Source: a virus. Taken from it: 32,771 bases of DNA. Under the pieces are notes generated by a model that was not told the origin of the DNA, did not search any database, and was given only the letters and a program-made list of their open reading frames with translations. The stretch spans positions 1 through 32,771 of the IMG/VR virus record IMGVR_UViG_3300009184_000123, one strand, 5' to 3'. Shown here piece after piece: positions 1 through 32,771 of this stretch (position 1 is its first letter; each line of letters starts with the position of its first letter). The position numbers and the translations under genes are program-made.

Positions 1-123
1 AAGTTTCCCGATAAGCCACATTTTCAAAAGTCATTTGGTTTTGATTGGAAAGTTTTAAAACAACGAATTGAAAAAGGTATCACAATAATTGACAACGGAA
101 TTATTTACGCTAAAATATAGTTA
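1..123. repeat. 123-bp direct repeat, left copy (contig overlap)
   Basis: Bases 1-123 are identical to 32649-32771. Bases 1-120 are the last 40 codons, including the stop, of the endolysin gene at the right end; bases 121-123 are TTA up to the A of the next ATG. Because the repeat lies inside a coding gene and closes it perfectly onto the next one, the simplest reading is that the assembly is circular and was cut open at an arbitrary point. It could reflect a circularly permuted headful genome or a circular replicative form. A fixed direct terminal repeat is less likely. Confidence 0.95.
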
Positions 124-1142
124 TGACTGAAAATATTAAAAATGCAAAAAAATATCATTCCAAAATTGTTATTGATTATATTTTAAAATTTCCAAAAGCC
201 ACTACAATGTCAATTGCGAGAATGGTTTTTAATGAAAATACTTTGGATTTTAAAAGCGTAGAACAAGCGCGGGGATTGGTTCGTTACTATCGTAACGAAT
301 TAAACCCAAATAAAAAAGGAAATTTAACAATCATACAACAAAGAACCGAACAAGAAAGAAAACAATCTATTTTGAAAAGATTGCCCGAAAGCGATTATTT
401 GAAAAACGAACCTTTTATAATTCCAAAAGGACAAAACAATATTTTAATTTTATCGGATATACATTTTCCCTATCAGGACAACAAAGCGTTGGAATTGGCA
501 ATAAATTACGGAATAGAAAACAAAGTCAATGCAATATATTTAAACGGCGATATTTTGGACTTTTACCAATGTAGTCGATTTACAAAAGACAGACGATTGC
601 GGGATATGGCGGGCGAATTAGAAATGGGACGCGAATTTTTAAAAATATTACAACAAACTTTTAAATGCCCGATTTATTATAAAATTGGGAACCACGAAAA
701 AAGATATGAAGACTATTTAATGATTAAGGCACCCGAATTGTTGGGAATTGACGACTTCAAATTGGAACAATTATTGAAAATGCGTGAATTTGGCGTTACT
801 TTGATAAAAGATAAACAAATGGCGTTAGCGGGAAAATTGCCAATTTTACACGGTCACGAATGGTTTGGGGGTTTTGCCCCGCCTGTTAACCCCGCGCGCG
901 GTTTATATTTAAAATCAAAAGAAAGTTGTATCATTGGACATCATCACAGGACAAGCGAACACACAGAAAAAAACTTGGGCGGTCAAGTGACTACAACTTG
1001 GTCGACAGGTTGTTTATGCGGTTTGGAACCTGAATATGCGCCGTATAATAATTATAATCACGGTTTTGCACACGTAAAAGTTGACGATTTAGGGAATTAT
1101 AAATTAAAAAATATAAAAATTATTAATTACAAAATTGTTTAA
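123..1142 (+). CDS. calcineurin-like metallophosphoesterase
   Basis: A 339-residue protein carrying the full metal-binding signature of calcineurin-like phosphoesterases: D112-I-H114, G142-D143-I-L-D146, G189-N-H191-E192, H243-G-H245-E246 and G272-H273-H274-H275. These residues normally bind two metal ions and hydrolyse phosphomonoesters or diesters; the substrate here is unknown. About 100 residues precede the catalytic domain; residues 14-56 look helical and helix-turn-helix-like, followed by a charged Lys/Glu/Arg-rich stretch. On the closed circle the start lies 3 nt after the endolysin stop and the stop abuts the next start, so it sits inside the lysis operon between endolysin and spanin. 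A role in nucleic-acid or nucleotide turnover is inferred from the fold only. Confidence 0.85.
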   Translation: MTENIKNAKKYHSKIVIDYILKFPKATTMSIARMVFNENTLDFKSVEQARGLVRYYRNELNPNKKGNLTIIQQRTEQERKQSILKRLPESDYLKNEPFIIPKGQNNILILSDIHFPYQDNKALELAINYGIENKVNAIYLNGDILDFYQCSRFTKDRRLRDMAGELEMGREFLKILQQTFKCPIYYKIGNHEKRYEDYLMIKAPELLGIDDFKLEQLLKMREFGVTLIKDKQMALAGKLPILHGHEWFGGFAPPVNPARGLYLKSKESCIIGHHHRTSEHTEKNLGGQVTTTWSTGCLCGLEPEYAPYNNYNHGFAHVKVDDLGNYKLKNIKIINYKIV

Positions 1143-1598
1143 ATGAAATCATTTTTAAAAATATTATTTGTCGCGTTCCTGTTGTTTGGTTGCGGTTCCC
1201 GAAAGGTTCAAAAATCGACGGAAGCGATAAAAGAAATAACAACCGAAGCAACAAAAATTGTTGAGGTTAAAAACGATAATACAAAAATAAATATTATCGA
1301 GAATTGCGACGAAACGATTATCGAACCAATAGATACAATCGCGCCAATGGTAGTTGACGGCAAAGTTTACAAAAACGCCCGTTTAAGAAGCGTAAATAAA
1401 AAAGTCAACACAAATATTGTAAAAGACATAAAACAAGTTAAAACAACGGTAAAACAAGCCAAAAAAAAGACGTCACACGAAATAATTAAAAAAGATATTG
1501 TAAAAAAATCGGTTTCGTGTTGGTGGTGGTTACTTTTATTGTTAATTCCGATATATTATTTATATAGAAAATACAAAAATTTTATTTGGTTTATTTAA
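1143..1598 (+). CDS. probable unimolecular spanin (lipoprotein with C-terminal membrane anchor)
   Basis: A 151-residue protein with a lipoprotein signal (Lys at 2 and 6, hydrophobic 7-15, lipobox L14-F-G-C17) and a second hydrophobic segment at the other end, about residues 126-141 (CWWW then a Leu-rich run), followed by a basic tail. Between them lies a Lys/Thr/Val-rich periplasmic stretch. An outer-membrane lipid anchor at one end and an inner-membrane helix at the other is the architecture of u-spanins such as T1 gp11, which fuse the two membranes in the last lysis step. The start directly follows the phosphoesterase stop; holin and endolysin lie just upstream on the circle, and a terminator follows. 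A generic lipoprotein is the alternative. The call rests on topology and position, since spanins share little sequence. Confidence 0.65.
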   Translation: MKSFLKILFVAFLLFGCGSRKVQKSTEAIKEITTEATKIVEVKNDNTKINIIENCDETIIEPIDTIAPMVVDGKVYKNARLRSVNKKVNTNIVKDIKQVKTTVKQAKKKTSHEIIKKDIVKKSVSCWWWLLLLLIPIYYLYRKYKNFIWFI

Positions 1599-1606
1599 TT
1601 CAGGTA

Positions 1607-1633
1607 CCCGTTAAGAAATTAACGGGTTTTTTT
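1607..1633 (+). terminator. rho-independent terminator ending the lysis operon
   Basis: A perfect 8-bp stem CCCGTTAA (1607-1614) / TTAACGGG (1619-1626) with a GAAA tetraloop is followed at once by seven T residues (1627-1633). It lies 9 nt after the spanin stop and before the early promoter, so it separates late from early transcription. Confidence 0.9.
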
Positions 1634-1816
1634 ATGCAAAAAAAACAGGCAACAAAATCAATTGCGCCCGTCCTTTCACTTAAAAAAATACGGAATTATG
1701 AGAACCGTTGCACAAATTTACAATTTTTTATTTTAAAACAAACCCAATAAAACCGCGTTTCTTATTTAGAATTAATAAAAATTAACAAAAAAGATAATTA
1801 TTTTTATATTATTGTG
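1634..1816. other. non-coding gap between terminator and early promoter
   Basis: Very A-rich sequence with no ORF of useful length. The only coding-like item is a 12-codon frame, ATG at 1698 to TAA at 1736 (MRTVAQIYNFLF), which has the GGAATTATG start context typical of this genome. It could be a leader peptide or chance. No repeat or RNA structure stood out. Confidence 0.4.
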
Positions 1817-1846
1817 TTGTGTAATTAAAATGTATTTGTATTTTTG
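1817..1846 (+). promoter_or_regulatory. Bacteroidota-type promoter for the early small genes
   Basis: TTG at 1817-1819, a 19-nt spacer, then TATTTTTG (1839-1846), a perfect match to the -7 consensus TAnnTTTG. Transcription would start near 1850, leaving a leader of about 27 nt before the ATG at 1877. It follows a strong terminator, which is where a new transcript is needed. Confidence 0.65.
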
Positions 1847-1876
1847 ACCCAACAAACAAATAAAAAAATAGAAATT

Positions 1877-2149
1877 ATGAAAACATTAATTACATCAGTA
1901 ACATTGCAAGTTAGCGAAAAATTTAACGAATTTACAGTTTTTACAACGCAAAATTTTAAAGGTCACGTTTATGACGGTTTTACCCCTTACAAATCACTTT
2001 TAGAAGCAACAGAAGAAGCGGAAAAAATGACAAAAATTTGGAATGTTGATTGTATGAGTAATGCAAAAGGTTATGATTTAATAGTTTTTAAATTAGACGG
2101 AACAAAAGACGTTCAATTTATACAAACAAAACACAATTTTTTTAAATAA
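1877..2149 (+). CDS. hypothetical early protein, 90 aa
   Basis: Not recognised. The chosen start is the ATG at 1877, preceded by the genome's usual A-rich leader (ATAGAAATTATG). An in-frame TTG at 1844 is rejected because it overlaps the promoter -7 element. The predicted 90-residue product is soluble and mixed alpha/beta; a helical segment around residues 39-53 (SLLEATEEAEKM) is followed by beta-like stretches ending in Lys/Asn/Phe. It is the first gene after the early promoter, so it is probably made soon after infection; host takeover or anti-defence roles are typical for that position but are not shown by the sequence. Confidence 0.75.
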   Translation: MKTLITSVTLQVSEKFNEFTVFTTQNFKGHVYDGFTPYKSLLEATEEAEKMTKIWNVDCMSNAKGYDLIVFKLDGTKDVQFIQTKHNFFK

Positions 2150-2163
2150 AAACAAAATCTGGG

Positions 2164-2182
2164 GCGCGACCGACAAACGCGC
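2164..2182 (+). repeat. GCGCG intergenic hairpin, copy 1
   Basis: GCGCG (2164-2168) and CGCGC (2178-2182) form a 5-bp all-G/C stem around a 9-nt loop ACCGACAAA, followed by ATTAACTT and an A-rich leader to the ATG at 2207. The same arrangement recurs at 2457. In this AT-rich DNA such a GC-only stem is conspicuous. Confidence 0.6.
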
Positions 2183-2206
2183 ATTAACTTTTAAAAAATA
2201 GAAATT

Positions 2207-2443
2207 ATGAACAAAAATTTAGGATTATTAATTGCACAGGGTTTTGACCTGAAAATGTTTTGGAGTTGTACGGTTACGGAATACGAAATTTCGTTAATCG
2301 GTTGGAACACGTCAGAGGTTTTAAACTATGCTTATTCAAAAGGATTTAAAGTTTACGATTATTGTTATGCAGACAACGCAAAAGTAACCGAACTAACAAA
2401 CGACGGAATTAGGATTGTGTTAATGCCAATGCCAAATCACTAA
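2207..2443 (+). CDS. hypothetical early protein, 78 aa
   Basis: Not recognised. A 78-residue, apparently soluble protein rich in Tyr, Val and Ile, with two Cys (C21, C53) and a Pro-Met-Pro tail (MPMPNH). The fragments SEVLNYAYSKGFKVYDY and VTELTNDGIRIVLM suggest a small alpha/beta fold. The ATG at 2207 has the strong ATAGAAATTATG context and lies 25 nt after a GC hairpin. It is in the early run with the genes on either side. Confidence 0.7.
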   Translation: MNKNLGLLIAQGFDLKMFWSCTVTEYEISLIGWNTSEVLNYAYSKGFKVYDYCYADNAKVTELTNDGIRIVLMPMPNH

Positions 2444-2456
2444 AAATAAAACAGGA

Positions 2457-2475
2457 GCGCGACTGTTAAACGCGC
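2457..2475 (+). repeat. GCGCG intergenic hairpin, copy 2
   Basis: GCGCG (2457-2461) / CGCGC (2471-2475) around a 9-nt loop ACTGTTAAA, then ATTAACTT and an A-rich leader to the ATG at 2498. Compared with copy 1 the stem and the last three loop bases (AAA) are kept while the middle of the loop differs, as expected if the pairing matters. Confidence 0.6.
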
Positions 2476-2497
2476 ATTAACTTAAAAAATCAATATT

Positions 2498-2602
2498 ATG
2501 AGACATTTTTTATTAAAACAAAAGTATCAAATTTATTTTATCGTTTTCGTTATGGTTTATTTTGTCGGGCGAATTATTGCGCAACAGTTTTTAAATATTT
2601 AA
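2498..2602 (+). CDS. small single-pass membrane protein, 34 aa
   Basis: A 34-codon frame from the ATG at 2498 to the TAA at 2600. A basic N-terminus (MRHFLLKQK) precedes one hydrophobic helix, about residues 10-28, suggesting an inner-membrane microprotein with the N-terminus inside. It has the same leader as its neighbours (hairpin, ATTAACTT, A-run, ATTATG), which supports it being real despite its size. The function is unknown; small early phage membrane proteins sometimes act in superinfection exclusion or host inhibition, but nothing here shows that. Confidence 0.6.
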   Translation: MRHFLLKQKYQIYFIVFVMVYFVGRIIAQQFLNI

Positions 2603-2605
2603 TCA

Positions 2606-2809
2606 ATGGAAAAATTAAATTTACCTATCGACGACCTAAAAAAATTTATTGATGATTACAATTTCCCAATAAATAAAATACCAAACCAAACAGGCAAAAA
2701 AAAAATGGATTATATTTTGAAACAAATAATTTGGGACGTTAGTTTGTCAACGCAACAATTAGAAAACGGAACTTCAAAAATAACTTTAGAATTTAAAACA
2801 AAATTATGA
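2606..2809 (+). CDS. hypothetical early protein, 67 aa
   Basis: Not recognised. It starts 3 nt after the 34-aa frame and its stop overlaps the next start (ATGA), so it is translationally coupled on both sides. The 67-residue product has an acidic/basic helical N-terminal half (DDLKKFIDDYNF) and a C-terminal half that looks like paired beta strands ending in EFKTKL. Confidence 0.65.
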   Translation: MEKLNLPIDDLKKFIDDYNFPINKIPNQTGKKKMDYILKQIIWDVSLSTQQLENGTSKITLEFKTKL

Positions 2810-2964
2810 ACAAAGAAAAATCAAATAGACGCGGTCGAAAAGCAATTGACCCGCAGGACGTAAAAAACCAACGCTTTCAATTGGTTTTCTCACAAAATCA
2901 AATTAACGCCGTTGGCGGTCGTGAAAAGGCTTATAAACTTTTAAAAAATGCAATACAATGTTAA
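2806..2964 (+). CDS. small basic protein, possible ribbon-helix-helix DNA-binding type, 52 aa
   Basis: A 52-codon frame, ATG at 2806 to TAA at 2962, overlapping its neighbours at both ends (ATGA with the upstream gene, seven bases ATGTTAA with the downstream one). The protein begins with a strongly basic SNRRGRK segment, then RFQLVFSQNQINAVGG and a helix REKAYKLLKNAI. A basic GR-type arm followed by strand-helix-helix is common in small CopG/MobC-like DNA-binding proteins, so an early regulator is possible, but the match is loose and there is no second helix signature I would rely on. Confidence 0.55.
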   Translation: MNKEKSNRRGRKAIDPQDVKNQRFQLVFSQNQINAVGGREKAYKLLKNAIQC

Positions 2965-3158
2965 GTTTAAAAAACGGTTATTGGACGTTGAACGGCAAAA
3001 GACACAACGAACTAAACGCAACGGAAAGATTAGTTTTTAACTTATTATTTGAACATAGAAAAAATAAAATAATTGAGTTGCATAATAAAAATAAAACAAC
3101 TACTTTTGCGTTAAACGAAATCAAAGTCAAAAACTTTGAAATTTTAAAAACAAATTAA
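2958..3158 (+). CDS. hypothetical early protein, 66 aa
   Basis: Not recognised. The ATG at 2958 overlaps the end of the upstream gene by seven bases. The 66-residue protein opens with a beta hairpin-like WTLNGKRH stretch, then a helical region NATERLVFNLLFEHRKNKIIELHNK and a short basic tail. The next gene starts after a 33-bp leader that is repeated further on. Confidence 0.6.
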   Translation: MLSLKNGYWTLNGKRHNELNATERLVFNLLFEHRKNKIIELHNKNKTTTFALNEIKVKNFEILKTN

Positions 3159-3184
3159 TCACTTTAAAAATTAGAAATTATGAG
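3152..3184 (+). repeat. 33-bp leader repeat, copy 1
   Basis: Bases 3152-3184 are identical to 3346-3378 (offset 194). The repeat covers the end of one gene, the spacer AATCACTTTAAAAATTAG and the first four bases of the following gene (ATGAG). It acts as the translation leader of the 55-aa gene, and probably arose by local duplication. Confidence 0.8.
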
Positions 3185-3347
3185 AAATAAACCTTATGTT
3201 AAAATTTACAAAGAAGGAATTTTAATCAATCCAATTACAAAAGAAAACCCTTATTTATCTACGCCACATAATTATTTAAAACCAAGTCAAAGAATGTGGC
3301 AAAATATAATAAATAGGTTTTTTACAGGAAAAACAATTGTCAAATAA
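3180..3347 (+). CDS. hypothetical early protein, 55 aa
   Basis: A 55-codon frame, ATG at 3180 to TAA at 3345, with the strong TTAGAAATTATG leader. The product MRNKPYVKIYKEG... is basic, Pro- and Asn-rich, and ends in a helical RMWQNIINRFF stretch. I recognise no family. It is flanked by the two copies of the 33-bp leader repeat. Confidence 0.55.
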   Translation: MRNKPYVKIYKEGILINPITKENPYLSTPHNYLKPSQRMWQNIINRFFTGKTIVK

Positions 3348-3378
3348 ATTAATCACTTTAAAAATTAGAAATTATGAG
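3346..3378 (+). repeat. 33-bp leader repeat, copy 2
   Basis: Exact copy of 3152-3184, serving as the leader of the gene at 3374. Identity ends after ATGAG, so the two proteins share only the start codon and nearby bases. Confidence 0.8.
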
Positions 3379-3817
3379 CAAAGACTTTTATTTTGAATTT
3401 AAGGCAGAACAAATGGCGACAATGTACGCGCCAACGTTCACAAAAAAAGAAGCAATTTTAACAGGTAAACGAATGGTTGACGACCTGTTGGAAAAAGGCG
3501 AAGTGGACCCGTTGCAAGTTTGGACGAACATTTGCAGGTTAAAAGAGGTTGTCAATTCCGCAGACGCAACGTTCAGGGACAAAATGGAAATTTTGGAAAA
3601 AACAAACGTTAACGGTGTCGAATTTAATTACACAAACGGCGGGGAAACTGTCAACTATTCCGAAGACGAAATTTACAACCAATTAAAAGCCGATTTGGAC
3701 GCACGCGTCGAACTTTTGAAGTTGGCACAAAAACAAACAATTATTGACGCATATGGGAACGACGTTCCAAAGGTTGGAACCACACCGCGCAAAAGTTCAA
3801 TCACAGCAAAATTTTAA
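3374..3817 (+). CDS. conserved-type phage protein of unknown function next to SSB-like gene, 147 aa
   Basis: A soluble 147-residue protein, mostly helical at its N-terminal two-thirds (FTKKEAILTGKRMVDDLLEK, VWTNICRLKEVVNS, FRDKMEILEK), then a short beta-like NGVEFNYTNGG segment, another helix with QLKADLDARVELL and a basic tail. I do not recognise a named domain. It precedes the SSB-like gene by 27 nt, in the position where many phages keep a DNA-metabolism accessory protein, and is likely co-transcribed with it. Start context TTAGAAATTATG. Confidence 0.7.
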   Translation: MSKDFYFEFKAEQMATMYAPTFTKKEAILTGKRMVDDLLEKGEVDPLQVWTNICRLKEVVNSADATFRDKMEILEKTNVNGVEFNYTNGGETVNYSEDEIYNQLKADLDARVELLKLAQKQTIIDAYGNDVPKVGTTPRKSSITAKF

Positions 3818-3844
3818 TAATAAACACTAAAAAAAACAGAAATT

Positions 3845-4477
3845 ATGGCAATCACAGCAAAAAAAGGCGAAGCGTTCGAAAAAGAATTAATCGAAGCAGG
3901 GAATTATGTAGCACGTTGTTACAAAATGATTGAAATCGGAACCGTTGAAGAAGAGTTTTTGGGCGTAAAAAAACAAATGCACAAAGTTCGTATCGGTTGG
4001 GAGTTACCAACGGAATTAAAAACGTTTAACCCTGAAAAAGGCGAACAACCGTGCGTTATAGACAAAGAATACACGTTGAGTTTAGCCGATAAGGCAAATT
4101 TGCGCAAAGATTTACAAAGTTGGAGAGGCAAAGCGTTTTCGGACGACGAAGCCGAAGCGTTTGACATTACAAAACTTTTAGGGGTTCCCTGCATGTTAAA
4201 TATTATACACGTTCAGGGAAAAAAAGACCCAACAAAAACATATCAGGCAATCGGGAGCGTTTCCCCAATGCCAAAAGGTTTGGTTTGCCCGCCACAGGTT
4301 AACGACACGTTTGTTTTTGATTATGAAAATTTCGACGACGAAAAATTTAATTCATTGCCTGACTTTTTAAAAGAACAAATAGTAAAAACACCTGAATACA
4401 AAGAAGCGATTTCACAAACTGTTGAAGCGTCGCCGTTTTTTACAAATTTAGAAGACAACGACGAAAGTTTTATTTAA
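3845..4477 (+). CDS. probable single-stranded DNA-binding protein (phage SSB-like)
   Basis: A 210-residue protein with features of phage SSB-like proteins: an N-terminal beta-rich region starting with GNYVARCYKMIEIG, a central segment LRKDLQSWRGKAF followed by FDITKLLGVPCMLNIIH that recurs in phage replication-module proteins of this type, and a short acidic C-terminal tail (NLEDNDESFI) ending in a bulky residue, like the protein-interaction tips of SSBs. It would coat single-stranded DNA during replication and recombination. Position upstream of the initiator-like protein, ATPase, NinB and NinG fits. The start at 3845 has the ACAGAAATTATG leader. The binding role is inferred from motif memory and context. 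Confidence 0.6.
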   Translation: MAITAKKGEAFEKELIEAGNYVARCYKMIEIGTVEEEFLGVKKQMHKVRIGWELPTELKTFNPEKGEQPCVIDKEYTLSLADKANLRKDLQSWRGKAFSDDEAEAFDITKLLGVPCMLNIIHVQGKKDPTKTYQAIGSVSPMPKGLVCPPQVNDTFVFDYENFDDEKFNSLPDFLKEQIVKTPEYKEAISQTVEASPFFTNLEDNDESFI

Positions 4478-4486
4478 AAAAATTGT

Positions 4487-4494
4487 TATATTTG
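4487..4494 (+). promoter_or_regulatory. candidate promoter -7 element upstream of the structured element
   Basis: TATATTTG matches TAnnTTTG exactly, 10 nt after the SSB-like stop. No exact TTG lies at the usual distance; GTTTTA near 4467-4472 is the nearest candidate. TTGCAAT (4492-4498), overlapping the element, is an inverted repeat with ATTGCAA (4517-4523), which could be an operator. Transcription would begin near 4498. Confidence 0.45.
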
Positions 4495-4497
4495 CAA

Positions 4498-4591
4498 TTG
4501 TAATGAAGTGAGACGCATTGCAACCGTAAAATATTATAAAACCCTATCAGAAAGGCACGTCTCACAACAGCCGATTTGATAGGGTTTTTTT
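4498..4591 (+). ncRNA. putative structured small RNA or attenuator with interlocked stems
   Basis: A stretch of about 94 nt with no useful ORF, beginning at a TAnnTTTG element and ending in a terminator. Two perfect inverted repeats interlock: GTGAGACG (4508-4515) with CGTCTCAC (4558-4565), and AAACCCTATCA (4539-4549) with TGATAGGGTTT (4577-4587). The order is A-B-A'-B', so both stems can form together only as a pseudoknot, or else compete. The second stem is followed by T-rich sequence and so doubles as a terminator. It may be a free small RNA or may control read-through into the gene at 4632. I know of no named family that matches. Confidence 0.5.
4539..4591 (+). terminator. terminator stem of the structured element
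   Basis: AAACCCTATCA (4539-4549) pairs with TGATAGGGTTT (4577-4587), 11 bp, around a 27-nt loop; the T-run covers 4585-4591. The long loop is unusual for a plain terminator and contains CGTCTCAC, which can pair upstream. Confidence 0.7.
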
Positions 4592-4631
4592 AATCAAATA
4601 GTTTATTGGTATCTTAAAACCTTTATTTATT

Positions 4632-4865
4632 ATGGCAAAATTTGAATTAAAATTTTTAGATTTTTTCGGACAACACTTTGTAAAAGTTGAAAAAAAAATA
4701 ATTGAACTTCACACAAAAAACAAAGACGTAATACAAATCACAATCGCAAGTCATAACGGTTTAGAATTGTTTATAAATTTAGACAAATCAACAGCGATAA
4801 AATTCGCAAAAACAATTCGTACCGAAATAAACAAAATCACAGAAAGCGAGGGCGAAAATGAATAA
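4632..4865 (+). CDS. hypothetical protein, 77 aa
   Basis: Not recognised. The 77-residue product alternates beta-like stretches (FELKFLDFFGQHFVKVEKK, VIQITIASHNGLELFINLD) with a C-terminal helix (KSTAIKFAKTIRTEINKI) and an acidic tail. Its last eight bases overlap the next start. It is the first gene downstream of the structured element and may be subject to its read-through control. Confidence 0.65.
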   Translation: MAKFELKFLDFFGQHFVKVEKKIIELHTKNKDVIQITIASHNGLELFINLDKSTAIKFAKTIRTEINKITESEGENE

Positions 4866-5463
4866 ATTGACCAAAAGAAAAGGTTTCAATTTTTTTCGTT
4901 CCTACTTCGACGTTTACAATGAGTTAGAAACAATTGAGGACAAAGTCGCGTTTATAGACGCATTGTTGGAGCGTCAATTTATGGGTATTAAGCCAACCAA
5001 TTTGAAAGGAATGGCAAAATTTGCTTATATAAGTCAAACAAATAGCATTGACAGTCAGGTTAAAGGTTACGAAGACAAAACGGGAAATATTTTGACCCCT
5101 ACCGTAGGGGGTGCCGTAGGGGGTATGGGTACCCCTTGCCAACAAGTAGAAGTAAAAGAGAAAGTAAAAGATATTAACCTGTCGGTTAATTGGGAAGGAC
5201 TTTTAAAACAGTTTAATTTAATTACAAATAAAAAAATTAAAGTTGTTGACGAAAAAACAAAACGACAAGTTAACGCAAGGTTAAAAGAGGGTTATACAAA
5301 AGCCGATTTAGTTTTGGCGATTACTAATTGTTATAATGACGACTACCATAAGGAAAACCCGAAATATTTAACACTCGAATTTATTAGCAGACCCGACAAA
5401 ATGCAAAAATATTGTCAGGAATTTAAAAACACAAAACCAACTAAAAAAATCGATAAATTATGA
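4858..5463 (+). CDS. putative replication initiator (DUF6291-like N-domain plus conserved phage C-terminal domain)
   Basis: A 201-residue two-domain protein. Residues 8-76 (GFNFFRSYFDVYNELE... KGYEDKTGN) match my memory of DUF6291 proteins, which resemble phage replication-organiser N-domains. A Gly/Pro linker covers 77-105. Residues 110-187 (NKKIKVVDEKTKRQVNARLKEGYT ... YLTLEF) resemble the TIGR02220 phage C-terminal domain of replication proteins. It would bind the origin and load the helicase; the RecA-fold ATPase lies two genes on. The linker DNA (5095-5136) holds iteron-like repeats, as in lambda O. Start and stop overlap both neighbours. The initiator role is inference from domain layout and context. 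Confidence 0.6.
   Translation: MNKLTKRKGFNFFRSYFDVYNELETIEDKVAFIDALLERQFMGIKPTNLKGMAKFAYISQTNSIDSQVKGYEDKTGNILTPTVGGAVGGMGTPCQQVEVKEKVKDINLSVNWEGLLKQFNLITNKKIKVVDEKTKRQVNARLKEGYTKADLVLAITNCYNDDYHKENPKYLTLEFISRPDKMQKYCQEFKNTKPTKKIDKL
5095..5136. repeat. iteron-like GC-rich repeat cluster (possible origin)
   Basis: Within 42 bases of the linker of the initiator-like gene there are two tandem copies of CCGTAGGGGGT (5102-5112 and 5114-5124), an inverted ACCCCTAC (5095-5102) and a palindromic GGGTACCCCT (5127-5136). All share a GGGGT/ACCCC core. The patch is strikingly G-rich for this genome. Lambda-type phages keep origin iterons inside the initiator gene at the same relative place. Confidence 0.45.
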
Positions 5464-5963
5464 CAATTGAAAAAGCAATGCAACGAATTGTTTGGCGAGT
5501 ATCAAACGGGAACTACACACCAAACCAAAACGACGTCGAAGCCGTCACAATAGTTGCGGAATGGATAAACAGACAAAAGGCGCAGGAACTACAACAAAAC
5601 AGGTTGTTTGCAAAAATGTACGTTTATTGTTTTATCAACGAATTACAATTTTATCAAAACATAAAATTTGCACAAAAAAAAATACATGAAATATTAAAAA
5701 CGCCTTTGATTGAACTATACGGGCAATTTAAAGAAAAATTAAATTTTATCGAATATAATTTACTATTGAAGTCGTTAGGTTTTTGTAATTTACACCCCGC
5801 ATTAACAAAAAAAGAACAACAGGAAAAAGAATACGTTTTAACACGAGAAAATAACGAAGTTATGGAAAAGTACCTTTTGGGTATTTGGACGCCTGAAAAA
5901 ATAGAAATGGGGCTAAATAATCAAATTACAGAAGCAATTAACCATTACAAAAACTTAAATTAA
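5460..5963 (+). CDS. hypothetical replication-module protein, 167 aa
   Basis: A mainly helical, 167-residue soluble protein; no motif I can name. Notable stretches are an N-terminal helix AMQRIVWRVSNG, EWINRQKAQELQQNRLFAKMYVYCFINEL, and a charged segment KKEQQEKEYVLTRENNEVMEKY. Its ATG overlaps the stop of the initiator-like gene (ATGA) and the RecA-fold ATPase follows 7 nt after its stop. In such a slot a helicase-loader or partner of the ATPase is plausible, but that is only inferred from order. Confidence 0.65.
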   Translation: MTIEKAMQRIVWRVSNGNYTPNQNDVEAVTIVAEWINRQKAQELQQNRLFAKMYVYCFINELQFYQNIKFAQKKIHEILKTPLIELYGQFKEKLNFIEYNLLLKSLGFCNLHPALTKKEQQEKEYVLTRENNEVMEKYLLGIWTPEKIEMGLNNQITEAINHYKNLN

Positions 5964-5970
5964 TAAAATT

Positions 5971-6855
5971 ATGATTGAAATACCAAAAATTGAGTTAAAA
6001 CCCGAACCGCAGGAGCAGGATTTAGATTTTAAAAAAATTCACGATTTGCAGTTTGTAGACATCGACGAAATATTGAAACCTCAACCCGTGGCAATTAGTA
6101 TCGGGAGCAGTCAATACAAAGGGCAAAATTACCCGATACCTTTCGGGAGTTACGGCGATTTCAGTTGTATTGTTGGAGCGTCAAAGTCAAAGAAAACATT
6201 TTTAAAATCATTGTTAACGGCTTGCTATATTGGCGGAAATTCAAATATTTACGCGTCCAAAATAAAAGGACACAATGTTGGCAATAAATGGATTATTGAT
6301 ATTGACACGGAACAAAGCCAATTCCACGCCCAACGTGTTTTCCGCAGGGTTGCCGAAATGGTTGGAGCCAACCCGATAAATTACAAACCCTTTGCCTTGC
6401 GTACTTTGTCGCCAAACGAACGTTTTAAATTTATTGAATGGATTTTTAACGAAAGCAAATACAAAGGGAATATCGGTTTATTAATTATTGACGGGGTCGC
6501 CGATTTAGTTTCGGACGTTAACAACTTGGAACAATCAAACGAAGTAAGCCAAAAACTTTTGGAATGGAGCGGGAACGCAAATTGTCACATCGTTACGGTT
6601 TTACACAGGAATTTTGGAAGCAATAAACCGACAGGACATTTGGGGTCGGCAGTATTAAAAAAAGCCGAAACCGTTGTATTTGTAGAAAAAGAAGACGACG
6701 CGGTTTTGGTAACGTCAGAATATAGCAGGAACCAACCTTTTGAAAATTTCGCATTTTTAATCGATAAAAATTGGTTGCCTTATGTAATCGACGAAATAAA
6801 AATAAAAGAAGAAATCGAAAATAAATTTAATCAAAAAAACAAACCTAACTTTTAA
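5971..6855 (+). CDS. RecA-fold ATPase, probable replicative helicase (AAA_25 / RepA-like)
   Basis: A 294-residue P-loop protein. Walker A is G69-A-S-K-S-K-K-T76 and Walker B is L170-L-I-I-D174-G. A later LHRNFGSNKPTGHLGS stretch resembles the sensor/arginine-finger part of RepA-like hexameric helicases, and the C-terminal half (KKAETVVFVEK) continues the RecA core. About 65 residues precede the ATPase core, with the GSYGDF lead-in typical of these proteins. It probably unwinds phage DNA at the fork. It lies with the initiator-like gene, SSB-like gene and recombination genes. A recombinase role is the alternative. Confidence 0.75.
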   Translation: MIEIPKIELKPEPQEQDLDFKKIHDLQFVDIDEILKPQPVAISIGSSQYKGQNYPIPFGSYGDFSCIVGASKSKKTFLKSLLTACYIGGNSNIYASKIKGHNVGNKWIIDIDTEQSQFHAQRVFRRVAEMVGANPINYKPFALRTLSPNERFKFIEWIFNESKYKGNIGLLIIDGVADLVSDVNNLEQSNEVSQKLLEWSGNANCHIVTVLHRNFGSNKPTGHLGSAVLKKAETVVFVEKEDDAVLVTSEYSRNQPFENFAFLIDKNWLPYVIDEIKIKEEIENKFNQKNKPNF

Positions 6856-6866
6856 AAATAAAAATT

Positions 6867-7244
6867 ATGAAATCAAACAAAATCGACGCGTTAATTTATC
6901 AAATAACGTCAGGGAAAGCAAAAAGCGACAGCGCAAAAATACTGTTGGAAATCGAAAAACAACCGTTAACAATTGAAAAACTTGTTTTAAAAGGTTGGAA
7001 AATACAAACAGCGTCGGCGCGTTGTTCGGAATTGGAAGACTTGGGACTAATTAAAAAAATATATAATCCAACTAATTCGTTTTCGTGGTTCCAATTTGTG
7101 AGAGACCCACAGGAACGCGAAGACTTGTGCAAAATGATTGCCAACGTAAAAAAACAAAAGTACTTTGCAAAGGGTATCGAATTGGGTTATTTTTATTGGG
7201 ACGAAAACGGAAAAGTTGTTGCCAATTTATTAATGAATTTGTAA
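6867..7244 (+). CDS. winged-helix DNA-binding protein, 125 aa
   Basis: Residues 25-70 (ILLEIEKQPLTIEKLVLKGWKIQTASARCSELEDLGLIKK, in pieces) have the helix-helix-recognition helix-wing pattern of a winged helix: TIEKLV, then QTASARCSELEDLGLI and a turn into strands. The C-terminal third is Lys-rich and holds aromatic strands (YFYWDENGKV). Likely roles are origin or fork processing or transcription control of the replication operon. The stop overlaps the next ATG (TAATG). Start context AAAAATTATG. Confidence 0.65.
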   Translation: MKSNKIDALIYQITSGKAKSDSAKILLEIEKQPLTIEKLVLKGWKIQTASARCSELEDLGLIKKIYNPTNSFSWFQFVRDPQEREDLCKMIANVKKQKYFAKGIELGYFYWDENGKVVANLLMNL

Positions 7245-7681
7245 TGCAAAAAATAACAATCAGGTCAAACGTTAACGGCGGGAACCTGAAAAGAAACCGC
7301 AATTTAATTATTGATGCAATACGAAGTTTTGAGGGCGCAGACATTTTAGTCACATTTGAAAAACCAAAAAAGAAACGTTCAAACCCACAAAACGCATTTT
7401 ATTACGGCGTTGTTATTCCGATAGTGCAAAATTGTTTGCGTGACGCGGGACATGTAATGACAAACGAAGCGACGCACGATTTAATTAAATTAAAGTTTTT
7501 AAAAGAAGTAATTTTGACAAACGAAGACACGGGCGAAGTTGTCGAGCGGGTTAAGTCAACGACGGAATTGTCGACGTCGCAATTTATGGACTTTGTTGCC
7601 GAAATCAGGCAATTTACAAACGAATATTTCGGCGTTGATATTCCCGAACCGAACGAAAATTTAACTTTACAATTTGATTAA
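7244..7681 (+). CDS. ninB: NinB-like recombination protein (lambda Orf family)
   Basis: The ATG at 7244 overlaps the upstream stop; a longer frame from 7085 runs over the previous gene and is rejected. The 145-residue protein has the NinB/lambda Orf pattern: a basic KKKRSNPQNAFYYGVVIP segment, then a TTELSTSQFMDFVAEIRQF helix and the terminal FGVDIPEPNE signature. Lambda Orf helps load recombinases on SSB-coated single strands. NinG lies two genes away, as in the lambda nin region, and an SSB-like protein is encoded nearby, so a role in phage recombination or replication restart is likely. Confidence 0.7.
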   Translation: MQKITIRSNVNGGNLKRNRNLIIDAIRSFEGADILVTFEKPKKKRSNPQNAFYYGVVIPIVQNCLRDAGHVMTNEATHDLIKLKFLKEVILTNEDTGEVVERVKSTTELSTSQFMDFVAEIRQFTNEYFGVDIPEPNENLTLQFD

Positions 7682-7685
7682 AAAA

Positions 7686-7901
7686 ATGAAACAAAGCAAA
7701 AAAAATTCAATAATAGAAACGATTGCACAAACGTTAATCGGTTTAATCACATCGATTTTAATACAATTAATATTGTACCCATTGTTAAATATTCCCGTTT
7801 CTTTTAATCAAAATTTGATTATTACATTAGTTTTTTTTATAGTTAGTATTTTGCGCGGTTACGTTGTTAGGCGTTTTTTTAACAATAAAAAAAATAACTA
7901 A
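7686..7901 (+). CDS. small two-helix membrane protein, 71 aa
   Basis: Two hydrophobic helices, about residues 10-32 (ETIAQTLIGLITSILIQLIL) and 40-60 (NLIITLVFFIVSIL), with basic ends (MKQSKK and RRFFNNKK). I chose the ATG at 7686 over an in-frame TTG at 7674 that overlaps the NinB gene. The order MKQS, E-x-x-A-x-x-x-x-G, two helices, R-x-Y-x-x-R-R-x-F recalls short phage membrane proteins (DUF7220-like) found beside recombination genes. Function unknown. Confidence 0.65.
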   Translation: MKQSKKNSIIETIAQTLIGLITSILIQLILYPLLNIPVSFNQNLIITLVFFIVSILRGYVVRRFFNNKKNN

Positions 7902-7908
7902 AAATAAA

Positions 7909-8454
7909 ATGGAAAATAAAATAAACCCCCGCAGGTGCAAAATTTGCCAAACAATATTCACGCCCGCACGTCAATTGCAGGGCGTTTGCGGTTACGATTG
8001 CGCCAAAGCATACACAAACAAACTGAAAGAAAATAAAGCCAAACAGGAACGCAAAGTTTTAAAAGAAAAATTGAAAACCCACAAAGACCATTTACAGGAA
8101 TTGCAAAAAGTTTTCAATACTTACATTAGGGAGCGGGACAAATACAAAGGTTGCGTTTCATGCGGGAAATTATTAAACGCCAAATTTGACGCGGGACATT
8201 TTTACAGCGTCGGGAAGTACCCGAATTTAAGATTTAACGTGTACAACGTACATGGGCAATGCGTCGAATGTAATCAACACAGGCACGGCAATATAAATGA
8301 ATATTCGTTGAGGTTGGGCGACCGCATCGGGAACGACAATTTATTGAAATTAAACGACAGCCGAAACACCGTGACAAAATTGTCGGTTCCTGAAATTGAA
8401 GTTTTAAAAATAAAATATAAGGAATTGACAAAGATTTTGAAAAATGAACAATAA
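7909..8454 (+). CDS. ninG: NinG-like protein (lambda Rap family recombinase/nuclease)
   Basis: The 181-residue product matches NinG/Rap. It has an N-terminal zinc-binding set C10-x-x-C13 and C27-x-x-x-C31, a long Lys/Glu coiled helix about 35-70, then the core C82-V-S-C85, D95-A-G-H98-F, C118-V-E-C121-N-Q-H124-R-H126. Lambda Rap is a structure-specific endonuclease that processes branched recombination intermediates. The ATG at 7909 is preferred to a TTG at 7864 lying inside the upstream gene. The length is close to the roughly 200 residues of the family. This is one of the most secure calls of the window. Confidence 0.88.
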   Translation: MENKINPRRCKICQTIFTPARQLQGVCGYDCAKAYTNKLKENKAKQERKVLKEKLKTHKDHLQELQKVFNTYIRERDKYKGCVSCGKLLNAKFDAGHFYSVGKYPNLRFNVYNVHGQCVECNQHRHGNINEYSLRLGDRIGNDNLLKLNDSRNTVTKLSVPEIEVLKIKYKELTKILKNEQ

Positions 8455-8665
8455 AAATAAATTGCGGGCGGGTTGCCGTTGGCACGGTACAATAGAGGTT
8501 CCCGAATTTGCGGAAATCAAAAAAGACAATAACGGACGCGAATGTTATTTGTCGGGTATTTTTGTAAAAAATAACGTTTGGTATATTGAAATAAAATACA
8601 TCGATAACGACGAATTTTATGTCGGTAAATTTAATTTGTTATATCCTTTTTTTGAACGTAAGTAA
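8444..8665 (+). CDS. hypothetical protein, 73 aa
   Basis: Not recognised. The 73-residue, beta-rich protein overlaps the NinG gene by 11 nt and is probably translated by coupling. It has a basic start (NKNKLRAGCRWHG), a central GRECYLSGIFVKNNVWYIEIKYID region and an aromatic tail (LLYPFFERK). It is the last gene before the promoter at 8686. Confidence 0.6.
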   Translation: MNNKNKLRAGCRWHGTIEVPEFAEIKKDNNGRECYLSGIFVKNNVWYIEIKYIDNDEFYVGKFNLLYPFFERK

Positions 8666-8685
8666 AAAAATAAATAAAAAAATTA

Positions 8686-8712
8686 TTGTTTTACTGAAAA
8701 ACTATATATTTG
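8686..8712 (+). promoter_or_regulatory. Bacteroidota-type promoter for the regulator block
   Basis: TTG (8686-8688), a 16-nt spacer, and TATATTTG (8705-8712), a perfect TAnnTTTG. The spacing is slightly short. Start of transcription near 8716, 26 nt before the ATG at 8742. It occupies a 76-nt non-coding gap made almost only of A and T. Confidence 0.55.
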
Positions 8713-8741
8713 ACAAAATTATTAACTTAAAAAAATAAAAA

Positions 8742-9122
8742 ATGAACAGTAAACAAAAAATTGAAAAGTACGAAAGCGCTTTAAAAATTATTTTATTTTG
8801 CGTCGAAGTAAACCCGCAAGTTAATTTAACACAAATGCGAAAAGATTTAAAATTGAATAAAAATTTTATAAGGTCATTGCTAAAACTTGAAATTATAAAA
8901 AACAACGGAAACCGAGGGGCGTCGAATTATGTTTTATTAAAAAAGTTTACAGACGAAATGACCTTGGAAGTTTTAAACTTTGCAAACGAATTGTCGGCAA
9001 ATAAAAAGGAAACAATAATACAAAAACACGTCGGTACATTTGAAGAGGAAAAACCTCAACCCGTAAAGGAATTGAATTTGTTTCAAAAAATAATTAAAAC
9101 CTTATTCAATGGGGCTATTTAA
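8742..9122 (+). CDS. putative winged-helix regulator, 126 aa
   Basis: Residues 11-65 read as a small winged helix: helix SALKIILFCVEV, then NLTQMRKDLKLNKNFIRSLLKLEII (helix-turn-helix) and a wing NNGNRGASNYVLL. The rest is an acidic, flexible linker and a C-terminal amphipathic helix (NLFQKIIKTLFNGAI). It is the first gene after the promoter at 8705 and may control this block or the switch to late genes; that is inferred. Its end overlaps the next start by 14 nt. Confidence 0.55.
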   Translation: MNSKQKIEKYESALKIILFCVEVNPQVNLTQMRKDLKLNKNFIRSLLKLEIIKNNGNRGASNYVLLKKFTDEMTLEVLNFANELSANKKETIIQKHVGTFEEEKPQPVKELNLFQKIIKTLFNGAI

Positions 9123-9327
9123 AGAGCTTTTTTATAAGTCACGCAGGACACAAAACGAATTGTCTAACGTGTTAAACTATACGCCCGCAAATTTATCAAT
9201 ATTAAAACGCAAGCAACCGCCGTATTTTATTAAATTAGAAAAGGCAATGTCAACCCTTGGTATTGATAATTTAGAAGCGCAGGAGGGAAATTTAATAATC
9301 ACAATACAATTAAAATGCAAAGAATAG
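9109..9327 (+). CDS. small helix-turn-helix protein, 72 aa
   Basis: The stretch RRTQNELSNVLNYTPANLSILKRK (in pieces, about residues 12-35) has the spacing of an XRE/Cro-type helix-turn-helix, with T14-Q-N-E-L as first helix and A27-N-L-S-I-L as recognition helix. The C-terminal half has short strands ending in ITIQLKCKE. At 72 residues it is Cro-sized. It overlaps both neighbouring genes, so it is made together with the winged-helix protein. The target is unknown. Confidence 0.5.
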   Translation: MGLFKELFYKSRRTQNELSNVLNYTPANLSILKRKQPPYFIKLEKAMSTLGIDNLEAQEGNLIITIQLKCKE

Positions 9328-9629
9328 AAAGACTTATCGACGCAAAAATACCTTTTGCTGTTATGCACTATAAAAAAATACCAACAGGGAAGACAAACGC
9401 TTTTGAATTGGTTGTAATTAACCCCGAAGACGGCGAGTTGAATGTTTTACCGCTCGACCCGTTGGATATAAAAGTAATCAAAAGCCGAAAATATCACAAT
9501 ATCATAAAAATAAAAAACAACACCGACGACGGCAGGGTTTTTGAGTTTATGGATTTTAAAAAAGTACTCGACGACGCAGTCGCGGAATTTAACAGGTTAA
9601 TGGACGAACACAAAAATGAAAAAAAATAA
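9315..9629 (+). CDS. hypothetical protein, 104 aa
   Basis: Not recognised. A 104-residue soluble protein overlapping the upstream gene by 13 nt. Its strands (AFELVVINPEDGELNVLPLDP, IIKIKNN) precede a C-terminal acidic helix (FKKVLDDAVAEFNRLMDEHKNEKK). The GELNVLPLDPLDIKVIKSR region looks like a small beta sheet. Confidence 0.6.
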   Translation: MQRIERLIDAKIPFAVMHYKKIPTGKTNAFELVVINPEDGELNVLPLDPLDIKVIKSRKYHNIIKIKNNTDDGRVFEFMDFKKVLDDAVAEFNRLMDEHKNEKK

Positions 9630-9632
9630 ATT

Positions 9633-9731
9633 ATGAAACCGAAAAAAATAAATTTAATTGTTGAGGTTTTCGCGTGGGTTTGTGTATTTGTTATATTAAC
9701 AGCATTAATAATAATAATAAAAAATTTATGA
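9633..9731 (+). CDS. single-pass membrane microprotein, 32 aa
   Basis: A 32-codon frame, ATG at 9633 to TGA at 9729, overlapping the next ATG (ATGA). After a basic MKPKK start, residues 6-29 form one continuous hydrophobic helix ending KNL. The start context AAATTATG and the coupling to the downstream gene support it. Function unknown. Confidence 0.5.
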   Translation: MKPKKINLIVEVFAWVCVFVILTALIIIIKNL

Positions 9732-9958
9732 AGACATCAATCGAAATGTTAATCGACGAATTGACAAAAAATATAGTTCCAACAGCCGAAGCCGACGAAA
9801 CAGACTTGGCGCGAAATGGAGCGTTTCACGTTGCTATTAGTTTGGCAAAAGTATTTGAACAACGCGAAAAAGATTTAATACTGTCGGCGTTCGATAGTAA
9901 ATTCAACGGAACCGCACAAGAATTTTACAACGCTTGTTTTAACACAAAAGGTTTGTAA
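9728..9958 (+). CDS. hypothetical protein, 76 aa
   Basis: The ATG at 9728 overlaps the stop of the microprotein; an upstream in-frame TTG at 9674 lies inside that gene and is rejected. The 76-residue, almost wholly helical protein (MLIDELTKNIVP, HVAISLAKVFEQREKDLILSAF, AQEFYNACF) has no motif I recognise. Acidic, probably soluble. Confidence 0.6.
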   Translation: MKTSIEMLIDELTKNIVPTAEADETDLARNGAFHVAISLAKVFEQREKDLILSAFDSKFNGTAQEFYNACFNTKGL

Positions 9959-9963
9959 ATTTG
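9934..9963 (+). promoter_or_regulatory. candidate promoter giving a leaderless transcript
   Basis: TTG (9934-9936), exactly 19 nt, then TAAATTTG (9956-9963). Transcription would start near 9967, one base before the ATG at 9968, so the message for the next gene would be almost leaderless. It overlaps the end of the upstream gene. Confidence 0.4.
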
Positions 9964-9967
9964 TAAA

Positions 9968-10150
9968 ATGGAAAACAAGCAACCCGACCCAATAATCGAA
10001 ACAATTTTCGAAACTGAAAAACGATTGAAGCGAAAAGCGACCGTCGTTTTAAAAGAAGCAAAAGAAAATGAAAAAATAAAATTGCAAAACGGGTTCGCTT
10101 GGGTTACAATAGACGCAAAAACAAGGGTATTGCGAAAAGTAAAAAAATAA
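9968..10150 (+). CDS. hypothetical basic protein, 60 aa
   Basis: Not recognised. A 60-residue, Lys/Glu-rich protein: an N-terminal helix (IIETIFETEKRLKRKATVVLKEAKENEKIKL, read in pieces) and a short beta hairpin FAWVTIDAKTRVLRKVKK at the end. It lacks the usual A-rich ATTATG leader, unlike its neighbours. Confidence 0.55.
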   Translation: MENKQPDPIIETIFETEKRLKRKATVVLKEAKENEKIKLQNGFAWVTIDAKTRVLRKVKK

Positions 10151-10154
10151 AATT

Positions 10155-10337
10155 ATGGGACGAATAAATACAACACAAAAACAAAAAATATTAATACTTG
10201 AATACTATTTAATTCATAAATTGAACGGTTTAAAATCAATCGCAATGGACTTGGATATATCGTACGTTGTATTGACAAAATTTATAAGCCGATACGAAAA
10301 AACAGGATTTTTGATTTTGCCGTCAAAAATGAATTAA
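10155..10337 (+). CDS. small helix-turn-helix protein, 60 aa
   Basis: Residues 25-50 (GLKSIAMDLDISYVVLTKFI) fit a helix-turn-helix: S28-I-A, then D34-I-S as the turn and V38-V-L-T-K-F-I as second helix. The end FLILPSKMN is often seen in short phage HTH proteins of Flavobacteriia, from memory. It lies just before TerS, where late-gene regulators or terminase accessory proteins occur. Start context AAAATTATG. Confidence 0.5.
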   Translation: MGRINTTQKQKILILEYYLIHKLNGLKSIAMDLDISYVVLTKFISRYEKTGFLILPSKMN

Positions 10338-10348
10338 CTTTATATTTT
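10316..10348 (+). promoter_or_regulatory. weak candidate late promoter upstream of terminase
   Basis: TTTG (10316-10319), 21 nt, TATATTTT (10341-10348), a 7/8 match to TAnnTTTG with the final G missing. ATG of TerS follows at 10369. Offered as a possibility only. Confidence 0.25.
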
Positions 10349-10368
10349 ACAGCACAAAAACAACAACA

Positions 10369-10740
10369 ATGGCAAAACAGGACATCGAAAAACACCAATT
10401 CAAAAAAGGACAATCAGGGAACCCAAAGGGACGACCTGTTGGCGCGCTTGGTTCCAAAACAATTTTGCAAAAATATTTAAATCTGACAACCAAAGCCGTT
10501 AACCCAATAACCAACGCGACCGAAAATTTAACGGTTGCCGAACAAATACACCTTAAGCAAGTTGCAAAAGCAATCGACGGCGATTTATATAGTTACAAAG
10601 AAATTATCGACCGTCTCGAGGGCAAAACAATAAACGTTCAGGAAATTAAACAGGAAATCACACAAAAGACATTGCGAATTGGTTACGGCGACGACGAAGA
10701 CGACGACACGGGAGACGATAACAGCGAATGGATAAGATAG
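10369..10740 (+). CDS. terminase small subunit (DUF5681-type)
   Basis: A 123-residue protein opening with the KKGQSGNPKGRPVG motif (residues 12-25) that marks DUF5681 proteins, commonly the small terminase next to a TerL gene. The middle is helical (VAEQIHLKQVAKAIDGDLYSYKEIIDRLEG) and the C-terminus is a very acidic tail (GDDEDDDTGDD) ahead of SEWIR. It would recognise phage DNA and recruit TerL for packaging. Its end overlaps TerL by 13 nt. Confidence 0.75.
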   Translation: MAKQDIEKHQFKKGQSGNPKGRPVGALGSKTILQKYLNLTTKAVNPITNATENLTVAEQIHLKQVAKAIDGDLYSYKEIIDRLEGKTINVQEIKQEITQKTLRIGYGDDEDDDTGDDNSEWIR

Positions 10741-12191
10741 ATTTTAACCCTAAATTATTTAACAATTTATATTGGCATTTACTAAAATATTTTAGTGACG
10801 CCAATTTCCGTTTTATATGGGTTTACGGCGGTTCGTCAAGTTCCAAAACTTATTCGGTCGTTCAACTTCAAATCGTCCTTATGTTATCAGGCAAAGACGA
10901 AAACGCGTTGATTTTACGGAAATACGCGTCGGATATTCGCGACAGTATCTTTGCCGATTTTAAAGGCATCATTTCCGATTGGGGTTTGAATGAGTTTTTT
11001 ATTATTCAACAAAACTATATTGTTTGCGTCCCGACGGGTTCGTTTGTTCGTTTCCGTGGATTGGACGACAGCGAAAAGGTCAAAGGAATTTCACAATTCA
11101 AACGGGTTGTTATGGAAGAGATTTCACAGTTTGACGAATTGGATTTTAAGCAAATCAAAAAACGTTTGAGGGGTCGCGTCGGTCAACAAATAATCGGAAT
11201 ATTTAACCCGATAAGCGAGCAACATTGGATAAAAGAAAACATTTTCGATAAGGAAATTTTAACAGACATCGAAAGCGATATTTGCCAAACGCAAATAAAC
11301 AACGCAGGAGACACGATAATTTTAAAAACAAATTATTTAGACAACAAATATATTGTTGGCGAATGGAACGACGACGGACAACAAATTGGCGGGTTTGTAG
11401 ATACGCACGTAATCAATGATTTTGAAAAGGATAAAATAAATGATTTCAATTATTATCAAATTTACGGTTTAGGCAATTGGGGGAAACTTCGAACAGGCGG
11501 GGAATTTTGGAAAGACTTTCAAACCGACAAACACGTAACGACAAAAGGTTGGGACGAAAATTTGCCAATTCATTTGACTTGGGACGAAAACGTAAACCCG
11601 CATATAACCTGTTTGGTTTGGCAAATCGACGGCAAGGTCGCAACGCAAATCGACGAAATATGTTTGCCCGACCCGCGCAATAGAGTTTTGGACGCCTGCA
11701 ACGAATTTAAACAGCGTTACCCCGTCGACAGGGTCAAAGGTTTGTTTTTATATGGCGACCGCACAAGTATAAAAGAAGACACAAAGTTGGCAAAAGGAGA
11801 AAACTTTTACACTAAAATACAACAAAATTTGTCGGCATATTTACCGCGCTTACGTATGCAAAGCGTTAACCCAAGCGTCGTTCAATCAGGAAGTTTTATC
11901 AACGAAATTTATCGAAATAGTTTTGAAAATATAGTTATCTTTGTAAATGACAAATGCAAAAAAAGTTTATTTGACTATCAATATGCGTTGGAAGACAGCG
12001 ACGGAACGATTAAGAAGTCAAAGAAAACTAACCCAACAACAAAAGTAACGTTTGAAGAGTTCGGACATTGTAGCGACGCAAAACGTTATTTCATTACGGT
12101 TGCATTTGCAAACGAATATCAAAACTATTTGAGGGGCGGTCGAAAGTCTGTTATTTCAATAGGTAGAAACAAAGCAAAATCAGGGTATTAA
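10728..12191 (+). CDS. terL: terminase large subunit (TerL)
   Basis: A full-length 487-residue packaging motor. Walker A is G34-G-S-S-S-S-K40-T41; Walker B is V127-V-M-E130-E131. The C-terminal RNase H-like nuclease shows candidate acidic residues D286 (TWDENVNP) and D344 (YGDRTS), and the closing H447-C-S-D450-A segment before RYF typical of the PBSX/SPP1-type terminases. It translocates DNA into the prohead and cuts the concatemer; this group usually packages by headful, which would agree with a circular assembly. The start overlaps TerS and the portal module follows. Confidence 0.92.
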   Translation: MDKIDFNPKLFNNLYWHLLKYFSDANFRFIWVYGGSSSSKTYSVVQLQIVLMLSGKDENALILRKYASDIRDSIFADFKGIISDWGLNEFFIIQQNYIVCVPTGSFVRFRGLDDSEKVKGISQFKRVVMEEISQFDELDFKQIKKRLRGRVGQQIIGIFNPISEQHWIKENIFDKEILTDIESDICQTQINNAGDTIILKTNYLDNKYIVGEWNDDGQQIGGFVDTHVINDFEKDKINDFNYYQIYGLGNWGKLRTGGEFWKDFQTDKHVTTKGWDENLPIHLTWDENVNPHITCLVWQIDGKVATQIDEICLPDPRNRVLDACNEFKQRYPVDRVKGLFLYGDRTSIKEDTKLAKGENFYTKIQQNLSAYLPRLRMQSVNPSVVQSGSFINEIYRNSFENIVIFVNDKCKKSLFDYQYALEDSDGTIKKSKKTNPTTKVTFEEFGHCSDAKRYFITVAFANEYQNYLRGGRKSVISIGRNKAKSGY

Positions 12192-12209
12192 AAACCTAAA
12201 ATATTTAAA

Positions 12210-12620
12210 ATGGCTTATTTAACTTGTGACGATTACATAATGCAAATACAGGACGTCAATTTGCAACAAATTATAAATAACAACGAAGCGATTAGAGAAA
12301 ACGCGGGATTATTAGCGGAAGCCGAAGCGCGTTCGTATTTAATACAAAAATACGATTTCGACGCGGAACTGTTAAAAACAGGCGAAGACAGAGACCCGCA
12401 GTTGTTGGCTTACATTATCGATATTTCGTTGTTTCATTTACATAGCCGTATCGCACCGCGCAACATTCCTGAATTAAGACAAACACGATACGAAAACGCT
12501 ATCGCTTGGCTAAAAATGTGCGCATTTGGAGACGTAACGCCTAAAATAGAACCAATAACACCCGCGCAGGGCAACCGTATAAGATACGGCGGAAATACTA
12601 AAAATGTAAACCAATACTAA
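12210..12620 (+). CDS. DUF1320 head-tail connector (Mu gp36-like)
   Basis: A 136-residue protein with the DUF1320 pattern: N-terminal L-x-x-D-Y helix, EAEARSYLIQKYD, then DPQLLAYIIDISLFHLHSRIAPRNIPE and YENAIAWLK (pieces of the signature). In Mu the counterpart gp36 is a head or head-completion protein, probably attaching below the portal. It sits between TerL and portal, 2 nt from the portal start. Confidence 0.75.
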   Translation: MAYLTCDDYIMQIQDVNLQQIINNNEAIRENAGLLAEAEARSYLIQKYDFDAELLKTGEDRDPQLLAYIIDISLFHLHSRIAPRNIPELRQTRYENAIAWLKMCAFGDVTPKIEPITPAQGNRIRYGGNTKNVNQY

Positions 12621-12622
12621 AA

Positions 12623-13921
12623 ATGGGAGTAATTGACAAATCAATTAAAGGTTTTAAAAATCTTTTTAATTATCAAAGCATATTCCAACCGCAGGAAAGT
12701 AACAATAAAAATTTAGGTTCAAAAGTAATGCCGTTACAGTTGCAACGTATCAAACAGGATACGTTAACTTGGCGCGAGGGTATCGAAGAGGCAGAACGCG
12801 CATACGTTCCATTTAGGGTAAAAATGCAGGAAACTTTTGTAGATACAATTTTGAACGGTCATGTTTCGGCATGTATCGAGCGACGAAAAGATTTGACATT
12901 GTTACGCGATTGGCAAATATTAAACGCCGACGGAACGCCAAACGAAGACGTTGAAAAAATATTAAATTCGGCTTGGTTCAACAAATTCATGTCGTTTTCG
13001 TTAGATACAATTTTTTTCGGTTATACATTGATAAGTTTAGGCGACATCAAAGACGGAAAGTTTGAGGACATCGAAGTTATTAAACGTTGGAATATTTCGC
13101 CCGACCGCAAGGTCGTTTCGTCAGTTCCTTACGACGTTAACGGCGTAAGTTTTGAAGCGGACGAGTTTAAAAATTGGCACGTTTATATAAAAACAGTTAA
13201 CGACATCGGGTCGTCAAAATGCGGTTTTGGTTTACTTTATTCAGTTGCATTGTACGAAATCTTTTTGCGCAACCTATTAGGTTATAATGGCGATTTTGTG
13301 GAACTTTATTCACAACCTTACCGAATAGGGAAAACAAACAAAACCCAAGGAATTGAGCGAGATACATTCGAGGACGCCGTCGCAAATATGGGGTCGGCAG
13401 GTTACGCAATACTTGACGCGCAGGACGACACAATCGAATTTTTAGACAGTTCGTTAGGAGGGACGGGTTACAAAGGTTACGCCGATTTGGAAAGCCGTAT
13501 CGAAAAGAAAATTTCAAAATTGATTTTAGGACACGCGGACGCATTAGACAGCACGTCGGGAAAAATTGGAGCAAGTCAGGGCGAGGAAAGCCCAACAGCG
13601 CAAGCGTTAGAAGACAAACAAACAAAGGACGGCGTATTTATTACGGACGTAATCAATTGCGAACTATTGCCGAGACTTCGAAATTTAGGTTTTGCAATTC
13701 CCGAAGACGTAACGTTTGAATTTAAGAACGACAGCGAACAAATAGAGACCAACAATAATATTGTTGAATTGGCTGTAAAAATCAAACAGGCAGGTTTACA
13801 AATATCAAAAGATTATTTTGAAGAGCAAACAGGAATTAAACTATTTGATTTGCCCGCGGTTGCGTCAAGCCCCGCACCAAGTCAAAGCGTTAAAAATAGA
13901 CTTGAAAGTTTATATAAATAA
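12623..13921 (+). CDS. portal protein (DUF935, Mu gp29-like)
   Basis: A 432-residue portal of the DUF935 type. Supporting stretches are the early HVSACIERRKDLTLLRDW, the SKCGFGLLYSVALYEIFLR segment, and the late LILGHADALDSTSGKIGASQGEE (pieces), which belongs to the conserved DUF935 core. It forms the dodecameric ring through which DNA enters and leaves the capsid. The stop overlaps the MuF start by one base, and the order TerL, DUF1320, portal, MuF is close to the Mu head module. Confidence 0.88.
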   Translation: MGVIDKSIKGFKNLFNYQSIFQPQESNNKNLGSKVMPLQLQRIKQDTLTWREGIEEAERAYVPFRVKMQETFVDTILNGHVSACIERRKDLTLLRDWQILNADGTPNEDVEKILNSAWFNKFMSFSLDTIFFGYTLISLGDIKDGKFEDIEVIKRWNISPDRKVVSSVPYDVNGVSFEADEFKNWHVYIKTVNDIGSSKCGFGLLYSVALYEIFLRNLLGYNGDFVELYSQPYRIGKTNKTQGIERDTFEDAVANMGSAGYAILDAQDDTIEFLDSSLGGTGYKGYADLESRIEKKISKLILGHADALDSTSGKIGASQGEESPTAQALEDKQTKDGVFITDVINCELLPRLRNLGFAIPEDVTFEFKNDSEQIETNNNIVELAVKIKQAGLQISKDYFEEQTGIKLFDLPAVASSPAPSQSVKNRLESLYK

Positions 13922-15372
13922 TGAATTTTACGCAACAACAAATCGACGCATTAATTGAGGGAGTTTACGACGGGACAATTACGACCCGCGATTTACCTGT
14001 TAATTTATACAATGCAATTTCGCAAAAGTTGTTGTCGGCGTTGGGGAGCGTTGAGGGTTCGCCAAGTAAAAGTCTTTTAAATGAATTAAAAGAAAACATT
14101 TATATGTTTTCGGGTGCAAAGGTTTACCAACAAATTCAGGACATTAGTTTATTAGGGCAAAACGACAATATAAAGTCTTTTAAAAATTTCAGGGACGAAG
14201 CGTTGGCGATTTACAACCAATATAATAAAAATTGGTTAGAAACGGAATACAGCACAGCAATAGGGCAAGCGCAAAGCGCGGTACGTTGGGAGCAAATCGA
14301 AGCGCAAAAATCGGAATTACCATATTTACAATATAGCGCAGTAATTGACAAAAACACGTCGGATATTTGCAAACCATTAGACGGGGTTTGTTTGCCTGTT
14401 AGTGACAAGTTTTGGAATATAAACACACCGTTAAACCATTTCAATTGCCGTTGCACAGTTATACAGTTTGACAAAACAGACGCAACGCAAGTGGGTATAA
14501 CATCAAAAGAAAACGCCGACAAAGCAACAGCGGAAATTTCAAAATTAAGGCACCCGTTATTTGAGGGCAACAGCGGAAAAGACAGACTAATTTACAACAA
14601 AGAACACCCGTATTTTGACGTCCCGAAAGCCGACAGGGAATTTGCAAAAGAAAATTTTGGGTTGCCAATTCCACAACTTGAAAGTGTATTTACGCCCGCG
14701 AAAACAATATCGGAAGCGAGAACAAATGTTTTAAGTATATTTGAGGAAAATTTAGGCATAAAAGGAAAATCGGTTGGAGTTTCAAAAGATTTGACTTTGG
14801 CGGATTTAAACCAAAGAAGCGAACATTTATTTAACTTAACAAAAGAATATAACATCACTTTCAATAAAAATTCAGTTCCTGAAATTAAATTTCAATCGTC
14901 AGGCGGTGCGTATGGACGCGTAAATTATTTTTACGACGGAAGACTTGAAAGAATGAATTTTGGAAGTAGGTTTGACGCGTCGAGGGGTATTGAAGACCGT
15001 ATAAAAATAACGCAGTCGGGTTTTTCAGGTTATGCAAAATCAAAAGTCGACATTGATAAATTAAATTTGTCAACATTAACACACGAATTTGGTCACGTTA
15101 TTTCGGTAACGGGTTTAAGAACTGAATTTGTTGGATACAAAGATTTTTGGGAAGAAATGAAAAGTTTGAAAACAGCATATAACGTTGAGGTTAATAAATT
15201 GGCGTCAATAAAAGACACCGCAACGTTAAATAAAATATATTTAGGCGATTATGCAAGGACAGACGTAAACGAATTTTTGGCAGAGGGTTTTACGGAGTAT
15301 AAATTGAAAACAAACCCGTCAAAATATGCAACAGAAGTTGGAAAAATAATTGATAAATACTTTAAAAAATAA
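13921..15372 (+). CDS. MuF head morphogenesis protein fused to a zinc-metallopeptidase-like domain
   Basis: A 483-residue protein. The N-terminal half is a MuF/SPP1 gp7-type minor head domain, with the helix EAQKSELPYLQYS, D-x-x-T-x-x-x-C-x-x-L and the diagnostic N175-C-R-C-T-V180. Residues 200-250 continue with the ENFGLPIP-type ending. The rest is an added domain with a classic zincin signature H388-E-F-G-H392 and a downstream E451-F-L-A-E455-G-F-x-E459 helix that can give the third zinc ligand. Such C-terminal extensions of MuF proteins can be enzymes or toxins injected with the DNA; here the substrate is unknown. It follows the portal directly. Confidence 0.8.
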   Translation: MNFTQQQIDALIEGVYDGTITTRDLPVNLYNAISQKLLSALGSVEGSPSKSLLNELKENIYMFSGAKVYQQIQDISLLGQNDNIKSFKNFRDEALAIYNQYNKNWLETEYSTAIGQAQSAVRWEQIEAQKSELPYLQYSAVIDKNTSDICKPLDGVCLPVSDKFWNINTPLNHFNCRCTVIQFDKTDATQVGITSKENADKATAEISKLRHPLFEGNSGKDRLIYNKEHPYFDVPKADREFAKENFGLPIPQLESVFTPAKTISEARTNVLSIFEENLGIKGKSVGVSKDLTLADLNQRSEHLFNLTKEYNITFNKNSVPEIKFQSSGGAYGRVNYFYDGRLERMNFGSRFDASRGIEDRIKITQSGFSGYAKSKVDIDKLNLSTLTHEFGHVISVTGLRTEFVGYKDFWEEMKSLKTAYNVEVNKLASIKDTATLNKIYLGDYARTDVNEFLAEGFTEYKLKTNPSKYATEVGKIIDKYFKK

Positions 15373-15377
15373 ATATT

Positions 15378-15560
15378 ATGGAAGCAATAGACTTGGTTTG
15401 TTTTAAATGCAAACATTTTCGAAGATTTACGGGCGACGGCGGTTGTGACGCGTTCCCTGACGGAATACCCGAAGAAATAACATCGGGCGAAAACAAACAC
15501 AAAAAACCATTAAAAGACCAAAAAAACGACATCGTTTTCGAACCGACAAAAGACAATTAA
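15378..15560 (+). CDS. small Cys-rich conserved-type phage protein, 60 aa
   Basis: A 60-residue protein with C8-x-x-C11-K-H-F and a third Cys in GGCDAFPDGIPEEI, then GENKHKKPL and NDIVFEP. This short CxxC...AFPDGIP pattern recurs, from memory, as an unnamed protein in the head modules of phages and prophages. The cysteines may bind a metal. It lies between the MuF and gpG-like genes. Confidence 0.65.
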   Translation: MEAIDLVCFKCKHFRRFTGDGGCDAFPDGIPEEITSGENKHKKPLKDQKNDIVFEPTKDN

Positions 15561-15564
15561 TACA

Positions 15565-16011
15565 ATGGCAAGCCAATTTGATTTCCGACGCGTACAAATA
15601 AGATTGCAACAAGCCGAAAAAGGTTTGTCGTTGGCAATTGCAAACATTGCTAAAAATGAATTTTTAAACAATTTCAGGGAGCAAGGTTTTAACGGTAAAA
15701 AATGGAAAGAAGTTCAACGACGTATCGCAGGGACGAAAGCATACGCAGGAAATAAAGACAAAGGCAAAAGAACGCGCGCAATATTACAGGGTAAGGGTTC
15801 AGGTCGTTTGCGAAAAGACGTTGCAAATTCAGTCAGCAACGGGATAAAAAACAGCGAATTAAGTTATACTTTGATAGTGGATAATGAGTACGCAAGTTAT
15901 CACAACGACGGAACGTCAAAAATTCCGCAAAGACAATTCGTTGGAATGACTGAAAAATTAAACAAAAAGATTTTAAATAAAATAAACGAAAAAATTATTC
16001 AAATATGGTAA
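15565..16011 (+). CDS. virion morphogenesis / tail completion protein (Mu gpG, P2 gpS-like)
   Basis: A 148-residue basic protein fitting the phage virion morphogenesis family: helix ANIAKNEFLNNFREQGFNGKKW, ILQGKGSGRLRKD, beta stretch YTLIVDNEYASYHNDG and the conserved IPQRQFVGM near the end. Members are needed to finish heads or join tails. The end overlaps the next start by seven bases. Confidence 0.75.
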   Translation: MASQFDFRRVQIRLQQAEKGLSLAIANIAKNEFLNNFREQGFNGKKWKEVQRRIAGTKAYAGNKDKGKRTRAILQGKGSGRLRKDVANSVSNGIKNSELSYTLIVDNEYASYHNDGTSKIPQRQFVGMTEKLNKKILNKINEKIIQIW

Positions 16012-16475
16012 ACGTAATAAATGAAATTGTCGCGCAACTTCGCACAATTCCTGAATTAAAGTTGGTAACAATTTGGAACAATCAATTTGAATATATAGAA
16101 AACGGCGAAATATATTCGTTTCCTATGCCGTGCGCATTTGTTGAGGTTAACGCGGACGCGTTCGAGCAATTAGGCAACAGGTACCAAGCGAGCGACATAA
16201 ATGTTAAAATACATATCGGACAAGATTTTTACAATGGAACAAACATCGACGAAAATTTAGTTATCTTTGCATTGCGCGACTTGGTAGTTAGAAAATTATC
16301 ACTATTTAAACCAACAACCGCAGGGGCAATGGTAAAAATAAGCGAAAAACAAGACTTTCAACATTCAAACGTTTATCATTACGAAATAGATTTTAAAACG
16401 CATTATGTAGACGACACGAACGTAAATGCGGACATATTAACAACACCGCCAACGGCGTTACAAATTAATAAATAA
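16005..16475 (+). CDS. probable tail terminator or head-tail joining protein, 156 aa
   Basis: A 156-residue alpha/beta protein: helix VNVINEIVAQLRTIPEL, PMPCAFVEVNAD, then strands INVKIHIGQDF and HYEIDFKTHYVDD. The size, fold pattern and place right after the gpG-like gene are those of tail terminators, which cap the tail tube and join it to the head. No diagnostic motif. It overlaps both neighbours. Confidence 0.5.
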   Translation: MVNVINEIVAQLRTIPELKLVTIWNNQFEYIENGEIYSFPMPCAFVEVNADAFEQLGNRYQASDINVKIHIGQDFYNGTNIDENLVIFALRDLVVRKLSLFKPTTAGAMVKISEKQDFQHSNVYHYEIDFKTHYVDDTNVNADILTTPPTALQINK

Positions 16476-17317
16476 TGGCAAGGACAATTGAACAAATACA
16501 AGCGGGAATAATCGCAGACATACAGGCAACGCCTGAATTGGTAGAAGCAAACAGCACGAGCAGGCGCGCAATTTGGCGTTTGTTTACATTTGTACAGGCG
16601 TCGGCAATTCTATTGTTGGAGCAAATTATCGACGTTTTTACAGCAGAAAACGACTTAAAAATCAGTAAGGCAATACCCGCGACAGCGAGTTGGTTAAACG
16701 CAAAAGTTTTTGAGTTTCAATATTCAGCAACAAACCCGCAAATTGTACAATTAGTCAATTTTGCGCCTGCATATCCTGTAACAGATACGTCGTTGCGTTT
16801 GATTACGCGTTGCGCAGTTGTCACAACAATAGCAAACCAAGTTATTATAAAAGTAGCGAAAAGCGAACCGCCAACGGCGTTAACCTCAACGGAATTGAGT
16901 TCGTTGCAATCTTACATTAATAACATAGGTATTGTCGGGGTAAGTTACAATTGTCAATCGTTAGCGTCCGATAAATTATTTATTGACGCAGAAGTTTATT
17001 ACGACGGTCAATATAGCAACGTTATTTCGACAACAGTTATTGACGCAATAAATGCGTTTTTGTCGAGACTGTCTTTTAATGGCGTCTTAAAAGTTTCTGA
17101 CATTGAATTGGCAATCAGAAATGTTGTTGGAGTTAATGACGTTTTATTGAAAAATATTAAAATGCGAAGCGACGCAACATCATTTGTTAACGGAACATTT
17201 TTAATTCAAAACAATACGGTTATTTCAAGGTTATTTCCAACGGTATCGGGTTATATAGTGGGAGAAACAACAACAGGGAACACGTTTACTGACAAATTAA
17301 CATTTATAGCGATTTAA
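16475..17317 (+). CDS. baseplate J-like protein
   Basis: A 280-residue protein with baseplate J features: an N-terminal helical part (QIQAGIIADIQATPEL, SRRAIWRLFTFVQASAILLLEQIID), then beta-rich repeats and the late helix VIDAINAFLSRLSFNGVLKVSDIELAIRNVVGV (pieces), which is typical of the J C-terminal domain. J (P2 gpJ, Mu gp47) builds the wedge at the outer baseplate of contractile tails. It lies well upstream of the hub genes, an unusual place. Confidence 0.75.
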   Translation: MARTIEQIQAGIIADIQATPELVEANSTSRRAIWRLFTFVQASAILLLEQIIDVFTAENDLKISKAIPATASWLNAKVFEFQYSATNPQIVQLVNFAPAYPVTDTSLRLITRCAVVTTIANQVIIKVAKSEPPTALTSTELSSLQSYINNIGIVGVSYNCQSLASDKLFIDAEVYYDGQYSNVISTTVIDAINAFLSRLSFNGVLKVSDIELAIRNVVGVNDVLLKNIKMRSDATSFVNGTFLIQNNTVISRLFPTVSGYIVGETTTGNTFTDKLTFIAI

Positions 17318-17988
17318 TGTACGACGTTAATTATAATACAGCAATTGAAAATCTTTTAGTTCCTGACAAAAGAACTAATAAAACGCTTGCGTTTAACATT
17401 GCCTTGGCTTTGGGTATTGCGAACAATCACAATTTGTTGTTTAATATATATAAAAATTATAATATTATACCAAATTGGTCTGTATCAACAGTATATCAAA
17501 AAAATGATTTTATAAAATATGGTAAAAGTATTTTTCAAAGTATTGTAAATAACAATTCAGGACGACCGACAAACATAAACAAATGGCGTTTGGTTTCTGA
17601 AAACTTTTTAGGTTCCGATTTTCGTTTGTCAATTACGGGCGAAAAATTAAATTTGGAATATGCGTTAAATACTTGGTTTGGTTCAACTTTTAGACAACCA
17701 AGCGTCGGAATAAGCGACATTTATATATCAACAAATAATTTTATTGAATTGCCTGTTTTTCGTGTTGGTATTAATGAATTTGAAAGCACGTCGGTACGTT
17801 CAGACGGTAGCGACCAATTTGTCATTAATTCGTACACTTTTGCAACACAATACAATTTAACAATAAACGTTCCGATTACATTATTTAACACGCTTGGAGC
17901 AACAAACGAAATAAAAACGTCAATTGTCAGGGCGTTTGCAGACAAATACATCAACGCAGGTTTAATCTATAAAATACAAACATATTAA
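17317..17988 (+). CDS. baseplate/tail protein with carbohydrate-binding-like segment
   Basis: A 223-residue protein overlapping the J-like gene by one base, where gpI/gp48-type wedge proteins stand. Residues 54-93 have the pattern of CBM5/12-like carbohydrate-binding modules: W54, a Y60-x-x-N-D-F turn, YGKSIFQS and a closing N88-K-W90 after RP. The rest is beta-rich. It may both cap the wedge and touch surface glycans. The CBM match is by eye only. Confidence 0.55.
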   Translation: MYDVNYNTAIENLLVPDKRTNKTLAFNIALALGIANNHNLLFNIYKNYNIIPNWSVSTVYQKNDFIKYGKSIFQSIVNNNSGRPTNINKWRLVSENFLGSDFRLSITGEKLNLEYALNTWFGSTFRQPSVGISDIYISTNNFIELPVFRVGINEFESTSVRSDGSDQFVINSYTFATQYNLTINVPITLFNTLGATNEIKTSIVRAFADKYINAGLIYKIQTY

Positions 17989-17991
17989 CAA

Positions 17992-18864
17992 ATGAAAATT
18001 TTAAATATTTCAAATATTAGCAGTTCAAATGCAATGCCTATAAAGGCGGGAACATTGCAATTTTTACAGGACGCGCACAAAGAAACAATTTCGGGTTTGA
18101 TTACAAATTTAATTCCAACGCCCGACCCAAATACAATATATATTTTGTCGGGTTGCAAAAATTCAACTGTTGCGCCAATACATACAATATCGGCAGGGGT
18201 TTTGTATTATAATAACGAAATATTTAATTTTGACGGCGCAACGTTTACGTTGACGGGTTTACAAAAAGCATACGCCCGAATTGAAACAACACAATATTTA
18301 ACAAATGCCGACCCCGTACAATTTACGGACGGAGTTAATAGAAACGTTCATAATATTAGAAAAATAGTTGTTGAAAATACAATTTCGTCAAGCGGTTTGC
18401 CCGAATTTAAAGATTTTATTTTGGTAAATAATTGGTTAAAAGGCGACACAAAAGAGGTTGTTTGCGACGCAACGTATTTAGCAACTAATTTTGACGCAAA
18501 CGGAATTGGACGTTTGGAGCGCGCAGGTTGGGCAATTATGAACGGTTACGCAGGTTTGACACCAAACGACAACGGATTGGTTGTTGTTGGTTATGGGTCA
18601 AGTTATCCAACTTTAGGAGCAACAGACGGATATAAGGACGCGGTAATAGTTCAACACGACCACGAATACGCATTAGAAGACCCAAGGTACCCCGTAATGA
18701 CGAGAGTTCCGTCTAACGGTACGGGACTAAATGTCGGTGTAAATAATTCGTCAGGTTTTTTTATTGGTCAAGGACAGTCAAATAGAGTTGCAACAGTCGG
18801 CGAAAGCGGAACCAATAAAAACATGCAACCGTATGTTGTACGTTTGAGAATAATGAAATTGTAA
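17992..18864 (+). CDS. tail fibre / receptor-binding protein with collar-like C-terminus
   Basis: A 290-residue protein. The first half is beta-rich (LQFLQDAHKETISGLI, then strands); the second half holds GWAIMNGYAGLTPNDNGLVVVGYG, YKDAVIVQHDHEY and the end GESGTNKNMQPYVVRLRIMKL (pieces), close to the tail-collar domain found at fibre tips. It probably recognises the host surface. It ends the first tail-tip block and is followed by a tiny ribbon-helix-helix gene. Confidence 0.7.
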   Translation: MKILNISNISSSNAMPIKAGTLQFLQDAHKETISGLITNLIPTPDPNTIYILSGCKNSTVAPIHTISAGVLYYNNEIFNFDGATFTLTGLQKAYARIETTQYLTNADPVQFTDGVNRNVHNIRKIVVENTISSSGLPEFKDFILVNNWLKGDTKEVVCDATYLATNFDANGIGRLERAGWAIMNGYAGLTPNDNGLVVVGYGSSYPTLGATDGYKDAVIVQHDHEYALEDPRYPVMTRVPSNGTGLNVGVNNSSGFFIGQGQSNRVATVGESGTNKNMQPYVVRLRIMKL

Positions 18865-18868
18865 AAAA

Positions 18869-19015
18869 GTGAGCGTTTCAAAGCAAAGGCGAGTAACAGC
18901 GTATCCAAGCCCTTTAAATTTTAAAAAATTAAAGGAAACAACAAATACGCGTAAAATAAGCACGAGCAAAATAATAAACGAAGCGTTAACAGTCTATTTT
19001 AAGGACAAAAAATAA
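18869..19015 (+). CDS. small ribbon-helix-helix (Arc/CopG-like) protein, 48 aa
   Basis: A GTG start at 18869 opens a 48-codon frame to the TAA at 19013; a stop 15 nt upstream leaves no earlier ATG. The product MSVSKQRRVTAYPSPLNFKKL... has the Arc/CopG layout: basic arm, strand RVTAYPS, helix LNFKKLKETTNT, and helix STSKIINEALTVYFKD. It would bind DNA as a dimer of ribbons. An inverted repeat of the kind such proteins bind lies 10 nt after it. It sits exactly between the fibre and the capsid operon. Confidence 0.6.
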   Translation: MSVSKQRRVTAYPSPLNFKKLKETTNTRKISTSKIINEALTVYFKDKK

Positions 19016-19024
19016 GTATTGCAC

Positions 19025-19045
19025 AATTTAGAATTTATCTAAATT
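19025..19045. promoter_or_regulatory. operator-like inverted repeat before the capsid operon
   Basis: AATTTAGA (19025-19032) and TCTAAATT (19038-19045) are perfect inverted arms around ATTTA. No T-run follows, so it is not a terminator. It lies between the ribbon-helix-helix gene and the TAnnTTTG element at 19061. Confidence 0.5.
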
Positions 19046-19060
19046 AAAATAAAAATTTTA

Positions 19061-19068
19061 TACATTTG
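19061..19068 (+). promoter_or_regulatory. candidate promoter -7 element for the capsid operon
   Basis: TACATTTG fits TAnnTTTG. No TTG is found at the normal distance upstream; the inverted repeat occupies that place. Transcription would begin near 19072, almost at the ATG at 19073. Confidence 0.4.
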
Positions 19069-19072
19069 TATT

Positions 19073-20164
19073 ATGATTTATTGCATAGACGAAAATATCG
19101 ACGAACCAATTATGTTAATCAATACCCACATCGGCTTTGACGAAGACGAGGGAATGGGTATTGACGGGGCGTTGTTTCAAAAAGAATTGTTATATTTGGA
19201 TACGTTAGGAAAAAAACGCATACAAATTTGGATTAATTCAATTGGGGGCGTTGTTATGGACGGTTATTCTATTGCATCGGCAATATTAAAAACCAAAACA
19301 CCTGTTGACACGTTCAACGTTGGAATTTGCGCAAGTATTGCGGGCGTTATTTTTATGTGCGGACGAAACCGCGTTGCAATGGATTACAGTTTGTTAATGA
19401 TACACAAACCAAGCGGGGGCAACGACGAAAAGGTTTTGGAATTAATGCAGGAAAGTTTAGTTACAATGTTAACCGCAAAAAGCGGGTTAACAACGGAGCA
19501 GGTTTCAAAATTAATGGACGCGACAAGTTGGATAAATGCGACCGAATGTTTAAAAATGGGTTTTGCAACAGAAATTGAAAAAACGGCAAAAGCCGAAACG
19601 ATAACGGCAACGAATTACGCCGATATATTTACGCAAGCGAATAGGATTACAAATAAAATATTAAAACCAATAATTAACACAAAAAAAAGTATGTTAAAAG
19701 TTACAAACAAACTTGGAATTAATGCCGAAGCGAACGAAGAGAGTATCTTAAACGCAATCGAGCAAATGGAAAGCGCAAAAAACGCCGAAATTGAAACAAT
19801 GAAACAAACAATCGCGGATATGGAAACGCAATTGACAGCATTAAAAGAAAAATGCGACGCAATGATTATCGAAATAGAAACCGAAAAAGAAATGTCACAG
19901 GAAAAAGAGGCAATGGATATGGTTACAAATTTCGCTAAATTAGGACGTATCAAAGACGAAGAAGAAAATGTTAAAATGTGGGTTAACCTTGCAAAAGCGG
20001 ATTTTGACGGAACAAAAGCAATAATCGAAAATTTGCCTTTGAACGTACAAGCAAATAAAATCGAAAATGCATTAGAAAACAACACAAACGAAACGCAATT
20101 TAAAAACGGCGAAGACTTTATGTCTTTTGAATTAAAACAAATTAACAACAAAAACAAAAAATAA
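19073..20164 (+). CDS. ClpP-type prohead protease fused to scaffold
   Basis: A 363-residue protein. The first 170 residues are a ClpP/S14-like serine protease: oxyanion NSIGG (55-59), nucleophile S88 in GICASIAG, H111 in MIHKPSGG, and the helix SWINATECLKMGFATEI near 152-168; the usual third residue may be D149 but does not align cleanly. Residues about 195-290 are a Glu/Lys/Met-rich coiled coil (EQMESAKNAEIETMKQTI), as in internal scaffolds, and the end is flexible. The scaffold would guide capsid assembly and be cut by the attached protease. The major capsid gene follows 6 nt later. Confidence 0.85.
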   Translation: MIYCIDENIDEPIMLINTHIGFDEDEGMGIDGALFQKELLYLDTLGKKRIQIWINSIGGVVMDGYSIASAILKTKTPVDTFNVGICASIAGVIFMCGRNRVAMDYSLLMIHKPSGGNDEKVLELMQESLVTMLTAKSGLTTEQVSKLMDATSWINATECLKMGFATEIEKTAKAETITATNYADIFTQANRITNKILKPIINTKKSMLKVTNKLGINAEANEESILNAIEQMESAKNAEIETMKQTIADMETQLTALKEKCDAMIIEIETEKEMSQEKEAMDMVTNFAKLGRIKDEEENVKMWVNLAKADFDGTKAIIENLPLNVQANKIENALENNTNETQFKNGEDFMSFELKQINNKNKK

Positions 20165-20170
20165 AAGAAT

Positions 20171-21157
20171 ATGTCATTAAGTACAACATCGAATTTTACC
20201 CAATTTGAAAAAGGGTTTTTCATTACGGAAGCCGTTATCGGTTTAGACACAATTAACAAAGGTTTGGCGTATGTAGCGCAAGGAGTTAAAAACGACCAAT
20301 ATACATTTCCTGTATTGACGGCAAACGTGGTTTTGAACCCACGTACTGAAATGCCCGTTGATAACGACACGACCGTTTTATCAAATAGAACGATTACTTT
20401 GGGAGCGTTTGAAGCGTTCGAAAAATTTGACCCGTCAATTTTCGAAAACCATTGGCACCAAACAGAATTAGCGGACAAAATTTTGTCACGTTCATTGCCT
20501 GCAACGTTTGTGAATTATTTAGGTTCATATTACACTGCAAAAGCTTTCGCACCTGTTGAAAGAATGATACATGAGGGGTCGACTTCTTACACAACGTCAG
20601 CAAGTACAACAGCATCGGTAAATTATTCAATCAAACATTTTGACGGTTTAATTAAACAAGCGTTAAACGCTACAACACCCGCGTTGCAAGTTCCAACACC
20701 TGTTGCGTTAACAAGTGCAAACATTATTGCAAAAATGGAATTGGCTAAAAATTTAATGCCAAAAGCGTTATTGTCACAAGCGGACAGATATAAAAAATTA
20801 AAATTTATTATGTCAGTTGAGGACGCACAGAAATACGAAGACGCATTAACAAATACGTCATTTAAAAACAACGACACAACCGAAGCGGGTTTAAACAAAT
20901 ACAAAGGTTACACAGTAGAAGTGACAGCAGGTTTGCCTGAAAACACTTTCTATTTTTGTGAAGCGACTTCACAAGTGACGTCAAACATTCAATTGGCGGT
21001 TACGTCTTTGGATAACCTTTCATTTATCATTGACCGTTACGTTTCTTATGCGCAATTATGGTTCTACAAAGCCGTTGCAAAAATGGGGGTTGGAATTGCA
21101 AAACCAAGCGAGTTTGTAATTTACACAACTAAAACACTTGCAAACTTTAACGCATAG
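20171..21157 (+). CDS. major capsid protein
   Basis: A 328-residue protein in the invariable place after the protease-scaffold. The pattern is that of an HK97-fold capsid: an N-terminal arm with GLDTINKGLAYVAQ, strands of PVLTANVVLNPRTEMP, helical region HWHQTELADKILSRSLPATFV, A-domain FIMSVEDAQKYEDALTN, and a last region DRYVSYAQLWFYKAVAKMGV (all in pieces). A strong terminator follows, as common for the most expressed gene. No sequence motif is diagnostic. Confidence 0.8.
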   Translation: MSLSTTSNFTQFEKGFFITEAVIGLDTINKGLAYVAQGVKNDQYTFPVLTANVVLNPRTEMPVDNDTTVLSNRTITLGAFEAFEKFDPSIFENHWHQTELADKILSRSLPATFVNYLGSYYTAKAFAPVERMIHEGSTSYTTSASTTASVNYSIKHFDGLIKQALNATTPALQVPTPVALTSANIIAKMELAKNLMPKALLSQADRYKKLKFIMSVEDAQKYEDALTNTSFKNNDTTEAGLNKYKGYTVEVTAGLPENTFYFCEATSQVTSNIQLAVTSLDNLSFIIDRYVSYAQLWFYKAVAKMGVGIAKPSEFVIYTTKTLANFNA

Positions 21158-21169
21158 TTAAAAAATAAT

Positions 21170-21210
21170 GTTAAGTTGACCGCCTTTAAGATAAGGCGGT
21201 TTTTCTTAAC
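21170..21210 (+). terminator. rho-independent terminator after the capsid gene
   Basis: ACCGCCTT (21179-21186) pairs with AAGGCGGT (21193-21200) around a 6-nt loop, followed by TTTTT (21200-21204). Outer arms GTTAAG (21170-21175) and CTTAAC (21205-21210) can extend the helix. It divides capsid from tail transcription, perhaps partially. Confidence 0.85.
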
Positions 21211-21239
21211 TATTTCACAATCTTAAACCAACAAAAAAA

Positions 21240-22766
21240 ATGGCTTTAAACAACATTAGTTTTGTAAAAGGAAAGGGCGGACTTGGGAGACCATTAGCAG
21301 GCAAAGACTACATTAGCGGTCTTTTGTTTTATACTAACACGTTACCAAGTGGCTTTTCAAGTACAAACAGAATAAAACAAATATTTTCAGTTGCCGACGC
21401 TGTGGCGTTGGGAATTGGTAAAACATACGCAGACGAAACGCAAGCAACGGGGGTTTATACCGTTTCAGCAATAGGAGCGACAGGGGATAGCATAAGAATT
21501 AACTATTTAGAACCTGAAAACAAAACCGTTGTTTTAGGTACTTATGTTAAAATAGCAACCGACACAACGCCTTTATTAGTTGCAACAGGAATTGTTAACG
21601 CAATTAATGCAGGGACTTTTGTACACGGTTACAGCGCAACAATTGGAAGCGCGGGAGCGTTTACAGTAAAAGCGAGAAAAGGACTTGGAGTTTATGCAAA
21701 TGGTTCAGGACTTTTGACCGCTACAATCACGGGAACCATTGCAGGAAGTTTGACGACACCATTTTCGGGGGGCGTTGCATCATTACAGGCAACTTGGTAC
21801 TATCATATTTCGGAGTTTTTCAGAATTTCGCCAAAAGGTTTTCTTTGGTTAAATTTTCAAGCCGTACCGTCAACGTACACTTACGCGGAAGTTCAGGACT
21901 TTCAATTGTTTACTAACGGGGCAATGCGTCAACTTGGAATTTTTGTTGATAGCAAAGCGTTAACAGTTTCAGACACAACAGCAATTCAAGGCGTTTGCGA
22001 TTTATTGGACGCGCAAAAAATGCCGTTATCGGTTATTTACGCGGGGAATATTCAGGCGGTTACAAATATTTCGACATTAACGGACTTGGCAACATTTTCA
22101 AACAACAAAGTTTCTGTCGTTGTAGGTCAGGACGGAGCGGGACAAGGTAACGCGATTTGGTACGCGACAGGAAAGTCGGTTACTACTTTAGGCGCAACGC
22201 TTGGAGCGGTTTCTTTGGCTTCTGTTAGTACGAATATTGGTTGGGTTGCGCAGTTTGATATGTCAAACGGGATTGAATTAGACACAATCGCTTTTGCGAA
22301 CGGGGTTAAATTTTCGGACGCGTCTGTTACTTCAACACTATTAGACGCAATTGATTTAAAACGTTACATATTTTTGAGAAAATTCCCGAACAAATCGGGT
22401 TCATTCCATAACGATAGTCATACCGTAATTACGCCGTCAAGCGATTACGCATATATTGAAAACAACAGAACGATTGACAAAGCAATCAGGGGCGTTGACG
22501 AAGCGTTGACACCGTCTTTAAATAGTCCTTTATTATTGAACGCAAACGGAACGTTGGCAAATAGTACTGTTGCGTTTTTAACAGGACAGGCGACGGTTAT
22601 TACTGACGAAATGGTAAGAAGTGGTGAAGCGTCCGCAATTAGCGTGACAATTGACCCAAACCAAAACGTTGCAAGTACTTCAAAAGTAATTGTCGCAATA
22701 AACATTGTTCCGATAGGAGTTGCGAGAAATATAGTTGTTAACATCGGATTTAAAACATCATTATAA
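21240..22766 (+). CDS. contractile tail sheath protein
   Basis: A 508-residue protein resembling the DUF2586/Mu gpL-like sheath of Bacteroidota phages: N-terminal FVKGKGGLGRPLAGKDYISGLLFY, FSVADAVALGI, a long variable middle with Gly/Ala-rich strands, and the C-terminal sheath core (FPNKSGSFHNDSHTVITPSSDYAYIENNRTIDKA, in pieces) that links to neighbouring subunits. It identifies the phage as a myovirus. The tube gene follows 2 nt later. Confidence 0.85.
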   Translation: MALNNISFVKGKGGLGRPLAGKDYISGLLFYTNTLPSGFSSTNRIKQIFSVADAVALGIGKTYADETQATGVYTVSAIGATGDSIRINYLEPENKTVVLGTYVKIATDTTPLLVATGIVNAINAGTFVHGYSATIGSAGAFTVKARKGLGVYANGSGLLTATITGTIAGSLTTPFSGGVASLQATWYYHISEFFRISPKGFLWLNFQAVPSTYTYAEVQDFQLFTNGAMRQLGIFVDSKALTVSDTTAIQGVCDLLDAQKMPLSVIYAGNIQAVTNISTLTDLATFSNNKVSVVVGQDGAGQGNAIWYATGKSVTTLGATLGAVSLASVSTNIGWVAQFDMSNGIELDTIAFANGVKFSDASVTSTLLDAIDLKRYIFLRKFPNKSGSFHNDSHTVITPSSDYAYIENNRTIDKAIRGVDEALTPSLNSPLLLNANGTLANSTVAFLTGQATVITDEMVRSGEASAISVTIDPNQNVASTSKVIVAINIVPIGVARNIVVNIGFKTSL

Positions 22767-22768
22767 TT

Positions 22769-23188
22769 ATGGCAACACCATTAATAAACGGCATCAATTA
22801 CAGTTGGGCAAACGTTAAAGTTATTTTATTCGGGGTTCCTGTTGTGGGAATTACAAAAATCGAATATAAAATAAAACAAAAAAAGGAAAACCAATACGGG
22901 GCAGGTTACGAACCAATCTCACGCGGTTACGGCAATAAGGAATACGAGGGGAGCATCGAAATATATTCGGACGAATTAAAACGAATAATCGCAAGCGCAC
23001 CAAATAACGACCTTATGCAAATACCGCCTTTTAAAATTCACGTACTTTTTGAAAGTGGCGCAGGTCTTTTGGTTACGGAAGACGTATTGTCTATGTGTGA
23101 ATTTACCGAAGAGGGATTAACAGCATCGCAGGGAGACACAAAACTTTTGGTAACTTTGCCGTTAGTTATCGGACAAATAAGCCGATAA
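22769..23188 (+). CDS. tail tube protein
   Basis: A 139-residue beta-rich protein right after the sheath, where the tube gene stands in myophages. Features are NGINYSWANVKVILFG, the basic loop KIKQKKENQYGAGYEP, ISRGYGNKEYEGSIEIY and the end LLVTLPLVIG. Size and beta-sandwich pattern match tube proteins of the gp19/FII type. It ends before a weak terminator. Confidence 0.75.
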   Translation: MATPLINGINYSWANVKVILFGVPVVGITKIEYKIKQKKENQYGAGYEPISRGYGNKEYEGSIEIYSDELKRIIASAPNNDLMQIPPFKIHVLFESGAGLLVTEDVLSMCEFTEEGLTASQGDTKLLVTLPLVIGQISR

Positions 23189-23203
23189 TTAAAATATAAA
23201 TAA

Positions 23204-23229
23204 AAACCCGTCTTAATTGGCGGGTTTAA
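23204..23229 (+). terminator. weak terminator-like hairpin after the tube gene
   Basis: AAACCCGTC (23204-23212) pairs with GGCGGGTTT (23219-23227), including one G-T pair, around TTAATT. Only TTTAATT follows, so termination would be partial, lowering expression of tail chaperone and tape measure compared with sheath and tube. Confidence 0.55.
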
Positions 23230-23248
23230 TTCACTAAATTAATAAATT

Positions 23249-23563
23249 ATGGAAACGCAAAAAAAAGCCGACGCGTTGAGCGTCAAAATGAATTGTAAAG
23301 TTTTGCCAATCGTATTTCACGACGAAGAGACAGGCGAGGACATTATCGGGTTTATAAAAGAACCGTCCCGAATGGTTAAACTTCGTGTTATGGATAAGGC
23401 AATGACCGCACCTGTTACGGCATCGGCGGAATTATTCGACAGTATTTTTATTGAAGAGGAAAGCGACAAACGTTTTTTAACAGATGACAAATACTATTTG
23501 GGCGCAACAATGGAAGCATTTAAAACAGTCGAAATGGCTGTAAATACTTTTAAAAAAAAATAG
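23249..23563 (+). CDS. tail assembly chaperone, short form (gpG-like)
   Basis: A 104-residue protein: METQKKADALSVK, strands IVFHDEETGEDIIGFIKEPSR, then helical RVMDKAMTAPVTASAELFDSIFIEE and LGATMEAFKTVEMAVNTFKKK. Between tube and tape measure this is the place of the gpG chaperone. It ends TTT followed by nine A residues and TAG, a slippery site for making the long form. It would bind the tape measure during tail assembly. Confidence 0.7.
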   Translation: METQKKADALSVKMNCKVLPIVFHDEETGEDIIGFIKEPSRMVKLRVMDKAMTAPVTASAELFDSIFIEEESDKRFLTDDKYYLGATMEAFKTVEMAVNTFKKK

Positions 23564-23733
23564 ACGATTACACTATTAGCGAACAAAGTAGCGAAGAAAC
23601 GAGAATGATTGCGTTACTTCGCTACTTTTCGCATTTTACGTTAGACGTAGAAAATATGTCGGACGACGAATTGGCTAAAAATTGGGGTCAATTACAATAC
23701 GCATTAAAACAAACGGGACAATATAACAATTAA
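23249..23733 (+). CDS. tail assembly chaperone, long form by -1 frameshift (gpGT-like)
   Basis: Ribosomes slipping back one base on A-AAA-AAA (23554-23560) would read on from 23560 as IDDYTISEQSSEETRM... for 57 more residues to the TAA at 23731, giving about 161 residues. The second frame has no start with a proper leader (the only ATG is internal at 23605) and would otherwise be untranslated, and it ends 4 nt before the tape measure. Its RMIALLRYFSHFTL and DDELAKNWGQLQYAL helices resemble the T part of other myophage chaperones. A 12-bp hairpin lies in the extension. Confidence 0.75.
23554..23560 (+). other. slippery heptamer for -1 frameshifting
   Basis: A-AAA-AAA in the zero frame, inside a run of nine A residues (23552-23560) after TTTT and directly before the TAG at 23561. 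The stop next to the slippery site adds a pause. Confidence 0.7.
23585..23628 (+). other. 12-bp hairpin downstream of the slippery site
   Basis: AAAGTAGCGAAG (23585-23596) and CTTCGCTACTTT (23617-23628) are perfectly complementary around a 20-nt loop. It begins 24 nt after the slippery site, farther than the usual 5-9 nt. It lies within coding sequence of the extension, so a role in RNA folding is likely. Confidence 0.65.
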
Positions 23734-23737
23734 TTGA

Positions 23738-25252
23738 ATGGATAATCAAATCAGGTACACAGTAACGGCAAACGATATGTTATCGGGCAAGTTGCAGGGA
23801 ATGAACGATAACGCAAATATGCTCAACGGCACAATGGCAAATTTAGGAACCGCAGTTGCGGGGGCTTTTTCTGTTTATGCAATTACAAATTTTGTCAAAT
23901 CAGTTGTAAGCGCAGGAACAACCGTTGAAAATGCAACAACAGGGTTAACTACATTATTAGGAGACGCAGGCGAAGCAACCCGAGTTATACAAAACACAAT
24001 GCAGGACGCAACAAAAACGCCTTTTGCATTTGAGGGTTTGTTAAGCGCAAACAAAGCGTTAATTAGCGCAGGCGTAAGCGCAGACAAAGCAAGGGCGGAC
24101 GTTTTAAATTTAGCCAACGCAATTTCGGCAACAGGTGGCGGGGACGTTGAATTGCAAAGAATGGTTATAAATATGCAAGCAATTAGCAATACAGGAAAAG
24201 CAAATTCTGAAGATATTAAGCAATTTGCTACGGCGGGAATTAATATTTATAAGGTATTATCGGAAGCAACAGGGCAACCAATTTCAAAGATTAAAGAAAT
24301 GGGTGTTTCTTACGACATGTTAACAATGGCATTGCAAAAAGCGCACGAAAAAGGCGGGATTTATTACAACGGTTTAGAAAATATGGCAAATAATACGAGC
24401 GTTCGAATTTCAAACGTTGGGGACGCATTATTTCAGTCTTTTGTTGAAATATTTCAAAAAATAAAACCCTATGTTGACGGCGCATTAGGTTTTATTAACG
24501 ATATGATTTCAAGTGCTAAAAATAACATAGGCGTTTATTTTGATGCTATGGTAAATTTTTTTAAACCTTTAATAAATCCAATAAGGGAATTATTTGACAA
24601 AATAGTTTCTTCGGTTCGTAATGTTTACGACTCTTTAAGTCAATTTAGTTCAGAGGGTGGAAGTATTTTAGAGTTTATTAGAGATGCAATCGGGGGTTTG
24701 ATAACCGCGTTTGGCTATCTTTACGAATATACTTTTAACTTTGTGGCAGGAGTTATTGATGTTTTTCATACTATTTATGTAATTTTAGAAAAGTTAGGTA
24801 TAATTTGGATAATTAAATCAGGTTTTGAGTTTGTGTGGACTATTTTAAAAGGAATAGGGTCGGCGTTAAAATCTTTGTACGATAATGTTATAAATCCAAT
24901 TTTTGAAAAAATTATGCGGGTCTACAATAAAGTAAAAGAACTTTTAGGTATTAAAGACAAAAAAATAACAGTTTCAGTAGATAAAAAAGAAGAGTTAAAC
25001 GCGTCTTCCAATATGTCAAAATTAAAAAAAACAACAAACACCGATAATACGTTATTGCCAACAAAAACAAAAGGAACCGCGGGAGTTTCAGGAACCAAGG
25101 TTGTAACGGTAAACGTAACAATCGGGAACCTTATAAACGATTTCAAAATACAAACAACAAACATTCAGGAAAGCACAACCGCTGTAAAAGACAAAGTTTT
25201 ACAGGCGTTAACAAGCGCGCTAAATGACAGCCAATTAATAGCAGGAAATTAG
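23738..25252 (+). CDS. tape measure protein
   Basis: A 504-residue protein after the chaperone. The first 220 residues match the phage tape-measure N-domain: VTANDMLSGKLQGMNDNANML, VYAITNFVKSVVSAG, TPFAFEGLLSANKALISAGV, EDIKQFATAGINIYKVLSEATGQ (pieces). The middle (about 300-400) holds hydrophobic helices such as FNFVAGVIDVFHTIYVILEKLGIIWIIKSG that may cross the host membrane at injection, followed by a Lys-rich tail. At about 0.15 nm per residue, a family rule of thumb, the tail would be short, roughly 75 nm. Confidence 0.85.
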   Translation: MDNQIRYTVTANDMLSGKLQGMNDNANMLNGTMANLGTAVAGAFSVYAITNFVKSVVSAGTTVENATTGLTTLLGDAGEATRVIQNTMQDATKTPFAFEGLLSANKALISAGVSADKARADVLNLANAISATGGGDVELQRMVINMQAISNTGKANSEDIKQFATAGINIYKVLSEATGQPISKIKEMGVSYDMLTMALQKAHEKGGIYYNGLENMANNTSVRISNVGDALFQSFVEIFQKIKPYVDGALGFINDMISSAKNNIGVYFDAMVNFFKPLINPIRELFDKIVSSVRNVYDSLSQFSSEGGSILEFIRDAIGGLITAFGYLYEYTFNFVAGVIDVFHTIYVILEKLGIIWIIKSGFEFVWTILKGIGSALKSLYDNVINPIFEKIMRVYNKVKELLGIKDKKITVSVDKKEELNASSNMSKLKKTTNTDNTLLPTKTKGTAGVSGTKVVTVNVTIGNLINDFKIQTTNIQESTTAVKDKVLQALTSALNDSQLIAGN

Positions 25253-25257
25253 AAAAA

Positions 25258-25896
25258 ATGGAAAATTTTAGAGTACCGAAAAAAACAGAAAACCCGTTAA
25301 TATTAAATACCGTCGTAAATTCGGCGGTTTATGGGCTTGCAAATTTTGCAGGTCTTAACAATATTAAAATAGAAAATGCGCAAAATTCGCCTTATGTAAT
25401 TGAGCAAGGCGGAGCGCAGGACATACCATTGCAAAAATTTGTTTCAAAACTTGGGACGGTTGTATATTCAAACATTATTTTTAATGCGGGGGTTATATTA
25501 GGCGAAAACGGCGTCGCCGATACTTGGGACGATTTCCGCATCGACGACGTTTTATTGAATGTTTCGCAAAGCAAAAAAATAATAACAACCGAAATTCAGG
25601 GACGTGACGGAACGGTCAAAGAATATATCGGATTGGACGATTTCCAAATACAAATAACAGGGCGTTTAAATGGTTCCTATAACGTCAACCCAAAAGAATT
25701 GACAAGGCAATTAAAAATAATTTTGTCAGCAGGGCAACCGCTCGAAATAACGTCTTGGTATTTGCAAAATTTAGACATTACGGACATAGTTATCAAAGAT
25801 TTTAATTTCGGGCAAACAGAGGGCGAATATTCAACGCAGTATTTTACAATCAACGCAATGTCGGACAAACGATTTGAAGCGAAAATAATATCATAA
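25258..25896 (+). CDS. baseplate-associated protein (DUF6046-like), 212 aa
   Basis: A 212-residue protein between tape measure and hub. The N-terminal NPLILNTVVNSAVYGLANF and the central VNVSQ-less strand set IITTEIQGRDGTVKEYIGLDDFQIQITG, followed by PKELTRQLKIILSAGQPLEI, are of a kind seen in Bacteroidota phages under DUF6046, from memory. It probably links tube and hub, the job of gp53/LysM-like adaptors in other myophages. Ends one base into the hub start. Confidence 0.55.
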   Translation: MENFRVPKKTENPLILNTVVNSAVYGLANFAGLNNIKIENAQNSPYVIEQGGAQDIPLQKFVSKLGTVVYSNIIFNAGVILGENGVADTWDDFRIDDVLLNVSQSKKIITTEIQGRDGTVKEYIGLDDFQIQITGRLNGSYNVNPKELTRQLKIILSAGQPLEITSWYLQNLDITDIVIKDFNFGQTEGEYSTQYFTINAMSDKRFEAKIIS

Positions 25897-27101
25897 TGTT
25901 AAAACCTGTAACACATATAACAATAGCGCAAAAAACGGATTACACAAATTCCGACAGCGTTGTAACTAAAAGACAAAAAGTTTTTTTCTTTGACTTTTGC
26001 AATAGTTTTGAAATTCGAGACGGTTGGGAAAATATGACAACAAACGGGACAATTGTATTTCCAAAAAATATGGACGTTGTCGATTTAAACACAAATACAA
26101 AATTGTCTTTTTTTGGTAAAAACAGAAATATTGCAGGGTTTAACGGTTCGCCTTTGTTAATGCGTGGCGACAAAATAAAAGTCGAAGCGTTTTATATTTA
26201 TTGGGACGAAAATTTGAACGAAAAACAAACCGAAAAACGAACAATTTTTGAGGGTTATATTACTAAAATAAACGCCAAAATACCTATTGAAATTGAAGTT
26301 GAGGACAACATGTATTTATTAAAACAGTTGCCAATGACAAACGGGGCTTATGGTTCGGGCGTAAGTTTAGAAGACATTTTGACAAACGTATTAAAAGGGA
26401 CGGGTATAATTGTTAATCAATTGACATCAACGAAATTAACTTGGGACAATTCATTGTTAATTGTCGATAATATGACAGTCGCGCAGTTTTTGGAAAAATT
26501 AAGAAAAGACGCGTTTTTACATTGTTATATTAAAGGTATGGAATTGCGCGTCGGGTCAATTGTTTATATCGAAGCCGAAGCAAAAACAAAAACTTTTGAA
26601 TTTCAGGAAAATATTATTTCGTCAGATTTAAACTATGTCAGAAAAGACGATATTGTTTTGTCGGCTGTTGCGTCAAATCACATTGAAGAGAAAACAGGAA
26701 AAACGACAAAAGACGGTAACGCAAAAACACGCAATTCGCGAATTGAAGTTTTAGTGTGGTTTGATAGGTCCGGAAAATTTCAAAGTAAAGAAATAAAAAA
26801 AGGCGAAAAAGCCGACGCAAACGTCGACGGCGAGCGAAAAACGTTTCATTTTTTAGAAGCCAAAACAACGGACGATTTAATAAAGTTAGCAAAAACAAGT
26901 TTGGAAAAATATTACTATACAGGTTTTAAAGGAAGTTTCACGACATTTGGAACGCCCGCGGTTGACTTTGGCGACAATGCGATTATTATTAATAAACTTT
27001 TGCCCGAACAAAACGGAACTTATAAAATAAAAGCCGTTGACACTTTGGGTGGGGTCAATGGATTTCGTCAAAAAATAGAGTTAGACTATAAAATCAAATA
27101 A
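25896..27101 (+). CDS. baseplate hub protein (gpD/gp27-like)
   Basis: A 401-residue beta-rich protein. Its strands FFFDFCNSFEIRDGWENMT, RTIFEGYITKINAKIPIEIEVED, the helix MTVAQFLEKLRKDAFLHCYI, and the last domain (TPAVDFGDNAIIINKLLPEQNGTYKIKAVDTLGG) follow the late control D / hub plan: a tube-like core with a second domain holding the spike. It lies directly before the spike gene. Confidence 0.7.
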   Translation: MLKPVTHITIAQKTDYTNSDSVVTKRQKVFFFDFCNSFEIRDGWENMTTNGTIVFPKNMDVVDLNTNTKLSFFGKNRNIAGFNGSPLLMRGDKIKVEAFYIYWDENLNEKQTEKRTIFEGYITKINAKIPIEIEVEDNMYLLKQLPMTNGAYGSGVSLEDILTNVLKGTGIIVNQLTSTKLTWDNSLLIVDNMTVAQFLEKLRKDAFLHCYIKGMELRVGSIVYIEAEAKTKTFEFQENIISSDLNYVRKDDIVLSAVASNHIEEKTGKTTKDGNAKTRNSRIEVLVWFDRSGKFQSKEIKKGEKADANVDGERKTFHFLEAKTTDDLIKLAKTSLEKYYYTGFKGSFTTFGTPAVDFGDNAIIINKLLPEQNGTYKIKAVDTLGGVNGFRQKIELDYKIK

Positions 27102-27102
27102 A

Positions 27103-27618
27103 ATGGCAGACTTAACGAGAACAATTCAGGAATTGGCAGGCACGCGAAATCAGGACGAAGTTAAATTGTATCAATGCAACGTCAATTCTGTTGATTTAAG
27201 CAAACGAACGGCAAATGTTACAACTATTACAGGAACCGCAAATTTGACATTTGACGCGTTATTGACGGCGGGAATTTCGGACGGTTTTGTAGTTACGCCC
27301 GAAATCGGTTCAATGGTTTACGTTTTAATGTCAAAATATACGTTGCCTTTTATTGTTACTTTTTCCGATATTATGCAGTTTGATATTATGGGCGGGGAGT
27401 TTGGCGGGTTGGTTAAAGTAGCGGAATTGACGCAAAAATTAAACAATTTGGAAAATAAAGTCAACGAAATAATTACTACCTTTGGAACACACACGCACAC
27501 AGTTACGGCGGTAGGCTCGCCAACATCGCCAACAACAACGCCAATTGCAGGAAATTTAATAATTTCACAACGCGCAGACATAGAAAACGTTAACGTAAGA
27601 CACGGAAAAAATGAATAA
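27103..27618 (+). CDS. baseplate spike protein (gpV-like)
   Basis: A 171-residue protein: a short OB-like first part (QDEVKLYQCNVNSVDLSKRTANVTTI, VVTPEIGSMVYVLM), a trimer-type helix LTQKLNNLENKVNEIITTF, and THTHTVTAVGSPTSPTTTP, where a H-x-H may coordinate a metal at the tip as in P2 gpV. It punctures the outer membrane. Overlaps the next gene by 8 nt. Confidence 0.7.
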   Translation: MADLTRTIQELAGTRNQDEVKLYQCNVNSVDLSKRTANVTTITGTANLTFDALLTAGISDGFVVTPEIGSMVYVLMSKYTLPFIVTFSDIMQFDIMGGEFGGLVKVAELTQKLNNLENKVNEIITTFGTHTHTVTAVGSPTSPTTTPIAGNLIISQRADIENVNVRHGKNE

Positions 27619-27919
27619 AAGATTTGATTTTGGTTTGGATAACGACGGCGATTTATTATTTGCCAATGGCGATTTTGTAATCGTTGAAAGCGACCAACAA
27701 CATGTTATCGATACTTGCAACGCTTTTGTTGGTTGGTGGAAAGAATTTCCGTTGGACGGCGTGGGAATTGGCAATTTTATAAAATCAGCAGGCGGGGCGC
27801 AACAGTTAGCGCGAAAAGTTAAAATAGAGTTAGAAAATGACGGCTATAAGGTCGACAACCCTGTCGTTGAATTTGGAGCCGACGGAAAACTTAATTTATA
27901 CCCAAATGCAAGCATTTAA
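27611..27919 (+). CDS. baseplate wedge protein (gp25/gpW-like)
   Basis: A 102-residue protein of gp25-like layout: D-F-G-L-D start, GDLLFANGDFVIVESDQQHVIDT, WWKEFPLDGVGIGNFI and a C-terminal strand pair DNPVVEFGADGKLNLYP. Gp25 starts sheath polymerisation at the baseplate. It is next to the spike in most contractile tails. Confidence 0.6.
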   Translation: MNKRFDFGLDNDGDLLFANGDFVIVESDQQHVIDTCNAFVGWWKEFPLDGVGIGNFIKSAGGAQQLARKVKIELENDGYKVDNPVVEFGADGKLNLYPNASI

Positions 27920-28229
27920 ACAATTTCAAGAGGGTTGCACAATTTTTGACGTTGTGTTGGAATTATATTTGTCTTTGAATATGTTACCAAAATTAGTTTT
28001 TGACAATAACATTACGGACTTAAATTTAATAACGACAACGGGTCAAGGTTTTTTTTACGACACGGAATTTACGGCAAGCGAAAGAATGTCGGAAGAAATT
28101 ATAAAAAAAAATTATAAATTTAAAACAAGCGAAATAAAAAAAACAAATAATGTAGTTACCGAAAACTATTTGTTAATTGAGAATAGCGAAATTTTACAAA
28201 ACGAAGTCGGGGACTTTTTTACATATTAA
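27906..28229 (+). CDS. LysM-like tail protein, 107 aa
   Basis: The ATG at 27906 is chosen over 27837, which lies deep in the gp25-like gene. The 107-residue product starts QFQEGCTIFDVVLELYLSLNMLPKLVFDNNITDLNL (in pieces) with TTTGQGFFYD later: the helix-strand pattern and GQ turn of LysM-like peptidoglycan-binding tail proteins seen in Bacteroidota phages. It may hold or thin the cell wall at the hub. The rest is Lys/Glu-rich. Confidence 0.55.
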   Translation: MQAFKQFQEGCTIFDVVLELYLSLNMLPKLVFDNNITDLNLITTTGQGFFYDTEFTASERMSEEIIKKNYKFKTSEIKKTNNVVTENYLLIENSEILQNEVGDFFTY

Positions 28230-28234
28230 AAAAA

Positions 28235-28696
28235 ATGAGCAAAAAAATTTCAGAGTTACCCGAATACACAGGGGTGCCACAACCAACAGGAAGTTTGCCG
28301 ATTTCAATTGGCACAACAACTTATAAAATTGACCCTTCATTGTTATTTGTTACAAACCCAAACCCAAACCCCGACACATTTGTTGAATTAACGCCAAACA
28401 ACTATAAGGAAATTTTAAATGTTAAAAATAACGATATAAACGGCGGTTTTATTAATTATGTGTTAACAGACGAAGACGGAAATATAAGAACGGGAACAAT
28501 TCGTTTTAGTACGTCAACAAGTGGGGAATTTTCGTTTTATGAAGACATTTTAAATTCAGTAGGTCAAACGTACAATTATAAATTTTCAATGACTAATGAT
28601 ACTAACAGTACTTATTTTATATTTTATAGTAATACAAGTACGCAAGCATTTGTCACTTTTCAAAAAAAATTAATGATTAACCCAATTTCAACTTAA
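28235..28696 (+). CDS. tail fibre-associated protein, 153 aa
   Basis: Its first 34 residues (KISELPEYTGVPQPTG, then PISIGTTTYKI) are a virion attachment pattern widespread in tail fibre proteins of Bacteroidota phages, from memory. A Pro/Asn repeat (NPNPNPD) forms a hinge before a beta-rich C-terminal domain with Ser/Thr/Tyr-rich strands. Probably a fibre or adaptor of the second tail-tip block. Confidence 0.55.
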   Translation: MSKKISELPEYTGVPQPTGSLPISIGTTTYKIDPSLLFVTNPNPNPDTFVELTPNNYKEILNVKNNDINGGFINYVLTDEDGNIRTGTIRFSTSTSGEFSFYEDILNSVGQTYNYKFSMTNDTNSTYFIFYSNTSTQAFVTFQKKLMINPIST

Positions 28697-28721
28697 TTAT
28701 TAATCTAAAAAAAAATAAAAA

Positions 28722-29330
28722 ATGCCAACATTAGCACCATTTATTTCAACGCCGACAAATTCAGACAAAAACTTTTTAGGTTGGAATAGTCGATACATAT
28801 ATATTCATTCGAGTGACGGTTCAATAATAGCCGACCAAAACAACGAAGTATTTAAAACAATAGGCGAAAATCAAACAAAAGGGTCTGTATATTTAAAACC
28901 AAAATATTTTGATTGTGACGACGGAAATTCATTCAAAATAACAATGTATTTTTTAACAAGTTTTAACGGGTCAACGTTAAAATTTGGAACAGGATTAAAA
29001 TTTGGCAACGATACCGAACAAACTTTGGAAACAAAAAACGGCGCGTTCCATACTTTGCCGAGCAAAACAGGATACGAGGGTTTGTGTAAATATGAGGTTA
29101 TTTTAACAAAATTTCAAGCATCTGTCGAAAATACACATTTGCTTATTAACGGTAATATAATTTACTCTCGTTCAGGCGAAGAAACAGGCAAAAATGATAC
29201 TGACGTTAGTTTTATTCCGCAACAGGGAAAAATTGTGTTTTCGCCAAATATGGAAGCAACTTTGATAATAAATGTATCAGGAACGGCAACAATAAAAATA
29301 AAAAGCATCACAATTGAAGAAATAAAATAA
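28722..29330 (+). CDS. probable tail fibre or receptor-binding domain protein, 202 aa
   Basis: A 202-residue beta-rich protein with no signal peptide. NFLGWNSRYIYIHSSDGSII and KFGTGLKFGNDTEQTLETKNGAF look like a jelly-roll sheet; the end TLIINVSGTATIKIKSITIEEIK alternates strands. No named motif. The order, between a fibre-associated protein and a BppU-like gene, suggests that it is displayed at the baseplate. Confidence 0.5.
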   Translation: MPTLAPFISTPTNSDKNFLGWNSRYIYIHSSDGSIIADQNNEVFKTIGENQTKGSVYLKPKYFDCDDGNSFKITMYFLTSFNGSTLKFGTGLKFGNDTEQTLETKNGAFHTLPSKTGYEGLCKYEVILTKFQASVENTHLLINGNIIYSRSGEETGKNDTDVSFIPQQGKIVFSPNMEATLIINVSGTATIKIKSITIEEIK

Positions 29331-29335
29331 AAAAA

Positions 29336-29662
29336 ATGTGCAAAACAATAAACTATAAAATAAAACGCGGGGACACTTTTAACGAAATTCCTATGATTTT
29401 TAAACTTAACGGCACAATATATAATTTAACAGGTTGTGAATTTAAAATGCAGTTAAGAAAAACCGCAGGTGGCGACATTGCAAAAAGCGTGACTTTGACA
29501 ATTACAAACGCGGTTGGCGGAATGTTTAAAATAAACAAACAAACATTTGACATTGAAGCGTTCGACTATCTTTACGACTTACAAATAAAATACGCAAATA
29601 ACGATATTTTGACTTTGTATTCAGGCATTTTTACAGTAACTAACGACATAACACGACCGTAA
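29336..29662 (+). CDS. BppU-like baseplate upper protein domain, 108 aa
   Basis: A 108-residue beta-sandwich pattern: KIKRGDTFNEIPMIFKLNG, YNLTGCEFKMQLRK, GMFKINKQTFD, YLYDLQIKYANNDILTLYSG (pieces) and a closing TRP. This RGDT...LTG...R...G series is that of the lactococcal-phage BppU N-terminal domain, which ties receptor-binding proteins to the baseplate. The large fibre starts 2 nt later. Confidence 0.6.
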   Translation: MCKTINYKIKRGDTFNEIPMIFKLNGTIYNLTGCEFKMQLRKTAGGDIAKSVTLTITNAVGGMFKINKQTFDIEAFDYLYDLQIKYANNDILTLYSGIFTVTNDITRP

Positions 29663-29663
29663 A

Positions 29664-31394
29664 ATGAGCGACATAATAAACATTGACCAATTCGAAACGG
29701 TCGAAAATATAGAAATTTCAGTTTTCCCAACGTATAACGAAATCAATGTCAACAGAATTACAGGCGGTAGCGGTAACGGTGCGGTAAGTAGTGTTAACGG
29801 TCAAGTCGGCGACGTTGTTTTGACAAAAACAAATTTAGGTTTGGGCAACGTCGATAATACATCGGACGCAAACAAACCAATTTCAAACGCAACACAAAAC
29901 GCGTTGGACTTAAAAGTAGATAAGGTAACGGGCAAGGGTTTAAGTTCCGAAGACTACACAACAGCAGAAAAAACAAAACTTGGAACGATTGCAACAGGCG
30001 CAGAAGTTAACGTCAATTCAGATTGGAACGCAATTACAGGCGACGCGGTTATTTTAAATAAGCCAACAATTCCGACCGCAGTAACACAAACAAGCCAATT
30101 AACAAACAACGGCGCGGACGGTATAAACCCTTTTATAACCGCCTTGGACATACCTGTGGCGGGACAGGCAAGTACTTTAGTTCGCGAGGTTAAAAATATG
30201 ACAGGCGCAACCTTAACAAAAGGAACCGTCGTTTATATTTCGGGCGCAAATGGTAACAAAGCGTTGGTTTCAAAAGCGTTAGCAACAACGGACGCGTTAA
30301 GTTCGCGAACATTTGGATTATTGCAATCGGATATTACAAACAACGGGACGGGAAATTGTGTTATTATTGGCGATTTAAGTGGGTTAAATACTTCGGCGTT
30401 TACAGAGGGGGCGCAATTATATTTGAGCGGAACTGTTGCGGGGACATATACAGAAACAAAAATTTTGGCACCAACGCATTTGGTTTATGTTGGAAAAGTA
30501 ACAAGGTCGCACCCAACACAGGGTCAAATCGAAGTTGGTATTCAAAACGGTTATGAAATCTCTGAAATTCACGACATTGCTATAAATGGACTTGCAGATA
30601 AACAGTTGTTAAGTTACGACAATGCAACACAACTTTGGAAAAATAAAAGCGTTACGACCGCCGATATTGCCGACAGTACAGACAAAAGATATTGCACAGA
30701 CGCACAAAAAATAATTATCGGAAATACAAGCGGAACCAATACAGGCGACCAAGATTTGACAAATTTAGTTGTTAAAAATAGCCCTATTGTTGGAGCGACA
30801 AAACCAAAAATAACTTTTGACGCAAAAGGTTTGGTAACAGCAGGAGCCGACTTAACAGCGAGCGACATTCCGACAATTGCACAAAGTCAGGTTACAAATT
30901 TAACGACAGATTTAGCAAGTAAACAGGCAATTTTATCTTATACGCCTTATAGAAATGTTCAAACGTCACAAACAGTTCACACAGGCACAACAGCAGAAAC
31001 CCCAATACTTACCGCTACAATTCCATCAGGAGCGTTTAATAGTAATGATATTATAAAAGTTTTATTAGGAGCAAATAAAACAACGGCGTTAAATACTTAC
31101 GGTTTACGTTTAAGAATTAACACGACAAATAATTGGACGACCGCGCCAACTATTGCGGTATATAATGGAAGCGCAAGCGCGCAGGCGAATGTAGTAATGA
31201 GAAACTTTAATTTTAATGGTGGTAATTTTTATGGCGTTCAATTTGCAACAACATCTATAACAGATATTTTTGCGGGTACGTCTTTAAGTTCAACTACTTT
31301 AAACCCTGCAAATCAATTTTTTATTTTTGCAACAGTTCAATTAATAAATGCTTCGGACAGTATAATATTAAATATGTTATCAATTCACAATTAA
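29664..31394 (+). CDS. large tail fibre protein
   Basis: A 576-residue fibre. Near residues 40-75 it holds the SVNGQVGDVVLTKTNLGLGNVDNTSDANKPIS module (pieces) and then TTAEKTKLGTIATGAEVNVNSDW, both common in phage fibres. The middle is Thr/Ala/Gly-rich, trimer-type sequence with a further GATL, TKGTVVYISGANGNKALVS segment. The last 140 residues form a compact beta domain (VHTGTTAETPILTATIPSG to the end), likely the receptor-binding tip. Confidence 0.8.
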   Translation: MSDIINIDQFETVENIEISVFPTYNEINVNRITGGSGNGAVSSVNGQVGDVVLTKTNLGLGNVDNTSDANKPISNATQNALDLKVDKVTGKGLSSEDYTTAEKTKLGTIATGAEVNVNSDWNAITGDAVILNKPTIPTAVTQTSQLTNNGADGINPFITALDIPVAGQASTLVREVKNMTGATLTKGTVVYISGANGNKALVSKALATTDALSSRTFGLLQSDITNNGTGNCVIIGDLSGLNTSAFTEGAQLYLSGTVAGTYTETKILAPTHLVYVGKVTRSHPTQGQIEVGIQNGYEISEIHDIAINGLADKQLLSYDNATQLWKNKSVTTADIADSTDKRYCTDAQKIIIGNTSGTNTGDQDLTNLVVKNSPIVGATKPKITFDAKGLVTAGADLTASDIPTIAQSQVTNLTTDLASKQAILSYTPYRNVQTSQTVHTGTTAETPILTATIPSGAFNSNDIIKVLLGANKTTALNTYGLRLRINTTNNWTTAPTIAVYNGSASAQANVVMRNFNFNGGNFYGVQFATTSITDIFAGTSLSSTTLNPANQFFIFATVQLINASDSIILNMLSIHN

Positions 31395-31397
31395 TTT

Positions 31398-31835
31398 ATG
31401 AAAACAATAATAGAAATTGCAACCAATAGAGTTATTGGGGCTACTTATTCAAACGACTGTTTGCAAACTGAAACTTTAATTGACGAACTTTTGCAGGTTC
31501 CAATGATAAAACCATTTTTTGATTTTAGCACACGAACTTTTTTTGAGGGAGCAACGCAACAGGAAATCGACGAAGCAAACAGGGCAAAGGTTCCAAGCGA
31601 GGTTCAACTTTGGCGAATTAGAACCGTTTTAAAATTAAACAATTTAGAGACAACAATAGAAAACGCCTTTGATAGTTTGCAGGAACCGACAAAAACTGGC
31701 GCGTTGTATGTTTGGAACTATGGAACAACAATTGAAAGGTTTAGCGATACCGTTTTGTTTTTACAATCAGTTTTGCAAATGACAAACGAACAAGTCGACG
31801 AAATATTTATACAAGCCGAGGCAATCGTAATTTAA
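31398..31835 (+). CDS. fibre-associated or assembly protein, 145 aa
   Basis: A 145-residue helical protein following the fibre. VQLWRIRTVLKLNNLETTIENAF, WNYGTTIERFSDTVLFLQSVLQMTNEQVDEIF (pieces) recur in unnamed proteins after fibres in Bacteroidota phages, from memory. A fibre chaperone or tail cap is possible. It ends 21 nt before the holin. Confidence 0.55.
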   Translation: MKTIIEIATNRVIGATYSNDCLQTETLIDELLQVPMIKPFFDFSTRTFFEGATQQEIDEANRAKVPSEVQLWRIRTVLKLNNLETTIENAFDSLQEPTKTGALYVWNYGTTIERFSDTVLFLQSVLQMTNEQVDEIFIQAEAIVI

Positions 31836-31856
31836 AAATAACAGCACTACAATACA

Positions 31857-32291
31857 ATGAAATATTTAAACTACTTTTTGACATCGTTAATATTATTTTA
31901 TACGCCAATTACAGGTCTTTTGATTGGTGTTGCAATTGCGATAATTTTTGACACGTTTACAGGAATTTTTAAGTCTATTAAATTAAAAGGTATTGCGTCA
32001 GTTAAAAGCCGAATTTTAAGCAATATTATTTCAAAAATGGCATTGTACGAATTATGTATTATTTCGCTTTTTGCTATTGATTATTATGTTTTAAATGAAT
32101 TTGTAATCAGGTCATTTGGCATAAATTTTATGTTTACCAAAATTTGTGCAATTATGTTAATTTTTGTTGAATTGGTAAGCATCAAAGAAAATATCGAAGA
32201 GACTTTCAAAGTTAGTCTTTGGAAACTTTTAAAAAACGCATTTAACAGGGCGAAAGAAGTTAAAACAGACATTGACGAAATATCAAAATAA
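31857..32291 (+). CDS. holin (phage holin family 4-like)
   Basis: A 144-residue membrane protein with hydrophobic helices near residues 5-33 (LTSLILFYTPITGLLIGVAIAIIFDTFTG, read in pieces), 60-80 (ALYELCIISLFAIDYYVL) and 90-110 (FMFTKICAIMLIFVELVS), then a charged C-terminal helix with KENIEETF. The DTFTG turn after the first helix and SIKENIEE after the last are typical of the family 4 holins. It times lysis by making holes for the endolysin, whose gene starts immediately after its stop. Confidence 0.8.
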   Translation: MKYLNYFLTSLILFYTPITGLLIGVAIAIIFDTFTGIFKSIKLKGIASVKSRILSNIISKMALYELCIISLFAIDYYVLNEFVIRSFGINFMFTKICAIMLIFVELVSIKENIEETFKVSLWKLLKNAFNRAKEVKTDIDEISK

Positions 32292-32768
32292 ATGGATATA
32301 CTAACTATCGAACGAATTAAACAGGCGCACCCAAAATTAAGGGACGAACTATTGTCCTTGTATTTACAATGTAACAAATTATTGCCCGTAGGGGTTCGCT
32401 TGCGTTTTTCGTATGTATTTAGAAGCCCCGCGGAGCAACACGCGTTGTTTTTACAGCGTCCGAAAGTAACCAACGCCGACAGTTGGCAATCAATACACAA
32501 TTACGGTTTGGCGTTTGACATTGTTATCTTATACGATAAAAACGGCGACGGAACCTTTGAGACGGCAAGTTGGGACGACAACGAATATTTTAAAACCGTT
32601 GTTAATTTTTTCAAGTCAAAGGGTTACGAATGGGGCGGGGATTGGAAAAAGTTTCCCGATAAGCCACATTTTCAAAAGTCATTTGGTTTTGATTGGAAAG
32701 TTTTAAAACAACGAATTGAAAAAGGTATCACAATAATTGACAACGGAATTATTTACGCTAAAATATAG
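32292..32768 (+). CDS. endolysin, M15-family peptidase
   Basis: A 158-residue zinc peptidase without a signal peptide, so it relies on the holin. The motifs are those of M15 (VanY/Ply-type): FRSPAEQ (43-49), S67-I-H69-x-x-G-x-A-F-D76, E113-W-G-G116 and P125-H126-F. H69, D76 and H126 bind zinc and E113 is the base. It cuts the peptide stem or cross-link of peptidoglycan. Bases from codon 120 on are repeated at the left end of the window, because the circle was opened inside this gene. Confidence 0.9.
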   Translation: MDILTIERIKQAHPKLRDELLSLYLQCNKLLPVGVRLRFSYVFRSPAEQHALFLQRPKVTNADSWQSIHNYGLAFDIVILYDKNGDGTFETASWDDNEYFKTVVNFFKSKGYEWGGDWKKFPDKPHFQKSFGFDWKVLKQRIEKGITIIDNGIIYAKI

Positions 32769-32771
32769 TTA
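32649..32771. repeat. 123-bp direct repeat, right copy (contig overlap)
   Basis: Identical to 1-123. Removing one copy joins the endolysin to the phosphoesterase gene with a 3-nt gap and gives a closed circle of about 32,648 bp. Confidence 0.95.

Follow-up and report, generated by a model that had tools for sequence, protein, structure and literature searches.

A conserved kissing-hairpin RNA ahead of replication genes in phages of Flavobacterium-like bacteria, a candidate attenuator leader

The locus and the predicted RNA

The window analyzed here is the whole 32,771-nt stretch of the virus record IMGVR_UViG_3300009184_000123 in IMG/VR. The element under study lies in a 154-nt gap (4478-4631) between the gene for a 210-aa protein and an operon that begins with a 77-aa ORF (Table 1); it sits before DNA-replication genes of viruses infecting Flavobacterium-like bacteria. 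A preliminary description made from the letters alone (hereafter the sequence-only reading) placed this gap between SSB-like and initiator operons. The downstream assignment agrees with the PHROG_428 match of the operon's second product, a replication-initiation-like protein; the SSB-like label is unconfirmed for the window, because the 210-aa protein matches only PHROGs of unknown function (best, PHROG_862). In Moomin phages, the gene upstream of the element is annotated as PF11325.

The 77-aa protein belongs to no Pfam or PADLOC family, its PHROG is of unknown function, and searching PDB with its sequence returned chance matches only. Structure prediction gave a beta4-alpha fold (pLDDT 85) that weakly resembles the ssDNA/RNA-binding folds of PC4/Sub1 and PUR-alpha; the best Foldseek match of the model in PDB (E 0.19) is below significance. 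Speculatively, the protein may bind nucleic acid and could act as an autoregulator. Its C-terminal LDKSTAIKFAKTLRTEINKI is highly conserved. A small separate hairpin, of the general form NNGT-ATCTTAAA-ACNN, shows covariation among 39 relatives and ends about 10 nt before the 77-aa ATG; it is embedded in a conserved stretch (AATAGTTTAT..CTTAAAAC) that is present where the 77-aa gene follows. A translational operator or an unusual promoter are possible roles for this hairpin.

The RNA downstream of the promoter box would be about 92 bases long and consist of two hairpins joined loop to loop. All strings named in the sequence-only reading were found at the positions it gave; P1, P3 (inside P2), and the small hairpin at 4608-4621 had not been part of it. 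The loop of P1 (GUGAGACG) is complementary over 8 nt to the apical loop of P2 (CGUCUCAC), so that the A-B-A'-B' order of the strands corresponds to a loop-loop kissing pseudoknot. Calculated energies are −5.0 kcal/mol for P1, −22.4 kcal/mol for P2/P3, and −11.7 kcal/mol for the kissing duplex. The nested fold alone reaches −28.6 kcal/mol (z = −5.1), a value equaled by 0/200 shuffles, in keeping with the earlier judgment that two long stems in this gap are unlikely to arise by chance. In a growth simulation restricted to nested pairs, P1 formed first, followed by A:A' at approximately 66-78 nt and by the terminator from approximately 84 nt; since P1 permits A:A' to form as a pseudoknot, the kissing helix can arise ahead of the terminator arm and persist alongside it. 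The sequence-only reading had also considered two competing folds, a view that captures both pairings and is incomplete because P1 allows them to exist together as kissing hairpins. The window holds no second copy of the element, and one antisense echo of the hairpin at 4535-4621.

Table 1. Features of the element and its downstream genes (window coordinates; "cells" are alignment pair cells)
Feature	Position	Strand	Remarks
Promoter box TATATTTG	4487-4494	+	Candidate Bacteroidota-type -7 box TAnnTTTG, by consensus
P1, 5'-terminal hairpin, arms TTGTAATG/CATTGCAA	4498-4523 (arms 4498-4505/4516-4523)	+	6-8 bp; 10-nt loop AAGTGAGACG; 100% of cells paired; two-sided changes in one pair
P1 core	4500-4505/4516-4521	+	Core of the P1 arms
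Kissing strand A GTGAGACG, inside P1 loop	4508-4515	+	Partner 4558-4565; 99.7% of cells paired and two-sided changes in 6/8 pairs, in a set partly selected on kissing
A-rich linker (..GTAAAATATTATA)	4524-4538	+	ATTATA in 39/60 unselected elements
P2, terminator-like hairpin	4539-4587 (4539-4550 with 4576-4587)	+	12 pairs, 8 with two-sided changes; 98.9% of cells paired
P2 arm strings AAACCCTATCA and TGATAGGGTTT	4539-4549; 4577-4587	+	Read directly in the sequence
P3, inner stem GGC/GCC	4554-4572 (4554-4556/4570-4572)	+	Closes apical loop; two-sided changes in 3/4 consensus pairs
Kissing strand A' CGTCTCAC, in P2/P3 apical loop	4558-4565	+	Complement of strand A
U-run of intrinsic-terminator-like 3' end	4585-4591	+	T-run in the sequence
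Small separate hairpin GGT-ATCTTAAA-ACC	4608-4621	+	Before 77-aa start codon; alignment A4, 2/4 pairs co-vary
77-aa ORF (PHROG_33177)	4632-4865	+	First gene downstream; predicted beta4-alpha fold
Replication-initiation-like protein	4858-5463	+	Next gene of operon; PHROG_428, E 1.8e-9; Phg_2220_C, E 1.3e-5

Homologs, covariation, and genomic placement

Querying phages with an 801-bp region by blastn identified 46 Flavobacterium phage records, with alignments centered on the gap and reaching its edges only. A degenerate pattern search of IMG/VR returned 74 stretches; true matches carry an 8-nt loop-loop complement (7 nt in FCOV-S1) and chance matches one of 0-5, so the length of this complement separates the two groups cleanly. 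Further homologs were obtained with another pattern and by searching with the downstream 77-aa protein. RNAalifold, applied to 38 distinct sequences, predicted P1, P2, and P3 independently, with two-sided changes in 12/22 pairs. When the kissing helix is included, 99.3% of pair cells among 38 distinct homologs are standard, and two-sided changes at 18/30 pairs (6 of them in the kissing helix) make a predicted structured RNA class well supported; 0/500 shuffles, and no slid register, came near the real pairing. This alignment set (A2) was gathered partly by requiring at least 7 bp of kissing, and its kissing statistics are biased for that reason. The pseudoknot of the sequence-only reading is borne out by compensatory changes in both of its stems, and its broader proposal of a new structured RNA with a promoter-like box and a terminator-like 3' end is likewise supported by these comparisons.

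A covariance model built without the kissing pairs (R1) matched 55/80 loci fetched via the 77-aa protein only, at a constant position just 5' of the gene. In divergent R1 matches (L139, L182, L134, L149, L162), the loops still pair, with the sequence replaced or the strands swapped; in loci lacking an R1 match (L129, L130, L138, L147, L158), the anatomy can still be recognized, with kissing strands that bear no relation to the others. A blind count of P1, kissing helix, P2, and T-rich tail recovered the arrangement in 61/65 distinct regions upstream of the 77-aa gene, a set anchored on the protein and not selected on kissing, as compared with 20/650 shuffles (3%) and 7/325 other windows. Three of the four misses show the anatomy by eye, and the fourth has its element before a preceding duplicate gene. 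A search of this kind for homologous gaps lacking one stem, the condition under which the sequence-only reading would have failed, did not overturn it. Scanning 936 kb of fetched loci with a descriptor that covers the complete anatomy gave 104 instances, and the dinucleotide-shuffled version of that sequence gave 0; these counts required a promoter-like box and include related phages.

Among 81 elements, 42 distinct kissing strings occur. In one sub-class (L139 at 3856, L182 at 3866, L129, L131, L163), the kissing strands are exchanged, with the pyrimidine-rich strand in P1 and the purine-rich strand in the terminator loop. Across divergent copies, conservation is limited to the pairing, a short A-rich linker, and the frame of promoter and U-run. 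The kissing helix pairs are purely Watson-Crick, and G-U pairs occur in P1 and P2; because the complementary strand would have A-C mismatches in place of the latter, they point to the + strand RNA as the molecule under selection.

The surroundings of the element are similarly regular. An exact TAnnTTTG, an established Bacteroidota promoter consensus, lies just 5' of P1 in 54/60 protein-anchored elements, as compared with 2.6% by chance, and P1 starts 2-6 nt after this box in most elements. In 80/81 elements, 4-7 T are found within the 8 nt after the stem, though some U-tracts are interrupted (TTTTACTTTTT). In 80/81 distinct elements, an ORF of 45 aa or more begins with its ATG 6-53 nt downstream on the same strand, the remaining element being at a locus end; an ATG-ORF within 53 nt is thus found for 80/80 testable elements. 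The corresponding rate is 27% for random sites and 23% behind other terminator-like hairpins of these loci, and part of the closeness is expected from phage gene packing. For 23 elements the distance to the ATG is at most 23 nt, with no TAnnTTTG between P1 and ATG. The genes that follow encode the 77-aa protein, NUMOD4/HNH and GIY-YIG endonucleases, AAA_24, a PIF1/UvrD-like helicase, Prim-Pol/DUF3987, and a ResIII helicase.

The element occurs in isolated phages (Muminvirus, Lillamyvirus, Ficleduovirus, and Cellulophaga phage phi19:1) and in many environmental phages. Cellulophaga phage phi19:1 has one copy; several phages have two or three, placed ahead of different genes and mostly with different kissing strands, the multi-copy genomes being FCV-1 (35876, 40361), G002 (three, two of them alike), G003, G006, G001, G004, and G005. 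The two like copies in G002 (L257, 2009 and 4780) are a near-identical pair of a divergent element before two different genes, apparently a recent duplication. Homing endonuclease genes (NUMOD4/HNH, GIY-YIG) have their own leader copy at L243 40361, L118 3500, L123 318, L230 3211 (− strand), L219 10333 (− strand), L023 5446, and L174 1774, as if such genes travel with, or adopt, the kissing leader.

Proposed attenuation and alternative readings

At the level of sequence comparison, the helices, the kissing helix, their conservation, their fixed place between promoter box and start codon, and the presence of several copies per genome are established. A frame of promoter, structured RNA, terminator-like hairpin, and start codon, repeated within genomes, would fit a cis-acting leader; in the window, the element lies on the same strand as the gene behind it, between that gene and a promoter judged by consensus, and includes a terminator-like hairpin. 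We interpret it as a phage leader that acts in cis and may form a new class, an attenuator in which a kissing loop locks an intrinsic terminator, in preference to a free antisense or copy-control RNA. That it serves as the 5' leader attenuator of the operon starting at 4632, with its terminator hairpin clasped by the kissing helix, seems to us reasonably probable, and among the options of the sequence-only reading, attenuation of the downstream replication genes is the best match.

Transcription would probably start at about 4498-4500 from the promoter box, and P1 would fold at the extreme 5' end, presenting its 8-nt loop strand. The apical-loop strand of the second hairpin would pair with this loop on emerging, P2/P3 and the U's would stop part of the polymerases at about 4591, and the kissing helix may tune read-through. 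The leader would thereby set the amount of transcription entering the downstream genes, which would make it a transcription attenuator with a clasped terminator hairpin, most likely an on/off switch or a dimmer for the gene behind. The second conserved pairing, the kissing helix, prevails in nested folding until the terminator arm has emerged and is topologically compatible with the terminator; as the pseudoknot leaves the terminator arms unused, this is not a textbook mutually exclusive antiterminator. Our guess as to direction is that the kissing helix, forming ahead of the terminator, slows or strains it and so favors read-through; a less favored possibility is the opposite effect, a locking of the terminator.

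More tentatively, and with confidence well short of even, the element may be a new RNA control device of Bacteroidota phages, in which the kissing helix itself sets read-through with no ligand or sequence-specific partner, and which a genome employs repeatedly, ahead of several of its replication and homing genes. If so, the mostly different kissing sequence of each copy would prevent cross-pairing between copies. Given that copies within one genome have unlike loops, a regulator would be expected to recognize the shape or the A-rich linker rather than the loop sequence. A refinement of the attenuator, conceivable and rather doubtful, would have an RNA-binding protein of phage or host origin, possibly the 77-aa product itself, attach to the kissing complex or this linker and turn termination on or off across a regulon of all copies. 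The several copies per genome, the recurrent ATTATA linker, and the weak likeness of the 77-aa predicted fold to ssDNA/RNA-binding PC4/PUR folds are consistent with such a protein; however, the fold similarity (best PDB E 0.19) is below significance, and some copies do not have the 77-aa gene immediately after them.

We consider it unlikely that the element is instead a free small RNA of about 92 nt acting in trans, as a protein decoy or shape-specific binder, with the downstream gene served by its own promoter. Such an RNA would have its own promoter-like box and terminator-like end, hairpins protecting both ends, and a strongly conserved structure, as seen here; additionally, the 77-aa group has a conserved 40-nt stretch between terminator and ATG, and the AATAGTTTAT..CTTAAAAC stretch could hide a non-canonical promoter that would leave the RNA free. 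Against this, the element is always co-directional with an ORF starting 6-53 nt downstream (80/80 testable), 23 cases have no room for another TAnnTTTG promoter in the 23 nt or less that are available, and the downstream genes are many and different, with several copies per genome carrying different loops. The free small RNA of the sequence-only reading is weakened by these placements, and the specific roles proposed there, copy control or pairing with a host target, were rejected: the loops are satisfied internally and are not conserved, turning over completely, even within one genome, which makes a trans antisense role unlikely.

Less probable again is a cap for mRNA stability, whereby the kissing pseudoknot shields the 5' end of the early mRNA against degradation and P2, with its U-rich end, is no true terminator. 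In most elements P1 begins close enough to the promoter box to lie at the 5' end or next to it, the loops can vary in sequence under a constant shape, and some U-tracts are interrupted; but the nearly universal T-rich tail and the long P2 stems look like selection for termination. A role of the inverted repeats in DNA, as operator or origin sites for a protein, is largely refuted and very improbable: the element is near replication genes and its kissing helix is purely Watson-Crick, but spacing varies (44-58 nt), sequences differ even within one genome, and the P1/P2 G-U pairs and fixed promoter/terminator frame point to RNA.

Gene control in Bacteroidota phages is, to our knowledge, very little explored. 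It is unusual for a shape to be conserved while its kissing sequences change freely and differ from copy to copy; the element may reveal how tertiary contacts can tune terminator hairpins, and could yield a compact, sequence-programmable expression part.

Comparison with known RNAs

Neither the window nor its relatives matched an Rfam family at the gathering threshold, and the hits listed at E ≤ 10 reflect chance. The element bears some likeness to skipping-rope RNA, a family with a pseudoknot (PMC7779021) that has been reported from phages (PMC8501573). However, the skipping-rope model (RF02924) comprises an outer closing stem and a hairpin junction, whereas the present RNA has two hairpins in series plus kissing; this family was rejected after tests on phage records and 395 Bacteroidota genomes, with no match at E ≤ 10 in 10 phage records carrying the element. 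A search of 395 Bacteroidota genomes with R1, under strict filters and without a positive control, found none, and a pattern scan of 84,980 genomes returned 32 loci, the best of which (R1 score 26.3 bits, E 0.044) is unconvincing. A chromosomal origin was rejected on the strength of these two scans, in which no bacterial genome gave a convincing match. A literature search of partial coverage found no description of the element.

Type III toxin-antitoxin RNA (ToxI) is similar as a phage or plasmid pseudoknot RNA followed by a terminator and then a gene. This assignment was rejected: the tandem repeats that are a feature of Type III antitoxins are absent from 4300-4900, and the 77-aa product, which has no Pfam or PADLOC family, is not recognizable as a ToxN/AbiQ/CptN-like toxin. 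Attenuators that use intrinsic terminators (trp, pyr, and riboswitch leaders) share a 5' leader between promoter and first gene, a terminator-like hairpin, and a U-run; in contrast, the second pairing here joins the loop of a 5' hairpin to the apical loop of the terminator, not to the terminator arms. Inspection revealed neither a leader peptide nor a conserved aptamer core, and a metabolite riboswitch was rejected because a conserved sequence core (aptamer) is absent across divergent copies.

The put RNA of phage HK022 is another phage leader in which two hairpins directly follow an early promoter, but it acts on downstream terminators; we know of no kissing loop in it. A further structural analogy is with kissing-loop complexes (ColE1 RNA I/RNA II, HIV DIS) and H-type pseudoknots, which have a loop-loop helix of 7-10 bp; the P1 loop, with two unpaired 5' purines and a kissing strand abutting the 3' arm, is analogous to the loops of such RNAs. 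Unlike in ColE1 RNA I/RNA II and HIV DIS, the contact here is intramolecular, from a 5' hairpin to a terminator hairpin, and its sequence turns over between copies.
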